Positions 1 through 64,000 of a stretch of 64,000 nt of DNA are shown here, in pieces; position 1 is the first letter of the stretch; each line of letters opens with the position of its first letter. The notes under the pieces are model-generated. The model did no database searches. It had not been told where the DNA came from and saw nothing but the letters and a program-made list of their open reading frames with translations. The translations under genes and the position numbers were made by a program. The stretch is taken from the NCBI RefSeq assembly GCF_018326305.1, contig NZ_AP023415.1, forward strand, positions 1,054,001 through 1,118,000, given 5' to 3'. This stretch comes from Vescimonas fastidiosa. GTDB lineage: Bacteria; Bacillota; Clostridia; Oscillospirales; Oscillospiraceae.

Positions 1-45
1 TCCCGGCCCCTGGCATATGCGGTTTAAGCGTGGGGTATATAAAAT

Positions 46-92
46 GTAGGAGCGGTATAGGGATGGTGTTTTTTCCCCTTTACCGCTCCTAC
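46..92 (-). terminator. Hairpin downstream of the GGGtGRT gene
   Basis: A perfect 12-bp inverted repeat (46-57 with 81-92) has a 23-base loop. Read on the minus strand it lies about 45 bases past the stop codon of the GGGtGRT gene and runs into an AT-rich stretch (ATTTTATATA). It is probably that operon's terminator. No coding sequence is visible in the first 138 bases. Confidence 0.5.
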
Positions 93-138
93 TTGCGTCT
101 AAAATATAATATTTATGCGGCTCTGCAAGCCTATCGCC

Positions 139-1137
139 TTACTTAATAGCTTCTGCCACAGCCACAGCCACGGCCACGGTGGCGCCCACCATGGGGTTAT
201 TGCCCATGCCCAAAAAGCCCATCATCTCCACATGGGCAGGCACAGAGCTGGACCCGGCGAACTGGGCGTCGCTGTGCATACGGCCCATGGTGTCGGTCAT
301 GCCATAGGAGGCAGGGCCGGCGGCCATGTTGTCCGGGTGCAGGGTACGGCCCGTACCACCGCCGGAGGCCACGGAGAAATACTTCTTACCCTGCTCGATG
401 CACTCCTTCTTGTAGGTGCCGGCCACAGGATGCTGGAAGCGGGTGGGGTTGGTGGAGTTACCGGTGATGGACACATCCACGCCCTCGAAGTGCATGATGG
501 CCACGCCCTCGCGCACATCATCCGCGCCGTAGCAGCGGACGCTGGCCCGCTCGCCCTCGGAGTAGCGGATCTCCCGCACTACCTTCAGCTCACTTGTGTA
601 GTAGTCAAACTGGGTCTGCACATAGGTGAAGCCGTTGATACGGCTGATGATCTGGGCGGCGTCCTTACCCAGGCCGTTGAGGATCACGCGCAGGGGCTCC
701 TTGCGGGCCTTGTTGGCGTTTTTCACAATGCCGATGGCGCCCTCGGCGGCGGCGAAGGACTCGTGGCCCGCCAGGAAGGCGAAGCACTTGCTCTCCTCGC
801 TGAGGAGCATAGCGCCCAGGTTGCCGTGGCCCAGACCCACCTTGCGGTCCTCGGCCACAGACCCGTCGATGCAGAAGGACTGCAGGCCCACGCCGATCAG
901 CTTGGCAGCCTCGGCTGCGGTCTTGACTCCGGCCTTCAGCGCGATGGCCGCGCCCACGGTGTAAGCCCAGCAGGCATTTTCGAAGCAAATGGGCTGGATG
1001 CTCTTTACGATCTCATAGGGGTCAAAGCCCTTGGCCTTGCAGATTTCCCGGCACTCCTCCACGGAGCCGATGCCGTACTGAGCGAGGACGCCGCTGATCT
1101 TGTCGATTCTTCTTTCGTAGCTTTCAAACAGTGCCAT
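139..1137 (-). CDS. GGGtGRT family protein
   Basis: This 332-residue protein belongs to the family named after its GGGTGRT sequence, which is visible here in the C-terminal third (SGGGTGRTLHPDNM). The family's biochemical role is not established. It is repeatedly found beside a NifU-like scaffold in Clostridia, so a part in Fe-S cluster handling is inferred. The C-terminus is Ala/Val-rich. I start it at the ATG at 1137, which has an AGGAGG ribosome binding site 8-9 bases upstream; a longer in-frame ATG at 1203 would overlap the upstream gene. It lies 16 bases downstream of the scaffold gene, so the two are probably co-transcribed. Confidence 0.85.
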   Translation of the reverse strand: MALFESYERRIDKISGVLAQYGIGSVEECREICKAKGFDPYEIVKSIQPICFENACWAYTVGAAIALKAGVKTAAEAAKLIGVGLQSFCIDGSVAEDRKVGLGHGNLGAMLLSEESKCFAFLAGHESFAAAEGAIGIVKNANKARKEPLRVILNGLGKDAAQIISRINGFTYVQTQFDYYTSELKVVREIRYSEGERASVRCYGADDVREGVAIMHFEGVDVSITGNSTNPTRFQHPVAGTYKKECIEQGKKYFSVASGGGTGRTLHPDNMAAGPASYGMTDTMGRMHSDAQFAGSSSVPAHVEMMGFLGMGNNPMVGATVAVAVAVAEAIK

Positions 1138-1153
1138 AATTTCGCCCTCCTCC

Positions 1154-1846
1154 TTATTCCTGTCTGGGATCGACATACTTCGCCGCATTGTCGAACTGAC
1201 CATAGTGACCCTTGGCCTTTTCCAGGGCGGTGGCTGCGTCGTCGCCCTTCTTGATAAAGTCCATCATCTTGCCCAGACTGATGAACTCGTAGCCCACGAT
1301 CTCATCGTCCTTGTTCAGAGCCACTCTTGTCACATAGCCCTCGGCCATCTCCAAATAGCGGGGCCCCTTTTCCTTGGTGGCAAACATGGTGCCCACCTGG
1401 CTGCGCAGGCCCTTGCCCAGATCCTCCAGGGAAGCGCCCACCGCCAGACCGCCCTCGGAGAAAGCGGACTGGGTACGGCCATACACGATCTGCAAAAACA
1501 GCTCCCGCATGGCGGTATTGATAGCGTCGCACACCAGGTCGGTGTTCAATGCCTCCAGAATGGTCTTGCCGATGAGAATTTCGGATGCCATAGCAGCGGA
1601 ATGGGTCATGCCGGAGCAGCCGATGGTCTCCACCAGAGCCTCCTCGATAACGCCGTTTTTCACATTCAGCGTCAGCTTGCAGGCGCCCTGCTGAGGAGCG
1701 CACCAGCCGATACCGTGGGTGAAGCCGGAAATGTCGCCGATCTCCTTAGCCTGGACCCACTTTCCCTCCTCGGGAATAGGCGCAGGGCCATGATAAGCGC
1801 CCTTGGCGATGGGGCACATATGCTGCACTTCGCTGGTATAGATCAT
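1154..1846 (-). CDS. NifU/IscU-like iron-sulfur cluster assembly scaffold protein
   Basis: This 230-residue protein resembles the Clostridial stand-alone NifU/IscU-like scaffold: Cys-containing motifs GIGWCAPQQGAC and ETIGCSGMTHS provide likely cluster or zinc ligands, followed by an IscU-like helical segment. It would hold a nascent Fe-S cluster in the cytoplasm. ATG at 1846 is preferred (AAGGA about 10 bases upstream); an in-frame TTG at 1855 is possible. It is first in a two-gene unit with the GGGtGRT gene and has a consensus promoter upstream. No cysteine desulfurase gene is next to it in this window. Confidence 0.85.
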   Translation of the reverse strand: MIYTSEVQHMCPIAKGAYHGPAPIPEEGKWVQAKEIGDISGFTHGIGWCAPQQGACKLTLNVKNGVIEEALVETIGCSGMTHSAAMASEILIGKTILEALNTDLVCDAINTAMRELFLQIVYGRTQSAFSEGGLAVGASLEDLGKGLRSQVGTMFATKEKGPRYLEMAEGYVTRVALNKDDEIVGYEFISLGKMMDFIKKGDDAATALEKAKGHYGQFDNAAKYVDPRQE

Positions 1847-1899
1847 AATAGCCAAATCCTTTCTATGTGATATGTTTCTGCTGTTCTCAGTTCACTTCG

Positions 1900-1928
1900 A
1901 TTATAACAAATATTTTCCTTCTTTGCAA
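1900..1928 (-). promoter_or_regulatory. Sigma-A-type promoter for the scaffold/GGGtGRT operon
   Basis: On the minus strand TTGCAA (1923-1928) is followed after exactly 17 bases by a perfect TATAAT (1900-1905). It points at the NifU-like gene and leaves a leader of about 45 bases. Confidence 0.7.
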
Positions 1929-1951
1929 GGAACTATACATTATAACATCTT

Positions 1952-2151
1952 CAGCGTGTCAAAAAGCCTCGCAGAGTTTGCCGCCCGCAGGCGGCAAAGA
2001 AATAAAATCATTTTCTCTCGCGACATGTGCGTGAGAGAAAATACCTCTCGGGCTGCCAGTGTGGAATTTGTCCGTAAAAGACGGACAAATTATGCGCGCA
2101 GCAGACCGCAAGTCTTTTGTCGGAAAAACCCGGAGGGTTTTTCGACAGTCT
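1952..2151 (+). repeat. Four-hairpin intergenic repeat, copy 1 (full length)
   Basis: This 200-bp element begins CAGCGTGTC and ends CGACAGTCT. It contains four hairpins in order: GCCGCC/GGCGGC; an imperfect ATTTTCTCTC/GAGAGAAAAT stem; a perfect 11-bp stem (2065-2075 with 2081-2091, loop AAAAG); and GGAAAAACCC/GGGTTTTTC. It has no credible open reading frame. The hexamer CATCTT occurs directly on both sides (1946-1951 and 2152-2157), which could be a short target duplication or chance. It fills most of the gap between the scaffold operon promoter and the end of trpS. Confidence 0.85.
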
Positions 2152-2172
2152 CATCTTGATATGATCTCGCCC

Positions 2173-3177
2173 TTACTTCGCCACAAACCCTATCTTGCGG
2201 TATACCTTGCTCAGGGTCTTTTGGGCCAGGTAGGCAGCGTGCTCCGCTCCCTCCTTGTAAACGCTCTCCAGGTACGCCTTGTCCTTCATAATGCGCTCGG
2301 ACTCCTCCCGCAGGGGCCGCAGCAGCTCCACCACGGCCTCGCCCACAGCGGGCTTGAAAACGCCGTAGCCCTGGCCTGCGAACTCCGCCTCCGCCTCCGC
2401 CAAGGTCTTGCCGGTGGCGGCGCAGTAGATGGTCAGCAGGTTGGAGATGCCGGCCTTATTCTCCTTGTCAAACTTCACCGCCGTCTCGCAGTCGGTAACG
2501 GCGCGCTTAAACTTGCGCATGATGTCCTCGGGCTTGTCCATCATAAATACGCATCCGTCGGGGTCGGACTTACTCATTTTGCTTTCGGGATTTGCCAGGC
2601 TCATGACCCGGGCTCCCATTTTGGGGATAAAAGCACCCGGCAGGGTAAAGGTATCTCCGTACACGCTGTTAAACCGCTGGGCAATGTCCCTTGTCAGCTC
2701 CACATGCTGCCGTTGGTCCTCTCCCACCGGCACCAGATCCGCCTGATACAGCAGAATATCCGAGGCCATCAAAACCGGGTAGGTGAACAGTCCCGCGGTG
2801 ATATTGTCCGCGTGCTGCTTGGCCTTGGCCTTAAACTGGGTCATGCGGCTCAGCTCACCAAACTGGGTGTAGCAGCCCAGCACCCAGCTCAGCTCCGCGT
2901 GCTGGGGCACATGGCTCTGGATGAACATGATGTTTTTCTTGGGGTCCAGGCCGCAGGCGATGTACTGGGCCAACTGGTTCACACTGCGGCGGCGCAGGGT
3001 AGCCGGGTCCTGCCGCACGGTGATGGCGTGCATATCCACGATGCAGTACAGGCAGTCATATTCCTCCTGCAGATCCACCCAGTTGCGAATGGCTCCCATG
3101 TAAGAGCCCAGGGTCAGCTCTCCGCTGGGCTGAATACCGCTGAATATCCGCTTTTTCTTCTCCACTGTGTTCTCCAT
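2173..3177 (-). CDS. trpS: Tryptophanyl-tRNA synthetase
   Basis: This class Ic synthetase charges tRNA-Trp using ATP. The 334-residue length is normal. The HIGH-like signature is GSYMGA at residues 24-29 and KMSKS is intact at 200-204. The conserved MASDILLYQADLVPVGEDQ block (137-155) supplies the tryptophan-recognising Asp140. Start ATG at 3177. It stands alone on the minus strand, divergent from gltX; the roughly 200-base shared region has no recognisable T-box leader. Confidence 0.97.
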   Translation of the reverse strand: MENTVEKKKRIFSGIQPSGELTLGSYMGAIRNWVDLQEEYDCLYCIVDMHAITVRQDPATLRRRSVNQLAQYIACGLDPKKNIMFIQSHVPQHAELSWVLGCYTQFGELSRMTQFKAKAKQHADNITAGLFTYPVLMASDILLYQADLVPVGEDQRQHVELTRDIAQRFNSVYGDTFTLPGAFIPKMGARVMSLANPESKMSKSDPDGCVFMMDKPEDIMRKFKRAVTDCETAVKFDKENKAGISNLLTIYCAATGKTLAEAEAEFAGQGYGVFKPAVGEAVVELLRPLREESERIMKDKAYLESVYKEGAEHAAYLAQKTLSKVYRKIGFVAK

Positions 3178-3282
3178 TCCTTCATTACTCCTTCCGTAAA
3201 CAGGGCCGAAGCCCCATTTTATTCAAATCATCGTTATGGTATCACCTTTCCCGCAAAAAAGCAACGGGATATGCTTTTTTTC

Positions 3283-3310
3283 TTGACTTTTTCCCAAGTT
3301 AAAATATAAT
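3283..3310 (+). promoter_or_regulatory. Promoter for gltX
   Basis: TTGACT (3283-3288), a 16-base spacer and a perfect TATAAT (3305-3310) lie about 65 bases upstream of the gltX start. Confidence 0.7.
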
Positions 3311-3375
3311 AGTATGGTATATTTTTATTGTGGATTCGTATCCCCATTTTGATTTTTCTGCGGAGGTTTATTGCC

Positions 3376-4860
3376 ATGACACTGGATCACAGCTATTTTG
3401 AGCAGATGGAGGCCAAGATTCCCCACGGTCAGGTGCGCACCCGTTTTGCCCCCTCACCCACGGGATATATGCATGTGGGCAATCTGCGCACGGCCCTGTA
3501 CACCTGGCTCATAGCCCGCAGCCACGGCGGCACATTTATTCTGCGCATTGAGGACACGGACCAGAGCCGCCTGGTTTCCGGCGCCGTGGATGTGATCTAT
3601 CGCACCATGGCCGAGTGCGGCCTCACCCATGACGAGGGTCCCGATGTAGGCGGCCCCGTGGCCCCCTATATCCAGTCCCAGCGCCGGGACACCTACGGAA
3701 AGTATGCCCGGCTGCTGGTGGAAAAAGGCGCCGCCTACTACTGCTTCTGCGAAAAGGCCGAGTCCGAGGAGGACAGCGGCGACTTCAGCCGCGCCGCCGA
3801 CCCCTGCCGGAGCCTAACGGCAGAGCAGGTAGCCGAGAAGCTGGCCCAGGGCCTGCCCTATGTTATCCGGCAAAAGATCCCCACAGAGGGCTCTACCACC
3901 TTCCACGACGCCATTTTCGGCGACATCACCGTGGAAAACAGCACGCTGGACGACCAGGTGCTCCTCAAGCGTGACGGCCTCCCCACCTATAACTTTGCCA
4001 ATGTCATCGACGACCATCTCATGGGCATCACCCATGTGGTCCGGGGCAGCGAGTACCTCTCCTCCGCCCCCAAATACGACCTGCTCTACCGTTCCTTCGG
4101 CTGGGAAATTCCCACCTATGTCCACTGCTCCCCGGTGATGCGTGACGCTCAGAACAAAATGTCCAAGCGCCACGGGGACCCCTCCTATGAGGATCTGAAG
4201 GCCCAGGGCTATCTCACGGAGGCCATTGTCAACTATGTGGCCCTCCTGGGCTGGAGCCCCAAGGGCGATTTGGCCGAGCAGGAGATTTTCACCCTGCCGG
4301 AGCTGGTAAAGGCCTTTGATATTGCGGGCATTTCCAAGTCTCCCGCCATTTTCGACCGGGCCAAGCTGGACCATTTTAACGCCGTGTATCTCCGGGCCAT
4401 GGCTCCGGAGGCCTTTGCCAAGGTGGCCGAGCCCTATATCCGCCAGACGGTAAAGGGCGATTTCGACATAGCCGCCATCGCCGCCCTGCTCCAGGCCCGG
4501 TGCGAGCGCCTTTCGGACATCCCTGAAAAGGTGGATTTCTTCGACGCCTGCCCGGACTATGCTATCGAGTTTTTCACCAATAAAAAGGCCAAGACCGATC
4601 CTGCGGTCTGCAAGGATATGCTCCAGGCCGCCATTCCCATGCTGGAGTCCCTTTCCACCTGGACGGTGGAGAGTGTCCACGACGGCCTCATTGCCCTGGC
4701 CGAGAAGCTGGAGGTAAAGAACGCCAAGCTCATGTGGCCTGTGCGCATCGCCGCTGCCGGCAAGCTGGTCACCCCCGGCGGTGCCGTGGAGATCTGCGCC
4801 ATTCTGGGGAAAGACGAGACCCTCCGCCGTCTGCGTGCGGGTCTCGCCAAGTTGGGCTGA
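3376..4860 (+). CDS. gltX: Glutamyl-tRNA synthetase
   Basis: This 494-residue class I synthetase attaches glutamate to tRNA-Glu (and possibly tRNA-Gln, since the discriminating state cannot be read from sequence alone). FAPSPTGYMHVGN at 24-36 carries the HIGH-type motif (HVGN 33-36), and KMSKR is at 261-265. Cys123, Cys125 and Cys144 could form part of a zinc site. The ATG at 3376 is chosen because GGAGG sits 9 bases upstream; a longer in-frame ATG at 3328 lacks this. The stop overlaps the next start (TGATG), so translation of the SpoIIM-like gene is probably coupled. Confidence 0.97.
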   Translation: MTLDHSYFEQMEAKIPHGQVRTRFAPSPTGYMHVGNLRTALYTWLIARSHGGTFILRIEDTDQSRLVSGAVDVIYRTMAECGLTHDEGPDVGGPVAPYIQSQRRDTYGKYARLLVEKGAAYYCFCEKAESEEDSGDFSRAADPCRSLTAEQVAEKLAQGLPYVIRQKIPTEGSTTFHDAIFGDITVENSTLDDQVLLKRDGLPTYNFANVIDDHLMGITHVVRGSEYLSSAPKYDLLYRSFGWEIPTYVHCSPVMRDAQNKMSKRHGDPSYEDLKAQGYLTEAIVNYVALLGWSPKGDLAEQEIFTLPELVKAFDIAGISKSPAIFDRAKLDHFNAVYLRAMAPEAFAKVAEPYIRQTVKGDFDIAAIAALLQARCERLSDIPEKVDFFDACPDYAIEFFTNKKAKTDPAVCKDMLQAAIPMLESLSTWTVESVHDGLIALAEKLEVKNAKLMWPVRIAAAGKLVTPGGAVEICAILGKDETLRRLRAGLAKLG

Positions 4861-5477
4861 TGGAAAACTGCAAGCGTCTTTACGCCGACACTCTGGCGTT
4901 TTACCGCCGGGAGCTCAGCGGCCCGGTGTTCACCGCCGGCTGGGCCTTTGCCGGGATCGTGGTGCTGGGCTTTGCCTTCAGCCTGCTCTCCCCCACCCGG
5001 GCCGATGCCGTCATCGCCTATTATGCTCAAATGCTCGGCCAGTCCGGCGTGGCGGATGAAGGCGGCAATATTCAGTTTTTTGCCCTGCTGATGAATAACC
5101 TGGTGGCCATGGCCCTGTCTTTGGTCTACGGACTCATTCCCTTTCTCCGTCTGCCCGCTCTGACCCTGGGCACCAACGGCGCTATCCTGGGCCTGTTCGC
5201 CGGCTACTATATGCGGCAAAACATCTCCCTGCTCAAATACCTGCTGGGCATCCTGCCCCATGGCATCTTCGAGCTGACGGCTCTTATCCTCTCCGCCGCC
5301 ATGGGTCTCTACCTGTGCAGCACCGTGACCAATGCCCTGCGCAAAAAGCAGACCGGCGTCCTCCGCCCGGCCCTGCACCGCTGCTGCCAGATTCTCTACC
5401 TCTGGGTCCTTCCCCTGCTCTTCATTGCCGCCCTGGTAGAAACCTATATCACCCCGATTTTATTCAATTTGGTATAA
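4860..5477 (+). CDS. Stage II sporulation protein M (SpoIIM/DUF95) family membrane protein
   Basis: This 205-residue integral membrane protein has about five hydrophobic segments (near 25-45, 75-95, 100-118, 125-153, 175-197). The SpoIIM-family pattern is clear: paired Asn at 79-80 (LLMNNLVA), TNGAILG at 105-111, and PHGIFE at 133-138. Classical SpoIIM belongs to the SpoIIDMP peptidoglycan-remodelling complex that drives engulfment; many family members outside the spoII loci have unknown roles, so I assign only the family. Its start codon shares one base with the gltX stop, and no other sporulation gene adjoins it. Confidence 0.85.
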   Translation: MENCKRLYADTLAFYRRELSGPVFTAGWAFAGIVVLGFAFSLLSPTRADAVIAYYAQMLGQSGVADEGGNIQFFALLMNNLVAMALSLVYGLIPFLRLPALTLGTNGAILGLFAGYYMRQNISLLKYLLGILPHGIFELTALILSAAMGLYLCSTVTNALRKKQTGVLRPALHRCCQILYLWVLPLLFIAALVETYITPILFNLV

Positions 5478-5508
5478 TTGATATAAAAGCCCACACCCCT
5501 TGCAACCT

Positions 5509-5549
5509 GTCATTGCGAAGCCAGTGCGCACACTGGTGTGGCAATCCGC
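5509..5549 (+). repeat. GTCATTGCGAG-type palindromic repeat
   Basis: GTCATTGCGAAG leads into CCAGTG-CGCA-CACTGG and ends GTGGCAATCCG. It is the first of six similar copies (also near 24743, 26249, 26657, 32588 and 32973). It lies in the 176-base gap between the SpoIIM-like gene and glnN. Confidence 0.8.
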
Positions 5550-5653
5550 ATCCCCCGTCCCCAAAAATATCTTCCCTATTCCCTCAAATTGTTCCCCCCG
5601 CACACGCGAAATCTATATAAAAACTGCCGCGGACGCGGCGAAAGGAGTTTGCA

Positions 5654-7750
5654 ATGGACGAACCCACCAAGCGTATCCCTGAATTTTTCGGCTGCATGGT
5701 CTTTAATGAGGACAAAATGCGACAGCGTCTGTCCGCCGATGCCTATGAAGCCTGGCAGCAGTGCATGACCCACGGCACCCCCTTGCCCCGCTCCATTGCC
5801 GACCAGATCGCCGCCGCCATGAAGGACTGGGCCACCGAGCTGGGCGCCACCCACTATACACACTGGTTCCAGCCCATGACCGGTGTCACCGCCGAAAAGC
5901 ACGACAGCTTCATCACTCCCTCCGGCAACGACTCCGTCATCATGGAGCTCTCCGGCAAGGAGCTGTCCCGGGGCGAGGCCGATGCCTCCTCCTTCCCCTC
6001 CGGCGGCCTGCGGGCCACCTTTGAGGCCCGGGGCTACACCGCCTGGGACCCCACCTCCTATGCCTTCGTAAAGGACAAAACCCTGTATATCCCCACGGTT
6101 TTCTGCTCTTACAGCGGCCAGACCCTGGATAAAAAGACCCCCCTCCTGCGCTCCATCAGCCGCCTGGACCAGCAGTGCCTGCGCATTCTGCGTCTGTTCG
6201 GCAACACCGAGGCCCACCATGTCATTCCTCAGGTAGGTCCCGAGCAGGAGTACTTCCTCATTGATAAATCCATGTACCAGCGCCGGGAGGATCTGAAGCT
6301 CTGCGGCCGCACTCTTTTCGGAGCCCGCCCCCCCAAGGGCCAGGAGCTGGACGACCACTATTACGGGGCCATCAAGCCCCGGGTAGCCAAATTCATGCAG
6401 GAGCTGGACGAGGAGCTGTGGAAGCTGGGCGTGTTCGCCAAAACAGAGCACAACGAGGTGGCCCCGGCCCAGCACGAGCTGGCCCCGGTCTACACCGACG
6501 CCAACACCGCCACCGACCACAACCAGCTGACCATGGCGCTGCTAAAAAAAGTAGCCGACCGCCACGACCTGGTGTGCCTGCTCCACGAAAAGCCCTTCGC
6601 CGGGGTCAACGGCAGCGGCAAGCACGACAACTGGTCTTTGGCCACGGACACCGGGGAAAACCTCCTAAAGCCCGGCAAGACCCCCAGTCAGAACGCCCAG
6701 TTTCTCCTGTTCCTGGCGGCCTTTATCAAGGGTGTGGACGAGTATCAGGACATTCTCCGCTGCTGCGTCTCCTACCCCGGCAACGACCTGCGCCTGGGAG
6801 GCAGCGAAGCGCCTCCGGCGGTCATCTCCATCTTCCTGGGCGATGAGCTTACCGCCGTGCTGGACTCCATTATCCAGGGCACGGCCTATGTGGACATGAC
6901 CAAAAAGAAGCTGGAGATCGGTGTGGATACCCTGCCGGAGATTCCCCAGGATACCACCGACCGCAACCGCACCTCTCCCCTGGCCTTCACCGGCAACAAG
7001 TTTGAGTTCCGTATGCTGGGCTCCTCCCAGTCCATCGCCAGCCCCAACACCGTGCTCAATACCATCATGGCCGACGAGCTGGGCCAGTTCGCTGACATTT
7101 TGGAGCAGGCCCAGGACTTTAAGTCCGCCCTCCAGACCCTGCTCCATGACACCTTCAAGGCCCACCAGCGCATTATTTTCAACGGCAACGGCTACGACGA
7201 CTCCTGGGCCGAGGAGGCCCAGCGCCGGGGTCTCAGCAACCACCGGGACACCGTGGACAGTATGCCCGCCTACATCGATCCCAAGAACATCAGCCTGTTC
7301 ACCCGGCACGATGTTTTTTCCGAGGTAGAGATGCGGGCCCGGTACGGCATCCACCTGGAAAATTATTGCAAGATCACGGCCATTGAGGCCAACACTCTCC
7401 TTTCCATGATCCGCCGCAATATTTTCCCCGCCGTCTCCCGCTACACCAGCGACCTGGCCCAGGCCGTCCAGCGCAAAAAGGCCCTGTATCTGGACTGCTC
7501 CGCCGAAACGGACCTGCTGCAGCAGCTGACGAATTTGAATAACGAGCTGTATACCACCGCCCAGTCTATGGCCCAGGCTTTGGAAAATGCCCCGGCCTCC
7601 GAGGGGGGCCTTGCCTCCGCCCGGTACTACCGGGATGTGGTCTATGCCCTGGAGTATAAGGCCAGCCACCTGGTCAATGAGCTGGAGGCCAATACCTCCG
7701 CCGAATACTGGCCCTACCCCACCTACGCGGACATTCTCTTCAGCGTGTAA
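5654..7750 (+). CDS. glnN: Glutamine synthetase type III
   Basis: This 698-residue enzyme converts glutamate, ammonia and ATP to glutamine. Its length and motifs match the GSIII class: an N-terminal FFGCMVFNEDKM region, FITPSGNDS, a VGPEQEYFLID glutamate/metal motif, the EHNEVAPAQHELAPVY block, GVNGSGKHDNWS, and the class-specific PLAFTGNKFEFRMLGSS near residues 435-455. It is roughly 1.5 times longer than GSI. The start is supported by AAAGGAG seven bases upstream. It is monocistronic and ends in a strong hairpin terminator. No regulatory glutamine-sensing RNA is visible in the short leader, which instead carries a palindromic repeat. Confidence 0.97.
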   Translation: MDEPTKRIPEFFGCMVFNEDKMRQRLSADAYEAWQQCMTHGTPLPRSIADQIAAAMKDWATELGATHYTHWFQPMTGVTAEKHDSFITPSGNDSVIMELSGKELSRGEADASSFPSGGLRATFEARGYTAWDPTSYAFVKDKTLYIPTVFCSYSGQTLDKKTPLLRSISRLDQQCLRILRLFGNTEAHHVIPQVGPEQEYFLIDKSMYQRREDLKLCGRTLFGARPPKGQELDDHYYGAIKPRVAKFMQELDEELWKLGVFAKTEHNEVAPAQHELAPVYTDANTATDHNQLTMALLKKVADRHDLVCLLHEKPFAGVNGSGKHDNWSLATDTGENLLKPGKTPSQNAQFLLFLAAFIKGVDEYQDILRCCVSYPGNDLRLGGSEAPPAVISIFLGDELTAVLDSIIQGTAYVDMTKKKLEIGVDTLPEIPQDTTDRNRTSPLAFTGNKFEFRMLGSSQSIASPNTVLNTIMADELGQFADILEQAQDFKSALQTLLHDTFKAHQRIIFNGNGYDDSWAEEAQRRGLSNHRDTVDSMPAYIDPKNISLFTRHDVFSEVEMRARYGIHLENYCKITAIEANTLLSMIRRNIFPAVSRYTSDLAQAVQRKKALYLDCSAETDLLQQLTNLNNELYTTAQSMAQALENAPASEGGLASARYYRDVVYALEYKASHLVNELEANTSAEYWPYPTYADILFSV

Positions 7751-7765
7751 AAATTTCCATAAAAA

Positions 7766-7795
7766 ACTCTCCGGCAGATCGCCGGAGAGTTTTTC
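7766..7795 (+). terminator. Intrinsic terminator of glnN
   Basis: ACTCTCCGGC (7766-7775) pairs with GCCGGAGAGT (7781-7790) across a 5-base loop and is followed by TTTTT. It lies 16 bases after the glnN stop. Confidence 0.85.
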
Positions 7796-7996
7796 AGTGT
7801 GCCAAAAAAAGCCTCGCAGAGTTTGCCGCCCGTAGGCGGCAAAGAAATGAAATCATTTTCTCTCGCGACATGTGCGTGAGAGAAAATACAGCTCAGGCTG
7901 CCAGTGTGGAATTTGTCCGTCACAGACGGACAAATTATGCGCGCAGCAGACTGTGAGTCTTTTGTCGGAAAAACCCGGAGGGTTTTTCGACAGTCT
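7795..7996 (+). repeat. Four-hairpin intergenic repeat, copy 2 (full length)
   Basis: A 202-bp copy, very similar to copy 1, with all four hairpins. Hairpin 3 is at 7910-7920/7926-7936 with loop CACAG instead of AAAAG, and the loop of hairpin 1 is CGTA instead of CGCA, so differences fall in loops. It lies between two similar terminator hairpins (7766-7790 and 8001-8033) that share the CTCCGGCAGA sequence. Confidence 0.87.
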
Positions 7997-8000
7997 CAAA

Positions 8001-8033
8001 AAATCTCCGGCAGACAAGTCTGCCGGAGATTTT
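8001..8033. terminator. Bidirectional terminator after the EAL gene
   Basis: A 15-bp stem (8001-8015 with 8018-8033, CTCCGGCAGAC/GTCTGCCGGAG) has T-runs on both strands. It terminates the minus-strand GGDEF/EAL gene that ends at 8040, and could also act on the plus strand. Confidence 0.85.
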
Positions 8034-8039
8034 TTTCAG

Positions 8040-10325
8040 TTAAAGCCTGCCCCGGTTCATTTGGATAAATTCCCGGTAGTCGCTGAATTTCATAGGCTTG
8101 GAGAAATAGTAGCCCTGGATGACATCGCAGCCCATTTCCTCCATCTGCCGGAAGGTCTCCGCGTCCTCCACACCCTCCTGGGTGATTTTCGGACTGAGCT
8201 TATGGGCCATATCGATAACACTTTGCAGGAGCAGCTTATCCCGGTCGGGATGGGGGCCGGAGGCCAGAAGCTCCTTGTCGATTTTAATTTCATCGAAGTC
8301 CAGGACCTTCAGGGCCGCAAAGGAGGAATAGCCCGTGCCGAAGTCGTCCAGGGAGCACAGGAAGCCCGCCTCGTGAAGCTCCCGCATGACCCCGGAGAGA
8401 TACTCGTAATTCTCGTAGGCAAAGCTCTCGGTAAACTCCACGGTGATGAACCGGTCCCGAATACCGAACTTCTGCTTAATGCGCTTATAGTACTCCAAAA
8501 AATCCGGCTGGATGGCCGTGACCCGGGACACATTCACGGAGAAGGGATAGATCGGCTCTCCCTTTTTGGCCGTGCTGGCCGCATTCTCGCAGGCCTTGTA
8601 AAACACGAAGCGGTCCAGGTTGTTGATAAAGCCGTTTTCCTCGAAAATAGGGAGGAATTCACCGGGGGTGCGGTAGCGGTCGATCTTGGTGTCGAACCAA
8701 CGAACCAAAATTTCGCTGCCGTCCATGCCGCCGCGCTTCAGGTTATATTTGGGCTGGTAGAAAATGTGGAACTCGTTGTTTTCAAAGGCCCGCTGCATAC
8801 GGCCCTCGATCTCGGCCTTCTTCAGGTAGTTATCCCGGAGGGTGTCCCCGTAGAACTCCAGAGAGACGGCACCGGTCTTGAAGGTGGGCTTGGCGTCCAC
8901 AATGTTGAGCTTGTCGATCATTTGACCCACGCTCCGGTCCTCCTCCCGGCCCACCTCGTAAATGCTGTAAGAAATGTGCAGCTTATACTCGTCGTCCTGG
9001 GGGAATTTATAGCGCACCACCTGCCTGTACAGGCCGTCCAGTCGGCTGGTCAGGGCCTTTTTCTCCCGGTAGTGGAGCAGGAGCAGATAGTGCCCGTCTC
9101 CAGCATAGGCAAAGGTCTCGGAGACCAGCATGGCCTGAGCGCAGCAGTTGCGCAGGAACCGCAGCACCGCCCGGTTCTGCCGGTCGCCGAACTGCTCGGA
9201 GATATAGCGGAAGTTGTTCACCCGGAGCATGACGATGGCAAATTGGGTCCCCTTGAGCCGATTCACGATGCTCTGGGCCTCCGCCTCGAAGCCGGAGCGG
9301 GTGAGGCAGTCCAGGTCTGCGTCCACGGTAGTGAGGGTCTTTATTTTTCGGTTCGTGCGGATGCGGTCCACAATGGCAAAGGCCAAAAAGCCCAGGAGCA
9401 TCAGGCTCAAAAAGGCCACGGTGCCCCAAATGGTATTGAGCACCTGGCGGCCGGAGCCGTAAAGCTCGGTCATCTCATATAGTCCCACCAGGATCAGCCC
9501 GCCGCAGCCGCTGCCCAGAGGGCGGACGGACAGGGCGTACTGCACCGACCCCACCTCCACCACAGCCGACTGCTGCTTCCCGGTGGATAGGGCGGTGGTG
9601 ATGCGGCTCATGGTGTCCCCGTCGGTGATGATCTGCTTAAACAGTCCCTCGGTCACGGAGCCAAAACCCGGGTCCACGGCGCTTCCCACCCGGATCTTTT
9701 CCAGGATGATGCCGTCGTGCTTGCACAGCAGCACAAATTCCGAAGCCTGGACGCTGCTGATATACTGGCCGCTCTCCTGAACCAGCGCCTCCAGGGAAAC
9801 CGCCGTGCGCATATACAGCAGCACCACCCCGTCCACATAGGCGGAATTGCAGGGGGCAAACACGCCGAAAACCATGTTGGCATTGTCATACTGGAACAGG
9901 CGGGAGACGGCGCTGCGTTTTGCTTCGGCCAGGTCCGTAAGCTCGCTGTAGCCGGTAACGCTGTCTCCGCCGGGGGTGTAGACCGCGCCATCCTTCGTGT
10001 AGAGTATGGCCACAAATTTGTCCCCGTCGGCCACGCGCATGCCGGAGCCCGTGCTGCGCAGCCGCTCCACCGCCCCCTCTAAGGACCCGGCCTCGCTGAC
10101 CTCTGAGGCGCAGTAATCCGCCCGCATTTTCAGGGCACCGAACTGCTCCTGCAGCTGTACCGCCTGCTCCCCGGCATAGTTTTCCGCCCGGTCCAGGGCC
10201 TGGCGGTCGATGCTCTGGAGATAGCCGCTGCTCACGGAAAACAGATGGATGAGGAAGGACATGCACAGGATCACAATGAGGGTAAAGATCGACGCCTTTC
10301 CGTATTTGGCCAGGAATTTATTCAT
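8040..10325 (-). CDS. Membrane GGDEF/EAL protein, probable c-di-GMP phosphodiesterase
   Basis: This 761-residue protein has an N-terminal membrane segment (13-33), an extracytoplasmic sensor-like region of about 260 residues, a second membrane segment near 300, a GGDEF domain and a C-terminal EAL domain. The GGDEF signature is degraded to AGDGH, so cyclase activity is unlikely. The EAL domain keeps its catalytic set: EILVRW in place of EALLRW, FSVNVS, VEFTES, LDDFGTGYSS, IKIDK, TQEGVED and IQGYYFSKP. It should therefore hydrolyse c-di-GMP, perhaps gated by the degenerate GGDEF domain and the outside sensor. It is the last gene of the riboswitch-led locus and overlaps the preceding peptidase gene by 8 bases. 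Confidence 0.9.
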   Translation of the reverse strand: MNKFLAKYGKASIFTLIVILCMSFLIHLFSVSSGYLQSIDRQALDRAENYAGEQAVQLQEQFGALKMRADYCASEVSEAGSLEGAVERLRSTGSGMRVADGDKFVAILYTKDGAVYTPGGDSVTGYSELTDLAEAKRSAVSRLFQYDNANMVFGVFAPCNSAYVDGVVLLYMRTAVSLEALVQESGQYISSVQASEFVLLCKHDGIILEKIRVGSAVDPGFGSVTEGLFKQIITDGDTMSRITTALSTGKQQSAVVEVGSVQYALSVRPLGSGCGGLILVGLYEMTELYGSGRQVLNTIWGTVAFLSLMLLGFLAFAIVDRIRTNRKIKTLTTVDADLDCLTRSGFEAEAQSIVNRLKGTQFAIVMLRVNNFRYISEQFGDRQNRAVLRFLRNCCAQAMLVSETFAYAGDGHYLLLLHYREKKALTSRLDGLYRQVVRYKFPQDDEYKLHISYSIYEVGREEDRSVGQMIDKLNIVDAKPTFKTGAVSLEFYGDTLRDNYLKKAEIEGRMQRAFENNEFHIFYQPKYNLKRGGMDGSEILVRWFDTKIDRYRTPGEFLPIFEENGFINNLDRFVFYKACENAASTAKKGEPIYPFSVNVSRVTAIQPDFLEYYKRIKQKFGIRDRFITVEFTESFAYENYEYLSGVMRELHEAGFLCSLDDFGTGYSSFAALKVLDFDEIKIDKELLASGPHPDRDKLLLQSVIDMAHKLSPKITQEGVEDAETFRQMEEMGCDVIQGYYFSKPMKFSDYREFIQMNRGRL

Positions 10326-10977
10326 CTGCCTCTCCTCCCTCCTCGTTTCCCCGGTTTTCCTCGGGGGTAAGTCCCTGCTCCTCCAGGCGGCGCACCTCCC
10401 GGGCCACCAGGCGATGGAATTCCTCTTCCGTCAGGGTGTCCTCGTCCTGCTCCTGCAGGGTCTTTACCACCGCGGGAATGAAAACAAATCCGCACACGGC
10501 GAAAAACAGGGCAAACACCAGCACCATGCCCATAGGCGTGGAAAAGAGCCTGCCCAGGGCCGTCATGAGGGGCAGGTTCTTCTCATACACGGCCACAATG
10601 TCCTCCGGCTGCACTGTCCAGGGATCCAGCAGGGACAGGGGGCTGTCCCCGCAGGTCTTATAGCCCTCCGGGGTTTGCTCGGTAATGCGGTGGGTGATGT
10701 AGCTGCCGTACACCGCAGAGCCCGTATCGCGGCAGACAAAGACGATTACATCCCCCACCTGCACCGCCTCTGCCGAGGTACTTTTGGCGAGAATGTAGCT
10801 CTTTTCCGGGATGGTAGGCTGCATACTGGCCGTTTCCACCCATAGGAGGGTACGGTCAAAGAGAAACAGAGTCTGTCCGCTTTTCTTTTGCAGGAAGAAA
10901 AGCAGCGAAGCCGCCACGATCAGCAGCAGAGCCCCGTAGAACAGGATCTGCGAGAGGATTTTCTTGCATTTGTCCAT
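10318..10977 (-). CDS. SipW-type (ER-type) signal peptidase, second of the locus
   Basis: This 219-residue membrane peptidase has an N-terminal transmembrane helix (9-29), the nucleophile motif ETASMQPTI with Ser51, a Ser-His type base in YITHRI (His96) and CGDSP with Asp111. The His instead of Lys marks the S26B/SipW class that processes TasA-like substrates. A second hydrophobic segment (about 135-160) and a long acidic C-terminal tail rich in Glu follow. Its ATG overlaps the stop of the preceding DUF2357-like gene as TAATG, so the two are translationally coupled. Its substrate could be one of the two TasA-like proteins of the locus. Confidence 0.85.
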   Translation of the reverse strand: MDKCKKILSQILFYGALLLIVAASLLFFLQKKSGQTLFLFDRTLLWVETASMQPTIPEKSYILAKSTSAEAVQVGDVIVFVCRDTGSAVYGSYITHRITEQTPEGYKTCGDSPLSLLDPWTVQPEDIVAVYEKNLPLMTALGRLFSTPMGMVLVFALFFAVCGFVFIPAVVKTLQEQDEDTLTEEEFHRLVAREVRRLEEQGLTPEENRGNEEGGEADE

Positions 10978-13466
10978 TATTCGTTATCCTTGTTGTCTTT
11001 TTTCCGGCGCAGGAGCCGGGCCAGAAAACCGGTCTTTTCCGCCGGAGGCGGGACAGGCTCCGGGTTTTCCCGGCTGTCGGCCAGGAAGCCGCCTACATCG
11101 TCCAGACCCTTTTGGGCCGGGCGGCTGTAATCCATGGCGGCGGGATACTGTATCGGCGGAAGCAGGTGCTCCTCCTCCCCGCTCTCCGTCTCCCTGTCGG
11201 CAGCGGACGCCGGTGCTGTGGCGGCGGGGCTGAAATAGTCGGCGGTATGGACCTGCTTCTCCGGGGTAGCCTGGGCATCCGTAAGCTCCTCCGGGGCCGG
11301 AATGGTCTCCCAGGCGCCGGGGGTCATCTCCTCCCCCTCCGGCTCCCCGCAGGTGACGATGGGTAAGATCTCCTCCCGGGCCGGGGTAGGCTTGGCAGGC
11401 TGGGCCCGCTCCGGCTTTTGGGCCGGGCGCACCAGGCCCCGGTCCAGCAGTTCCTCAAAGGGCAGCGGCTCATATTGGGCGGTGTCGAAGGTCTGCTCCG
11501 GCTCCGTTTTTTTCAGGTCAAATTTCTTTTCCAGGCGCTCTATCAGCTTCCGGGCCGCAGCAAGCTGGCCATCGGTTTTTATCCGCAGCAGAGTGGGTGT
11601 GGCGGCGTAGCGCTTCACGGCGGACACATCCGTCACCTTAAATGCCTTGGGCAGCTTCCCGGGCTCCAAAGCGATGTAGAGCAGGACCTCCCCCGCCTTA
11701 ATGGTAAGCCGGGCCAGCACCGTCTTGCCCAGGTAGAAGGCATAATTGGTGCGTCGAGGGATCATCTTCACGGTCTCGTAGCTGCGCAGGGCGTCCACCA
11801 GCTGGGCAAACCGGGCCTTGGCAGCTTCGTCCGCCAGGCGCAGACGGGCCTCCATATCCTTTTCCAAGCGAAGGTTGCTCTCCCGGGCGTCGTAGAACGC
11901 GGCAGCCTTCAGAGCCACCTGCACGGCAAAGGCCATGTCCCGGGGCTGCCGGGGCGCAGCGGGCTGCACCGCTGTAAAGTCCTCCGCCTCTACCGGGTCC
12001 GCCTCGTCCTCTACGGTGAGGGTAAGCCGGGCGTTCAGGGTAGGCGAGGTAGCCGAGGTGAGGATATTTTCCTCTGTCCGCTCGTCGCTGCTGCGGCAAA
12101 ACTCCAGATACTGGGCCGCCGCCGCGCCGAATAGCCCTCCCACATACTTCTGGTCCGGCTGCAGGATCGTCTCCTCCACCGTGAGGCCGCAGCCGCTCTC
12201 CTCGTAGCTTTGCAGGTAGGTCCACAGGTCCAGGCACTGGCGGAAATACTTGTTTTTCAGGATGGCATTGGTGCGCAGGATAGGGGGCTTCACATAATTG
12301 CGCCCCATCTCCCGAACGAAGTCCGACTCTATATAGGCCCGGGTGATGTCGTTAAGCTGCTCCACCCGCTTCCACAGACGAGAGCCGAAATAGCTTTTCT
12401 GCACGCCCTTGACATCGGTTATCTTCTCCGAGCGCTGGATGTTGATGGTCACCAGGGACTTGGCCTGGCCGTGGTAAAAGGAATCCGTGAAGCGGACGCT
12501 GCTGATGCGCTCGTCCACGCCGTTTTCCAGGGCAATGCGGTAGCGCTCGCTGACGAAGAAATAGAGGTTTGCCAGCAGCGTATTGAGGAACTTATTTTCA
12601 TAGGTGAGGATAGAATCCTCCCGGATGATATTGAGCATCTTGGAGGGGGTCACATCGTCGCCGTCCACGCTGGAGATAAAGTCCGTGTGCTGGCAGAGAT
12701 GGGCCACGGAGCGTCCGGTGATCTTCCGTGTCAGCTCCATGGGGCGAATCTCCTCCGTCTCGGCAATGAAGTGCGAGGGCCGACGCAGAAGCTCGTCGAT
12801 GGCGGGCAGGGCCTGCTCAATGCGCTCCACCCAGCCCTCGTCCAGGGCGCGGAGCATCTTCTTTTCGCTGAGCTTGATGGTCGCTTCTCCTGCAGAGAGG
12901 GCCGAGAGGACCTCCACGAACTCCCCCTCTTCGCCGCTGTATTTACCGGTGGGACGGATAAGGCCCCGGCGCAGCAGAGACTCGAAGCTGTCCCCGGGGA
13001 AGCTCTCCGGGGCAAAAACTGCCGCCGGGGCGTCCTTTTCCCGCAGATCCAGGGTGGCAGCCAGGTCGGTCCATTTTTTCAGGGCGTTTTTCAGTGCGCC
13101 CTCGCTTTTCAGCGGGAGCAGGGCGGGGGTTTTTTCAAACCGGCGCAGCTGGGACACATCCTGGGCCTTATACCGGGGGCCGGAGGCCGCCTCTGCGCTT
13201 TGGGCCAAAAGCAGGCACAGGCTGTCCTCAAAAAAAGCAAGGGCGGCTATACGCTTGCCGCCCGCCGTGAAATAGATGCCGGTCCAGGCTGTGCGGTAGC
13301 GCACGCCGCTGAAAGACAGCAGGGCGTTGGCCGCTGCCGCGCAGCTTTCCTTGACGCTCTCCTGGGAGAGCATCATCTGCGCGGAAAAGGACAGGCTGAA
13401 GCGGGCGCGAAGGGTGGGATCGGACAGAGCGCGGGTATTCTCTATTTCAAAAGCTGTGGTGGCCAT
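10977..13466 (-). CDS. DUF2357-like partner of the McrB-like AAA+ protein
   Basis: This 829-residue cytoplasmic-looking protein has a central region (about 230-480) resembling DUF2357, with TPSKMLNIIREDSILTYENK, the usual TPENR-like core found in partners of McrB-like ATPases. I see no clear PD-(D/E)xK nuclease motif. The N-terminus (about 20-190) and the segment around 540-720 are two copies of one domain (pattern TGIYFTAGGKRIAAL...YKAQDVSQLRRF versus FYLGKTVLARL...FKVTDVSAVKRYA) also found in other Clostridial proteins. The C-terminal 110 residues are Pro/Glu/Ala-rich and probably disordered. AGGAGGG precedes the ATG. It directly follows the AAA+ gene (20 bases). Function unknown; a structural or remodelling role is inferred. 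Confidence 0.7.
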   Translation of the reverse strand: MATTAFEIENTRALSDPTLRARFSLSFSAQMMLSQESVKESCAAAANALLSFSGVRYRTAWTGIYFTAGGKRIAALAFFEDSLCLLLAQSAEAASGPRYKAQDVSQLRRFEKTPALLPLKSEGALKNALKKWTDLAATLDLREKDAPAAVFAPESFPGDSFESLLRRGLIRPTGKYSGEEGEFVEVLSALSAGEATIKLSEKKMLRALDEGWVERIEQALPAIDELLRRPSHFIAETEEIRPMELTRKITGRSVAHLCQHTDFISSVDGDDVTPSKMLNIIREDSILTYENKFLNTLLANLYFFVSERYRIALENGVDERISSVRFTDSFYHGQAKSLVTINIQRSEKITDVKGVQKSYFGSRLWKRVEQLNDITRAYIESDFVREMGRNYVKPPILRTNAILKNKYFRQCLDLWTYLQSYEESGCGLTVEETILQPDQKYVGGLFGAAAAQYLEFCRSSDERTEENILTSATSPTLNARLTLTVEDEADPVEAEDFTAVQPAAPRQPRDMAFAVQVALKAAAFYDARESNLRLEKDMEARLRLADEAAKARFAQLVDALRSYETVKMIPRRTNYAFYLGKTVLARLTIKAGEVLLYIALEPGKLPKAFKVTDVSAVKRYAATPTLLRIKTDGQLAAARKLIERLEKKFDLKKTEPEQTFDTAQYEPLPFEELLDRGLVRPAQKPERAQPAKPTPAREEILPIVTCGEPEGEEMTPGAWETIPAPEELTDAQATPEKQVHTADYFSPAATAPASAADRETESGEEEHLLPPIQYPAAMDYSRPAQKGLDDVGGFLADSRENPEPVPPPAEKTGFLARLLRRKKDNKDNE

Positions 13467-13486
13467 ATCCGTCCCACCCTCCTATT

Positions 13487-15055
13487 TTAATACATTTTCT
13501 GCAGACGCTGCAGATACTCGATGCTCTCGGCCATAGCGCCGGGGCCGAAGAGGGAGTCCATCATAGCGATGAGCCCGCGAATTTCGCCCCGGATCAGGGA
13601 GAGGTTGAGGCTTTCAAACTTACGGAAAACCTTGGTAACAAAGATGTAGTCGATGGCCTCCGTCTCGGTGCCGCCGCAGGCGATGTAAACCGGCACGAAG
13701 TCCTTTAGCTGCTTCATAATACGGTTGCCGAAGGCAATGCGGAAATGCTGGATAACATACAGGTCCAGCTTTTCGATCTTGTCCAGAGCCTCCCGGCTCA
13801 CGGGGAAGTCCAGCTTGGCCTGCTCATACAGCCGCTCCACCTCGGAATAGGCGATCTTCTTGGCCGGGGTCTTGGGGGCCTCAAAGGGGATGCCCTTGCT
13901 GTCAAGGTTGATGACGAAGGCACGGTCATAGACCTTGTCGGAGACGGAGAAGGTGGAGTCATCGTTGTTGATGGTGCCGATGTACCAGACATTCTGGGGA
14001 ATTTGCAGGAATCCGTCCCGCAGATGGGCCGGGTCGTTCTCCCAGGAGGAGGGCACCAGCTCAATGCGCCACTCGTCGGGGTTGGGCATTTCCAGCACCG
14101 AGAGCATCTCGGCGAAGTAATACTCCACCCGGGAGATGTTCATTTCGTCCAGAATGACCAGGTTAATTTCGTCGTTGTACCCGGCCTCGTAGATTCGCCG
14201 CAGCACATCGGTCTCGTTGAATTTTTTTGTAAATTCATTAAAATAGCCGAACAGCTCGTTGCGGTCCCGCCAGGAGGGCTGCACGGAGGCGATGGTGGCG
14301 TCATTTTGGAAGTATTTGCCCATCATGTACGGCAGCGAGGTTTTACCGGTACCGGAGATACCCTGGAGGATCACCAGCTTCGTGCAGGCAAAGCCGGAGA
14401 GCATCAAGCGGATGGTGCGCTCATCGTAGTACAGGCCGTTGTTGGTGCAGGCGAAGTTGCGCATATCCTCGCAGATGTCCCGGAGGGTCATGCCCCGCTC
14501 ATAGACCGGGGGCGTGTAGTAAATATACTTCTCGTCCACGGCGGCCAGGCGGGTAAAGCGGGCGGCCGGGGCGGCGGGCAGGTTGGCCTGGGGCTGCTCC
14601 GAATCCTGCTCCTCGGCAGGCTCCTCGGTAGACTCCATAAGCTCCTTGAACTGGTCATAGGACAGTCCCGCCTGTGAGACCTTCAGCTGCATGATCCGCT
14701 CCTTTTCGGAGGTCAGGCGCAGGACATCCCGGTGCAGGTCGGCGATTTCCTCCAAAAGGTCCTCGTTTCCCACGATGCCGCGGCGGAAGCGGATGTACTT
14801 CCGCACGGCCAGCACGGCCAGGAAGATGACCCCCGCCCACACGGCCAGCACCAGCAGGAACGCCAGAATGGAGAATATCCAGTCGAACACGCCAAAGTTA
14901 GGTGCCTCGTCGGCCCAGATTTTGAAGTAATAGGGCAGGTTAAAAATCTTGATGATGCCCAGGACGATCCCCTTAACGACCATCAGGACGCCGCCCAGCA
15001 TATTGTCAAAAAAGGCCTTGAACCAGGTCAGAAAGCCGTATAAAAAGTCATGCAT
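13487..15055 (-). CDS. Membrane-anchored McrB-like AAA+ NTPase
   Basis: This 522-residue protein has two N-terminal hydrophobic segments (about 20-40 and 58-85), a coiled-coil/linker region (95-170) and a C-terminal AAA+ domain of the McrB/dynein-related type. Walker A is GISGTGKT at 232-239, Walker B is LVILDEMN at 299-306, and the later GTINNDD...VYDRAF resembles the McrB sensor segment. Classical McrB drives a restriction endonuclease; here it is anchored to the membrane, sits among export genes and has a DUF2357-like partner instead of a recognisable nuclease. I infer that it remodels or assembles something at the membrane. Confidence 0.8.
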   Translation of the reverse strand: MHDFLYGFLTWFKAFFDNMLGGVLMVVKGIVLGIIKIFNLPYYFKIWADEAPNFGVFDWIFSILAFLLVLAVWAGVIFLAVLAVRKYIRFRRGIVGNEDLLEEIADLHRDVLRLTSEKERIMQLKVSQAGLSYDQFKELMESTEEPAEEQDSEQPQANLPAAPAARFTRLAAVDEKYIYYTPPVYERGMTLRDICEDMRNFACTNNGLYYDERTIRLMLSGFACTKLVILQGISGTGKTSLPYMMGKYFQNDATIASVQPSWRDRNELFGYFNEFTKKFNETDVLRRIYEAGYNDEINLVILDEMNISRVEYYFAEMLSVLEMPNPDEWRIELVPSSWENDPAHLRDGFLQIPQNVWYIGTINNDDSTFSVSDKVYDRAFVINLDSKGIPFEAPKTPAKKIAYSEVERLYEQAKLDFPVSREALDKIEKLDLYVIQHFRIAFGNRIMKQLKDFVPVYIACGGTETEAIDYIFVTKVFRKFESLNLSLIRGEIRGLIAMMDSLFGPGAMAESIEYLQRLQKMY

Positions 15056-15135
15056 AGCAGATTTTCCTTACAATTTCAGTGCGGATTGGTGTGTATGTAG
15101 GGTCTTAACCCAGGAATGCGGTGTACCTCGGGGCG

Positions 15136-15876
15136 TTAAGACTTGATTTCCTCGTTATTGTTTTCCTTCTCCTGCTGCTTTTTCAGGTACTCCTCCACGG
15201 CCCTTTGGCGGATAAGCTCCTCATCGGCGGCGGAGATGACCTTCTTGCCGGAGTTCTTCACAGACATAAAGGCCATAACGAACTTCACAAGCTGATAGAT
15301 AAAGAACAGGATAAGCGGCAGCAGGATGCACACGCCGAAGCCCACCTGGGTGCTCAAGAAGTCCAGCACCTTGCCCAGGGCGGGAATCTTAGAGCCGGTG
15401 TACACGGCGATGATGGTGCCGCGGCTGACCTGGCCGCCGTCCACCAGGTCGTTGTTGTCGCCCTTGGTGGTAACAGAGACCAAGGTGCCGTTTTCGTTGC
15501 GCTCCACGGCCACGATACGGTGGGTGTTATAGTCCACGGTGTCAGAGCCGTCCAGCTTCATCTCGAAGGTGATGATGTCCCCCACCTCCAGGGCGTCAAG
15601 GGCGGCGTCGTCCTCGGCAATGTACTTGCTCAGGAGCATGGTGCCAGCGGAGAAGCCGGCGGGCTTGTCGGCAGGGACGCCGGCAGGCTTTTCCGCGTCC
15701 ATGGACTCGGTTTTCACATTCAGAAAGCAGGTGCTTCCCACGGTGGGGACATTTTTTGCGTTGGTGCCGGCGGAGACGGCCACAATGGACACGCCTACGC
15801 ACAAAACCACCAGCACCCAGATAAGCACATCCACCACGGTGCCGATGATTTTCTTTGTATTTTTCTTTTTTTCCAT
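15136..15876 (-). CDS. SipW-type signal peptidase, first of the locus
   Basis: This 246-residue peptidase has an N-terminal membrane helix (11-35), a catalytic Ser58 in VKTESMDA, His119 in NTHRIV and Asp140 in TKGDNND, the Ser/His/Asp set of SipW-type enzymes. A C-terminal membrane helix (about 178-200) and a charged Lys/Glu tail follow. Unusually, the loop just after the nucleophile carries an insert with a KPAGV/KPAGF repeat (63-74), where most homologues go directly to the substrate-binding strand. AAAGGAG lies 9 bases before the ATG. It immediately follows the TasA-like gene, the usual arrangement of enzyme and substrate. Confidence 0.88.
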   Translation of the reverse strand: MEKKKNTKKIIGTVVDVLIWVLVVLCVGVSIVAVSAGTNAKNVPTVGSTCFLNVKTESMDAEKPAGVPADKPAGFSAGTMLLSKYIAEDDAALDALEVGDIITFEMKLDGSDTVDYNTHRIVAVERNENGTLVSVTTKGDNNDLVDGGQVSRGTIIAVYTGSKIPALGKVLDFLSTQVGFGVCILLPLILFFIYQLVKFVMAFMSVKNSGKKVISAADEELIRQRAVEEYLKKQQEKENNNEEIKS

Positions 15877-15996
15877 TCCCGTTTAGCTCCTTTGTATGAT
15901 TTGAGGAGTGCGATGCTTGCTTTTGTAGGGTATTGCGGCTTCCCGCAGCAGGGCCGGGGCTTTGCCTGCAGCTCGGGTGCGGGAGATACGCCGGTC

Positions 15997-16073
15997 GGCG
16001 GGGTGATAGCGCCCCGCCCTACGGATGCATAGACAAAGGATGTGTAGGGCGGGCTGCCCCCAGCCCGCCGGGG
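15997..16073. repeat. Two GTAGGG-type palindromes between sipW and tasA-like genes
   Basis: A reverse-oriented copy (15997-16023, GGCGGGGTGATAGCGCCCCGCC then CTAC in outline) is followed by a forward copy from 16044 (GTAGGGCGGGCTGCCCCCAG, arms GGCGGGCTG/CAGCCCGCC). They occupy the 249-base gap inside the riboswitch-led locus, where they could act as a partial attenuator between the highly expressed fibre gene and its downstream genes. Confidence 0.7.
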
Positions 16074-16125
16074 CCGGGGATTTCCCCCCGCAGCGCCCCC
16101 CAGGGCGCCGCAGGGAGATTTATAA

Positions 16126-16854
16126 TTAGATACCCAGGTCGAAGGTCAGCTTAACCGTACCCTGGAGCTTATTCGCTGTAGCTGCTGCATTAAAATAGTC
16201 ACTGTTTACATTATCAGATGTACCGTCAATATATGTATAAACAGTAACTTTAACAGAAGTCGCAGAAGTCAGGGAAACAGTTGCCGTGCCCTGCGTAGTG
16301 GTGTCATTTAGCAGAATGGGCTCCTGTGCATCGCCGACAAACACAGCTGTAGAAATAGCAGCATCATCTCCGGCTGCCTTCTCAAAAGCAATGGAAAGGG
16401 TCTTATTACTGGCAGGTTCGGAGTCCTTTGAAAGAGTCAGCCAAAACTCGCTCTTCTGCATATAGTCTCCATTCCCGAGGGCAATCGTCTTTCTACCCAA
16501 TACCGCATCCGTCGCATGATTGCCGTTTTTATTATTTGCGGTATACCATGTCTTTGCGTCAATTTTATTGGTGTTGTCTGTGTCACTGGCGATTTCAGTT
16601 TCAGTATAGGCACAGGGGTAAACAGTTGCTGCAGCTGCATTAGTTTCCTTGGTAATTGCAGAAGTTTCCTTACTTGTGCTATTGTCCTTAGTATCAATCA
16701 GCAGATAAGTTGCATTGGACTTGGCAGTCACTTGCATGTTCGTGGCCGTAACAGTGGTGTTCATCGAAAACCACGCATAGGTGGAGGTTCCCACGAAGAG
16801 TGCCGAGACCAGCAGCATACACAGGGCGGGAATCAATTTTCTGAACTTTTTCAT
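16126..16854 (-). CDS. SipW-dependent TasA/camelysin-like exported protein
   Basis: This 242-residue secreted protein starts with a basic n-region and hydrophobic core (MKKFRKLIP, 8-22) followed by the SipW-substrate hallmark TSTYAWFSMNTTVTA (23-37); cleavage is expected near residues 25-30. The mature part is Thr/Asn/Ala-rich, without cysteine apart from the region around Cys80, and compatible with a beta-rich TasA-like fibre subunit. It is clearly more AT-rich and uses rarer codons than its neighbours, which suggests recent acquisition or diversifying selection. GAGGAAAA precedes the ATG. The next gene is the SipW peptidase expected to process it. Confidence 0.82.
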   Translation of the reverse strand: MKKFRKLIPALCMLLVSALFVGTSTYAWFSMNTTVTATNMQVTAKSNATYLLIDTKDNSTSKETSAITKETNAAAATVYPCAYTETEIASDTDNTNKIDAKTWYTANNKNGNHATDAVLGRKTIALGNGDYMQKSEFWLTLSKDSEPASNKTLSIAFEKAAGDDAAISTAVFVGDAQEPILLNDTTTQGTATVSLTSATSVKVTVYTYIDGTSDNVNSDYFNAAATANKLQGTVKLTFDLGI

Positions 16855-17232
16855 TTGTTTTTCCTCGCTTTTCTTTAGTTTTTGTATTTATCCAAACCGT
16901 CTCAGTACGAAGTCGGACGGTGAAGGAACGAAATAGTAAGGGGAAAGATAGCCTCCCTTGCCTAAAGGGAGAGAGACCCGCGGCGGGTTTCCGTGGGTCG
17001 CAAGGGGTACAGGTGGGACGGGAGCAGAAGGCGTGTCCCGCCCCACCGGGAAAAGAGGGTCTATTTTGAGGGGTCCCATAACTGCCGCAGCGGGGTCCCT
17101 CGCCGCGCTTTTGCGCGGGAATGGAAACGCATCGGACGCTATGGCGAAGGACCCCGTGAGCAGTTGGGGTAAGTTAGGGGTACGGCGGGGCGGGGCGTCG
17201 GGAACGCCGCCCCCTACGGGGGTGTGCGGGAG
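16855..17232. repeat. Non-coding 378-bp gap with palindromic repeats
   Basis: No plausible gene is present. It contains a CCTTGCCTAAAGGG-type hairpin (from about 16969), a GTGGGACGG/CCGCCCCAC pair around 17012-17048, and a reverse-oriented GTAGGGG-type palindrome near 17185-17222. I see no convincing sigma-A promoter for the downstream tasA-like gene, so transcription probably continues from the riboswitch promoter. Confidence 0.6.
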
Positions 17233-18006
17233 TTATTCCTCGGCCACCACATTCATAACCATGTCCACCTTGAACTCGCCGCCCAGGATGTCGTCGGTGC
17301 AGTCGGGGTCGTTGCCCTCGATCCAGATGACCACGGTTATTTTGGATATATCCCCGGGCTTAAAGCCCGCCACCCGGCCCTGGGCCACAGAGCCGCTGGC
17401 GGCGAAATTGGTCATGGTGCGGTTATCCGGGTCCACCTCCGGCAGGCCGCTGCCCCCGGTGCGGGGCTTGGCATAGTCGGTATAGTCGCCGCTGCGGGTA
17501 TATTCCTTGGTGAAGCTGTCGTAGTAAAAGGGTGTATAGTACAGGCGCACGCGAATGGCCGAGTCCACGCCGATGGTCTTGCGGGAGATGACCAGGTCAT
17601 AGTCATAGGTAATGGTGCTCTGGCCCACATTCTTGGCGTAGAAGGTGTAGGCCACATAGTTTTCCCCGTTGTGCTCGCCGTCCACATCGTTGAGGTCGGC
17701 GGGAAGAGAGTTGCCGTCGATGTTGGTAACATCCTTCACGGCCTTAGAATTGAGATAAGATACGGGGTTGAGAAATTTATCCGATTCGCAGAGGGTGAGG
17801 TAATATTTGCGGTCGGTGAGGTTATTGATCTTCACCGTAAAGCTGCCGTACTTGGTGAACAGAATGGAGATGATGTACACGATGATAAGCACCAGGGTAA
17901 TGAGCCCCAGCACCGGCGGCACGATCTTCTTATACAGACGGTAGCGCTTGACCTCCTCCGCCGACCGGGTCAGCACGGACCCGGGCTGTTTAGTTGAAAC
18001 CGGCAA
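17233..18006 (-). CDS. Membrane-anchored TasA/camelysin-like protein
   Basis: This 257-residue protein has a positively charged N-terminus, one transmembrane helix (about 28-50) and an extracytoplasmic domain. The conserved features are YTFYAKNVG, IRVRLYYTP, and GDISKITVVIWIEGNDPDC near the C-terminus, a segment typical of SipW-associated proteins. It may anchor or initiate the fibre made from the following TasA-like subunit. The start is a TTG at 18006 with GGAAAGGAG about 11 bases upstream; GTG at 17976 is the alternative. It overlaps the preceding EAL-like gene by 17 bases. Confidence 0.7.
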   Translation of the reverse strand: MPVSTKQPGSVLTRSAEEVKRYRLYKKIVPPVLGLITLVLIIVYIISILFTKYGSFTVKINNLTDRKYYLTLCESDKFLNPVSYLNSKAVKDVTNIDGNSLPADLNDVDGEHNGENYVAYTFYAKNVGQSTITYDYDLVISRKTIGVDSAIRVRLYYTPFYYDSFTKEYTRSGDYTDYAKPRTGGSGLPEVDPDNRTMTNFAASGSVAQGRVAGFKPGDISKITVVIWIEGNDPDCTDDILGGEFKVDMVMNVVAEE

Positions 18007-18790
18007 GGGATGCCACGCTCCTTTCCGATAAAAGGTCTGTCAGTTCTTTTTCCATATACAGGCTCCGGCCCTCCGTCCGCAGGCCCGGGGCCGGGGTATA
18101 ATATGCGCACTGGGCCTCATTGAGCCCCCGCAAAACCGTCTCCGCAGGCACCCCCACAGCCAGGGTCTGAATGCCCAAGGCTCCGGCGAATTGTATATAG
18201 GCCGCCATGCCCGCAGGAAAGTCGCCCTTACGGTCCCGCTCCAGCAGCAGCAGATCCGGGGCCGCCAGGGGCAGTACGGACATGGGAAAATCCGCCCGGC
18301 CAAAGCCCTCCACGGCCACCTTGCAGCCCAGAGAGCGAATATGCAGCAGGGCGCTTTGCAGGTCCTTGGGCGGCAGGCGCAGCAGCTCCGGAGCGAAGGA
18401 CAGGCACACCGCCTCGGCGCACTTGGGGTCCGCCGCGCGTAAAAGCCGTGTCACCTCTGCCGCCAGGGTCCCGCGCCTCACCAGAGACACGGGACACGAG
18501 AGCAGAAATAGGGAGATGCCGCGGGCCTGCGATTGCAGGGCGGGCAGAGCGCCCAACACCACCCGCAAATTGCGCGCGGTGAAGGAGGAGGCGCTCTCCC
18601 GGTCGTCCTCCAGCGCAGGCATATAGTCCCCGGGATCAAGGGTTCCATAGTCCACACTGTTGACCAAGGCCCGGCTGCGCAGGCCCGCGACATTGGAGAA
18701 GAGGCAGTCGTAAATGGGCGTGCATTTCAGCTCAATGGGCCGCACGCCGCTGTCGATGGTACGGGTAACGGAAATATTCAGCTTGTCCAT
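17990..18790 (-). CDS. Degenerate EAL-domain protein
   Basis: This 266-residue soluble protein keeps the EAL-fold order (VCLSFAPELL, SALLHIRSLGCKVAVEGFG, PDLLLLERDRKG) but has lost the catalytic residues: the DDFGTG loop is replaced by VEGFGRA and the ExxxR/ExL glutamate is absent. It is therefore probably a c-di-GMP-binding or purely structural protein, not an enzyme. The ATG at 18790 is chosen because GGAGG lies 6 bases upstream; the frame extends further to 18835 but that stretch belongs to the riboswitch terminator. It is the first gene of the locus and the direct target of the riboswitch. Confidence 0.72.
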   Translation of the reverse strand: MDKLNISVTRTIDSGVRPIELKCTPIYDCLFSNVAGLRSRALVNSVDYGTLDPGDYMPALEDDRESASSFTARNLRVVLGALPALQSQARGISLFLLSCPVSLVRRGTLAAEVTRLLRAADPKCAEAVCLSFAPELLRLPPKDLQSALLHIRSLGCKVAVEGFGRADFPMSVLPLAAPDLLLLERDRKGDFPAGMAAYIQFAGALGIQTLAVGVPAETVLRGLNEAQCAYYTPAPGLRTEGRSLYMEKELTDLLSERSVASLAGFN

Positions 18791-18812
18791 CCCGCACCTC
18801 CATACCATCCGA

Positions 18813-18932
18813 AAAAAAATAAACCCCGGTTGCAATCTCTGAAAATTGCAACCGGGCTGACTTAGATGAGCAATAAGTCCCCTTGGCTTTGCGTCACTGT
18901 CTCACGGCAGTTTTGCCAAACGATCTTAACTT
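18813..18932 (-). promoter_or_regulatory. c-di-GMP-I (GEMM) riboswitch with terminator
   Basis: On the minus strand the leader contains the class I signature: GGCAAA (18912-18917), a stem ACTG/CAGT capped by a GUGA tetraloop (18902-18905), GACGCAAAGCC (18885-18895), a GACTTA/TAAGTC stem (18874-18879/18859-18864) and AGCCCGG (18852-18858). The last element is also the 5' arm of a strong terminator, CCCGGTTGCAA (18846-18856) with TTGCAACCGGG (18825-18835), followed by TTTATTTTTTTT. Aptamer and terminator are therefore mutually exclusive, which predicts that c-di-GMP binding allows read-through (an ON switch). It controls the 18.8-8.0 kb locus. Confidence 0.87.
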
Positions 18933-18939
18933 CAGGATA

Positions 18940-18968
18940 AAAGTACCATAATCGTCCCCTTCTGTCAA
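18940..18968 (-). promoter_or_regulatory. Promoter of the c-di-GMP-controlled locus
   Basis: A perfect TTGACA (18963-18968), a 17-base spacer and TACTTT (18940-18945) place the transcription start near 18933, immediately before the riboswitch aptamer. Confidence 0.8.
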
Positions 18969-19026
18969 GTATTTTTTTTCGGTTTTTTAACGCCCCTCCC
19001 CCAGCCCCTCCCCCGACAGGGAAACA

Positions 19027-19055
19027 TTGACTTTTCCCTAAAATTATGAGATACT
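19027..19055 (+). promoter_or_regulatory. Promoter of mntP
   Basis: TTGACT (19027-19032), a 17-base spacer and GATACT (19050-19055) give a leader of about 60 bases. That is too short for a yybP-ykoY manganese riboswitch, and none is seen. Confidence 0.55.
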
Positions 19056-19120
19056 ATTTGGATATTATGGATTCTTGTCGGTATGCATTTGCAGTCCGGC
19101 CCGACAGGGAGGAAACACAG

Positions 19121-19690
19121 ATGAAACTAACGGAACTGGCGCTGCTGGCGGTGGGTCTGTCCATGGACGCCTTTGCGGTGGCCATTTGCAAGGGTCTGTC
19201 CGTGCAGAAGCCGGGATGGAAGCACTACCTGACCGTGGGGCTGTGGTTCGGCGGCTTTCAGGCGCTGATGCCCACCCTGGGCTACCTGCTGGGCACCACC
19301 TTTGAGCGATACATCACCTCGGTGGATCACTGGGTTGCCTTCGTGCTGCTGTGCCTCATCGGCGGAAATATGCTCAAGGAGGGCTTTTCCAAGGAGCAAC
19401 AGGAGGAGAGCGCCTCCTTCGGCTTCAGGTCTATGCTGCCTTTGGCCCTGGCCACCAGCGTAGACGCCCTGGCGGTGGGCATCACCTTTGCCCTGCTGCC
19501 GGATGTGCATATTTTCCGTGCCGTGGGGCTTATCGGGGCCATCACCTTCTGCCTGTCGGCGGTGGGCCTGAAGGTGGGCAATATCTTCGGGCTGCGCTAC
19601 AAGAGCAGGGCCGAGATCGTAGGCGGCGTCATCCTTATTCTCATCGGTGTGAAGATTCTGCTGGAGCATCTGGGCGTTATCAATTTTTGA
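19121..19690 (+). CDS. mntP: Manganese efflux pump MntP
   Basis: This 189-residue, six-helix inner membrane protein exports Mn2+. The family's two symmetrical signatures are visible: GLSMDAFAVAICKG (12-25) and ATSVDALAVGITFA (111-124), each with an in-membrane Asp (Asp16, Asp115). The ATG at 19121 has GGGAGG 8 bases upstream; a longer frame from 19046 runs through the promoter and is rejected. It is 12 bases ahead of the methyltransferase gene, so both are probably co-transcribed. Confidence 0.93.
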   Translation: MKLTELALLAVGLSMDAFAVAICKGLSVQKPGWKHYLTVGLWFGGFQALMPTLGYLLGTTFERYITSVDHWVAFVLLCLIGGNMLKEGFSKEQQEESASFGFRSMLPLALATSVDALAVGITFALLPDVHIFRAVGLIGAITFCLSAVGLKVGNIFGLRYKSRAEIVGGVILILIGVKILLEHLGVINF

Positions 19691-19702
19691 CGGAGGAAAA
19701 CC

Positions 19703-20518
19703 ATGGCGGATATTCGGGAGATCGCGGATTTTTCCGCGCCGGAGCTGGATATTTTTGCACGGCTGCGGGACAGTCAGCTGGCGAATTGGGAGTGTGCGGA
19801 GCAGGGCGTCTTTATCGCCGAAAGCCCCAAGGTCATTGCCCGGGCGCTGCAGTCCGGCTATGAGCCCATCTCGTTTTTAATGGAGCGCCGCCATGTGGAA
19901 AATCAGGCCAAGCCCCTGCTGGAGCGGTGCCCGGAGGTGCCGGTTTTCACGGCGGAGGAGCCGGTGCTGGCCCAAATGACGGGCTTTCACCTGACCCGGG
20001 GGATGCTGTGCGCCATGAAGCGCCGGACGCTGCCCCGGGTAGAGCAGGTGTGCGCAAATGCCCGGCGGGTGGCGGTCTTGGAGCGGGTGATGAATCCCAC
20101 CAATGTAGGCGCCATCTTCCGCTCGGCGGCAGCACTGGGCATGGACGCGGTGCTTTTGACGCCGGAGTGCAGCGACCCGCTGTATCGCCGCAGCACACGG
20201 GTGAGCATGGGAACGGTGTTTCAGATCCCCTGGACCTATCTGCCGGAGGGAAGCTGGACGGAAAAGCTTCATGCCCTGGGCTTTCGCACGGCGGCTATGG
20301 CTCTGCGGGCGGATTCGGTGCGGCTGAATGACCCCCGGCTCCTGGCGGAGCCGCGCCTGGCCATCGCCCTGGGCACCGAGGGGGACGGTCTGGCAGACGG
20401 CAGCATTGAGGACTGCGACTACACGGTGTGCATCCCCATGGCCCATGGGGTAGACTCGCTGAATGTGGCAGCAGCCAGCGCCGTGGCCTTTTATCAGCTG
20501 GGCCGGGTGCAGGAATAA
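19703..20518 (+). CDS. SpoU/TrmH-family RNA 2'-O-methyltransferase
   Basis: This 271-residue protein has an N-terminal substrate-binding region (GVFIAESPKVIARAL, 35-49) and a C-terminal SPOUT domain with all three motifs: NPTNVGAIFRS (131-141), GTEGDGL (224-230) and IPMAHGVDSLNVAAASA (244-260). It transfers a methyl group from SAM to ribose of rRNA or tRNA; the exact nucleotide cannot be told from sequence. It follows mntP closely. Confidence 0.9.
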   Translation: MADIREIADFSAPELDIFARLRDSQLANWECAEQGVFIAESPKVIARALQSGYEPISFLMERRHVENQAKPLLERCPEVPVFTAEEPVLAQMTGFHLTRGMLCAMKRRTLPRVEQVCANARRVAVLERVMNPTNVGAIFRSAAALGMDAVLLTPECSDPLYRRSTRVSMGTVFQIPWTYLPEGSWTEKLHALGFRTAAMALRADSVRLNDPRLLAEPRLAIALGTEGDGLADGSIEDCDYTVCIPMAHGVDSLNVAAASAVAFYQLGRVQE

Positions 20519-20546
20519 AAAAACAGAAAATTTGGAGAAAAATGTG

Positions 20547-20575
20547 TTGACAAATGCCCGGAAGTATACTATACT
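20547..20575 (+). promoter_or_regulatory. Promoter of tRNA-Ala
   Basis: A perfect TTGACA (20547-20552), a 17-base spacer and TATACT (20570-20575), about 43 bases ahead of the mature tRNA. Confidence 0.85.
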
Positions 20576-20617
20576 AAGTAAGTCGGCAGCCAAGGCGCCG
20601 CGAAGTGAATAGAACCT

Positions 20618-20693
<76 letters not shown>

Positions 20694-20695
20694 GG

Positions 20696-20731
20696 AAAGT
20701 TCCGAAATCTGCGGATTTCGGAACTTTTTTT
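20696..20731 (+). terminator. Terminator of tRNA-Ala
   Basis: AAGTTCCGAAATC pairs with GATTTCGGAACTT around a short loop and runs into seven T residues. After it, 20746-20878 is AT-rich with no gene; the only structure seen is a TGACTCT/AGAGTCA pair (20744-20750, 20816-20822). Confidence 0.92.
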
Positions 20732-20878
20732 GCACTTTTAGCGTGACTCTTGAAAATTCCGAAAAAGTCGTGCATAACGCGTACATAATTGCCTGGTTTT
20801 TGGGGTGTCAAAACGAGAGTCAAAACCCAGATTTTTACATGATTTTTTGGCCTTTGAAAAAAATTCTTATTTTATAAT

Positions 20879-20981
20879 CAGGCTGCCAGTGTGAAATTTG
20901 TCCGTCACAGACTGACAAATTATGCGCGCCGCAGACTGCAATCCTTTTGTCGGAAAAACCCGGAGAGTTTTTCGAAAGTCT
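20879..20981 (+). repeat. Four-hairpin intergenic repeat, copy 5 (3' half only)
   Basis: This begins CAGGCTGCCAG and contains only hairpins 3 and 4 of the element. It is the most decayed long copy: hairpin 3 has ACTGACAAATT instead of ACGGACAAATT, hairpin 4 has GAGAG, and the end reads CGAAAGTCT. It lies between tRNA-Ala and the end of the DUF421 gene. Confidence 0.8.
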
Positions 20982-20989
20982 CAACCCCC

Positions 20990-21694
20990 TTACCTATCTG
21001 CCAGATCTGCCGGCTCCCGCTTGCTCTCCATGGGGAACACCGTCACCTGATTTCCGTCCGCCATAGCCAAAAACACCTCTCCGGCCTCCCTGTACCCCTG
21101 TTTTTCCAGCTGCCGCACAAGCCAGCTCTCGTCCTTTCCGATCCGCTGCAGATTTCCCCGCAGTATCACCCCATCCTGGATCACCGAGGTCTGCAGCAGC
21201 GTCTGGTCCGGCTGCATGGATAGGTCCGCCGGTGTAGCGGGCCTCTGCATCTCCACGGGCAAAAAAGTCACCGTACCGTTGTGCTCCAGCAGCGCCGTCT
21301 GTATCTGTCCCAGGTCAAAATATCCCCCGATGCGGCAATACATGAGAAAGTCCCCCAGATCCATCTTGGTCTTTTTCAGATTCTCCCGGTAAATCACTCC
21401 GCCGTCCATCAAAATCAGCGGCTTTCCCGTAATGATCCGTCGAGCCCCCAGGGATTTGTTGGTCCATAGGGAAATGCACACCGCCGCCACCGCATACACC
21501 ACCATGGCAACCAGCGAATTTTCCGGTGTGTCCAGCTCCGTGGCCATCTCCGCGGCGATGGAGCCCACGGTGATGCCGATAACATAGTCAAACAGGTTCA
21601 TCTGCGATACCTGCTTGTTTCCCATGAGCTTTGTCAGCAAAAACATGGCCGCCAGGGACACCAGCGATGTCACGGCCACCTGCACGAGATCCAT
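20990..21694 (-). CDS. DUF421 (YetF-type) membrane protein
   Basis: This 234-residue protein has three N-terminal transmembrane helices (about 5-25, 33-52, 60-78) followed by the soluble DUF421 domain, with NLFDYVIGITVGSIAAEM and GKPLILMDGGVIYRENLKK as recognisable family segments. Family members in Bacillus include YetF and YdfR; their molecular function is unknown. The ATG at 21694 uses a Shine-Dalgarno sequence (GGGGAGG) that lies in the 3' arm of a hairpin shared with the upstream CLC gene's terminator. Confidence 0.85.
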   Translation of the reverse strand: MDLVQVAVTSLVSLAAMFLLTKLMGNKQVSQMNLFDYVIGITVGSIAAEMATELDTPENSLVAMVVYAVAAVCISLWTNKSLGARRIITGKPLILMDGGVIYRENLKKTKMDLGDFLMYCRIGGYFDLGQIQTALLEHNGTVTFLPVEMQRPATPADLSMQPDQTLLQTSVIQDGVILRGNLQRIGKDESWLVRQLEKQGYREAGEVFLAMADGNQVTVFPMESKREPADLADR

Positions 21695-21702
21695 AAAAAT
21701 AC

Positions 21703-21739
21703 CTCCCCAACCATACTTTTCCTCAGTATGGCCGGGGAG
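21703..21739 (-). terminator. Hairpin between the CLC and DUF421 genes
   Basis: CTCCCC-CCATAC pairs with GTATGG-GGGGAG (21703-21716 with 21726-21739). On the minus strand it is followed by GTATTTTTATG, so it can terminate the CLC transcript. Its 3' arm also contains the ribosome binding site of the DUF421 gene, so any read-through message would have a masked start. Confidence 0.65.
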
Positions 21740-21802
21740 ATGATTTTTTATCCAAAAAGTCCTGGCAGCCCTTGCGTCAGCAGGATTTTTCGCCGTTTCT
21801 TT

Positions 21803-23074
21803 TTATCCGTTCTTATCCTCATTTTCATTGGTGTGGATGTTGATAAACTCCGCCCGCATCTTGGAATAGAGGATGGTCTGGCTGCTGTACAGTCCGCAGT
21901 AGCCCGACAGCAGATAGCTGATGGCGCAGGCCATAGCAAAATACAGCAGGTCCCCGGTGCCGAACAGCTCAATGCTCAAAAACACGGACGCAATGGGACA
22001 GTTCACCGCTCCGCAGAACACCGCCACCAGCCCGATGGCCGCTCCGAAGCCCGCCGGAAGTCCCAAAAAGCCCCCCAGCACGCACCCGAAGCAGGCGCCC
22101 ACGAAGAAGGAGGGCACCACCTCGCCGCCCTTGAAGCCGAATCCGATGGTCACAGCGGTAAACAGCAGCTTCAGCAGCCACGCCCAGCCCCCGACCTCTC
22201 CGCCGATGGCCCGGCTCACCACCTCCATGCCTGCGCCGTTATAGTCCGTGGTGCCCACCAGCAGCGTCAGTCCTATGACCAGCACGCCGCCCACAAAGGC
22301 CCGGATAAAGGGATTGGGCAGCAGCCTCGCCGCCCTGCGACCCGTCTCCTGCAGTCCCCGGCAAAACAGGATGCTCACCACTGCGCACCCAATGGCGAGT
22401 AAAATCACCAGCACCATGGTCCAGGCGTCCAGCCCCGGGTCCGCCACCGTAAACCGCGTAGGCGGCACCTTCATCATCAGGCTCACCAGATAGCCCACCA
22501 GCGCCGCCGTCAGGCATGGAATAAGCCCCGCGTAGTAAAATACACCCACGCTGATGACCTCCATGGCAAACACCGCCGCCGTCAGCGGCGTTCCGAACAG
22601 GGCTGAGAACACCGCGCTCATGCCGCAGAGGGTCGCCAGGGGCAGGTCCTTTTCCCCCAGATGCAGCAGCCGCCCGGTGGTGTGTCCGATGCCACCGCCT
22701 ATCTGCAAGGCCGCGCCCTCGCGCCCGGCGCTTCCGCCCCCCAAATGGGTCAGTACCGTAGACACAAAGATCACCGGCACCAGCAGCACCGGCACATTTT
22801 TCCCGAAATGCACCGACTCGATTACGGCGTTGGTGTCCTTTCCCTCCACCTTTGTCACCCGGTACAGCCCCGCAATGATAACGCCCAGCACCGGCAGCAA
22901 ATACAGCACCCACGGATGGGCCAGCCGCACCTGGGTGGCGTAGTTCACGCCGATGTGGAACACCGACCCAATGATCCCGCCGATGCCGCCGATGAGTCCC
23001 CCCACCGCCAGCCACTTGCCCAGCACCGCCGGATACGCGCCGATATGTACCATGAGCTTTTTCCACTTGTCCAT
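21803..23074 (-). CDS. CLC-family anion/proton antiporter, possibly a fluoride exporter
   Basis: This 423-residue membrane protein has the CLC double-repeat fold. The gating-glutamate motif is GREGA at 117-121 (Glu119) within GGGSAGREGAALQIGG, the second filter segment is GFKGGEVVPSFFVGACFG near 320, and no C-terminal CBS domains are present. The missing Pro after GREG and the absence of a standard GSGIP segment resemble the CLC-F branch, which exchanges fluoride for protons; this substrate is an inference. No fluoride riboswitch is apparent in the short leader. A consensus promoter lies just upstream. Confidence 0.82.
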   Translation of the reverse strand: MDKWKKLMVHIGAYPAVLGKWLAVGGLIGGIGGIIGSVFHIGVNYATQVRLAHPWVLYLLPVLGVIIAGLYRVTKVEGKDTNAVIESVHFGKNVPVLLVPVIFVSTVLTHLGGGSAGREGAALQIGGGIGHTTGRLLHLGEKDLPLATLCGMSAVFSALFGTPLTAAVFAMEVISVGVFYYAGLIPCLTAALVGYLVSLMMKVPPTRFTVADPGLDAWTMVLVILLAIGCAVVSILFCRGLQETGRRAARLLPNPFIRAFVGGVLVIGLTLLVGTTDYNGAGMEVVSRAIGGEVGGWAWLLKLLFTAVTIGFGFKGGEVVPSFFVGACFGCVLGGFLGLPAGFGAAIGLVAVFCGAVNCPIASVFLSIELFGTGDLLYFAMACAISYLLSGYCGLYSSQTILYSKMRAEFINIHTNENEDKNG

Positions 23075-23117
23075 CCCGTGCCGTCCTTTCCCGGAGATCC
23101 GCCAAAATTCTCCCTAT

Positions 23118-23146
23118 TTTATACCATCTTTGCCCCTCCCTGTCAA
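23118..23146 (-). promoter_or_regulatory. Promoter of the CLC gene
   Basis: On the minus strand a perfect TTGACA (23141-23146), a 17-base spacer and TATAAA (23118-23123), 44 bases from the start codon. Confidence 0.72.
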
Positions 23147-23284
23147 TCGCCGTCTATGCATTTTTCCCCCGAAGCCCTGCCACGGCCTCCACGGCGGCAA
23201 GGTTCCCCGCCCCCGAAATTTCCCCCCTCTATCTGTCCCTCTGAAAATTTTTTAGATAAACTCAAAAAATGTGGATTTTTATGG

Positions 23285-23313
23285 TTGATTCTCCCGACGG
23301 AATGTTCTATACT
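23285..23313 (+). promoter_or_regulatory. Promoter of serC
   Basis: TTGATT (23285-23290), a 17-base spacer and TATACT (23308-23313), about 58 bases before the serC start. Confidence 0.72.
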
Positions 23314-23371
23314 ATATCTGTATGAATCGTAAATCCCCGATTACATTACACAAACAGGAGGTACTATCAAA

Positions 23372-24460
23372 ATGAAGTATAACCGCACTTTTAATTTTTC
23401 CGCCGGCCCTGCCATGATGCCGGAGCCTGTCCTGGAGGAGATCCGTGACGAGATGATGAACTACCGCGGCAGCGGTATGTGCGTCATGGAAATGAGCCAC
23501 CGCTCCAAGGTGTTCCAGCAGATCATCGACGAGGCCGAGGCCGACCTGCGTGAGCTGATGAACATTCCCGATAACTACAAGGTCCTGTTCATCCAGGGCG
23601 GTGCCACCCTGCAGTTCGCCGCTATTCCCTGGAACCTGATGAAGAATGGCAAGGCTGTGTATGTGGAGACCGGTGCCTGGTCCAAGAAGGCCATTGCCGA
23701 GGCTAAGAAGTACGGTGAGGTCATTGTGGCCGCCTCCTCCAAGGATAAGAATTTCAGCTATATTCCCGACTGCTCCGACCTGGACATTCCCGAGGATGCC
23801 GACTATGTCTACATCTGCGAGAATGAGACCATCCACGGCGTCACCTGGAATAAGCTCCCCAATACCAAGGGCCATGTCCTGGTGTCCGACCAGTCCTCCA
23901 TGTTCCTCTCCAAGCCCTGCAATGTCTCCGACTATGGCATGATCTACGCCGGTGTGCAGAAGAATGTAGGCCCTGCCGGCATGGTGGTGGTCATCATCCG
24001 TGAGGATCTGATCCGTGAGGACATCGACCCCAAGATGCCCGTCTACATGAGCTATAAGACCCACGCTGACAACGGCTCCATGTACAACACCCCCAACTGC
24101 TGGGCCATCTACTGCTGCGGCAAGGTGTTTAAGTACCTCAAGAGCATCGGCGGCCTGGAGGAGATGCACAAGCGCAACATCGCCAAGGCCAAGGTCATCT
24201 ATGACTTCCTGGATTCCTCCAAGATGTTCAAGGGCACCGTGGAGCCCGAGTTCCGCAGCCTGATGAATATTCCCTTTGTCACCGGGTCCGCGGAGCTGGA
24301 CGCCGAGGTGGTCGCCGCTACCAAGGCTGCCGGCTATGATAACCTCAAGGGCCACAAGTCCGTGGGCGGCCTCCGCGCCAGCGTCTATAACGCCATGCCC
24401 ATCGAGGGTGCCCAGGCTCTGGTGGAGTTCCTGAAGAAGTTCGAGGCCGAGCACAAGTAA
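23372..24460 (+). CDS. serC: Phosphoserine aminotransferase
   Basis: This 362-residue PLP enzyme converts 3-phosphohydroxypyruvate and glutamate to phosphoserine and 2-oxoglutarate, the second step of serine synthesis. The N-terminus NFSAGPAMMPEPVLEE is the family signature, and the PLP-binding lysine is Lys197 in AGVQKNVGPAG. GGAGG lies 11 bases before the ATG. The C-terminus ends GGLRASVYNAMPIEG plus the usual helix. It is followed by serA in the same direction after a repeat-filled gap of 425 bases. Confidence 0.97.
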   Translation: MKYNRTFNFSAGPAMMPEPVLEEIRDEMMNYRGSGMCVMEMSHRSKVFQQIIDEAEADLRELMNIPDNYKVLFIQGGATLQFAAIPWNLMKNGKAVYVETGAWSKKAIAEAKKYGEVIVAASSKDKNFSYIPDCSDLDIPEDADYVYICENETIHGVTWNKLPNTKGHVLVSDQSSMFLSKPCNVSDYGMIYAGVQKNVGPAGMVVVIIREDLIREDIDPKMPVYMSYKTHADNGSMYNTPNCWAIYCCGKVFKYLKSIGGLEEMHKRNIAKAKVIYDFLDSSKMFKGTVEPEFRSLMNIPFVTGSAELDAEVVAATKAAGYDNLKGHKSVGGLRASVYNAMPIEGAQALVEFLKKFEAEHK

Positions 24461-24474
24461 TATAAATAATTAAA

Positions 24475-24503
24475 GCCGTGGCGGACACCCCGTTCGCCAC
24501 GGC
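24475..24503 (+). terminator. Hairpin after serC
   Basis: GCCGTGGCG (24475-24483) pairs with CGCCACGGC (24495-24503). There is no T-run, so termination may be partial, and some transcripts could continue into serA. Confidence 0.5.
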
Positions 24504-24520
24504 ACCCTCAAAAAACGCAT

Positions 24521-24663
24521 CCGTAGGGGCCGATGATCCTGTTGCGGTGCCCAAAATTTTTGCGCTGCCTTACGGCGGACGCTGAAAATTTTGACCGCGG
24601 CCACTCGCTCACTTCGCTTCCTCTGCCACCGGCAGCGCTCAGTTCGCTCCCCACATCGGCCCG
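24521..24663 (+). repeat. 143-bp direct repeat, copy A (interrupted palindrome)
   Basis: The ends are the two arms of a GTAGGGG-type palindrome (CGTAGGGGCCGATG and CATCGGCCCG), but the loop is filled by about 115 bases containing their own pairs (AAAATTTT at both sides of a GC-rich centre). An identical sequence with one mismatch is found at 25867-26009 on the other side of serA. Confidence 0.9.
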
Positions 24664-24690
24664 CACGCAGGCACTTCTTGCAACCATCCG

Positions 24691-24835
24691 TAGGGGCCGA
24701 TGCCTACATTGGCCCGCCCCACCGCATTTCTTGCAAAAAACTGTCATTGCAAAGCCGGTGCGCACACTGGCTGTGGCAATCCGTCCCCCTCAAAAAGTCC
24801 CTTGCCTAAAGGGGCTGTGGTTAAAGCCGACTGAG
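24691..24835 (+). repeat. Palindrome cluster before serA
   Basis: Three modules in a row: a GTAGGGGCCGATG/CATTGGCCC palindrome (24691-24718), a GTCATTGCAAAG copy (24743-24783) and a CCTTGCCTAAAGGGG module with AGCCGACTGAGGGATTC (24797-24835). No gene is present between serC and serA. Confidence 0.75.
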
Positions 24836-24885
24836 GGATTCTTCCCCGCACCCAATCAAAAATAAATTATAAGGAGATTACAATT

Positions 24886-25791
24886 ATGCGTATTCTGGTT
24901 ACCGACGGTATGGATAAGACCGCCATGGCTCAGCTCCGTGAGATGGGTCACGAGGTCGTCGAGCAGTTCTATGAGCCCGATCAGCTGGGCGCCGCCCTGA
25001 AGGATTTTGACGCCGTGGTGGTCCGCTCCAAGACCAAGGTCCGCGCCAATCATATTGACGAGGCCAAGACCGGCAAGCTCAAGCTCATTATCCGCGGCGG
25101 CGTGGGCGTTGACAATATCGATGTCAAGTACGCCGAGTCCTGCGGCATCACCGTGAAGAACACCCCCCGTGCCTCCTCCCAGTCCGTAGCCGAGCTGGCC
25201 ATGGGCCATATGTTCTCCTGCGCCCGTTATCTCTCCATCGCCGGCCACACCATGCGTGAGGACAAGTGGGAGAAGAAGGCTTACGGCAAGGGCATCGAGC
25301 TCCAGGGCAAGACCCTGGGTATCGTGGGCTTTGGCCGCATCGGTCAGCACCTGGGTGTCATGGCCAAGGCCATCGGCATGAAGGTAGTCGCCTTTGATAT
25401 TTTCCACATCCCCGGCATCGAGGAGCAGCTGGGCATCCCCTATGTGGAGATGGATGATCTGCTGGCCCAGGCCGACTTTGTTTCCGTCCACGCTCCCGCT
25501 GTGGATGGCGGCGCTCTGATTTCCGCCGAGAATATCGCCAAGATGAAGGACGGCGTGGTGATCATCAATACCTCTCGCGGCACCAATGTGGACGAAGCTG
25601 CTCTGCTGGCCGCCCTGGAGTCCGGCAAGGTCCGCGCCGCCGGCCTGGATGTCTACGCCGATGAGCCCGCCACCAATAAGGCCCTGTATAGCCATCCCAT
25701 GGTTTCCTGCACGCCGCACATCGGCGCCGCCACCCTGGAGGCTCAGAAGCGCATCGGTGCTGAAATCGTTGACATCATCAAGAACTTCTAA
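24886..25791 (+). CDS. serA: D-3-phosphoglycerate dehydrogenase, short form
   Basis: This 301-residue NAD-dependent 2-hydroxyacid dehydrogenase oxidises 3-phosphoglycerate in the first step of serine synthesis. The NAD-binding loop is GFGRIG (148-153), and the catalytic set is Arg231 (NTSRGTNVDE), Glu260 (YADEP) and His278 (TPHIGAAT). It ends directly after the catalytic core, so the ACT or ASB regulatory domains of longer SerA enzymes are missing and serine feedback inhibition is not expected by that route. AAGGAG precedes the ATG. Pairing with serC supports the assignment; serB is not in the window. Confidence 0.93.
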   Translation: MRILVTDGMDKTAMAQLREMGHEVVEQFYEPDQLGAALKDFDAVVVRSKTKVRANHIDEAKTGKLKLIIRGGVGVDNIDVKYAESCGITVKNTPRASSQSVAELAMGHMFSCARYLSIAGHTMREDKWEKKAYGKGIELQGKTLGIVGFGRIGQHLGVMAKAIGMKVVAFDIFHIPGIEEQLGIPYVEMDDLLAQADFVSVHAPAVDGGALISAENIAKMKDGVVIINTSRGTNVDEAALLAALESGKVRAAGLDVYADEPATNKALYSHPMVSCTPHIGAATLEAQKRIGAEIVDIIKNF

Positions 25792-25811
25792 TTCTTCGCT
25801 TCTATCAAAAG

Positions 25812-25842
25812 CAAGAGGATACTTCGGTATCCTCTTGTTTTT
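25812..25842 (+). terminator. Intrinsic terminator of serA
   Basis: CAAGAGGATAC-TTCG-GTATCCTCTTG (25812-25837) is an 11-bp perfect stem with a UUCG tetraloop followed by TTTTT. Confidence 0.95.
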
Positions 25843-25866
25843 CCTTTTGTTCTCCCCAAATTCTCC

Positions 25867-26009
25867 CCGTAGGGGCCGATGACCCTGTTGCGGTGCCCAA
25901 AATTTTTGCGCTGCCTTACGGCGGACGCTGAAAATTTTGACCGCGGCCACTCGCTCACTTCGCTTCCTCTGCCACCGGCAGCGCTCAGTTCGCTCCCCAC
26001 ATCGGCCCG
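25867..26009 (+). repeat. 143-bp direct repeat, copy B
   Basis: Differs from copy A (24521-24663) at one position (GATGACC versus GATGATC). Together the copies bracket serA and its terminator, so homologous recombination could delete or duplicate serA. Confidence 0.9.
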
Positions 26010-26041
26010 CCCTATAGAAGTCACACTCCTTGAAACGCTTT

Positions 26042-26720
26042 CGTAGGGGCGACCCTTGCGGTCGCCTGCCCCACCGCACTTCTTGCAACCCCTCCGTAGG
26101 GCGGCGTGCCCTCACGCCGCCGCGATGGTGCGGTGGTTATCGGACGGTGGGCTGAGGGCAGCCCGCCCTACGCAAGCGTTTCAACATTTCCGTAGGGGCG
26201 GACGCCCCTGTCCGCCCGCCGCACACCGCACCCCCATGAAAAACCAATGTCATTGCGAGGCCAGTGCGAACACCGGCCGTGGCAATCCGTACCCCCGTCC
26301 CCATGGCCCCCTTGCCTAAAGGGGGCTGGCACGGCGAAGCCGTGACTGGGGGATTCCTCACCGCATCACACTCCTTGTAACGCTTCCGTAGGGGCCGATG
26401 CCTACATCGGCCCGCCCCACCGCACTTCTTGCACCCCTCCGTAGGAGCGGACGCCTCTGTCCGCCCGCCGACAACGCACCACACTCCCTACAACCCTTCC
26501 GTAGGGGCGGGGTTCTACCCCGCCCGTCCGTGCTTGTTCGCATCTCCTTGCTTTGTGTAGGGGCGGACGCCCCTGTCCGCCCGCAATATTGTGAAAACCC
26601 TTGTAGGGCGGGGCCCATGTGCCCCGCCGCACACCGCACCCCCATAAAAAACCAATGTCATTGCGAGGCCAGTGCAAACACTGGCCGTGGCAATCCGTAC
26701 CCCCGTCCCCAAAGTCCTCC
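26042..26720 (+). repeat. Island of short palindromic modules
   Basis: The gap between serA and atpC carries no gene but at least nine GTAGG(G/A)G-type palindromes (near 26042, 26095, 26149 reversed, 26190, 26387, 26440, 26499, 26556, 26602), two GTCATTGCGAG copies (26249, 26657) and one CCTTGCCTAAAGGG module (26311-26356), with short linkers such as CCGCACTTCTTGCA and ACACCGCACCCCC also repeating. The outer CGTAGGGG/CCC bases are constant, while the inner arm sequences differ but remain self-complementary. Confidence 0.85.
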
Positions 26721-26747
26721 CCCCTTTCACTCTCCATGCCACACGAA

Positions 26748-26780
26748 AAAGCCACCGCATCGACCCGATACGGTGGCTTT
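26748..26780 (-). terminator. Terminator of the atp operon
   Basis: AAAGCCACCG (26748-26757) pairs with CGGTGGCTTT (26771-26780); on the minus strand the stem is followed by TTTTTC. It lies 34 bases after the atpC stop. Confidence 0.85.
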
Positions 26781-26814
26781 CCCTATTTCACTTTTGCGCC
26801 GAATTCTCCGGCCG

Positions 26815-27231
26815 TCACTGGCCCTTCATCATCCGCACAGCCGCCTGCCGGGCCAGTGCCCGATGCAGCGCGATCTGCGCGCGCTTCACATCCAGGTCCG
26901 CACTGTGCTCCGCCAGCCGCTCCCGGGCCCGCTTCTCGGCAGACTGGGCCCGAGCCAGGTCAATGTCCTCCGCCCGCTCTGCCGCACGCACCAGCAGCGT
27001 CACCTCGTTGTGAACGATGTTGGCCACGCCCAGGTTTACAGCCACGAATTCCTCCGTGCCGCTGTCCTTTCGGGCCGTGACCACGCCGTCCTCAATGGCC
27101 CCCAGCATCGGCGCATGGTCCTGCAATACGCCTACGCTGCCCCCGGAAAAGGGCAGCTCCACATAGCTGACCATGTCGTCATACACGGTGCTGGCGGCGG
27201 TGACGATCCGGATATGGATCCCGTCTTTCAT
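26815..27231 (-). CDS. atpC: ATP synthase epsilon subunit
   Basis: This 138-residue subunit of the F1 central stalk has an N-terminal beta-barrel domain (IRIVTAASTVYDDMVSYVELPFSGGSVGVLQDHAP) and a C-terminal two-helix domain rich in Arg/Ala/Glu that can inhibit ATP hydrolysis. The ATG at 27231 follows GAGGTG at good spacing; a GTG two codons earlier is possible. It is the last gene of the operon, 9 bases after atpD. Confidence 0.95.
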   Translation of the reverse strand: MKDGIHIRIVTAASTVYDDMVSYVELPFSGGSVGVLQDHAPMLGAIEDGVVTARKDSGTEEFVAVNLGVANIVHNEVTLLVRAAERAEDIDLARAQSAEKRARERLAEHSADLDVKRAQIALHRALARQAAVRMMKGQ

Positions 27232-27240
27232 AGGCACCTC

Positions 27241-28632
<1,392 letters not shown>

Positions 28633-28647
28633 CTATCGTAGGCGGAA

Positions 28648-29520
28648 TTACTTTTTCGCCTTTTTCAAGGCATTGGCACCGCCGACGATCTCCGCGATCT
28701 CGGTGGTAATGGCCGCCTGGCGCACCCGGTTGAGCTTCAGGCTCAGTTCGCTTATCAGGTCGCCGGTGGCGTCGGTAGCGGTGCTCATGGCGGTCATGCG
28801 GGACGCCTGCTCGCTGACCTTGGCCTCCAGCAAAACGGAGTAAACCATGTTGTCCAAATAAAGCTGCACCATATTTTCCAGCACGCTCTTGGCGTCCGGC
28901 TCGAAAATATAGTCGTTGGTCGCCTCGTCCTTTTCCTCCGTCTCCAGCTTCGCCGGCAGCAGCTGCATCTGGCTGGGCACCTGCTGCAGAGCCGAGTAAA
29001 AGCGCTGATAGACCAGGTGGATTTCATCCGCCTCGCCGCTCAGATACAGTCGCTTCAGGTAGTCCGCCACCGGCAGCGACTGGGCCGTGCCCGGGGTGTC
29101 GCTGATGCCGTCAAAGGTATGCCGCACCGGCAGACCCGACTGCGCGATCACATCCCGGCCCCAGCTGCCGCACACCACCACCGAGCACTCCCGTGTGTCG
29201 GCGCGCACCAGCTCCTGGGCATAGCGCAGGATGGCGTGGTTATACACGCCGCACAGGCCCCGGTTCCCCACGAACACCACATAGCACACCTTTTTGATTT
29301 CGCCCCGGGGACGCAAAAATGGGTTGTCGTACCCGCCGTTTTCCCCGGCCAAAAGCTCGCTGAGAATGTGCCTGCTCTGCTGGGCGAAGGTGCGTATGCC
29401 GCCCAAGCCCTTCTGGGTGCGCCGCAGCTTGGCCGAGGCCACCATTTTCATGGCCTTGTTGATCTGCTGGGTGTTTTTAACACTCTTGATCCGTGCCCGG
29501 ATCTCACGCATACTGCCCAT
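28648..29520 (-). CDS. atpG: ATP synthase gamma subunit
   Basis: This 290-residue rotor shaft subunit begins REIRARIKSVKNTQQINKAMKMVASAKL, the conserved N-terminal helix, and ends LNRVRQAAITTEIAEIVGGA, the conserved C-terminal helix. The middle contains VGNRGLCGVYN. It couples c-ring rotation to the catalytic sites. The gap of 31 bases to the alpha-containing gene is short. Confidence 0.97.
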   Translation of the reverse strand: MGSMREIRARIKSVKNTQQINKAMKMVASAKLRRTQKGLGGIRTFAQQSRHILSELLAGENGGYDNPFLRPRGEIKKVCYVVFVGNRGLCGVYNHAILRYAQELVRADTRECSVVVCGSWGRDVIAQSGLPVRHTFDGISDTPGTAQSLPVADYLKRLYLSGEADEIHLVYQRFYSALQQVPSQMQLLPAKLETEEKDEATNDYIFEPDAKSVLENMVQLYLDNMVYSVLLEAKVSEQASRMTAMSTATDATGDLISELSLKLNRVRQAAITTEIAEIVGGANALKKAKK

Positions 29521-29551
29521 ATCCTTCTCCCCTTTCTTCGGTCAGTCAGCC

Positions 29552-31792
29552 TCAAAAGGTTTCCTTAAAGGACTTGAGGGTCTCCCGCAGCTTATCCAGC
29601 ATATCGGCAGGGATCTTCTTACCTGCGCAGATGGTGTCCACCAGCTCGGGCATAGCCTGCTTCACATACTCCACCGCTTCCCGCTCGAATCGGGGCATAT
29701 CCGCCAGATCCACATCGTCGGCGTAGCCCTCGTTGGCGGCGAAGATGGCAATGACCTGGTCCTCCACCGCCCGGGCGGCGAACTGGTCCTGCTTCAGCAG
29801 CTCCGTCATGTGCTGGCCCCGCAGCAGCGTAGCCTGGGTAGACGCATCCAAATCGGACCCGAACTGGGCGAAGGATGCCAGCTCCCGGTACTGCGCCAGG
29901 TCCGTGCGCAGGCGGCCCGCCACCTGCTTCATAGCGGGAACCTGGGCCGCGCCGCCCACACGGGACACGGACAGGCCCACATTGATAGCCGGCCGCGTGC
30001 CGGAGTGGAACAGGCCCGTCTCCAGGAAGATCTGTCCGTCGGTAATGGAAATAACATTGGTGGGAATATAGGCGGAAATATCGCCCGCCTGGGTTTCGAT
30101 AATGGGCAGTGCCGTCATGCTGCCGCCGCCGGAGGCCTCGTCCAGCCGTGCCGCCCGCTCCAGAAGCCGGGAGTGCAGGTAGAACACATCGCCGGGATAG
30201 GCCTCGCGTCCGGGGGGACGCTGGAGCAGCAGGGAAATTTCGCGGTACGCCGCCGCCTGCTTGCTCAGATCGTCGTAAACGATCAGCACATCCTTGCCCT
30301 TGTACATGAAATATTCGCCGATAGCCGCGCCTGCATAGGGGGCTATGTACAGCATCGGCGCAGGCTCGGAGGCCGAGGCGCATACCACGGTGGTGTAGTC
30401 CATAGCGCCCAGCTCCGTCAGCTTGCGCACCACATTGGCAACCGTGGACTCCTTCTGTCCGATGGCCACATAAATGCAGTGTACACCCTTGCCCTTTTGA
30501 TTCACAATGGTATCCAGGGCAATGGCGGTCTTGCCGGTCTGGCGGTCGCCGATGATCAGCTCACGCTGGCCCCGACCGATGGGCACCAAAGCGTCGATAG
30601 CCTTAATACCTGTCTGCAGGGGTACGGTGACGCCCTGCCGGTGCAGCACACTGGGCGCCGGACTCTCCACGGCCCGGAAGCCGTCGTTCTGAATGGGCCC
30701 CTTGCCGTCCACCGGGCGGCCCAAGGCGTCCACTACGCGGCCGCACATAGCCTCGCCCACGGGCACCTCAATGATGTGGCCCGTCCGGCGCACGGTGTCG
30801 CCCTCCTGAATGGTGGAGAAGTCGCCCAGCAGCACCACGCCCACATTGTTCTTGTCCAGGTCCATCACCATGCCCCGGAGGCTTCCCTCAAACTCCAGCA
30901 TTTCCCCGGCCATCACATCGGCCAGGCCCGACACATGGCAGATGCCGTCGGACACGCTGATAACCTTGCCGGTCTGATAAACATCAATGGAATTGTCCGT
31001 GCCGCTGAGCTTTTCACGAATGCTCTCCAGCACCGACAGCTCCTCCTGGTCATCCATGCGGCTGTTGAATTCCACCTCCTGGCTCAGTCGGTCCAACTGA
31101 TGCGCCAGGGTTCCGTCGTACACGGTGTCGCCCACCTGCATACGCACGCCGCCCACCAGGCCGTCGTCCACCTCATTGCGCACGGAGAGGAAGGTCTCGC
31201 AGAGGATCTGCGTCACCTTCTTCATCTCCTCGTCGGTGAGGGGCTCGGGACTGGCGATAGAAATATTTAATTTCTTCAGTTCATTCATATTCAAAATATC
31301 ACTCGGCATTGCTGCCACCACTTCTTTTACCTGCTCAATGTAGCGCTCCACCAGGGCCTGGCGCTCCGGGGCGAAGGTACTGGTTTTCAGAGTCTCCCCC
31401 GCCTGGCTTGCCACCTGGCGAATGACCTGGGCGCTCACCTGGCCGTGCATCTGGCTGCGCAGCTGCTTTTCCGTCTGGATAGCGTTGCGGCGCAGGGCGT
31501 CGGCCTCCTCGGTGCGGAGCTTCTCAGCCTCCCGGCTGCTTCGCTCCACCTGGGCCCGGGTCTCGGCCAGCAGGGCATCCTCCTGCTGCCGCGCCTGGTC
31601 CCGGGCCTGGGCCACATCTGTGCTGAGCCTTTGGGACTCCAGGTCCGCCTGGTGCGACTGCTCCAGGTCCTGAGCGATTTTCTCCTTTCGCTCCTTGAAC
31701 ATACGGACGATCATTTTCCGCGTGATAAGGAACAGCGCGCCGAACAGGATCACGAAGTTGATGACTGCGAATAGGAAGTCTTTTATGGTCAT
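29552..31792 (-). CDS. atpA: Fused b'-delta-alpha ATP synthase subunit
   Basis: One uninterrupted 746-residue frame joins three parts. Residues 1-150 are a second b-type stalk: a membrane helix (5-24) and a long Glu/Gln/Arg coiled coil. Residues about 155-240 match the C-terminal domain of delta/OSCP ([40 protein letters not shown]). From about 243 it is a complete alpha subunit with P-loop GDRQTGKT (415-422) and the usual [10 protein letters not shown] segment. The N-terminal six-helix domain of delta, which normally clamps alpha, has no room here. No separate atpH exists in the operon. The ATG at 31792 follows TGAGG; the stop of atpF lies 8 bases before it. Confidence 0.88.
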
Positions 31793-31799
31793 ATTCGCC

Positions 31800-32243
31800 T
31801 CATTTCTCCTCTCTCGACCCTGGGTCGCCGCCCACAAGATGCCGTGTCAGGGCATCCACCAGCTGGGGCATCTGCTCCTGGGCCTGGGCCCGAAGCCGCT
31901 CCTGCTCGTTTTGGATGCGCCCATGGGCGTCCTGTATATCCCGGGCTGCCTGGGCGTGTGCCGCCTCCAGCACTCGGGAGCGTTCCTCCTCGTCGGCCGC
32001 TTTTCCTTCTGCAATCAGCTGTTTGGCCTCAGCGCTTCGCTCTTTCCAGCTCTCGCGCAGGGCGGCGGCGTTCTCCTCTTTCTTCCGCTGCGCCTCCCGG
32101 CCCTTCTCCAGGCCTGCGTCAATGCCCGCCTGTCGCTGGTCCATAAACTTGATCAGCGGGTCAAACAGGAATTTTTTCAGCACAAACAGCAACGCAAAAA
32201 AGCAAATGATGGTCCAAATCACTTCTGACACATTAATGCTCAA
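31800..32243 (-). CDS. atpF: ATP synthase b subunit
   Basis: This 147-residue peripheral stalk protein has one N-terminal membrane helix (7-24) and a charged coiled coil (30-130). It would pair with the b-like N-terminus of the next gene product as a b/b' heterodimer. Start is a TTG with GGAGG 8 bases upstream; no ATG is available nearby. Confidence 0.93.
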
Positions 32244-32278
32244 AGCGTGTGCCTCCTTTTTTTCTCTCGGGATGTGGT

Positions 32279-32509
32279 TTAGACCTTAGCCACCAGCATA
32301 AAGGCGATGAGCAGACCGTAAATGGTCAGTGCCTCCATCAGGGCCATAGCGATGATCATGCTGGAGCGGATGTTGCCGGCAGCCTCGGGCTGACGGGCGA
32401 TGGATTCCATAGCCTTGGAAGCGGTGATACCCTGGCCGATAGCGGGGCCGATGGTACTCAGAGCAACAGCCAAAGCGGCTGCCAGTGCGATGATTGCGGA
32501 TGAAGTCAT
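32279..32509 (-). CDS. atpE: ATP synthase c subunit
   Basis: This 76-residue hairpin of two helices forms the rotor ring. The polar loop is RQPE (39-42). The ion-binding carboxylate is Glu59 in [11 protein letters not shown]. Gln26 in GPAIGQG matches a sodium-binding residue, but the Ser/Thr normally found right after the glutamate in sodium rings is Ala-Leu here, so ion choice (H+ or Na+) is open. It is separated from atpB by a 526-base repeat island. Confidence 0.96.
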
Positions 32510-32579
32510 GTTTTGTTCCTCCTAAAGTGATCTGTATTTTTTATTTGTCTTGCACATGAATAAATAAAGTATTTGCGCT

Positions 32580-33015
32580 TGTGGCGTGTCATTGCGAGAC
32601 CGGTGCGCACACTGGTCGTGGCAATCCGTAACCCCCGTCCCCTTGGCCCCCTTGCCTAAAGGGGGCTGTCAGCGAAGCTGACTGGGGGATTCCACGCAGG
32701 CACTCCTTGCCACGCACTCCGTAGGGGCGGGGTTCTACCCCGCCCGCCGATAACGCAGGCACTTCTTGTACCCGTCCGTAGGGGCGGACGCCTCTGTCCG
32801 CCCGCGATCCACGCAGGCACTCCTTGCCACGCACTCCGTAGGGCGGGGTGCCCTCACCCCGCCGACCGGTCTTGCATCGCACTCCCGGCAGGGCACGCGG
32901 GCCCTGCCCTACAAAAATGCCCTGTAGGGCGGGACCCATGTGTCCCGCCGCACACCGCATTCCATATAGTGTGTCATTGCGAGACCGGTTCTCAAACCGG
33001 TCGTGGCGATCCGCT
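32580..33015 (-). repeat. Palindrome island inside the atp operon
   Basis: The 526-base space between atpE and atpB has no gene. It holds two GTCATTGCGAG copies (32588-32628, 32973-33013), one CCTTGCCTAAAGGGGGC module (32648-32694) and about five GTAGGG-type palindromes (near 32720, 32778, 32837, 32883 and 32923). Strand is nominal. The arrangement is unusual because atpB and atpE normally abut; here the stems could lower or process the transcript between them. Confidence 0.85.
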
Positions 33016-33035
33016 CTCCTGCATAAGGCGTTTTC

Positions 33036-33707
33036 TCACTCTTCTTCTCCCACTGCCTCCTCAATATAGATGGACAGCAGCATGGTAAACACTACCGCCT
33101 GAATCAGGCAGAACAGCAGGCTCATCACCTGCATCACCAGCGGCAGCACCAGAGGGAATATTCCCGAGAGCTGCTCGGTGACCATTTCCTCGCCGTAGAG
33201 GTTGCCATACAGTCGCAGCGCCAGGGAGAAGGGCCGCACCACCTGCTCAATGAGGTTCAGCGGCAGCATCAGGATAAACGGCGAAATAAAGGTCTTGAGG
33301 TACCCCAAAAAGCCCCGCCGCTTCACGCCCACAATGTGGGTGGTGAAAAAGGCAATGACGGCCAGGCCCGCCGTGGTAGACAGATTCGCCGTGGGTACGG
33401 CAAACCCGTGCCCCGCCCCGGGCAGCAGCCCGGAATAGTTGCTCACCACAATAAAAATGAAGAAGGTGGCCATCACCGGGAAATACCGCCGGGCGTTGTC
33501 CCGGCCCATGTTCCCTGCGAAATAGTCCTGCAGCTTGGTCACGGCCATTTCCGCCGCGCTCTGGATGGGCCCCGGCACCTCCTTCAGCCGCCGGGTGGCC
33601 AGCCATGATACAAAGCCCAGCACCACGATGATGACCCACATGGTCACAACGGTTTTTGTCACCTCCAGTGGCCCGATGGAAAACAGAATATTACTGGTAT
33701 GCTCCAT
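33036..33707 (-). CDS. atpB: ATP synthase a subunit
   Basis: This 223-residue membrane stator has about five or six helices and the essential arginine Arg165 in RPFSLALRLYGN, which faces the c-ring glutamate. PTANLSTTAGLAVIAF is the conserved preceding helix. It is first among the structural genes and lies 17 bases after the atpI-like gene. Confidence 0.96.
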   Translation of the reverse strand: MEHTSNILFSIGPLEVTKTVVTMWVIIVVLGFVSWLATRRLKEVPGPIQSAAEMAVTKLQDYFAGNMGRDNARRYFPVMATFFIFIVVSNYSGLLPGAGHGFAVPTANLSTTAGLAVIAFFTTHIVGVKRRGFLGYLKTFISPFILMLPLNLIEQVVRPFSLALRLYGNLYGEEMVTEQLSGIFPLVLPLVMQVMSLLFCLIQAVVFTMLLSIYIEEAVGEEE

Positions 33708-33724
33708 AATTTCTTTGTCTCACC

Positions 33725-34048
33725 TCAATTCCTACCGTCTGCCGACTCCGGATTTTTTTCCATTTGCTTCTTGCTCAGCCGATAGTTCAGCCCGATGCCC
33801 ACCAGCGACAGGCCCGCAGCCGTGCCGATGATGGTCCCGTAAAACGGCAGAGGAAGCAGGTTCCGGGTGAAATACACCACCGCCAGCGCCGCGATATTCA
33901 CCAGCATCCGCAGCATACTGCCCGCCATTACGGCGTTGGTACTGTCTTTTTCCACGGCCCGCCGGGTGATCTGTGCGTTTCCGAAAGCCACCAGGGCGCC
34001 AAAGGCAAATCCGATGCCCCCGGCCAGCAGATATATTCCCACGGACAT
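33725..34048 (-). CDS. Probable ATP synthase subunit I (AtpI-like)
   Basis: This 107-residue protein has about four hydrophobic segments, with GSMLRMLVNIAALAVVYFT and a basic C-terminal end (LNYRLSKKQMEKN), as in the ATP synthase subunit I family that helps assemble the c-ring. Sequence similarity is weak, as is usual for the family, and the position before atpB is the main support. GGAGGAG precedes the ATG. Confidence 0.72.
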   Translation of the reverse strand: MSVGIYLLAGGIGFAFGALVAFGNAQITRRAVEKDSTNAVMAGSMLRMLVNIAALAVVYFTRNLLPLPFYGTIIGTAAGLSLVGIGLNYRLSKKQMEKNPESADGRN

Positions 34049-34112
34049 AGCCCTCCTCCTTTCCGCCGCCCCCGGTCATCCCGTGGGGCGCTGCTTACAG
34101 CATCACGGTTTA

Positions 34113-34141
34113 ATTGTATCATACCATAGTTTTTTTTACAA
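34113..34141 (-). promoter_or_regulatory. Promoter of the atp operon
   Basis: On the minus strand TTGTAA (34136-34141), a 17-base spacer and TACAAT (34113-34118), in an otherwise AT-rich stretch between the LOG gene terminator and the atpI-like start. Confidence 0.68.
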
Positions 34142-34265
34142 ATAAAATTTTGCGGTTTTTTAGCGTTTTTTGATTCTTTTAGGATACAAAATTTATTTTC
34201 CGGAAACTATAGTGAAAAATAGTATCCTCCGCAGATTTGCGCAAAGAGGGCATTCTACGCAAAAA

Positions 34266-34309
34266 AGCAGGCTCCGCCCCGATTTGTGTCAGGGAGAAGC
34301 CTGCTTTTT
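34266..34309 (-). terminator. Terminator after the LOG-family gene
   Basis: AGCAGGCT (34266-34273) pairs with AGCCTGCT (34298-34305). A-run and T-run flank the stem, so it can act in both directions. It overlaps the very end of the LOG gene. Confidence 0.75.
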
Positions 34310-34857
34310 CAGCAATTTTCTGCATTTTCTGCCAAGATATTCTGTATTTCCCGCAGATCGGACGCAAAGTGAATGCCCTCCTGCCGCTCCGGGGAGGAAA
34401 GCCCTGCCTCCACCATGCGCTGAAGCTGTAAGCGCAGCGGCTCATAGTACCCGTTGAGGTTATAGAGAATGCAGGGAGCCTTGGTCAGCTTCAGGGAGGA
34501 TAAGGACATGACCTCCGAAATCTCCTCCAGAGTCCCCGTGCCGCCGGGAAAGGCGATGAAGGCCTCCGACCGCCGGATGATCTCCGTCTTGCGCTGCGGA
34601 AAGTCCGGCTTCACAATAAGCTCCGTCAGCCCCGTGTGCTGGTAGTCCTCGTCCATGAACATCTCCAGTTCCACGCCGATCACCTCGGCTCCGGCTCCCA
34701 GAGCGCTGTCTGCCAGCAAGCCCATGAGTCCCGTTTTGGAGCCGCCGTAAATAAGACGGTTCCCGCTCTCGCCGATCCACCGACCCAGCTCCTGCACGGC
34801 TGTCGCCAGGGCGGGGTCGTTTCCTTCATTTGCTCCCAAATATACCGCAATATTCAT
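34309..34857 (-). CDS. LOG-family nucleotide phosphoribohydrolase-like protein
   Basis: This 182-residue Rossmann-type protein carries the LOG motif PGGTGTLEE (104-112) and an N-terminal VYLGANEGN. Related enzymes cleave ribose 5-phosphate from N6-modified AMP (cytokinin activation) or from other nucleoside monophosphates; they were formerly called lysine decarboxylases in error. The substrate here is unknown. It stands 109 bases downstream of the AAA+ gene in the same direction. Confidence 0.88.
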   Translation of the reverse strand: MNIAVYLGANEGNDPALATAVQELGRWIGESGNRLIYGGSKTGLMGLLADSALGAGAEVIGVELEMFMDEDYQHTGLTELIVKPDFPQRKTEIIRRSEAFIAFPGGTGTLEEISEVMSLSSLKLTKAPCILYNLNGYYEPLRLQLQRMVEAGLSSPERQEGIHFASDLREIQNILAENAENC

Positions 34858-34966
34858 GCCGCATTCTCCTTCACCAAATCTTCAACTTTTTCGTCACCGT
34901 TTTCTTCACCGAATTGGCACCGAAATGCACCGATTTTCACCGCCTGTCGGTGACATTTTTTCAGGC

Positions 34967-36007
34967 TCATTCGTCGATCTTCCCCCTGGCGCTCAGCACA
35001 TCGTCGGGAAGGATCTGCATCAGGTCATCCCTTGTAACATTTTCCATTTTCGCCAGGCGGTTATTCTGGGCCACCAGGATATGCTCAAAGAGATTGCGCA
35101 CGCCTCGGGCGTTGCCGAAGGAGTCGTCGGCGCTCTCCTCGGCGATGAAATCCCGGACCAGCTCCTCGGTGCCCTGGGCCAGCACATAGCAGCCCTTCTT
35201 GCACTGCATCTTGAAGATGGCCACCATCTGCTCCGGGGTATAGTCCTCAAACATGAGGAAGCGGTTGAACCGGGACTCCAGGCCGGGGTTGGAGTGGATG
35301 AAGCGGTCCATCAGCTCCGTGTAGCCCGCCACGATGACCACCAGATCGTCCCGGTGGTCCTCCATAGCCTTTAGGATCGTATCGATGGCCTCCTGGCCGA
35401 AGTCGTTTTCGCTCTTGCCGTTGAGAGCGTAGGCCTCGTCGATAAACAGCACGCCGCCCATGGCCTTTTCGATGACCTTTTGGGTCTTTAGGGCCGTCTG
35501 GCCCACATAGCCGGCCACCAAACCGCTCCGGTCCACCTCCACCAGCTGGCCCTTAGAGAGAATGTCCAGGCTGTGATAGATGCGGGACATGATACGGGCC
35601 ACGGTGGTCTTGCCGGTGCCGGGGTTGCCGGAGAACACCATGTGCAAAGACATATCCGTAGTGGGTAGGTCATGCTCCCGGCGCAGCTTGTAGACCTGGA
35701 CCATGTTGATGAGGCTGCGCACCTCGGTCTTAATGGCGTCCATGCCCACATAGCTGTCCAGCTCCGCCAGCAGATCCTCGATCTTCTCCTTGGGGGGAAT
35801 TTCTTCCTTTTCCTCGGGCTTAGCCGCCTGGGTTTGGGGGGCGGCCTTTTCCGGTTTTTCGGTTTTTTCGGTTTTTTGCGGCCGGGCCGTCCTGTTCTCC
35901 ATCAGGGGAGTGCCCCAAAAATCCGTGTCCATGCTGCGGAGGTTCCGCTCGGTCATGGAGCGGATCAGGTCCATTTGCTGCAAAATGATCTCGTCTTTTC
36001 TATCCAT
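34967..36007 (-). CDS. SpoVK/CbbX-type AAA+ ATPase
   Basis: This 346-residue protein has an N-terminal low-complexity linker rich in Lys/Glu/Pro/Thr (40-75) and one AAA+ domain of the CbbX/CfxQ/SpoVK type: Walker A GNPGTGKT (127-134), GYVGQTALKT pore-loop region (166-175), Walker B VLFIDEAY (186-193), and the arginine-finger region LESRFNRFL. Relatives are SpoVK in spore formation and CbbX, the rubisco activase; neither context is present here, so the client is unknown. Confidence 0.88.
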   Translation of the reverse strand: MDRKDEIILQQMDLIRSMTERNLRSMDTDFWGTPLMENRTARPQKTEKTEKPEKAAPQTQAAKPEEKEEIPPKEKIEDLLAELDSYVGMDAIKTEVRSLINMVQVYKLRREHDLPTTDMSLHMVFSGNPGTGKTTVARIMSRIYHSLDILSKGQLVEVDRSGLVAGYVGQTALKTQKVIEKAMGGVLFIDEAYALNGKSENDFGQEAIDTILKAMEDHRDDLVVIVAGYTELMDRFIHSNPGLESRFNRFLMFEDYTPEQMVAIFKMQCKKGCYVLAQGTEELVRDFIAEESADDSFGNARGVRNLFEHILVAQNNRLAKMENVTRDDLMQILPDDVLSARGKIDE

Positions 36008-36033
36008 ATCACACGCTCCTCACCAGTTAAAAT

Positions 36034-36071
36034 TTGTCATTACGAAGCCTCTTCGCTCCCTCGGAATGACA
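36034..36071. repeat. GTCATTACGAAG palindrome
   Basis: GTCATT at the start and AATGAC at the end bracket an inner CGAAGC/TTCGCT pair. It is a variant of the intergenic palindromes and separates the AAA+ gene from the Gx-transporter gene. Confidence 0.6.
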
Positions 36072-36076
36072 GGGAT

Positions 36077-36589
36077 TTACCGATTAAAATGTATATTTTT
36101 CATAGCCTGGAACAGAAGGCTTGCCACAAAGCCCGTCAGCGTCCCCGTAAGCAGGGATACCCCCAGCAGCACCGGCAGATACCCCAGCACCGCCGTGCCG
36201 CCCAAAACGATCATGGCCGCGCCGATCTGGCCTATATTATGGGCCGCCGCTCCGGCAATGGACACGCCGTAAACAGACAGACCCCGCACCCGGCGCAGAG
36301 CGATCATCACAAGCATAGCCCCTATGCCGCCCATAAGGGAAAACAGCAGTGCCGAGGCATTCCCGGCAAACAGAGAGCCCAGCAGGCATCGGGCCACTAA
36401 GATAACCAGCGCCGGGACAGCCCCCAGCTGATACAGGGCGAACACCGTGACGATATTGGCAAGGCCCAGCTTCACCCCCGGCAGAGGCACCAGGAGGGAA
36501 ACGGGAAAGAGGTTTTCCAGGGTACTCAGGCCCAGGGCCAAAGCCGTTAAAACGGCGCAGAGGGCCAGATTTTTCGTTGTAAGCTTCAT
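36077..36589 (-). CDS. Gx transporter family membrane protein
   Basis: This 170-residue hydrophobic protein has five or six helices, beginning LALCAVLTALALGLSTLENLFP and containing PGVKLGLANIV and SLMGGIGAMLVM. It matches the family annotated as Gx transporter or heptaprenyl diphosphate synthase component I. It is often next to NusG_II and ApbE genes, as here, and its substrate is uncertain. The ATG at 36589 is chosen (GGAG just upstream); a longer frame has no binding site. Confidence 0.8.
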   Translation of the reverse strand: MKLTTKNLALCAVLTALALGLSTLENLFPVSLLVPLPGVKLGLANIVTVFALYQLGAVPALVILVARCLLGSLFAGNASALLFSLMGGIGAMLVMIALRRVRGLSVYGVSIAGAAAHNIGQIGAAMIVLGGTAVLGYLPVLLGVSLLTGTLTGFVASLLFQAMKNIHFNR

Positions 36590-36600
36590 CTCTCCGCCCC

Positions 36601-37002
36601 CTATCCCAGCACCACATCCGGCGAGGGGGCCTTCCCCTCCAGGGTGACGATGACCTGCTCCGGCAGGCACACAATACTCTGGCCCGCCCGGGTAATACGC
36701 CCGGTGTGCAGGCAATCCTGTCCGGGGCAGTCGCTGTCCGTTACGGCGGCACCGGTTCTGTCTAAGGTGACGGTCAGATGATAGGCGCCGTCTATGGAGA
36801 CGGTTTTTTCCTCCGCCAGGGAGGAAAGCTCCACCCGGGCCACCACCTGGCCCCGGTGCTTGACGGTGGCGGTGAGTGCGCCGCTATTTTCTCCGCCGTA
36901 GGCAAGCCATGCCGCCGCCACACCCAGCAGCAGCACCGCCAGGACCACCAGGGCATCCAGCGGCTTCGGTTTCAGTTCAGGCTGGGACCTCTTGGAAGTC
37001 AT
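36601..37002 (-). CDS. NusG domain II-containing exported protein
   Basis: This 133-residue protein has one N-terminal membrane helix (about 18-38) and a single NusG_II beta domain outside (VELSSLAEEKTVSIDG, TDSDCPGQDCLHTG, IVCLPEQVIVTLEG). The CPGQDC and CLP cysteines are conserved in the family and may bind metal or a cofactor. Its function is unknown. The start overlaps the end of apbE by 26 bases, with AGGGGG 7 bases upstream. Confidence 0.85.
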   Translation of the reverse strand: MTSKRSQPELKPKPLDALVVLAVLLLGVAAAWLAYGGENSGALTATVKHRGQVVARVELSSLAEEKTVSIDGAYHLTVTLDRTGAAVTDSDCPGQDCLHTGRITRAGQSIVCLPEQVIVTLEGKAPSPDVVLG

Positions 37003-37993
37003 AGTCTGCCCCCTTTTGGGAAATATGGTCGGCCAGGCCGGGGGTGTAAAGCACCCGCCCGTCCGCCGTGATGAGAACCAGGTCAAAGGCCCCGCCGCTC
37101 TGCCGCCAAAAGTCGCAGGCGGCCTGCTCCCCCATGACATAGAGGGCCGTGGAGTAGGCGTCGGCCATAGTCCCGTTTTGCCCGATGACCGTTACCGAAA
37201 GCAGGTCCGTTTGGGCGGGATAGCCGGTACGGGGGTCCAAAATATGCTGATAAACGGTGCCGTCCGCATCGGTAAAATACCGCTGGTAGCCTCCGGAGGT
37301 GACGGCAAACACATCCGTCAGGTCTAAGGTCATGGCATAGGCGTCGGTTTTTTTCGGGTCCTGCACCGCCACGCTCCAGGCTGTGCCGTCGGGCTTTTGG
37401 CCGCAGACATAGACATTGCCACCCAAAGAAACGGCGGCCCCGGTGACGGCATACTGCTTTAGCACCTGTGCCACCCGGTCGCTGGCGTAGCCCTTGGCGA
37501 TGCCGCCCAGGTCCACGGCGCAGCCGGCGTCTAAGGTGACGGTCTGCCCGTCCAGGTGGACACGGTCGCTCCCCACCAGGGGAAGCAGGGCATCGATTTC
37601 GCTCCGGGACGGGACCCGGGGGCTGTCTGTGGTGATGCCCCAGAGGGAGACCAAGGGGGCCACGGTCATATCGAAAAGGCCGCCGGTTGCCGCGCTGTAA
37701 TCCATAGCATTTTTCAGCAAATTCGCCGTTTCCTCGCTGACTGCGGCGCTGCCGTTTTCGTTTAACTTATAAATGTAGCTGGTAGAGACCGTTCGGGAAA
37801 GCTCCTGCTCCAGGCGGTTTATCTCCCGGGCGGCAGCGGCCAAAGCCTCCTGGCCGTCCTCGCCGTAAGCCACCAGGCTCATGTAGGTGTCCATGGCGAA
37901 AATGTCCTGCCGGGCGGGCTCCTCCGTCTTGCCGCAGGCGGTGAGGCCGCAAAGCAGCAGCGCCGCCAGGGCCGCGCACATCCATCTTTTCAC
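36977..37993 (-). CDS. apbE: FAD:protein FMN transferase, lipoprotein
   Basis: This 338-residue enzyme covalently attaches FMN to a Thr/Ser of flavoproteins such as RnfG/RnfD or extracellular electron transfer proteins. A signal peptide ends in lipobox LTAC with Cys20, so it acts outside the membrane. Family signatures are FDMTVAPLVSLWG, VDLGGIAKGYASDRV, SLGGNVYVCG and TADAYSTALYVMG in the form TMADAYSTALYVMG. Neighbouring NusG_II and Gx-transporter genes suggest a membrane redox role. It overlaps recR by 4 bases. Confidence 0.94.
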   Translation of the reverse strand: MKRWMCAALAALLLCGLTACGKTEEPARQDIFAMDTYMSLVAYGEDGQEALAAAAREINRLEQELSRTVSTSYIYKLNENGSAAVSEETANLLKNAMDYSAATGGLFDMTVAPLVSLWGITTDSPRVPSRSEIDALLPLVGSDRVHLDGQTVTLDAGCAVDLGGIAKGYASDRVAQVLKQYAVTGAAVSLGGNVYVCGQKPDGTAWSVAVQDPKKTDAYAMTLDLTDVFAVTSGGYQRYFTDADGTVYQHILDPRTGYPAQTDLLSVTVIGQNGTMADAYSTALYVMGEQAACDFWRQSGGAFDLVLITADGRVLYTPGLADHISQKGADYDFQEVPA

Positions 37994-38589
37994 AGCTCCC
38001 GCCGCCCTTCCAGGGCCCGCATCAGCGTGGCATCGTCGGCAAACTCCAGATGTCCGCCCACGGGGATGCCGTAGGCCAGGCGGGTGACCTTGACGCCGAA
38101 GGTCTTTAAAAGGCGGGAGAGGTACATGGCCGTGGCCTCGCCCTCGGTGTCGGGGTTGGTGGCCATGATGACCTCTCGAATCCCCCCGGCGGCTACCCGC
38201 TCCACCAGAGACTTGATCTGCAAATCGTCGGGCCCCACATGATTCATGGGAGAGAGAACGCCGTGGAGCACATGATAGCGGCCATTATATTCCCGGCCGC
38301 GCTCGATGGCCAGCACATCCCGGGGGTCGGCCACCACGCAGATGGTGCTCTCGTCCCGCTTGGCAGAGGCGCACACAGAGCAGAGGCCCCCGGCGGTGAG
38401 GTTCTGGCACACGGGACAGAGGGTGACGCTCTTTTTGGCGTCTACAATGGCATCGGCAAAGGTCTGGGCCTCCTCCATAGGCAGGCTCAGGACGAAAAAG
38501 GCCAGGCGCTGGGCGGACTTGCGGCCCACGCCCGGGAGCTTGGCAAACTGCTCCGTCAGCTTTTCCAGGGGTGCGGGAAAGAATTCCAT
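37990..38589 (-). CDS. recR: Recombination mediator RecR
   Basis: This 199-residue protein acts with RecO/RecF to load RecA on gapped DNA. It has an N-terminal helix-hairpin-helix (LPGVGRKSAQRL, 18-29), a four-Cys zinc site (Cys58, 61, 70, 73), and a Toprim domain (CVVADPRDVLAIE, VIMATNPDTEGEATAMY). The usual dnaX/YbaB neighbours are missing; instead it lies between rpe and apbE with very tight spacing. Confidence 0.96.
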   Translation of the reverse strand: MEFFPAPLEKLTEQFAKLPGVGRKSAQRLAFFVLSLPMEEAQTFADAIVDAKKSVTLCPVCQNLTAGGLCSVCASAKRDESTICVVADPRDVLAIERGREYNGRYHVLHGVLSPMNHVGPDDLQIKSLVERVAAGGIREVIMATNPDTEGEATAMYLSRLLKTFGVKVTRLAYGIPVGGHLEFADDATLMRALEGRREL

Positions 38590-38593
38590 AAGC

Positions 38594-39238
38594 TCAACCT
38601 CTCAGGGCCCGGATGCGGGCGGGAATATCCTCAGCCTTATAGACCGAGGAGCCGGCCACCAGCACATTGGCGCCGGAGGCGATGCAGAGCTTGCAGGTGT
38701 CGGGGTCCACGCCGCCGTCCACCTCCAGCTCGCAGAGAGGATTCATGGCGTCGATATAGGTGCGAATCTGCCGGACCTTGGGCATCATGTCGGCCATGAA
38801 TTTCTGGCCGCCGAAGCCCGGCTCCACGGTCATGACCAAAATCAGCTCCACCTCATTGATAAACGGCAGCACCGCGGAGGCAGGGGTCTTGGGCTTTACC
38901 ACTACCCCGGCCTTTTTCCCCTTGGCGTGAATTTTTTTCAGGGCCAGGTGGATATTTTCCTCCGTGTCCGCCTCCACATGGCAGGTGACGATGTCGCCCC
39001 CGGCATCGCAGAACTGCTCCACATACCGCTCCGGGCGGTCGATCATCAGGTGGACATCCAGCGGCAGCGCCGTCACCGGGCGGATGGACTTCACCACCGG
39101 GATGCCGATGGAGATATTGGGGACGAACAGGCCGTCCATCACATCCACATGGACATAGTCGGCGGAGTCGATGCGCTGAATGTCGCGGCCGAGGTTGGCA
39201 AAGTCGGCGGACAGAATGGAGGGGGCAATTTTAATCAT
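38594..39238 (-). CDS. rpe: Ribulose-phosphate 3-epimerase
   Basis: This 214-residue TIM-barrel enzyme interconverts ribulose 5-phosphate and xylulose 5-phosphate in the pentose phosphate pathway. APSILSADFANL (5-16), HVDVMDGLFVPN, LDVHLMI, MTVEPGFGGQKF and EVDGGVDP are the family's metal and phosphate binding segments. The ATG at 39238 with AAAGGA upstream is the true start; a longer frame reaching 39631 passes through repeats. It leads a tightly packed operon with recR, apbE, NusG_II and Gx transporter. Confidence 0.96.
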   Translation of the reverse strand: MIKIAPSILSADFANLGRDIQRIDSADYVHVDVMDGLFVPNISIGIPVVKSIRPVTALPLDVHLMIDRPERYVEQFCDAGGDIVTCHVEADTEENIHLALKKIHAKGKKAGVVVKPKTPASAVLPFINEVELILVMTVEPGFGGQKFMADMMPKVRQIRTYIDAMNPLCELEVDGGVDPDTCKLCIASGANVLVAGSSVYKAEDIPARIRALRG

Positions 39239-39439
39239 GGCAGAGGGTCCTTTCTTAGGTGGGTTTGGCACCGGGCCGGAGCGGGGCGCATAAGATGGAG
39301 CAAGCGGTGCGGGGCGAACAGAAGGGCCGGCTTCCCGCCTGCGCAGTGCGCCCGTCCCACCGGCTCTCGCCCGCCGCTTTTCAGATAGGGGGTCGGCGGC
39401 CCAGCCGCCGGCCCCCGGTGGGCATACTTTAACGCGTAC

Positions 39440-39468
39440 ATTATACCGCAGCAGGAAACATATTGCAA
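39440..39468 (-). promoter_or_regulatory. Promoter of the rpe-recR-apbE operon
   Basis: On the minus strand TTGCAA (39463-39468), a 17-base spacer and a perfect TATAAT (39440-39445). The leader of about 195 bases contains a very stable hairpin (39388-39415, GGCGGC/GCCGCC core), with no recognised riboswitch. Confidence 0.7.
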
Positions 39469-39510
39469 TGGAGAAAATGCAAACCCTCTGCCGATGGGCG
39501 GAGGGTTTGC

Positions 39511-39596
39511 GGCTGTCGAAGATTTCTTCGAAATTTTCCGGCAAAAGGATCGCAGTCTGCAGGCGGCAAAACTCTGCGAGGCTTTGTGAAACGCCG
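39511..39596 (-). repeat. Four-hairpin intergenic repeat, copy 6 (internally deleted variant)
   Basis: On the minus strand GCCTCGCAGAGTTTTGCCGCC is joined (in outline) directly to TGCAGACTGC and CCTTTTGCCGG, so hairpins 2 and 3 are deleted. Hairpin 4 is kept but with different sequence: GGAAAATTTC/GAAATCTTC in place of GGAAAAACCC/GGGTTTTTC. Similar hairpins lie on both sides (39481-39508 and 39597-39624, both built on CCCTC and CCGCC). The rest of 39239-39650 is the rpe leader and promoter. Confidence 0.78.
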
Positions 39597-39650
39597 ACCC
39601 CCTCCGCCCACCGGCGGAGAGGGTCCGGCATATCAAATCAAAATACCCAA

Positions 39651-40886
39651 TCAAAGAGCGAAGTTGCCGTTTACGAAGATGGGCACTTCCCGGCCATCCC
39701 GGGTCGTACCTACGATGGAGAGGTCGGCGGTGCCCACCATGAAGTCCACATGGGTGACGGAATCATTGAGGCCGTGGGCCTTCAGCTGCTCTTTATCCAT
39801 GTCGCGGCCTCCCTCAATGCAGGGGTAGGCCTCGCCGAAGGCGATGTGGCAGGCGGCGTTTTCATCAAAGAGGGTGTTGTAAAACAGCAGCTTTTGGTTG
39901 GAGATGGGGCTATCGTAGGGGACCAGGGCCACCTCCCCAAAGTAGGAGGCCCCCTCGTCCACGGAGATGGCCGCCTCCAGCACCTTCTGCCCCTGCTCGG
40001 CGGAGACAGAGACGATCTTCCCCTCCTCCACGGTCATGCGGAAGCCGCTTATGATGTTGCCGTCGTGGACCAGGGGCACAGACGCCACCACCACGCCGTT
40101 GGCCCCAGTGCGCAGGGGCGCGGTGAACAGCTCCTCCGTGGGCATATTGGCAACAAAGGGCTGGCCGGCGCAGGTGCAGTCGTCCCCGGCCTCCCAGATG
40201 TGGTCCCGGGGCAGCTCCACGGTCAGGTCGGTACCCAGGGAATTGGTATAGTGCAGGGTCTTCAGGTGCAGGGTGTTGAGCTTTTCCTTGCGCCGGGAAA
40301 GATTTTCCAAATGCTCCTGCCAGCGGCGGACGCTTTGCCCGTCGCCGGTGATACGGACGGCCTTGAAAATCGCCTCCCACAGGCTCTCCATGGCCTGCTC
40401 CTCGCTCAGGTCCGGGAACACCCGCTTCGCCCAGGAGGGAATGGGGATGGAGGCGATACACCAGGGGAAGCCGCTGCTCATTTGCAGGCGGTAAAAATCC
40501 TTCAGAGCCTTGCCGCTCTCCCGGAGGGAGCGCACACGGCGGTCCGGGTCCACGCCCTTGAGATGCTCCGGGTCCTCGGCGTCAATGGCCAGATAAGCGG
40601 CGCCCTGATTGGCATAGTCGTTAAAGAAATGCTGCCGCCACAGGGGCACCTCGTCAAAAACGGCGTCATCGGCCCGGAGGAATTTTTCCCGGGCCAGGTA
40701 ATCGTCGTGCCAGTTCATCACTACCTCCCGGCAGCCTGCATCGTAGGCCGCCGTGGCGCACAGGCGGGCAAAAAAGGCGCACTCCACTGGGCTGGAGATG
40801 ACCAGGGTCTGGCCCTTCTCCACATGGAGGCCCACCTGAATGAGGAGCTTGGCATATTCTTGCAGTTTTTCCTGCATAGGGTCCAT
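39651..40886 (-). CDS. M29-family metal-dependent aminopeptidase
   Basis: This 411-residue cytoplasmic enzyme resembles AmpS/PepS/aminopeptidase T. The N-terminal half contains EKGQTLVISSPVE and the C-terminal half carries metal ligands in ANMPTEELFTAP, GEVALVPYDSPIS, LFYNTLFDENAACHIAFG and HVDFMVGT. It removes N-terminal amino acids from peptides. The ATG at 40886 is favoured over a GTG three codons earlier because AAGGAA then has proper spacing. It is the third gene of the yihY-trkA-peptidase unit. Confidence 0.93.
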   Translation of the reverse strand: MDPMQEKLQEYAKLLIQVGLHVEKGQTLVISSPVECAFFARLCATAAYDAGCREVVMNWHDDYLAREKFLRADDAVFDEVPLWRQHFFNDYANQGAAYLAIDAEDPEHLKGVDPDRRVRSLRESGKALKDFYRLQMSSGFPWCIASIPIPSWAKRVFPDLSEEQAMESLWEAIFKAVRITGDGQSVRRWQEHLENLSRRKEKLNTLHLKTLHYTNSLGTDLTVELPRDHIWEAGDDCTCAGQPFVANMPTEELFTAPLRTGANGVVVASVPLVHDGNIISGFRMTVEEGKIVSVSAEQGQKVLEAAISVDEGASYFGEVALVPYDSPISNQKLLFYNTLFDENAACHIAFGEAYPCIEGGRDMDKEQLKAHGLNDSVTHVDFMVGTADLSIVGTTRDGREVPIFVNGNFAL

Positions 40887-40900
40887 TGCGAACACTTCCT

Positions 40901-42259
40901 TTATTTCAAAATATCCATCAAGTCGTCGGCGGCCATGGACTTGGTCACCACCACCACATGATCGCCCTCGCGGATGCAGGTATTACCGTCGGGAATGACG
41001 ATCTCCTTATCCCGGGCGATGGCCCCCACCAGGACGCCGTTTTTAAGGGGCAGGTCCTTCATGGGCTTATCCAAAAGCTCCCGGCACTCGGGGCCGGCGG
41101 TGAACTCCAAGGCCTCCACCTGGCCGCCCATCATCTTATACAGGCTCTCCACGACGCTGCCCTCGGAATTGGCCAGGGCCCGGACATAACGGGTGATCTG
41201 GTTGGCCACCAGGTCCTTGGGGCTGATGATGCTGCCGATGCGGGTATCCTGGACCAGGTCCATATAGTTGGGCCGGGTCATCTTGGCCAGGACCTTCCCC
41301 ACCCCCGCCCGCTGGGCACTGAGGGCCATGAGCAGGTTCTCCTCGTCCCGGTCGGTGAGAGAGACAAAGGCATCCGCCGCAAACACGCCCTCCTCCCGCA
41401 GCAGGTCATTGTCGGTGCCGTCGCCCTCGATAATGAGGGTATCGGGCAGCTCCGCAGAGAGAATCAGGCACTTTTGATGGTTCATCTCCACGATCTGAGA
41501 CTTGATGCCGCGCTTTTTCAGCTCCCAGGCCAGGTACATGGCCGTGCGGCTGCCGCCCAGAATGGACACAGCCTTGACCTTGGGCTGTGAATGGCCCAGG
41601 CTATGGAGCATGTGCTGCAGCTGGCCCTTGGCGCCGATCATATAGAGCTTATCCCCGATTTGGGGGACAAAGGCGCCGTTGGGAATGACCATTTCCCCTT
41701 CATGGACCGCCACGCAGAACAAAACCTTGGCCAAAGTATGGCTGCTGAACTCACTGAGGGAGCGGCCTGCCACATGGGTCTGCGCCGTTACATCAAAGCC
41801 GATCATATCAATGCGGCCCTGGGCAAAGGGCTCCACGGAGAAGGCCGAGGGGGTGGAAACGATTCGGGCGATCTCCTGGGCGGCGGCCAGGTCGGGGTTT
41901 ATGACCATGTCCAGGCCGATCTCCTTTTTCAGCATATCGGCATCCCGGCGGTACTCGGTGCTGCGGACTCGGGCGATGGTGTGGCCCGCCCCCAGCTTTT
42001 TGGCAATGAAGCAGCAGAGGAGATTCGTCTCATCCAGATTGGTCACGGCGATGACCAGGTCCGCCGACTGGGCTCCGGCCTCCTTCAGGACGCTGATGGA
42101 GGAGCCGTTTCCCTGGATGCACATGACATCCAGGGCGTTCTCCGCCCTGTGCAGCGCCGTGGGGCTGCTGTCTACCATGGTAATATCGTGGTGCTCTCCG
42201 GCCAGCTGGCTGGCAATGGCATAGCCCACTTTACCGTTTCCCACAATGATGATTTTCAT
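40901..42259 (-). CDS. trkA: Trk potassium uptake regulatory protein TrkA
   Basis: This 452-residue cytoplasmic protein has two tandem RCK units, each with an NAD-binding Rossmann part (VGNGKVG at 6-12; SILGGSRTAMYLA near 232) and a TrkA_C ligand domain. It gates a TrkH/TrkG-type potassium channel. No trkH lies in this window, so the channel partner must be elsewhere. It overlaps yihY by 4 bases (ATGA). Confidence 0.94.
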   Translation of the reverse strand: MKIIIVGNGKVGYAIASQLAGEHHDITMVDSSPTALHRAENALDVMCIQGNGSSISVLKEAGAQSADLVIAVTNLDETNLLCCFIAKKLGAGHTIARVRSTEYRRDADMLKKEIGLDMVINPDLAAAQEIARIVSTPSAFSVEPFAQGRIDMIGFDVTAQTHVAGRSLSEFSSHTLAKVLFCVAVHEGEMVIPNGAFVPQIGDKLYMIGAKGQLQHMLHSLGHSQPKVKAVSILGGSRTAMYLAWELKKRGIKSQIVEMNHQKCLILSAELPDTLIIEGDGTDNDLLREEGVFAADAFVSLTDRDEENLLMALSAQRAGVGKVLAKMTRPNYMDLVQDTRIGSIISPKDLVANQITRYVRALANSEGSVVESLYKMMGGQVEALEFTAGPECRELLDKPMKDLPLKNGVLVGAIARDKEIVIPDGNTCIREGDHVVVVTKSMAADDLMDILK

Positions 42260-43137
42260 TCTGTCTGTTCCTCCTCTTTTGGCAAGGGGACGCTTTTCGC
42301 GCTCCGATAAGCAAGGCGCGCACCGTTATACTCCGCGCCCATAATAAGCACCTGGCCGGTCATATACAGCCACAAAAGCACCACCACGATGGTAGCAATG
42401 GAGCCATACAGCTCCGAATAGTGGGCCACCTGCTCCACATAGTAGGAAAAGGCCAGGCTCAGGGCCAGCCAGGCGGCCATGCTCAAAAGTACACCGGGCA
42501 CCACCTCCCACAGCGGACAGCGGCGGCCCTGGGCCACCATGTTCATCGGCACCAGCACCAGCAGCATCACAACGCCCAAAAGCACGAAACGAAGGCTGCC
42601 CCAGAGGTCGATGAAGCTATCGGACAGGCGGACGAACTTGGCGGCAAAGGCCAGGGCCCGGTGGCCCACCGTGGTGAGGACGATGCTGGCGGCGATGGTG
42701 ACGATGAGCCAGAGGGTGAAGAAAAAGTTGCGCAGGGTGCCGCCGATCATACTGGCGGGCTGGGAGACCCCGTAGGCCTTGCGCACGGAGTGCATCAGGC
42801 AACTGGTGGCCCGCATGGGAAACCAAACGGAGAAAATCAGGCTGAACACCAAAAGCTGCCGGCTGGGGCTGGTGGACACATACTCCAGGTAGCTGCGCAT
42901 GATGCCCGCCACCTGCTCGGGCAGAATGTGGCTGACGGTGGACATAAGCTCCTCAATATCTAAATTCATTAGGCCCACCAGGGTGCTGATGAAGATGAGC
43001 AGGGGAAAGATGGCAAAGAGCAGATAGTAGGTCAGGGCAGCGCCGTCCCGGGCTACATCGTGGCCGTAATAGCGGTCGAACAGATCCTTGACCAGGGTAA
43101 AGGGCTTCAGGTGCTTTCCCGTTTTTTTCTGACCCAT
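42256..43137 (-). CDS. YihY/BrkB-family membrane protein
   Basis: This 293-residue protein has about six transmembrane segments and family patterns DGAALTYYLLFAIFPLLIF, SLIFSVWFPMRATSCLMHSVRKAYG in outline and YGSIATIVVVLLWLYMTGQ. It was once misassigned as ribonuclease BN; transport function is suspected but unproven. The ATG at 43137 follows GGAGG by 8 bases. The upstream region carries a short repeat derivative that duplicated a TATAAT-containing sequence. Confidence 0.88.
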   Translation of the reverse strand: MGQKKTGKHLKPFTLVKDLFDRYYGHDVARDGAALTYYLLFAIFPLLIFISTLVGLMNLDIEELMSTVSHILPEQVAGIMRSYLEYVSTSPSRQLLVFSLIFSVWFPMRATSCLMHSVRKAYGVSQPASMIGGTLRNFFFTLWLIVTIAASIVLTTVGHRALAFAAKFVRLSDSFIDLWGSLRFVLLGVVMLLVLVPMNMVAQGRRCPLWEVVPGVLLSMAAWLALSLAFSYYVEQVAHYSELYGSIATIVVVLLWLYMTGQVLIMGAEYNGARLAYRSAKSVPLPKEEEQTE

Positions 43138-43186
43138 AGCGGCTCCCTCCTTCCCTTGCTCCCGGCTGCATGGCTGTATGACATAG

Positions 43187-43278
43187 TAATGTATATTATA
43201 GTGACTGTCGAAAAACCCTCCGGGTTTTTCCGACAAAGGGTTTGCAGTCTGCTGCGCGCTGAATAATGTATATTATAG
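43187..43278 (-). repeat. Four-hairpin repeat, copy 7: minimal derivative with 15-bp target duplication
   Basis: A 62-base core (43202-43263) keeps both ends of the element, CAGCG at the start and CGACAGTC at the end, but the interior from hairpin 1 to hairpin 3 is deleted so that CAGCG joins CGCAGCAGACTGC; hairpin 4 is intact. It is bracketed by perfect direct repeats TAATGTATATTATAG at 43187-43201 and 43264-43278, a clear target-site duplication. The duplicated sequence contains TATAAT on the minus strand and lies upstream of yihY. Confidence 0.85.
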
Positions 43279-43317
43279 CATAGTGCATTCCTAAAATAAA
43301 CCCCCCTAATTTTTGGG

Positions 43318-43346
43318 GTGAATTTCTCCGAGAGGAACAAATTCAC
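43318..43346. promoter_or_regulatory. Operator-like palindrome upstream of the Xre gene
   Basis: A 29-base palindrome with GTGAATTT and AAATTCAC arms and core CTCCGAGAGG lies 48 bases upstream of the -35 box of the Xre-type regulator gene. A related AATTTCTC...AGAGGA sequence lies upstream of the cstA operon (60410-60435), so the two may share a regulator. Confidence 0.5.
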
Positions 43347-43393
43347 TGTCAGATTATATAAAAATTTTTTTCATTTTTGGAAAACTTTTCCTA

Positions 43394-43422
43394 TTGGCAT
43401 TTTGTAATTTCTATGGTAAAAT
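43394..43422 (+). promoter_or_regulatory. Promoter of the Xre/IrrE cassette
   Basis: TTGGCA (43394-43399), a 17-base spacer and TAAAAT (43417-43422), about 40 bases before the regulator start. Confidence 0.65.
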
Positions 43423-43462
43423 AAACAAAATCCAATTCTGCATAGAAAAAGAGGGTCTTATT

Positions 43463-43915
43463 ATGGATAACTTGACGAAAATTGTTCGTACCGAAATCTC
43501 CCGGCAGTACAAGAGTGTGCGGCAGTTCGCCTTAACGGTAGGCATTCCTCTGTCCACCATCAACAGCGCCCTGCATAATGGCATAGGCGGCTCCTCTTTC
43601 GACACCGTGGTGCAGATCTGCAAGGTTTTAGGTATCAAGGCTCTGTCCGATGACTCCGCCTTCTATCTCACCGACGACACCCAGGAGCTGCTGACCCAGT
43701 ACGCCCAGCTGGACAGCTACGGACGCCACACCGTGGCCACCGTGCTGAAGGTGGAGGCAGAGCGCTGCCATGACGCGGCGGATACCTTCTCCGGCCAGGC
43801 AGCGGCCTACGGCGGCAGCTTCACCAGCGTGAATATGCCCACCAAGAATGCGGCGGACGCTGCGGATGCACTGCGGGTACTCAAGGCCAGAGACAGCCTG
43901 GAAAACAAGGAATAA
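43463..43915 (+). CDS. Xre-type helix-turn-helix regulator
   Basis: This 150-residue protein has an N-terminal HTH (VRQFALTVGIPLSTINSALHNG, about 19-41, then SFDTVVQICKVLGI) similar to Xre repressors. A middle helical segment resembles the QLDSYGRHTVATVLKVEAER part of phage-type repressors. The C-terminus is Ala/Asp-rich. The ATG at 43463 is preceded by GAGGG. It is paired with a following IrrE-like peptidase gene, a common repressor-protease arrangement, and is likely autoregulated through the upstream palindrome. Confidence 0.85.
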   Translation: MDNLTKIVRTEISRQYKSVRQFALTVGIPLSTINSALHNGIGGSSFDTVVQICKVLGIKALSDDSAFYLTDDTQELLTQYAQLDSYGRHTVATVLKVEAERCHDAADTFSGQAAAYGGSFTSVNMPTKNAADAADALRVLKARDSLENKE

Positions 43916-43933
43916 CAGAAAGGGATCCTTCCT

Positions 43934-44590
43934 ATGACGGCCGTGCAGCGGGAGGCTCACGCCTTTTTAGCACAATTCCACCATAGGCCATTTACTGTTA
44001 CAGATCTGGAAAAAGCCCTGCAGGAGCAGGGCTTTTCGCTGGTGGAGTTCAGTAGGCTCTCTAACTGCAAGGAGGTCGGCACCCTGCTCACCTCCCTGCA
44101 GCTGGTTAACTACGCCTCGGGCCTGTCGGCCTTCACCTACCAGGACGCAAATCTGCGGATCGTGTTCCTGCAGGAAAACCTGTCCCAGCACGAGCAGATG
44201 ATCCTGCTCAGCCACGAGCTGGGACACATTTTGTGCGGACATCTGAACCGGGCCGCCACCACCGGGCCGGGGTCCGGCATTTTGGAGGAGCAGGAGGCCA
44301 ACGACTTCTCCGCCCGGCTCATGCGCTACAACGAGACCTGCCGGCCCCGGCGCACGGCCACGCTCATAGCCCTGTGCCTGGCGGTGCTGGTGCTGGCGGC
44401 TGTGGTGACGGTGGGGGGCGTACACCGCGGGAATCCCACGGTATATCTCACGGAGTCGGGCCAGTGCTACCACAAGGCGGACTGCAAGTACATCGTGGGT
44501 AAGGACAACACCACCGCCGTGACCCTGCGGCAGGCCAAGGCGTCCGGATACGACGCCTGCACCTGGTGCTTCGGGCACAGCGGCACATAA
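43934..44590 (+). CDS. Membrane-anchored ImmA/IrrE-like metallopeptidase
   Basis: This 218-residue protein has a zinc peptidase domain with HELGH at 94-98 and EEQEANDFSARL at 118-129, the ImmA/IrrE signature. Unlike typical family members it continues into a transmembrane helix (143-162) and a C-terminal outside domain with a zinc-finger-like CYHKADC (178-184) and CTWC (209-212) pattern. In phages and ICEs such enzymes cut the partner Xre repressor; here the fused membrane and Cys domains suggest that an external or envelope signal controls the cut. Partner gene lies 18 bases upstream. Confidence 0.82.
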   Translation: MTAVQREAHAFLAQFHHRPFTVTDLEKALQEQGFSLVEFSRLSNCKEVGTLLTSLQLVNYASGLSAFTYQDANLRIVFLQENLSQHEQMILLSHELGHILCGHLNRAATTGPGSGILEEQEANDFSARLMRYNETCRPRRTATLIALCLAVLVLAAVVTVGGVHRGNPTVYLTESGQCYHKADCKYIVGKDNTTAVTLRQAKASGYDACTWCFGHSGT

Positions 44591-44612
44591 ATATATTCGG
44601 AGGAAGAATGCT

Positions 44613-45110
44613 ATGCACACCAAATCCGAAAAATGGGATTATGTCATCACCGGCAAGCCCTACGGCATCATGCGAATGGTGATCGTGGGTGTTATTGCCG
44701 CGTTTTTCATTGTGCTGACAATCGACCAGCTTCAGCCCGGCCCCAATAAAATGCCCTTCATCGCCCTGGCCTTCGGCGGCATAGCCACCCTCATGTCGGT
44801 GACCTTTGTAAGGCTCATAGTCCGCTATTTTTACTATAAAATTTGCATCGGGCCAAAGGGTTTTTACTTCAAAACCAACCCCTTTAACGGAAAATATTAC
44901 GAATACACCGAAATTGAGCGGTGCGGTAGGGGGACCATCAAAGTCCATCACGCCGCCACCCTCGCCGCCCCCGCTCAGGTCAGCCGTCAGTTTTTCCATT
45001 TCACCGACCACAGCGGCAAAAAACACGAGGCCATCCTGGAAGGCACCCTGAACGAAGATGAAATCACCATCCTGATCAGCCGCATAAACCATGCCCAAAA
45101 AGAAAACTAA
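44613..45110 (+). CDS. Two-helix membrane protein of unknown function
   Basis: This 165-residue protein has two transmembrane helices (about 20-40 and 48-70) followed by a roughly 90-residue soluble domain that may be PH-like (KICIGPKGFYFKTNPF, YYEYTEIERCGRG). I do not recognise a named family. GGAGGAAG precedes the ATG. It closes the Xre/IrrE cassette and ends at a shared terminator, so it may be the target or effector of that pair. Confidence 0.65.
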   Translation: MHTKSEKWDYVITGKPYGIMRMVIVGVIAAFFIVLTIDQLQPGPNKMPFIALAFGGIATLMSVTFVRLIVRYFYYKICIGPKGFYFKTNPFNGKYYEYTEIERCGRGTIKVHHAATLAAPAQVSRQFFHFTDHSGKKHEAILEGTLNEDEITILISRINHAQKEN

Positions 45111-45118
45111 CCCAAAAA

Positions 45119-45155
45119 GACGGCAGCCGTGCGTATAGGCGCAGCTGCCGTCTTT
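45119..45155. terminator. Terminator between convergent genes
   Basis: AGACGGCAGC pairs with GCTGCCGTCT (45119-45128 with 45144-45153), followed by TTATTTTTT on the plus strand. It ends the Xre/IrrE cassette. The next 80 bases contain a remnant GTAGGGG-type half palindrome (near 45198-45215). Confidence 0.85.
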
Positions 45156-45236
45156 ATTTTTTACCCATCCACTGTTCCCGCCCACGGGAGGGACAGAGTC
45201 GTCCGCCCCTACGGAGGCGATATTAGGGACGGTCTT

Positions 45237-46859
45237 TTACTTGCTGGCCTTATGGACCGCATAGAAGAAGTACCGGCCTAAGCCGTCGCCGAAAACGCCG
45301 GTGTAATGCTCCGACAGGCTCCAGCTTATAGTGCTGTAATACAGCGGGATCACATTGCCCTGCTCCAGCAGCAGCCGCTCGGCATCCTCCAGATAGGCGT
45401 CTCGGGCCTCCTGGCTGACGGACACAGCCGCTACGCGCAGGAGCATATCATAGGCGCTGGAATAGAAATTGGCGTAGTTATCCTCGTTACCCTTGCGCCA
45501 GCTATTGAGGAAGCCCGTGGCATCGTTGCGGTCGCTGCTGACGCGCAGGGCGGCGATGGTGTACTCGCCCCGGGCCAGGGCCTGGTCGATTTGGGCGGTG
45601 GTGACGCCCTGCAGGGTCACATTCAGGCCCAGCTTCTCCGTCCAGGTCTTTTGCAGGAGGGCAGCCAGGGAGTCGGTGATACCGTCGGACTCATAGAGCA
45701 TGGTCACGGTGCCCAGCTTAGCCAAGGCGCCGGCGGTATAGCCCGCCGCCTGCATCAGCTCCCGGGCAGTCTGGCAGTTTTTCTCGTAATTCTCGCTGTC
45801 GTTATCCACGGCAGGGCCGAGGTCACGGAACTGGCCGCCGGCGGTGCTGCGGATGCCCCAGGTCACCAGGCCCTCGGCCGCCGGATGGGTGCGGGCACCC
45901 AAAAGCTCGGCGATGGCGTTGCGGTCGATGACCAGGCCCATAGCCCGGCGGACATTCTCATTGCTGGTGAGGCTGGAGAGCTGGTTCAGCAGGACCACAC
46001 TGGTCTCAGGATAGCTATCCGGGGTCCAGCTGTCAATTTTCTTGGCGACGGCCTCCTCCGTCAGACCCAGGACAAAGTCCACTTCCCCCCGGTCATAGAG
46101 AGAGTTGGCGGTCTTGGCATCGGCGGTGAAGCGGAAGGTGAGATTCTCCGGGCCCAGGCGGCGCTTATCGTGATAGTCGGCGCTCTGGGTCAGGGTCAGG
46201 GTATCGCCCTCCCAGGAGGAAACGGTGTAGGGGCCGTTGCTGACCAGGGTGGAGGCGGACATAGACCAATTCTCCTGCGCGACTGCGGCGCTCTGCACGG
46301 GCATGGTGGCCGCCGCCGTGCAGACACTGTCGATGAAATACGGGCAGCGGCCGCTGAGCGCCACCACGAAGGTCTCCTCGTCCGGGGCGGACACCTGGAG
46401 GGCCTCCGCATCCCCGGCCCGGGCCGCGGTGTAGCCGGCCACCATGTCCAGCAGCTTGGCGTTTTTGGAGCCGGTCTCCGGGGCCACCAGGCGCTTCCAG
46501 GCGTAGACAAAGTCCTGGGCGGTGACCTTGGTGCCGTCGGACCAGGTGGCCGAACGGAGCTTGAAGGTGTAGGTCTCCTGGCCCTCGGCGGTGGCGTCGC
46601 ACTGGTAGCTGCGGGCCATACCATTTACGGCGGTGGTGCCGCCGCTGCCGTCAGACTGCAGCTTCATCAGGTTTTCAAACAGGTGGCTCACCACGATCTT
46701 TTCCTCATCCGCAGAGGCCAGGGCCGGGTCCAGGGTGGCGGGAACGCGGCCAAAGCCCACCCGGAAGGAAAGGCTGTCCTCCCGGCGGCAGCCTGCCAGC
46801 AGGCCCGCCACCAGGGTCAAGGCCAGGAGCAGGGCCGCGTATCGCTTTAGTTTTTTCAT
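45237..46859 (-). CDS. Oligopeptide ABC transporter substrate-binding lipoprotein
   Basis: This 540-residue extracellular lipoprotein belongs to the SBP_bac_5/OppA family. The signal peptide ends in LLAGC with Cys24 as lipid site; the body has the family order RVGFGRVPATLDPALA, SATWSDGTKVTAQDFVYAWKRL and DAYLEDAERLLLEQGNVIPLYY. It would bind peptides or similar ligands for import. No permease or ATPase genes are next to it, so its transporter is elsewhere. Confidence 0.92.
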   Translation of the reverse strand: MKKLKRYAALLLALTLVAGLLAGCRREDSLSFRVGFGRVPATLDPALASADEEKIVVSHLFENLMKLQSDGSGGTTAVNGMARSYQCDATAEGQETYTFKLRSATWSDGTKVTAQDFVYAWKRLVAPETGSKNAKLLDMVAGYTAARAGDAEALQVSAPDEETFVVALSGRCPYFIDSVCTAAATMPVQSAAVAQENWSMSASTLVSNGPYTVSSWEGDTLTLTQSADYHDKRRLGPENLTFRFTADAKTANSLYDRGEVDFVLGLTEEAVAKKIDSWTPDSYPETSVVLLNQLSSLTSNENVRRAMGLVIDRNAIAELLGARTHPAAEGLVTWGIRSTAGGQFRDLGPAVDNDSENYEKNCQTARELMQAAGYTAGALAKLGTVTMLYESDGITDSLAALLQKTWTEKLGLNVTLQGVTTAQIDQALARGEYTIAALRVSSDRNDATGFLNSWRKGNEDNYANFYSSAYDMLLRVAAVSVSQEARDAYLEDAERLLLEQGNVIPLYYSTISWSLSEHYTGVFGDGLGRYFFYAVHKASK

Positions 46860-46890
46860 AGGCTAACTCCTTATTTTGTGCGCTTTCATA

Positions 46891-48051
46891 TCACTTCTTC
46901 TCCGGCACCACGCAGCCCCTTTCATCCACCGTGGCGGGGATGATCTGGCTGCGGGTATTGCGGGCGATGTCGTCCAGCCGCATACGGCTGGGGAAATCCG
47001 ACAGTAAGGTATAGGCCACGCCGTGGCGCTTGGCACGACCCGTGCGGCCGATGCGGTGGATGTAATACTCGTTTTCATCGGGTACATCGTAGTTAAACAC
47101 CGCATCCACATCATCTACATCTATGCCCCGGGCGGCCACATCCGTTGCAACGAATACATGGAGCTTTCCCTCCCGGAACAGGGCCATCACCGCCTCGCGC
47201 TTGCGCTGGGGGATGTCGCCGTGGATGCACTGGGCGTCCAGGCCGCGCATTTGCAGGAACTTGGTCAGGCGCTCCGTGGAACCCTTGGTATTGCAGAAGC
47301 ACATGACGCGCTCCAGGTTCTCCCCGGCGATGATGCGGGCAATGGTATCTACCTTTTGGTCCGAGGGCACCTCCAGACGATACTGCAGGATGTCGGGCTT
47401 ATTCTCCTGGGTGGCCCGGACAGTGATCTCCTCGGGGTCCCGCTGGTAGACCCAGGAGATGTCCATAACTTCCCGGGAAATGGTGGCGGAGAACATGCCG
47501 AGATTTTTACGGTTGGGAACCTTGTCCAGAATGCGGGTGACATCGTGGATAAAGCCCATGTCCAGCATACGGTCGGCCTCGTCCAGCACCACGGTCTGCA
47601 CCTCCTTCACCGAAACGGTGCGGCGCTTCATGTGGTCGGACAGGCGACCAGGGGTGGCCACCACGATCTGAGGCCTACGCTTGAGGGCGTTGATCTGCTT
47701 GCCGATGGGCTCACCGCCGTACAGGCAAACCACCCGCACGCCCTCGTGGCACACGGCCACCTCCCGCAGCTCCTGGGTGATCTGCATGGCCAGCTCCCGG
47801 GTGGGGGCCAGGATCAGGGCCTGGACCGCCTCGCTCTCCCGGTCGATACGCTCGATGATGGGCAGGCCGAAGGCCATGGTCTTGCCGGTGCCCGTGGGGG
47901 CCTTGGCGATGACATCCTTCCCGGCCAGCATGGGGGGAATGCACCCGGCCTGGACAGGGGTGGAAACGGTATAACCTTTGTTTCTGATGGCGCGCATAGT
48001 GGGCTCGGAAAGGCCGAAGCTGTCAAAGGGCACGCCCTGGGTAATATCCAT
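46891..48051 (-). CDS. DEAD-box RNA helicase, core only
   Basis: This 386-residue RNA-dependent ATPase unwinds RNA duplexes. All motifs are present: Q motif TPVQAGCIP, APTGTGKT (51-58), PTRELA, TPGRL, DEAD (in VVLDEADRML), SAT, and HRIGRTGR. It lacks the C-terminal RNA-binding tails of DeaD or DbpA, so it is a minimal helicase. It lies 31 bases upstream of the peptide-binding protein gene on the same strand. Confidence 0.94.
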   Translation of the reverse strand: MDITQGVPFDSFGLSEPTMRAIRNKGYTVSTPVQAGCIPPMLAGKDVIAKAPTGTGKTMAFGLPIIERIDRESEAVQALILAPTRELAMQITQELREVAVCHEGVRVVCLYGGEPIGKQINALKRRPQIVVATPGRLSDHMKRRTVSVKEVQTVVLDEADRMLDMGFIHDVTRILDKVPNRKNLGMFSATISREVMDISWVYQRDPEEITVRATQENKPDILQYRLEVPSDQKVDTIARIIAGENLERVMCFCNTKGSTERLTKFLQMRGLDAQCIHGDIPQRKREAVMALFREGKLHVFVATDVAARGIDVDDVDAVFNYDVPDENEYYIHRIGRTGRAKRHGVAYTLLSDFPSRMRLDDIARNTRSQIIPATVDERGCVVPEKK

Positions 48052-48186
48052 ACTTTCTTCCTCTTTTTTTGCTCATAAAATTTCAATTTCCATTTTACCA
48101 CAAATGTCAACCGATGAAAAGAGGGGAAATATAGGGCGGGGATACGGAGGTATAGAAAGCGGCGGCACCGGAGGGATGCCGCCGCT

Positions 48187-48385
48187 CAGCGTGTCAAAAA
48201 AGCCTCGCAGAGTTTGCCGCCCGCAGGCGGAAAAAAATTAAAATCATTTTCTCTCGCGACATGTGCGTGAGAGAAAATACCTCTCAGGCTGCCAGTGTGG
48301 AATTTTGAGCCAAGGGCTCAAAATTATGCGCGCAGCAGACTGCAAGCCTTTTGTCGGAAAAACCCGGAGGGTTTTTCGACAGTCT
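48187..48385 (+). repeat. Four-hairpin intergenic repeat, copy 3 (with exchanged hairpin 3)
   Basis: A 199-bp full copy. Hairpins 1, 2 and 4 match the other copies, but hairpin 3 is AATTTTGAGCC/GGCTCAAAATT (48301-48311 with 48315-48325) instead of AATTTGTCCGT/ACGGACAAATT: nearly every pair of the inner stem is changed, with both arms altered together. The element is flanked by two similar hairpins, 48158-48186 and 48387-48415, both reading AGCGG.GGCACCGGA...TGCCGCCGCT in outline. Confidence 0.9.
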
Positions 48386-48435
48386 CAGCGGTGGCACCGG
48401 ATGGGTGCCGCCGCTTTGGGAAACTCATATTCTCT

Positions 48436-50847
48436 TTACTCCTTGCAGGGGACATGCCAAATATCCCGGGCGTAGTCCCGGATGGCCCGGTCGGCGGCAA
48501 AGCCGCCGCTGCGGGCGATATTGTGCAGGCTGATCTGGTTCCAGCGCTCCCGATGGCCATAGGTGTCGATCATGCGGCGGCCTGCGTCGCAGTAGGAGAC
48601 GAAGTCCGCCAGGAGCAGGTACTGGTCCGCCGGGCAGTTATCCCCGAAGAGCAGGCGGCGGTAGATGTCCTCATAGCTGACGCCGTCCCGGAAGCCGTCG
48701 CGAATGCCGTCCAGCACCCGTCGCAGCACAGGGTCCCGGTCGTACAGCAGCTTGGGGTCATAGTGCCGGGAAAGGGCCGCAGCCTCCTCCGCCTTCAGGC
48801 CGAAGAGGAAGATATTCTCATCCCCCAGCACCTGATGCATCTCCACATTGGCCCCGTCCAGAGTGCCCACGGTGACGGCTCCGTTCATCATAAACTTCAT
48901 ATTGCCCGTTCCGCTGGCCTCCTTGCCGGCGGTGGAGATCTGCTGAGACACCTCGCTGGCGGGCATTAGAGCCTCGGCCATGGACACCCGGTAATTCTCC
49001 AAAAACACCACCTGAAGCCTGTCCTTGCAGAGAGGATCGTGATTGATCTGATCGGCCAGGGAGCCGATGAGCCGGATGATCCGCTTAGCCACGGCGTAGC
49101 CCGGGGCGGCCTTGGCCCCGAAGAGGAAGGTCTGGGGGCGGAGGTCCATGTTGGGGCTATCCTGCAGGCGCTGGTAGAGGTAGAGGATGTGCATGACATT
49201 CAGCAGCTGCCGCTTATACTCGTGCAGGCGCTTGACCTGGACATTGAACACGGCATCGGTGTTTAGTATCACTCCCTGCTGGCGCTTGGCCCAATGGGCG
49301 AAGCGGGCCTTATTCTCCCCCTTGATCTCCTCCAGGCGATGCAGCACGGAGGTATCGCTTTCATAGGCGTCCAGCCCTTGCAGCTGCTCCGGGTGCAGGA
49401 GATAGCCGTCTCCGGTAAGGTCGCAGATGAGACTGTGCAGGCCGGGGTTTATCTGGCTGAGCCAGCGGCGGTGGTCCACGCCGTTGGTGACATTGTGGAA
49501 CTGCCCGGGGCACATCTCATAAGCGTCCCGGAACACATCCCTGCGCAAGATCTCCGAGTGCAGGGCGGACACCCCGTTGACGCTCATGCCCCCGGCGATG
49601 CAGAGATTGGCCATGCGGACGCCGCCGTCCCAGACGATGGCCAGCTTTTCGGTTTTGGCGGGGTCGTGGAAGTGCTCCTCCACTTGTCGCTGCCAGCGGT
49701 GGGCAATCTCCACGATCACCTGCCAAATACGGGGCAAGAGGGTCTCAAACAGGGTCTGGGGCCAGCACTCCAGGGCCTCGGCCAGGACGGTGTGGTTGGT
49801 ATAGGCCACGCTGTTTTTGGTGATGTTCCACGCCTCATCCCAGCCCATGCCCGCATCGTCCATGAAAATACGCATCAGCTCCGGGATGACCAGGGCCGGG
49901 TGGGTATCGTTGATCTGAATGACATTTTTCTCGTGGAAATTGCGCAGGGTGCCGTACACCTCCAGGTGCTTGCGGGTGATGGACTGGACGGTGGCGGAGA
50001 CGAAGAAATACTGCTGCTTCAGGCGCAGGGACTTGCCCTCATAGTGGTTATCCTCGGGGTAGAGGATCTTGCTGATGGCATCGGCCATGGTGCGCTCCTC
50101 GCTGGCCTGGAGATACTGGCCCTGGCTGAAAAGCTGCATATCCACGCTCTTGGGGCTGCGGGCCTGCCAAAGGCGGAGGGTATTGACATGGTCGGTGTCA
50201 TAGCCGGCGATCTCCATGTCGCAGGGCACGGCCAGGACCCGGGTATAGTCCTCATGCACGACCATGAGCTGGCCGCCGTCCCACTTGGTGCGGACGGTGC
50301 CGCCGAGGTGGACCTCCTCCGCGTCCTGGGGCCGGGGCAGCAGCCATGCGCCGCCTATATCCAGCCAGTCGTCGGGCAGCTCCACCTGCTGGCCCTCCAC
50401 GATCTTCTGCTTAAAAATACCCAGCTCATAGCAGATGGAGTAGCCGGTGGCGGGAATGTTCAGGGTGGTCATGCTGTCTAAATAGCAGGCGGCCAGGCGG
50501 CCCAGGCCGCCGTTACCAAGCCCTGCATCGGGCTCCTGCTCGAAAAGATCGGCGGCCTTGAAGCCCAGCTCCTCCACCGCCTGGGTCAGGCTCTCCAAAA
50601 GGCCCAGGTTATAGGCGTTTTTCAAAAGGCTGCGGCCCATGAGAAACTCCAGGGACAGATAGTGGACCTGGCGCTCCTGGCACCTGTCCCGCTCCTCCCG
50701 GGTGGTAGCGCCCCGCTCGGCCATACAGTCCCGCAGGACCATGGCGCAGGCCCGGAGCATATCTCCGTCTCCCGCCTGCCGGGGCGAGCAGCCGCAGTTG
50801 ATGCGCAGTCTTTGGATAATGGCTTCCTTCAGTGCTTCCTTGGTCAT
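48436..50847 (-). CDS. glgP: Glycogen/starch phosphorylase
   Basis: This 803-residue PLP enzyme releases glucose 1-phosphate from glycogen. The active site is recognisable in EASGTGNMKFMMNGAVTVGTLDGANVE (given in outline), where the Lys of GNMKF holds PLP. VQVKRLHEYKRQLLN and GGLGRLAACYLDS are further hallmarks. It is the last gene of the operon, and its ATG overlaps the glgA stop by 4 bases. Confidence 0.97.
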   Translation of the reverse strand: MTKEALKEAIIQRLRINCGCSPRQAGDGDMLRACAMVLRDCMAERGATTREERDRCQERQVHYLSLEFLMGRSLLKNAYNLGLLESLTQAVEELGFKAADLFEQEPDAGLGNGGLGRLAACYLDSMTTLNIPATGYSICYELGIFKQKIVEGQQVELPDDWLDIGGAWLLPRPQDAEEVHLGGTVRTKWDGGQLMVVHEDYTRVLAVPCDMEIAGYDTDHVNTLRLWQARSPKSVDMQLFSQGQYLQASEERTMADAISKILYPEDNHYEGKSLRLKQQYFFVSATVQSITRKHLEVYGTLRNFHEKNVIQINDTHPALVIPELMRIFMDDAGMGWDEAWNITKNSVAYTNHTVLAEALECWPQTLFETLLPRIWQVIVEIAHRWQRQVEEHFHDPAKTEKLAIVWDGGVRMANLCIAGGMSVNGVSALHSEILRRDVFRDAYEMCPGQFHNVTNGVDHRRWLSQINPGLHSLICDLTGDGYLLHPEQLQGLDAYESDTSVLHRLEEIKGENKARFAHWAKRQQGVILNTDAVFNVQVKRLHEYKRQLLNVMHILYLYQRLQDSPNMDLRPQTFLFGAKAAPGYAVAKRIIRLIGSLADQINHDPLCKDRLQVVFLENYRVSMAEALMPASEVSQQISTAGKEASGTGNMKFMMNGAVTVGTLDGANVEMHQVLGDENIFLFGLKAEEAAALSRHYDPKLLYDRDPVLRRVLDGIRDGFRDGVSYEDIYRRLLFGDNCPADQYLLLADFVSYCDAGRRMIDTYGHRERWNQISLHNIARSGGFAADRAIRDYARDIWHVPCKE

Positions 50848-52295
50848 TTGGTACTCCTTGTTTGTCCGGTAATATGCTGATAGAGGGATTCGTAAGCGCC
50901 GGCGCTGGCGTCCCAGCTGAAATCATCGGTCATGCCGCGCTTTTGCACCTGGCGGAAGCGGTGGATGTCCGTGCGGTACAGGTTCACCGCCTGGGAGATG
51001 ACATACTGCATATCGAAGGCGCTGTAATCGGCGAAAACGAAGCCGTTGCCGTCCTCCTGGCCCAGCTGGCAGGAGCGGACGGTGTCGGCCAGGCCGCCGG
51101 TCTGACGCACGATGGGTACCGCACCGTAGCGCATGGCGATCATCTGAGAAAGTCCGCAGGGCTCGGAGCGGGAGGGCATCAGAAAGAGGTCACTGCCGGC
51201 ATAGATGCGGTGGGCCAGAGCCTCATTGTAGCCGATATAGGCGCACAGACGGCCCTTATAGCGGTTTTCCGCATAGCGGAAGAAATCCTCATATTGCCCG
51301 TCGCCGCTGCCCAGGATCACCAGCTGGCAGCCCGTCTGCATCACAACATCCAGGCTCTCGCAGATGAGGTCGATGCCCTTATGCCCCACCAGGCGGCTGA
51401 CCACGGAGAGCAGGGGAACATCGCTCTGGACCTGGAGGCCCAGCTCCTTTTGCAGGGCTTTTTTGCAGTCGGCCTTGCCCCGCAGGCGCTGGGCCGAGAA
51501 ATGGGCCGTCAACTCCGGGTCGGTGGCAGGGTCGAAAACGGCGGTGTCGATGCCGTTGACAATGCCGGTGAACTTCTCGCCGCAGCGCTGGACCACGGAC
51601 TCCATGCCCTCGGCGTAGGCGCTCTGGTGGAGCTGCCGGGCATAGGTGGGGCTGACGGTGGTGACGGCATCGGCGCAGAGCATGGCCCCCTTCATCAGAT
51701 TCACGCAGCCGTCCATCTGGAGGGTGCCGTCCTCGTACCAGCCCCGGTCCAGGCCGAAGAGGTCCTCCACCGTCTCCGGGCCGAACTTTCCCTGGTACTC
51801 CACATTATGAATGGTAAACACTGTGCGGATGCTGCGCAGGGCGTCCCAGCGCCCCGCCAGGTCCTGCCGGTAGATGGGGACCAGGGCGGTCTGCCAGTCG
51901 TTGCAGTGGATGACATCCGGCACCCGATCCAGCAGAGGGAGAAGGTCCATCACCGCCCGGGAGAAAAAGCCGAAGCGCTCGCCGTCGTCCCCCTCCCCGT
52001 AGAGGCGTCCCCGGGCAAAATAATGCTCGTTATCCACAAAATACCAGGTGACGCCCTGATAGTCCAGAGAAAACAATCCGCAGTATTCATGCCGCCAGGA
52101 AAGGTCTACATAGATGTGCTTGCGGAAGGTCATTTGCTGCCGCCACTGGGCCGCAATGGTATTATACAGCGGCAGGATCACTGCTACCCGGTGGCCGCGC
52201 TTTGCCAGGGCCACCGGAAGGCTTCCGGATACATCCGCCAGACCGCCGGTTTTGCAGAAGGGGGCGGCCTCCCCTGTTACATAGAGAATATTCAC
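50844..52295 (-). CDS. glgA: Glycogen synthase (ADP-glucose)
   Basis: This 483-residue GT5 glycosyltransferase extends alpha-1,4-glucan from ADP-glucose. The N-terminal KTGGLADVSGSLP binds ADP-glucose, and the C-terminal SRSEPCGLSQMIAMRYG and TGGLADTV complete the GT-B site. It starts with GTG after GGAGG. It lies one base after the glgD stop and overlaps glgP. Confidence 0.97.
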   Translation of the reverse strand: MNILYVTGEAAPFCKTGGLADVSGSLPVALAKRGHRVAVILPLYNTIAAQWRQQMTFRKHIYVDLSWRHEYCGLFSLDYQGVTWYFVDNEHYFARGRLYGEGDDGERFGFFSRAVMDLLPLLDRVPDVIHCNDWQTALVPIYRQDLAGRWDALRSIRTVFTIHNVEYQGKFGPETVEDLFGLDRGWYEDGTLQMDGCVNLMKGAMLCADAVTTVSPTYARQLHQSAYAEGMESVVQRCGEKFTGIVNGIDTAVFDPATDPELTAHFSAQRLRGKADCKKALQKELGLQVQSDVPLLSVVSRLVGHKGIDLICESLDVVMQTGCQLVILGSGDGQYEDFFRYAENRYKGRLCAYIGYNEALAHRIYAGSDLFLMPSRSEPCGLSQMIAMRYGAVPIVRQTGGLADTVRSCQLGQEDGNGFVFADYSAFDMQYVISQAVNLYRTDIHRFRQVQKRGMTDDFSWDASAGAYESLYQHITGQTRSTK

Positions 52296-52296
52296 C

Positions 52297-53394
52297 TTAT
52301 ACCTCCGCGCCCTTGCCCAGCACCAGGGGATATTTTTCCGTACCCTCCAGGTGTACGCCGGGGCCGACCTTCACATCTTTATCGGCAATGACATGGCGCA
52401 GCTGCGCGCCACGACCCACCACCGTGTCCTTAAAGAGAATGCAGCCGTCTACCACGGCGCCCTTTTCCACCCGGACGCCACGGCTGAGAATGGAGCTATG
52501 CACGCTGCCCTGGATGTCGCACCCGTCGTCCACCAGAGAATTTACGCAGCCACCCTGGGGATCCATATAGGTGGAGGCGGCGTCGTTTTCCTTGGCATAA
52601 ATAGGGCGCTGAGGGCAGAACAGGTCCTGCCGCACCGCCGGGTCCAAAAGCTGCATACTGCTCTCATAGTATCCGGCCACATCGGTGATATGGGCGGCAA
52701 AGCCGTGAAAAACATACCCGTGGATATGCATTTCCTTTGTAAGCCCCTGCAGCACACACTCCTGAAAGCTGTACTCGTGGCGGCTGACGAACCGCTCCAC
52801 CAGGCGGAGCAGCAGCTCCGTCCGCAGCAGGAAGATCTGCAGGCAGCGGTTGCCCCGGCGGAGGTTTTCCACCACCTCCCGGACCCGGCCGGTCTCATCG
52901 GCCATCAGGTACATACCGTCGCCGGTGGAGGGGGCGCACACCGCCGTAACATCCGCGCCGGTGTCTATGTGGGCCCGGAGCACGGCCTGAAGGTCGATAT
53001 TCAGGGCCACATCACTGTCGGCCAGGAGGACATAGTCCTGGCCGATGTGCCGCAGGTAATCCCTGACCACATCCAGAGCCTCCAGCTTGCCCCGGAATCG
53101 CCCGTTGCCCCGGGCGCTGTTATAGGCGAATACCGGCAGCAGCGTAAGCCCTCCGAAGCTCCGGGAGAGGTCCCAGCTCTTGCCGCCGCGCAGGTGGTCC
53201 ATCATGCTCTGGCACTTGCCGTGCATCAGAACGCCTACATCCCGGATACCGGCGTTGACCATGTCCGAGAGGATGAAGTCCACCATACGGTAGGACCCGC
53301 CAAAGGGCACGGAGCCGTGGATGCGGGGCTCTGTCAGCTCCCGCAGGCCGTTGGATTTTTCATAGGAAAAGATGATGCCGTGCATTCCGTTCAT
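52297..53394 (-). CDS. glgD: Glucose-1-phosphate adenylyltransferase subunit GlgD
   Basis: This 365-residue paralogue of GlgC has the nucleotidyltransferase fold ([20 protein letters not shown]) and a C-terminal beta-helix ([20 protein letters not shown]). The N-terminal GGxGxRL nucleotide loop of GlgC is missing (it begins [15 protein letters not shown]), so it is a regulatory subunit that modulates GlgC. This two-subunit arrangement is typical of Firmicutes. It overlaps glgC by 4 bases. Confidence 0.95.
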
Positions 53395-54608
53395 ACCTTT
53401 TTCGCCTCCTGTCCGTGGGTTTTATCCAGCATGGCTCCGGCGGGGACGGTCTCCCCGGGGGCCGCGTGAGCCTGAGGCCCCAGCACCGCCACGCCCCATT
53501 TGTCGGGGTCCTTGGCGGTCTCCGGGCCGGCCCCCACATGGGCGCCCTCCCCTACCACACTGTTTTCGCCCAGGATGGCGTATTCCACCCGGGCGCCCTT
53601 TTTCACCACCGCCCCGGGCATAACCACGGAGTAGGTGACCTGAGCCCCCTCCTCCACCACGGCGTTGTAGCTGAGGACCGTATTTTTTACCTCGCCGCGA
53701 ATGTCGCAGCCCTTGGCCACGGCACTGTTGCCCACATCCGCCGTGGCCGCAAAGAAGGCGGGCGGACAGGAGGGGGTGCGGCTGTAAATGGGCCAGCGCT
53801 TATCCAGCAGGTTCAGGCCCGAGCCGGGAGCGAGCATATCCATATTGGCGTCCCACAGGGAGTCCAGGGTGCCCACATCCTTCCAATAGCCCTCGAAGCG
53901 ATAGGCCACCATTTTCTCCCCGGCACGGAGCATGGCGGGGATGACATTTTTGCCGAAGTCGTTGGAGGAGGTGGGGTCCGCCTCGTCCTGCAGCAGGTAC
54001 GCCCGGAGCTTTTTCCAGGTGAAGATGTAAATGCCCATGGAGGCCAGGTTGCTCTTGGGATGGGCGGGCTTTTCCTCGAACTCCGTAATGGTATCCCGGT
54101 CATCTACATTCATAATGCCGAAGCGGCTTGCCTCCTGCCAGGGAACCTCCATAACGGAGATGGTGCAGTCGGCCCCGGCCTCCTTATGGCGGCGGAGCAT
54201 CCGGGAGTAGTCCATTTTATAGATATGGTCGCCGGAGAGGACGGCCACATAGTCCGGGTCATACAGGTCTACGAAGCCGATATTTTGATAGATGGCATTG
54301 GCGGTGCCCTTGTACCACCCGGCCCCGGAATTGCTCTGATAGGGGGGCAGGATATGTACGCCGCCGTTCATGCGGTCCAGCTCCCAGGGCTGGCCGCTGC
54401 CGATGTAGCTGTTCAGCTCCAGGGGACGGTACTGGGTCAGCACACCCACGGTGTCGATGCCGGAGTTGGTACAGTTGGACAGGGGAAAGTCGATGATGCG
54501 GAACTTCCCTCCAAAGGGGACGGCAGGCTTGGCCATATCCCCGGTAAGGACATAGAGCCGGCTGCCCTGGCCCCCGGCCAGCAGCATGGCGATACATTCT
54601 TTTTTCAC
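53391..54608 (-). CDS. glgC: Glucose-1-phosphate adenylyltransferase, catalytic subunit
   Basis: This 405-residue enzyme makes ADP-glucose from ATP and glucose 1-phosphate, the committed step of glycogen synthesis. [24 protein letters not shown] (outline) is the catalytic loop, and [10 protein letters not shown] and [10 protein letters not shown] bind sugar phosphate. The C-terminus is a left-handed beta-helix. It starts with GTG overlapping the glgB stop by 4 bases, with AAAGGAG 10 bases upstream. Confidence 0.97.
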
Positions 54609-56461
54609 GGATGATCCGCTCCTTTCTTCTGCTTAAAGGCTCCCCGGCCTTGGAGATACACCGCGCCCAGGGGCGGTATGCGCACACGGATGGAGGTTTC
54701 GCGGCCATGGGACGGGGACGCCTCCACCGGAATGGGTTTTTCATTGACGATGCCGCTGCCGCCCCACCGGACATCGTCGGTGTTAAATACCTCTCTGTAC
54801 TCCGCCCTTTTCGGCACGCCGAAGCGGTACTCCTCCCGGGCCACGGGAGAAAAATTCACCGCGCATATAAGCTCCCGGCCCTTGCGGTCCCGGCGGAGAA
54901 AGACCAGGATATTATTGGAGCTGTCGTCCGGCACCAGCCAGGAAAAGCCGTCCCAGTCCGTATCGTTTTCCCACAGGGGCGGATTGTTCTTATAAAACCG
55001 GTTCAGCGCCCGGATGCAGCCGTGGGCAGCGGACACCGCCGCATCCTGCAAAACGGACCAGTCAAGCTCTCCTGCAAAGTCCCACTCCTTCCACTGGGGC
55101 AGCTCCCCACCCATGAACAGCAGCTTGCACCCCGGGTGGGCCAGCATATAGGCCAGAAAGCTCTTGACTCCTGCCAGCTGCATGGCTTCATCCCCGGGCA
55201 TTTTACCCCGGAGAGAGCCCTTCATGTGGACCACCTCGTCATGGGAGATGGGCAGTACAAACCGCTCGGAGAAGGCGTAGACCAGGGAAAAGGTCACATC
55301 CTTGTGGTGGTACTGGCGGAAATAGGGGTCCATTTTCAGGTAGTGGCAGAGGTCGTTCATCCAGCCCATGTTCCACTTCAGGTCAAAGCCCAGGCCCTCG
55401 GGCCCCGTTACATGGGGCCAGGCGGTGGACTCCTCGGCAATCATCAGCGCCCCGGGCTTTTCCCGGTGGACGGCGGCATTGAGGAGCTGCAAAAACGCCA
55501 CCGCCTCCAGGTTTTCCCGGCCGCCGTTTTTATTCCTGCGCCAGTGGGTGCGGCCATAGTCCAGATACAGCATGGAGGCCACGGCATCCACCCGCAGGCC
55601 GTCCATATGGTACTCCCGAAGCCACCACAGGGCAGACGAGAGCAGGAAGCTGCGCACCTCTCCCCTGCCGTAGTCAAAGACCCGGGTGCCCCAGCCGTCG
55701 TGCTCCCACTTCAGGGGGTCATCATATTCATAGAGGCAGGTGCCGTCGAACCTATATAGACCCTGCTCGTCCTTGCAGAAATGGGCCGGGACCCAGTCTA
55801 AAAACACCGCCAGACCCGCCCGGTGGAGCCTGTCTACCAGGTACTTGAAGTCCCGGGGGGTGCCATAGCGGGAGGTGGGGGCGAAGTAACCCGTACACTG
55901 GTAGCCCCAGGAGGCATCCAGAGGGTACTCTGTCACCGGCATCAGCTCCACCGCCGTGTAGCCCATGTCCGACACATATTCCGCCAGCTCGTCGGCCAGC
56001 TTGCGATAGTCAAAGGGGCTGCCGTCGGCGTAGCGGCGCCAGGAGCCCAGGTGGACCTCGTAGATATTCAGAGGCCGCTCCAGCAGGGGCTTCTCGGCCA
56101 GACTCCGCTGCCAGGCTCCATCCTGCCAGACATAGTCCAGGGGGGCTAATTTGCTGTCTGTCTGGGGGCGGGTGGCTGTATGGAAAGCGTAGGGGTCGGC
56201 CTTCCACACCCTTTTGCCGTCTGCTTGGGTGAGGCAGAATTTATAGCTGTCGTAGGCCTTTGCCTCCTCCGCCACGCACTCCCACACGCCGTCTCGGCAG
56301 GTCATTTCCATAGGCTCCCAGCCGGAAAAATCGCCCGCCAGGCTCACCGACCGGGCGTGGGGCGCCCACAGGCGAAAGCGGTAGCCCTTCTCCACCGGGT
56401 GCGCCCCGAACCAATCCGCCGCCGCGCACCAGGTGCCGCCGAAAAACGCCGCTCTATCCAC
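54605..56461 (-). CDS. glgB: 1,4-alpha-glucan branching enzyme
   Basis: This 618-residue GH13 enzyme introduces alpha-1,6 branches. It has an N-terminal carbohydrate-binding domain ([19 protein letters not shown]) and a TIM barrel with [12 protein letters not shown] (nucleophile Asp), MIAEESTAW (acid/base Glu) and [15 protein letters not shown]. It starts with GTG, with AGGAGG 8 bases upstream. It is the first gene of the five-gene glycogen operon; no consensus promoter was certain in the 170 bases upstream. Confidence 0.96.
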
Positions 56462-56630
56462 CGCTCTCGCCTCCTCTATTTTTCAAAATTTTACCACGGT
56501 CCCCGGTGTTTTTCTGCTGAAAACCGTCTCCGTTTTTGCGCGGCAAGGCTTTACCGCACCTGCGCCCGTGTCTCAAGAAATGCACGGAAGCGACGACCGC
56601 CCTGAAAACAGGCAGTCGCCGCTGCATATT

Positions 56631-57827
56631 TTATTCTTCCTCCTGCTGCACCGCCGCACCCAGGCCGAAATCCTCGGCCACGCTGCCGCTGTCCCGCCGG
56701 AGCATCTGCTCCATGACACGGATGTCGCTGTCCACATCCATGGCATCGGACTGATAGAGTTGGTCAAGCTGCCGCTCAAAGCCCGCCACGATATTGTCCA
56801 TGGTGCTGGCAATGCGCTGCTTGGCCTGGGACACATTCTCACCGCTGACGCCGGACTCCTCGAAGTCGGCATAGCTATCCAGGAGCTTTTGGGTGGTGGG
56901 CAGGTAATAATTCAGGAAGGTAGCCGCCTTGGCTTTCTTGGCCGGCTCCTCCTCCACAATGCGGAATATCTTGCCGGCCAGGTCCTCCAGGCGGTCGATC
57001 TTGGCGCTGATAACGGGGTCTGCAATGCGGTCATTGGCATAGCGGATGTCCCGGAGCTGGCCGCTGTAGCCCTCCCGGGTCTCCTCCGGGATGGGCTGTG
57101 CCTCCTTTTGGGCCTGCTCCAGGTCCTCGGCCGCCTCAAAGGTGCGCACCAAGACGCCCCGGCCCAGGTCCAGATAGGCCTCCTTGCCCCAAAAGCCCTT
57201 CTGCACCATCTGCTCCAGGTCGTTTTCCACCCGGCGGGGGGACACATCTGCGGCGGCGGCCAGCTGGGAAATGGTCACCGTGGGCTTCTTCCCGGCGATG
57301 GCCTGGTACTTGGCATAGCGGCGCAGACGGCGGCGCATCCAGTGGCTGCCCAGCAGCAGCCCCAGGCCCCCGGCGGTGATGCCCATGGGAAAGAACACTT
57401 CCTCCAAAAACCAGGCCCAATGGCCGTCCTGCAGGAAAAACAGGTAGTCACTGACCTTGCCAAACAGGACAATACTGCCGATAATGGTCAGAACAATTCC
57501 GATGTTCCGCAGTACATTGGCATTGCCATCGGAAACCTTGGGCGTGCGGCGGAGGATACTGCTCCCCTTCTTTTTTGTCTGTCCGGCGGAGCTGCTCTTT
57601 TTCTCCGCACTCCCGGGGGCGGTTTCTGCGGTGTCCTCCGTCTCGGCTGTGATGATCGTGGACTGCGTACCCCGTCCCGACTTACGCTTGCGGTCCGAAA
57701 GCTTGGCAAAAAGCACAATAAGTCCCACAGGCCAGGCAAAGGCAAACAGGATGGCAATGACCACCCACGACCACACCTCGTTTTTATCCGGCTTATTCGG
57801 TTGTCTGGGGCTTTTGCTCTCGGCCAT
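56631..57827 (-). CDS. XpaC-like membrane protein (5-bromo-4-chloroindolyl phosphate hydrolysis family)
   Basis: This 398-residue protein has an N-terminal helix (19-42), a disordered Ser/Thr/Lys linker, two further helices (about 106-126 and 142-162), a winged-helix-like segment (VTISQLAAAADVSPRRVENDLEQM) and a C-terminal XpaC-like helical domain with FLNYYLPTTQKLLDSYAD. XpaC proteins are usually next to TelA (toxic anion resistance), but no TelA is present here. The role is uncertain; the family name reflects an indirect phenotype and does not imply a phosphatase. Confidence 0.78.
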   Translation of the reverse strand: MAESKSPRQPNKPDKNEVWSWVVIAILFAFAWPVGLIVLFAKLSDRKRKSGRGTQSTIITAETEDTAETAPGSAEKKSSSAGQTKKKGSSILRRTPKVSDGNANVLRNIGIVLTIIGSIVLFGKVSDYLFFLQDGHWAWFLEEVFFPMGITAGGLGLLLGSHWMRRRLRRYAKYQAIAGKKPTVTISQLAAAADVSPRRVENDLEQMVQKGFWGKEAYLDLGRGVLVRTFEAAEDLEQAQKEAQPIPEETREGYSGQLRDIRYANDRIADPVISAKIDRLEDLAGKIFRIVEEEPAKKAKAATFLNYYLPTTQKLLDSYADFEESGVSGENVSQAKQRIASTMDNIVAGFERQLDQLYQSDAMDVDSDIRVMEQMLRRDSGSVAEDFGLGAAVQQEEE

Positions 57828-57941
57828 GGTCTATTCCCTCCTGCGTAGTGCATTAGACATATTGATACGCTATATTTTACTCTTTTTCCGGCCCTGCGTC
57901 AAGGAACGGCGGACATTCTTTGCAAAGTTTTGCCAAAAATA

Positions 57942-57966
57942 CAGGCGGCCCTTTCCGGGCCGCCTG
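57942..57966 (-). terminator. Terminator of the serine deaminase gene
   Basis: CAGGCGGCCC (57942-57951) pairs with GGGCCGCCTG (57957-57966); on the minus strand it is followed by TATTTTT. Confidence 0.87.
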
Positions 57967-58005
57967 CAGGCGTGAAAAATGCAAATCCTTTTATGCCGGG
58001 AGATT

Positions 58006-59220
58006 TTATTTTCCCCGGCGGGTATAGATGCGGGCCAGGCCGCCTTCGGCGGTCTCCCGGTAGCGCTGGTTCATATCCAGGCCCGTGTAATACATGCTTT
58101 TCAGCACCATGTCATAGCTGATATTCCGGGTGCCGGTGAGGAAGTAAGCGATGTTGGCCGAGTTGATGGCGCGCATGGCGGCCACGGCATTGCGCTCGAT
58201 ACAGGGCACCTGTACCAGGCCGCAGATGGGGTCGCAGGTGAGGCCCAGATGATGCTCCAAGGACACCTCGGCGGCGTACTCGATCTGATGGATATTATAG
58301 CCGAAGGCCTGGCAGGCAGCGGCGGCGGCCATGGAGCAGGCTACGCCCACCTCCGCCTGACAGCCGCACTCAGCCCCGGAGACGGAGGCATTGCGCTTGG
58401 CCAGCTCACCGAACAGACCCGCCACGCCCAAAGCATGGGCAATGTCCAGGTCGGACAGGTTCCGCTTATCCTTGAAATAGTACAGCACCGCCGGCAGCAC
58501 GCCGCAGGCGCCGCAGGTGGGGGCGGTGACGATGGTGCCGTTGTCGGCGTTCTGCTCGCTGACAGCGTAGGCATAGGAGCAGACCTTCTGGCACTCCACC
58601 AGCTCCGGGTGCTTGGTCTCCACGATATGCTCGAACATATACTTGGCCTTGCGCTGGATGTGCAGGCCGCCGGGCAGCTCGCCGGTGCGGGAGAGGCCCT
58701 CCTCCACGGAACGCGTCATCACATGCCACACGCCGATGAGATAGTCCCAAATGTCGGGACCCTCATTCATCTCTATGTACTCCACCAGATCCACATAGCG
58801 GTACTGGCAGAACTGCAGTATCTCGGCAAAGGAGTTTTCCATGTAAGTCTCCTCGCCCTGATTATCTTCCTCCCGGCCCTCGATAACGATGTCGCCGCCG
58901 CCGATGCTCTCTATGCGGATGCGGCCCAGCTCCTTGCCCTCCCGCCAGGCAATGAGGTCCAGGGTGTTGGGATGCTTCAGGCCCCGGGGGTCCTCCTCTG
59001 AGAAAATCACCTCCGCCTCAATGGGCGCAAAGGCGTCCCGCAAAGCCCGGTCGGTGCCGTGGCCCCGCCCCGTTTTGGAGAGGGAACCGTAGAGAATGGC
59101 CTGAAATTTATCCGCCTCCGGATGCTCGTCCCGAAACAGCACCGCCGCCCGGGCGGGGCCCATGGTGTGAGAGCTGGAGGGGCCGGTACCTATTTTATAA
59201 ATATCTCGAATGGATCGCAT
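58006..59220 (-). CDS. sdaA: L-serine ammonia-lyase, single-chain iron-sulfur type
   Basis: This 404-residue enzyme converts L-serine to pyruvate and ammonia with an oxygen-sensitive [4Fe-4S] cluster. Both domains are in one chain: the N-terminal beta part (YKIGTGPSSSHTMGP) and the C-terminal alpha part with cluster cysteines in TCGACG, GAECGCQAEVG and LTCDPICGLVQVPCIERN. Firmicutes such as Bacillus often split it into SdaAA and SdaAB. It is monocistronic. Together with serC/serA elsewhere in the window it gives both arms of serine turnover. Confidence 0.95.
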   Translation of the reverse strand: MRSIRDIYKIGTGPSSSHTMGPARAAVLFRDEHPEADKFQAILYGSLSKTGRGHGTDRALRDAFAPIEAEVIFSEEDPRGLKHPNTLDLIAWREGKELGRIRIESIGGGDIVIEGREEDNQGEETYMENSFAEILQFCQYRYVDLVEYIEMNEGPDIWDYLIGVWHVMTRSVEEGLSRTGELPGGLHIQRKAKYMFEHIVETKHPELVECQKVCSYAYAVSEQNADNGTIVTAPTCGACGVLPAVLYYFKDKRNLSDLDIAHALGVAGLFGELAKRNASVSGAECGCQAEVGVACSMAAAAACQAFGYNIHQIEYAAEVSLEHHLGLTCDPICGLVQVPCIERNAVAAMRAINSANIAYFLTGTRNISYDMVLKSMYYTGLDMNQRYRETAEGGLARIYTRRGK

Positions 59221-59428
59221 GTCCTTCCTCTCCTTGTATAACTTATAATTTAATATTGTATCCCGCAGCGGGAGGCTGGGCTACATTTCCCCTGCCGCCG
59301 CGCTCGGCTTCTTCCTTATTATAAATTATAACATCCGCGCCTGACAATGGCAAGAGGCCGAATAGCCAAAAAGTCCGGGTGTAAAAATTACGCGTGCGGC
59401 AAACCGAAGCCTTTTCGCCTGTCTCCGG

Positions 59429-59878
59429 TCACACCGGCTCCAGGCCCACAATATAGATCTCATACTCCCGCCCGCCGGGAACGCAGGTACACAGGTACAG
59501 GGACGCGGCGGGCAGAGGCCCGGACTTGGGGCGGATGCCGCAGTCGCTCCAGCCGGTGATCACAAACCGGCAGCGGTAGGGCCGAGCGGCCACGGTGACG
59601 GTGTCCCCGGGGGCAATATTCCACAGACCCCGAAAGCCCTGTCCCGCATGGTCCAGGATATAGGGCCCGTACCAGGCGGCCAGGTCCGGCCGGTCCACGA
59701 TGCTCTGAAGCCGCTCCGAGGTGGCCAGCAGCACCCGGCGGCAGTCTACGGCGATGTCGCAGGCAGGCACCGTCAGCGCCGCCGGCTCCCGCAGCAGCTG
59801 AGCCTCCCGCACCAGCCATCCCGCTGCCACCGCCGCCAGCAGCAGGAAAAACAGCCGCACCCGTCCTCTCTTCCCCAT
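59429..59878 (-). CDS. Small sortase-like membrane protein
   Basis: This 149-residue protein has an N-terminal membrane helix (8-24). The outside part follows the sortase order: ILDHAGQGFRGLW with a candidate catalytic His77, an IAPGDTVTV strand (88-96), LYLCTCVPGG with candidate Cys132 in a TC motif, and REYEIYIVGL with candidate Arg137. It is shorter than usual sortases (about 200 residues or more), and no LPxTG-type substrate gene is nearby. The assignment is by pattern and not certain. It could be a reduced or specialised cysteine transpeptidase. Confidence 0.6.
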   Translation of the reverse strand: MGKRGRVRLFFLLLAAVAAGWLVREAQLLREPAALTVPACDIAVDCRRVLLATSERLQSIVDRPDLAAWYGPYILDHAGQGFRGLWNIAPGDTVTVAARPYRCRFVITGWSDCGIRPKSGPLPAASLYLCTCVPGGREYEIYIVGLEPV

Positions 59879-59983
59879 GGGTCTCCCTCCTGTTTCCGTC
59901 TGTTAAGAAATAGGATACCCGGGAAGCGTCCGTTTCTTGCGGGTCGGACGCAAAAAAATGCAGCCGATTAAAGGCTGCATTTG

Positions 59984-60162
59984 AGACTGTCGAAAAAAGG
60001 CTTGCGGTCTGCTGCGCGCATAATTTGTCCGTCTGTGACGGACAAATTCCACACTGGCAGCCCGAGCTGTATTTTCTCTCACGCACATGTCGCGAGAGAA
60101 AATGATTTCATTTCTTTGCCGCCTGCGAGCGGCAAACTCTGCGAGGCTATTTTGACACGCTG
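59984..60162 (-). repeat. Four-hairpin intergenic repeat, copy 4
   Basis: A 179-bp copy on the minus strand with hairpins 1 to 3 but a deletion removing most of hairpin 4 (CCTTTT joins TTCGACAGTCT). Hairpin 1 has a C-to-T change that keeps a G-U pair. Flanking hairpins 59956-59982 and 60163-60189 share AAATGCA/TGCATTT arms. The remaining non-coding sequence to 60515 is AT-rich and regulatory. Confidence 0.85.
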
Positions 60163-60333
60163 AAATGCAATCTGAAAAGGGCTGCATTTCTCTATATTCT
60201 GCGGATTTCGCGGTTTTTATAATAAATTATTTCCGCGATAAATATGTATTTTTATAATAATACTCCCTTTTCCTGCAAAATGCAAACAGAATTTTTAACA
60301 GAATCTTTATGAATAATTTGTGTATTTTAACAC

Positions 60334-60435
60334 TTGTATTTGTTAAAAATATGGCATATAATTCGTACAGCCTTTGGGGTTACATTTCCCCAAAGGGGAA
60401 TTAATTGGCGTAAATTTCTCTAGAGGAGATTTTAG
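60334..60435 (+). promoter_or_regulatory. Promoter and palindromic operators of the cstA operon
   Basis: TTGTAT (60334-60339), a 17-base spacer and a perfect TATAAT (60357-60362) are followed by two operator-like palindromes: CCTTTGGGG/CCCCAAAGG (60371-60379 with 60388-60396) and an AATTTCTC...AGAGGA element (60410-60435). The second resembles the palindrome upstream of the Xre gene at 43318-43346. Their position just after the transcription start suggests repressor binding. Confidence 0.65.
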
Positions 60436-60515
60436 GCCGTTTTTTCGTTTTTATCAGTTCCTATGATACGAGATATTAGCAGAACTGAACGCTAAGAGGA
60501 ACAGGAGGAATCCGT

Positions 60516-61064
60516 ATGCAAAATCTGACACGCACAGAGGCGGTAGACAAGCTGCTGGGGCGCTACGCCGGATACTATGACATTTCTTCTGCCCAAGAGG
60601 ATCAGGCTCCGCTGGTGGCCACCTGCGCTTTCCACGCCATGTCGGAAAAATATGTGCTGAGCAAGAAGGCGAAGCTTTGGCAGGCCGGAAGCCATGAATA
60701 TGTGTATCTGTTTTCCGTGCCGCACCTGACGGAGGAGATCTACAACTCCTGCCGGGACTATGCGTATGCCAGCGGCATGGAGCTGATCGAGCCGGGTCCC
60801 ACGCATATGTACAGCTACATCACCGCCATGTTCCTGTGCGACAGCTGCGATAAGGCAGCCAAAAAGGCTCTGCGGAAATGCCGCATCTACAAGAGCTTCA
60901 AAATGGCCTTTTGGGGTTGGATGGATTTCCACTCGGGCCTGGCGGTGCTGGAGGAGGGAAAAGCATTTTCCAACGCCAGCGGAAGAAGTGCAGCACAGCT
61001 TTTGGATAAAACGCTGTTTTGTAAAGCAAAGAGAAAACTGTTAGGAAAGGAGAAAACTTTATGA
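60516..61064 (+). CDS. Conserved protein of unknown function preceding CstA
   Basis: This 182-residue soluble protein has no recognisable catalytic motif. It contains scattered cysteines (ATCAFHA, NSCRDYA, LCDSCDKAAKK, RKC) that might bind a metal, and a basic C-terminus. AGGAGG precedes the ATG. Its stop overlaps the cstA start (ATGA), so it is translationally coupled and probably helps or regulates the transporter. I do not recognise a family. Confidence 0.75.
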   Translation: MQNLTRTEAVDKLLGRYAGYYDISSAQEDQAPLVATCAFHAMSEKYVLSKKAKLWQAGSHEYVYLFSVPHLTEEIYNSCRDYAYASGMELIEPGPTHMYSYITAMFLCDSCDKAAKKALRKCRIYKSFKMAFWGWMDFHSGLAVLEEGKAFSNASGRSAAQLLDKTLFCKAKRKLLGKEKTL

Positions 61065-62788
61065 ATGCTGCATTGTTTTTGATCATTGGCATTGTCGTGT
61101 TGGTCATAGGTTACATCTTCTATGGCGGCTGGCTTGCCAAAAAGTGGGGTATTGATAACAGCCGTGTCACCCCCGCTCATGAACTGGAGGACGGCAAGGA
61201 CTACTGCCCTGCCAAGGCCCCCGTGCTGATGGGACATCACTTCTCGTCCATCGCCGGTGCCGGCCCCATCAACGGCCCCATTCAGGCCGCTGTGTTCGGC
61301 TGGGTGCCCGTGATGCTGTGGGTGCTCATCGGCGGCATCTTCTTCGGCGGCGTGCATGACTTCGGTGCCCTGTTCGCTTCCATTCGCCACAAGGGCCAGT
61401 CTATCGGCGAGGTCATTGGCGACGCCATCGGCCCCAAGGCTAAGAAACTGTTCATCATTTTCTCTTATCTGACCCTGATCCTGGTGGTGGCTGCCTTCGC
61501 ATCTATCGTTGCCAACACCTTCAAGGCCACTTACACCGCTGACGGCGCTGTGGATGTTGCGGCTTCCTCCGCAAATGCCTCCACCGCTATCATCTCCATC
61601 ATGTTCATCCTGATGGCCATTGTCTTCGGCTTCTTCGTATACCGCCGCAACGCTCCTCTGGGCGTGGCCACCGTTATCGGTGTTATCGGTATCGCCGCTT
61701 GCATGTACATCGGTCTGAACTGGCACCCCATCTACCTGAGCTACACCGTGTGGATGATCATTGTGGGTCTGTACATCGGCGTCGCTTCCGTCACCCCCGT
61801 GTGGATCCTGCTCCAGCCCCGTGACTACCTCAGCTCCTTCCTGCTGTACGGTATGATCATCCTGGCTGTGGTAGGCATTCTGGGCTGCCACCCCGTTGTG
61901 GATATGCCCGCCTTCACCGGCTTCAAGGATACCCTGGCTCCCAGCGGCACCTCCCTGGGTTATATGTTCCCGGCCCTGTTCGTGACCATCGCCTGCGGCG
62001 CTGTGTCCGGCTTCCACTCCCTGGTGGGCTCCGGTACCACGGCTAAGCAGCTGGATCAGGAAAAGGATGCCAAGCCCATCGCTTACGGCGGTATGCTCAT
62101 TGAGTGCGCTCTGGCTCTCATCTCCGTGTGCGCCGTGGGTTACATCTGGGCTAAGTACTCCTCCGGCGAGACCGTGACCCCCACCGTGGTGTTTGCCACC
62201 GGCCTTGCCTCTATGTTCTCCGAGGTGTTCGGCAGCGGCTGCTACAATGCAGTTTACTCCATGCTGATCCTGGCCGTTTCCGCCTTCTGCCTGACCTCCG
62301 TGGATACCGCCACTCGTCTGGCCCGGTATATGTTCCAGGAGCTCTTCACTCCCCAGGGACAGGATGTCAAGGACCTCACCGGCTGGCGCAAGGTCATCAC
62401 CAACCCCTATGTTGCAACCGCTATCACCGTGGTGGCCGGCGTTGCTCTGGGCCTGACCGGCTATGCCAAGATCTGGGCTCTGTTCGGCGCTGCCAACCAG
62501 CTGCTGGCTGCTCTGGGCCTGCTGGCCGTGTGCTGCTGGCTGGGTAAGATCGGCCGCAACAACAAGATGTTCTACTTCCCCATGTTCTTCATGCTGATCG
62601 TGACTCTGACCTCCCTGGTGTTCACCATCAAGGCACAGGTCGCTGGCATCATGGCCGGCGGTCAGGGCGTGGCATGGTTCTACATCCGCGGCATCATCGG
62701 CGTACTGCTGGTGATCCTGGCTATCGACCTGGTGGTAGAGGGCATCAAGGCTCTGGCTGCACAGGCAAAGCAGCGGACCGCCGCGTAA
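61061..62788 (+). CDS. cstA: Carbon starvation protein CstA (peptide/pyruvate transporter)
   Basis: This 575-residue membrane protein has about 15 or more helices and the conserved N-terminal SSIAGAGPINGPIQAAVFGW and GGVHDFGALFASIRHKG (outline). CstA imports peptides in starved cells, and relatives such as BtsT import pyruvate. The codon use is strongly biased (Gly, Ala and Ser codons with GGC, GCT and TCC), which indicates high expression. It ends at a terminator. Confidence 0.95.
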   Translation: MNAALFLIIGIVVLVIGYIFYGGWLAKKWGIDNSRVTPAHELEDGKDYCPAKAPVLMGHHFSSIAGAGPINGPIQAAVFGWVPVMLWVLIGGIFFGGVHDFGALFASIRHKGQSIGEVIGDAIGPKAKKLFIIFSYLTLILVVAAFASIVANTFKATYTADGAVDVAASSANASTAIISIMFILMAIVFGFFVYRRNAPLGVATVIGVIGIAACMYIGLNWHPIYLSYTVWMIIVGLYIGVASVTPVWILLQPRDYLSSFLLYGMIILAVVGILGCHPVVDMPAFTGFKDTLAPSGTSLGYMFPALFVTIACGAVSGFHSLVGSGTTAKQLDQEKDAKPIAYGGMLIECALALISVCAVGYIWAKYSSGETVTPTVVFATGLASMFSEVFGSGCYNAVYSMLILAVSAFCLTSVDTATRLARYMFQELFTPQGQDVKDLTGWRKVITNPYVATAITVVAGVALGLTGYAKIWALFGAANQLLAALGLLAVCCWLGKIGRNNKMFYFPMFFMLIVTLTSLVFTIKAQVAGIMAGGQGVAWFYIRGIIGVLLVILAIDLVVEGIKALAAQAKQRTAA

Positions 62789-62837
62789 CCCCTATTCCTA
62801 AAAATACTTTCCCTATTTTCCTATCTCCTCAAATAGC

Positions 62838-62873
62838 AAAGCGGGGCAGCCAAAAGGCTGCCTCGCTTTGTTT
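62838..62873 (+). terminator. Terminator of cstA
   Basis: A 14-bp stem with one G-U pair (62838-62851 with 62856-62869, AAAGCG.GGCAGCC) has loop AAAA and a trailing TTTGTTT. Confidence 0.85.
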
Positions 62874-62878
62874 ATGCC

Positions 62879-62912
62879 TGCGGAAAAAACCTCCGGGTTT
62901 TTCCAGCAAAAG
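62879..62912 (-). repeat. Four-hairpin repeat remnant, copy 8
   Basis: On the minus strand CCTTTTGCTGG-AAAAACCCGGAGG-TTTTTTCC corresponds to hairpin 4 and its preceding bases in the full element. Nothing else of the element is left. Confidence 0.55.
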
Positions 62913-62917
62913 GAGTA

Positions 62918-63070
62918 CCAAACAAACGATATACGCCGGAGTTCAAGAGAATGGTTGTAGAAACCATGAAAAAAGAACATCTGAGTATCTATGCAGCGAT
63001 GCAGGAATTCGGAATTAACGACCATACTTCAGAGGGGTATTATGATTCAAATGAAGCAACTTTAGCCTAA
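62918..63070 (+). pseudogene. IS3-family transposase OrfA remnant
   Basis: A frame from 62918 to the stop at 63068-63070 reads KRYTPEFKRMVVETMKKE and then LSIYAAMQEFGINDH, the N-terminal helix-turn-helix of IS3-type OrfA proteins (pattern YTPEFK..VVETM.KE.LS). It has no start codon in the expected place (an internal ATG at 62951 exists) and ends after about 50 codons, where the full protein would continue with the WERIYLTEG-type part. No terminal repeats or OrfB were seen, so this is a dead fragment. Confidence 0.72.
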
Positions 63071-63112
63071 TGCGGGGCGGCACATCCAAAAGGTGCTGCC
63101 ATACCACCATCC

Positions 63113-63150
63113 AAAGCCACACGGTCTGTGTTTGCAGACCGTGTGGCTTT
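63113..63150. terminator. Strong bidirectional hairpin
   Basis: A perfect 16-bp stem (AAAGCCACACGGTCTG, 63113-63128, with 63135-63150) has a 6-base loop and flanking A and T runs. It lies downstream of the tRNA-Pro 3' fragment on the minus strand and may be the original terminator of that tRNA gene. Confidence 0.72.
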
Positions 63151-63235
63151 ACAATTTCTAAAAAATATTCTCAATAGAAATGATAAATTCGAACACATTA
63201 CCCACTTGGATAATGTAGTTCGGATTATCATTCTT

Positions 63236-63280
63236 TGGTCCGAGTAGTGCGGCTCGAACGCACGGTCTCCTGCTCCCAAA
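63236..63280 (-). pseudogene. 3' fragment of tRNA-Pro (UGG), attachment-site scar
   Basis: Read on the minus strand, 63280 to 63236 gives an anticodon loop TTTGGGA (anticodon TGG), the 3' arm GCAGG, variable region AGACC, a perfect T arm (GTGCG-TTCGAGC-CGCAC), the acceptor 3' strand TACTCGG, A73 and CCA. The 5' half is absent: the bases beyond 63280 do not pair with the anticodon or acceptor stems. Such displaced 3' halves are left by integrases that insert into tRNA genes, so the integrated DNA is expected to lie to the right. Confidence 0.78.
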
Positions 63281-63415
63281 GGGATGCTGAACACTTTTTT
63301 CGCTTGTTTATAGCGGTTTTCGGCGCTTTTTAATTTGTTTCACTTACTCTTTGACGCTCTTATCTCCGCTGTTTCCGGGTGTTCCAGCGCCGTCTGTGGT
63401 AATCTATGTGGTCAA

Positions 63416-63472
63416 AAACGCTTCCCGCCCGGTTTTCGGTGAACATTCACCGGTGCCGGATGGGAAGCGTTT
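63416..63472. terminator. Hairpin within the putative integrated element
   Basis: AAACGCTTCCC (63416-63426) pairs with GGGAAGCGTTT (63462-63472), with an inner CCGG/CCGG pairing. It is probably a terminator for a gene outside or to the left; no gene is clear beside it. Confidence 0.6.
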
Positions 63473-63515
63473 CTCGTTGCTGTGTGGTCTGTATTGTAAC
63501 TCTGGGGAGGGTGTT

Positions 63516-63620
63516 ATGCAAGTGTTTTCTGCGCAGACAGCAGCTCAAAGGTTGAGCCGCTATAGACAAAGAATTGGCGGGAAGATAGGCAGAGGTACTT
63601 TTCTTGCTCCCTGGGTATAA
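63516..63620 (+). CDS. Possible small peptide of unknown function
   Basis: A 34-codon frame beginning ATG after GGGAGGG encodes a basic peptide (MQVFSAQTAAQRLSRYRQRI...). No family is recognised. It may be chance or a truncated gene of the integrated element. The surrounding 63281-63723 has no other gene. Confidence 0.25.
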   Translation: MQVFSAQTAAQRLSRYRQRIGGKIGRGTFLAPWV

Positions 63621-63704
63621 ATCCCTTAATACAGGCATAATAGTAAGGGATTTACGGCACAGCCTATTGACTATTCCCTTATTCTGTATTATCATTTAAG
63701 GGAA
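63618..63704. promoter_or_regulatory. Two tandem palindromes and promoter upstream of fic
   Basis: A perfect 11-bp inverted repeat TAAATCCCTTA/TAAGGGATTTA (63618-63628 with 63644-63654) is followed by TTCCCTTA/TAAGGGAA (63674-63681 with 63697-63704). They share the half-site CCCTTA. TTGACT (63667-63672) and TATCAT (17-base spacer) overlap the second palindrome, so it looks like a repressor operator. Confidence 0.6.
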
Positions 63705-63723
63705 AACGAATGGAGGTGAGGGG

Positions 63724-64000
63724 ATGAGAACCTTCAATTACTCCGCAATCAAGGAGCAGAAGTGGGACTCGGATATTCTTGGCCTGATTGCGGCCATATA
63801 CAAGGAAGCCGGCAAGCAGGAACTGTATTTGAAGCAGCGCCCGGAGGAGCTCGAAAAACTCGTGGAAATTGCCAAGATACAGAGCACCGAGGCATCGAAT
63901 GCCATCGAGGGCATCGTCACCACGAGTACCCGAATCCGGCAGCTCGTCGAGGAGAAAACCACGCCGAGAAACCGTGACGAGCAGGAAATTGCCGGATACC
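63724..64000 (+). CDS. Fic-domain protein, N-terminal part (cut by window end)
   Basis: The frame starts at ATG 63724 behind GGAGG and is open to the end of the window (92 codons). The segment KWDSDILGLIAAIYKEAGKQ and the inhibitory-helix motif SNAIEG (within EASNAIEGIVTT) are typical of class II Fic proteins, whose N-terminal helix blocks ATP binding until released. It then reads NRDEQEIAGY, the usual start of the Fic fold. The catalytic HPFxxGNGR motif would lie beyond the window. These enzymes transfer AMP to target proteins and are common in accessory DNA. Confidence 0.85.
   Translation, partial: MRTFNYSAIKEQKWDSDILGLIAAIYKEAGKQELYLKQRPEELEKLVEIAKIQSTEASNAIEGIVTTSTRIRQLVEEKTTPRNRDEQEIAGY

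Follow-up and report, generated by a model that had tools for sequence, protein, structure and literature searches.

A candidate c-di-GMP-switched surface fibre locus with a membrane McrBC-like pair in Vescimonas fastidiosa

An eight-gene locus of Vescimonas fastidiosa probably encodes a builder of a surface protein fibre or matrix that is switched by c-di-GMP and carries its own membrane engine derived from McrBC. This reading builds on the gene content, the conserved gene order, the riboswitches, the missing nuclease domain and the predicted folds, all of which are results of this analysis. The locus lies in the window (the whole analysed DNA stretch of 64,000 nucleotides) and had been reported from sequence alone in a first-pass annotation; the observation was confirmed, and the interpretation attached to it was partly supported. 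All eight minus-strand open reading frames (ORFs) were present (8040 to 18835), and most of their junctions are overlaps or short gaps, as described, while two gaps measure 378 and 249 bases. The following features were assigned:

18844..18927, minus strand: c-di-GMP-I riboswitch aptamer (Rfam RF01051, 51.8 bits, model positions 1-87)
18825..18856, minus strand: intrinsic terminator (14-pair stem, -21.5 kcal/mol)
17990..18835, minus strand: EALdeg, degenerate EAL protein (PF00563, 4.4e-10)
17233..18006, minus strand: TasA1, membrane-anchored exported protein (N-terminal transmembrane segment; alignment of 12 sequences)
16126..16854, minus strand: TasA2, exported subunit (STYAWFS signal peptide; predicted beta-sandwich)
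15136..15876, minus strand: SipW1, ER-type Ser-His signal peptidase with a cytosolic tail (NF046067, 1.4e-18; TIGR02228, 53.9 bits)
13487..15055, minus strand: membrane-anchored McrB-like AAA+ protein of the NxD type (McrB 6hz4, 3.7e-5)
10977..13466, minus strand: McrC-like DUF2357 protein with two YdhG-like domains and without a nuclease domain
10318..10977, minus strand: SipW2, second ER-type signal peptidase (TIGR02228, 53.3 bits)
8040..10325, minus strand: membrane GGDEF/EAL protein (PF00563, 4.2e-57)

Profile searches recovered the parts that the first-pass annotation had named: the EAL domains of both c-di-GMP proteins, the two SipW-type peptidases (TIGR02228 cut-off, 51.85 bits), the McrB-like AAA+ protein (McrB model, 3.1e-6) and the riboswitch ahead of the locus (threshold, 35 bits). 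The GGDEF domain was matched at 6e-5 with 23.3 bits, slightly below the cut-off of 23.8, and the DUF2357 match of the AAA+ partner (9.9e-4, 18.8 bits) did not reach the cut-off of 23.3. The 2.5-Mb genome contains two c-di-GMP-I riboswitches, three EAL domains, two GGDEF domains and four matches to the SipW-type model, two of them under cut-off; one riboswitch, two EAL domains, one GGDEF domain (the degenerate one) and two SipW-type matches belong to the locus. Because the locus holds such a large share of these scarce parts, and gene order is kept in loci chosen by their AAA+ gene, a chance neighbourhood was rejected. Promoter and terminator scans within the locus returned counts of 8 and 16, compared with 4.2 (SD, 2.1) and 12.7 (SD, 3.6) in shuffles; these values are near shuffle level and are therefore uninformative on internal transcription.

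The aptamer is complete and matches RF01051 above the gathering score. The 5′ arm of the terminator belongs to the 3′ end of the aptamer (13 nt are shared with the Rfam match); therefore, the element is predicted to be an ON switch. Of 20 riboswitches tested, 19 had a terminator whose 5′ arm overlapped the Rfam match by 6 nt or more, and for 13 the overlap was 8 nt or more; the sole riboswitch without an overlapping terminator was that of L010, where a simpler scan does find one. The riboswitch precedes EALdeg in all 11 EALdeg loci. Among clade I genomes, i.e., those whose locus includes GGDEF/EAL or EALdeg (the split from the deep branch is our own), 9/9 carried a c-di-GMP-I riboswitch compared with 49/188 others of the order; P values for this comparison are nominal, the genomes being related and not independent. 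Seven clade I genomes contain 11 riboswitches on other contigs or at other places than the AAA+ locus. A YAWF-type gene (defined by a text pattern of our own) was among the first three ORFs after 6 of these 11, compared with 0 of 17 in AAA+-negative genomes, where we picked one control riboswitch per genome (ten near the top of the list, passing over G195 and G052, plus seven more) and some stretches were short. Three of the other five were cut by contig ends, and two lie ahead of ordinary secreted proteins. The L142 riboswitch might be the front end, cut off, of the AAA+ locus in the same genome; leaving it out gives 5/10.

The second riboswitch operon of the same genome encodes proteins of 270, 232, 310 and 3,252 aa, all four of which carry an N-terminal export signal as we read them. 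The 3,252-aa giant, encoded by the last gene, matches (1e-30) a giant directly upstream of SipW1-AAA+ in L017, and giant YAWF-type genes were found upstream of SipW1 in L024, L025, L028, L033, L040, L074, L075, L085 and L079. Their recurrence in several relatives, together with the giant that closes the second operon, would fit a coat, or several individual adhesins, as the product, in which exported giants of as many as 3,252 residues are the main component and the small subunits are accessories. However, loci with EALdeg-TasA1-TasA2 have no giant gene between riboswitch and SipW1 (L079 excepted), and fibre subunits head the fold list of TasA2; we consider such a product rather unlikely.

In an alignment of 11 EALdeg sequences, the EAL catalytic motifs were not seen, and profile comparison matched EAL structures; EALdeg is thus predicted to be a noncatalytic c-di-GMP receptor. 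Residue alignment of the GGDEF/EAL protein to 5m3c displayed a degenerate GGDEF and complete EAL motifs, and the protein is predicted to be a c-di-GMP phosphodiesterase. Its gene was found downstream of AAA+ in 20/31 loci, so that the c-di-GMP parts are not universal. The riboswitch in every EALdeg locus and the second riboswitch operon give c-di-GMP control more support than the first-pass annotation could draw on.

The catalytic residues S58 and H119 of SipW1 were invariant in 23 sequences and form a Ser-His rather than a Ser-Lys pair. SipW1 matched SEC11A by profile (1.1e-18), S58 and H119 being alignable; a Peptidase_S26 match (7.8e-5) was obtained for SipW2 only. In a six-frame genome search, SipW1 scored 50.0 bits, slightly under the TIGR02228 cut-off. 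A tail motif was present in 25/48 AAA+-linked SipW1 proteins, 1/44 SipW2 proteins and 0/32 controls, and it constitutes a lead only, because the pattern was written after the tails had been seen.

The label "TasA/camelysin-like" given to the two exported proteins stood in part. Neither TasA1 nor TasA2 had a meaningful sequence match in Pfam, NCBIfam or PDB, and 12 TasA2 sequences likewise matched no family, including TasA and camelysin (PF12389); TasA membership by sequence was rejected. What remains of the label is the form of the signal peptide, one predicted fold and a family member in the related locus L037, which encodes a camelysin above the Pfam cut-off and a SipW-cognate signal peptide above the NCBIfam cut-off. 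The best six rows of the fold list for the TasA2 model were fibre or tube subunits, including the TasA fibre 8aur, and TasA2 is predicted to form a TasA- or pilus-like beta-sandwich. TasA1 relatives share 38 to 52% identity with the window's protein (alignment of 12 sequences), and a SipW-type cleavage site was not seen in TasA1. TasA1 lies upstream of the AAA+ gene in 18/29 loci with at least 6 kb of upstream sequence and is a candidate for the fibre base. The TapA-SipW-TasA system of B. subtilis uses a YAWF-type signal peptide. The locus shares with it this type of peptide and a SipW-type peptidase and, as far as the predicted fold indicates, may share a beta-sandwich subunit, but it has two SipW genes and its subunits lack a TasA sequence match. 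The B. subtilis system is not known to have an McrBC-like pair or a c-di-GMP riboswitch. In Clostridioides, c-di-GMP riboswitches control adhesion and surface genes and likewise stand ahead of them, but these genes encode different surface proteins and are not known to include an McrBC-like pair.

The AAA+ motifs GISGTGKTS, LDEMN and NxDD were invariant in 22 sequences. N363-x-D365-D366 agrees with the NxD signature, usually followed by D or E, of the McrB-like GTPases of CoCoPALM systems (eLife 2024, PMC11090510); because the extra D makes the string fit NxxD too, the NxD reading relies on alignment context. One transmembrane segment near residues 62 to 85 is followed by a charged stretch, and the N terminus of the 22 aligned sequences was read as hydrophobic with a transmembrane segment. 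No domain was matched there, an McrB-type DNA-binding domain included, and FtsB was absent among the PDB profile matches. The CoCoPALM GTPase is fused to an FtsB-like domain (transmembrane segment and coiled coil), and its partner is an McrC homologue with DUF2357, in which coiled coils are usual but not obligatory (PMC11090510). The partner found here is such a DUF2357 homologue of McrC; its AF2 model is confident for DUF2357 and for a pair of YdhG-like domains homologous to each other and shows no long coiled coil, and the predicted DUF2357 fold carries an McrC-like stalk hairpin. A first Foldseek run gave no match at an E value of ≤0.001; a second look placed McrC on top. Like E. coli McrBC (6hz4, 6ut6), the pair has an AAA+ core with Walker A/B and a DUF2357 fold with stalk hairpin; unlike it, the locus has NxD instead of NxxD, a membrane segment instead of the DNA-binding domain, and no endonuclease domain. 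A SipW gene was present upstream of AAA+ in 45/46 loci and downstream in 40/40 (loci chosen by AAA+ only), in agreement with the signal peptidase genes near CoCoPALM systems, which were guessed to be pilus assembly factors (PMC11090510). Hence the claim that this was not a described system held only in part: the name CoCoPALM was given in 2024 to McrBC-like pairs associated with signal peptidases, and the likeness extends to an NxD McrB-like protein with an N-terminal membrane region, a DUF2357 partner and signal peptidases. The link to c-di-GMP, SipW and TasA was new relative to the main text of that paper, in which a word search returned no c-di-GMP, riboswitch, GGDEF, TasA, SipW or camelysin (PMC11090510). 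No description of the combined c-di-GMP/SipW/McrBC system was found in the open-access literature, among the matches listed.

McrB/McrC ancestry could also indicate an anti-phage module resembling type IV restriction that only happens to lie among export genes or has the membrane to guard. The PADLOC candidate-defence model PDC-M26A indeed matched the AAA+ protein (1.5e-36), and a defence function has been predicted for systems related to the NxD clade (PMC11090510). However, the best-matching stretch, residues 205 to 324, is the AAA domain; no PD-(D/E)xK domain remains in the McrC homologue (a D/E-x-K pair at least 70% conserved occurs only inside DUF2357); no nuclease family was matched among the eight locus proteins in the window, although some of the related loci might hold a separate nuclease gene; and the AAA+ protein is membrane anchored. 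With SipW genes on both flanks and no nuclease domain in the McrC homologue, a plain defence island was rejected, and we regard a defence role of the pair as very unlikely.

Gene order was kept among loci picked by AAA+ alone, the count leaving out duplicates (L073, L076, L077, L078, L096), own-genome loci, and shorter-AAA+ and distant loci (L090-L095, L097-L125). The first-pass annotation had taken occurrence of the AAA+/DUF2357 pair mostly apart from sipW as evidence against its reading; the full membrane pair was not found away from sipW, and the reading survived this test. "EALdeg," "TasA1" and "trio" were assigned by eye from N termini in L142, L134, L135, L138, L141 and L154, the EALdeg-like gene of L154 being split over two ORFs. 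EALdeg and a phosphodiesterase in the same locus, the recurrent SipW1 tail as a possible docking site, and a stalk activation that, as in McrC, resembles a switch would suit a nucleotide- and c-di-GMP-dependent gate on SipW processing or secretion that performs no mechanical work. The core pair is retained in the deep branch, however, where c-di-GMP proteins are mostly absent, and the invariance of the AAA+ motifs also argues against a mere gate, which we judge unlikely.

Returning to the fibre builder, we propose the following course of events. At high c-di-GMP, the aptamer would hold the terminator 5′ arm, and the locus would be transcribed. YAWF-type beta-sandwich subunits would be exported unfolded and cut by SipW1 and SipW2; the cut would release the N-terminal strand needed for the donor-strand mode of assembly known from TapA-SipW-TasA of B. 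subtilis (PMC9674648, PMC10151520), with uncut, anchored TasA1 as the base. An AAA+ ring, held at the membrane by its N-terminal helix, might be entered by the McrC-like stalk of the DUF2357 protein, which would trigger nucleotide hydrolysis, and might act on the SipW/subunit complex, perhaps via the SipW cytosolic tails. EALdeg would sense c-di-GMP, and the GGDEF/EAL enzyme would bring it down again. MoxR-type AAA+ proteins are assembly ATPases that aid the assembly of partner complexes in a nucleotide-driven manner. The ring may be a MoxR-like assembly ATPase or GTPase whose target is not DNA; this likeness would concern the role only, the sequence family being McrB and not MoxR, and the transglutaminase-domain membrane proteins next to two SipW-free sister loci (L090, L091) would go with it. 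The fuller version, that an McrBC engine stripped of its nuclease and DNA-binding parts became a membrane donor-strand fibre assembler and forms, with the second operon, one c-di-GMP-I ON-switch regulon, is a tentative but serious possibility.

TasA-type and chaperone-usher fibres are not known to draw on a cytoplasmic energy source for their assembly. If correct, a conserved McrBC-derived membrane AAA+ protein tied to SipW would break this rule, and no earlier TasA-type fibre system would have had a cytoplasmic motor of its own. A defence engine would have turned construction engine, the candidate-defence match would really reflect cell-surface assembly, and McrBC-like matches need not mean defence. 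For Clostridia and Bacilli of the rumen and gut, most of them uncultured, the locus would also supply a concrete output of c-di-GMP whose riboswitch can be assayed in vitro.

A search of the phylum matched 51/398 genomes; the whole profile was matched in the V. fastidiosa genome only, and the remaining matches were partial (5e-39 to 5e-23). Five genomes of the order carry a sister branch in which the AAA+ protein is shorter; one of them (G103) also has a full locus elsewhere, and the regions read from four of the five contained no SipW match. Two of these SipW-free loci, L090 and L091, adjoin genes for transglutaminase-domain membrane proteins.

ORF, RNA-model and family-model searches of the window recovered all eight genes and the c-di-GMP riboswitch that the first-pass annotation had described. 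Its account of overlaps or short gaps held with two exceptions, namely, 378 bases between the exported-protein genes and 249 bases ahead of SipW1. Fragments of short interspersed repeats, for which the genome has at least 27 further matches, lie in the former gap (16885-17232). The first gene encodes a degenerate EAL protein (EALdeg). The product of the last gene is a membrane protein in which the EAL motifs are complete and the GGDEF domain is degenerate, a combination that makes it a likely c-di-GMP phosphodiesterase. Whole-genome searches found only 2 c-di-GMP-I riboswitches, 2 GGDEF domains, and 3 EAL domains in 2.5 Mb, and the TIGR02228 signal peptidase model matched 4 times (2 of these under cut-off). 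Against these totals, the clustering of 1 riboswitch, 1 GGDEF domain (degenerate), 2 EAL domains, and 2 TIGR02228 matches within 11 kb is remarkable.

A first set of 41 loci was gathered with the AAA+ protein as the sole query. An alignment of this protein served to search 197 genomes from the same order. The alignment matched 23 genomes: the full membrane AAA+ protein was present in 18 (split across two contigs in one), a shorter form in 5, one of which also had the full form, and a distant match in 1. The spread was patchy: within the family to which the window's genome belongs, 1 of 15 genomes carried the system. After removal of duplicates, 54 loci were scored for neighbors. The linkage of the AAA+ gene to sipW, on which the first-pass annotation had made its reading depend, was borne out. 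Of the 46 loci with enough sequence, 45 had a SipW gene no more than 1.5 kb upstream; the sole exception, L005, is a 3.2-kb contig. DUF2357 followed AAA+ in 47/47 loci and a second SipW gene in 40/40. A TIGR02228 match (E ≤ 0.001) was found in all 18 order genomes with the membrane AAA+ protein versus 108 of 179 others. GGDEF/EAL was found downstream in 20/31 loci, and EAL or degenerate EAL genes (12/29), TasA1 (18/29), and TasA2-profile proteins (21/29) were found upstream. Thus, SipW-AAA+-DUF2357-SipW is the constant core, and the c-di-GMP genes and exported proteins are the variable parts.

In loci lacking TasA1 and TasA2, the position upstream of SipW1 was often taken by giant genes whose products carry a signal peptide of YAWF type, as defined by our text pattern (L024, L025, L028, L033, L040, L074, L075, and L085); L017 and L021 have a giant ORF there whose start lies beyond the sequence examined. 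The close relative L022 kept the full core and GGDEF/EAL and displayed neither TasA1/TasA2 nor any giant or other YAWF-type gene upstream, nor a riboswitch in our scan; its exported substrate, if any, is encoded elsewhere. An ORF of 80 to 90 residues with a shared KRxRSQAA-like stretch lies between SipW2 and GGDEF/EAL in L004 (6226-6468), L011 (13641-13913), and L019 (7526-7768) and is missing from the window, where these two genes overlap. A large membrane HD-domain protein (HD_5), possibly a further c-di-GMP enzyme, adjoins two loci on the opposite strand (L006:11520-14498 and L009:17308-20286).

A c-di-GMP-I riboswitch preceded the degenerate EAL gene in 11/11 such loci (window, L002, L003, L006, L009, L010, L011, L014, L015, L029, and L079). 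Riboswitches were seen in 12 of the 41 first-set loci and 4 of 13 further loci, many of the scanned loci stopping short of the operon start. The scan gave none in L022, L025, and nine deep-branch loci (those lacking GGDEF/EAL and EALdeg), nor in L035, L080, and L083, all three with a small EAL gene upstream. An intrinsic terminator with at least 6 nt of its 5′ arm inside the Rfam match was found for 19 of 20 riboswitches tested; for the exception, L010, a simpler scan nonetheless showed a terminator. The overlap was at least 8 nt in 13/20 (13 nt in the window), and in the six riboswitches with a 6-nt overlap the arm does not extend past the model's unpaired end. A long overlap would make aptamer and terminator mutually exclusive, which predicts that c-di-GMP acts through an ON switch. 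Two tandem c-di-GMP-I aptamers precede the locus in L015 (4930-5135), more than one does so in L074 (19368-19991), and reading of the L010 sequence suggested a second aptamer-like element directly upstream (before 4780). Gut-1 RNA matches occur at L074:8908-9153, L074:11185-11264, and L029:585-660; three flank the AAA+ gene of L074.

The other riboswitch of the genome precedes a second operon outside the window, on contig C1.

C1:699581-699661, c-di-GMP-I riboswitch
C1:687323-699661, second riboswitch operon (L128, L132), four exported proteins

These proteins comprise 270, 232, 310, and 3,252 residues, in that order, each with an export signal at its start as read, two being of the FSWF/VAWF type. 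In L017, the giant gene that immediately precedes SipW1-AAA+ was matched at 1e-30 by the 3,252-residue protein; no match to the 270- or 310-residue protein was found there. Seven other clade I genomes (locus with GGDEF/EAL or EALdeg) contained 11 riboswitches away from the AAA+ locus. YAWF-type genes were among the first three ORFs after 6 of these, and one of the six (L142, with EALdeg, TasA1, and TasA2) may represent the start of that genome's AAA+ locus; contig ends cut 3, and ordinary secreted proteins follow 2. The corresponding count was 0/17 in AAA+-negative genomes, with one riboswitch chosen by us per genome and some stretches short. In G019 (L154), a run of three riboswitches precedes a SipW gene, two EALdeg-like ORFs together with TasA1, and a SipW-YAWF-giant group. 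These observations tie both operons to one putative regulon.

We consider it most likely that the system makes a c-di-GMP-induced surface fiber or matrix and has a dedicated membrane engine derived from McrBC. The analysis established gene content, order, conservation, riboswitches, the lack of a nuclease domain, and predicted folds. By inference from these, the product would be a fiber, switched on through the riboswitch; the degenerate EAL protein would serve as receptor, and the AAA+/DUF2357 pair would hydrolyze nucleotide to aid assembly. The PADLOC candidate-defense model PDC-M26A matched the AAA+ protein (window 13487-15055) at 1.5e-36, so automatic pipelines may class the locus as defense. 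The earlier view that this is not a described system stands in part. The 2024 CoCoNuT paper (PMC11090510) names, in its main text, CoCoPALM for NxD-type McrBC-like pairs that come with signal peptidases and a membrane part resembling FtsB; the peptidases are thought there to be pilus assembly factors, with detail deferred to a later paper. In an open-access literature search, the only hits to the term outside this paper and its preprint were unrelated articles on palm and smoke. A word search of the main text gave no c-di-GMP, riboswitch, TasA, or SipW, and open-access searches found no published account of the c-di-GMP layer, TasA-like subunits, giant proteins, or second operon.

A third SipW of the genome (L129, C1:102889-110438) lies among exported proteins of the FAWFTD/GATFAWFTDTA type, in a stretch without an AAA+ or DUF2357 match. 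A cytosolic tail of the ADEELIKQRAIEEYL kind, a motif picked after looking, recurs in AAA+-linked SipW1 (L021, L040, and others) and was absent from 32 control SipW proteins. Membrane AAA+ genes were also found in a sister branch with a shorter AAA+ protein.

L090:2533-11141, sister-branch locus, membrane AAA+
L091:9062-15143, sister-branch locus, membrane AAA+
L092:1-7005, sister-branch locus, membrane AAA+

None of these three stretches had a SipW match. DUF2357 and a second AAA+ gene accompany the membrane AAA+ gene in L090 and L092. In L090 and L091, the neighboring gene encodes a large membrane protein that has a transglutaminase core domain, a further pointer to the cell surface.
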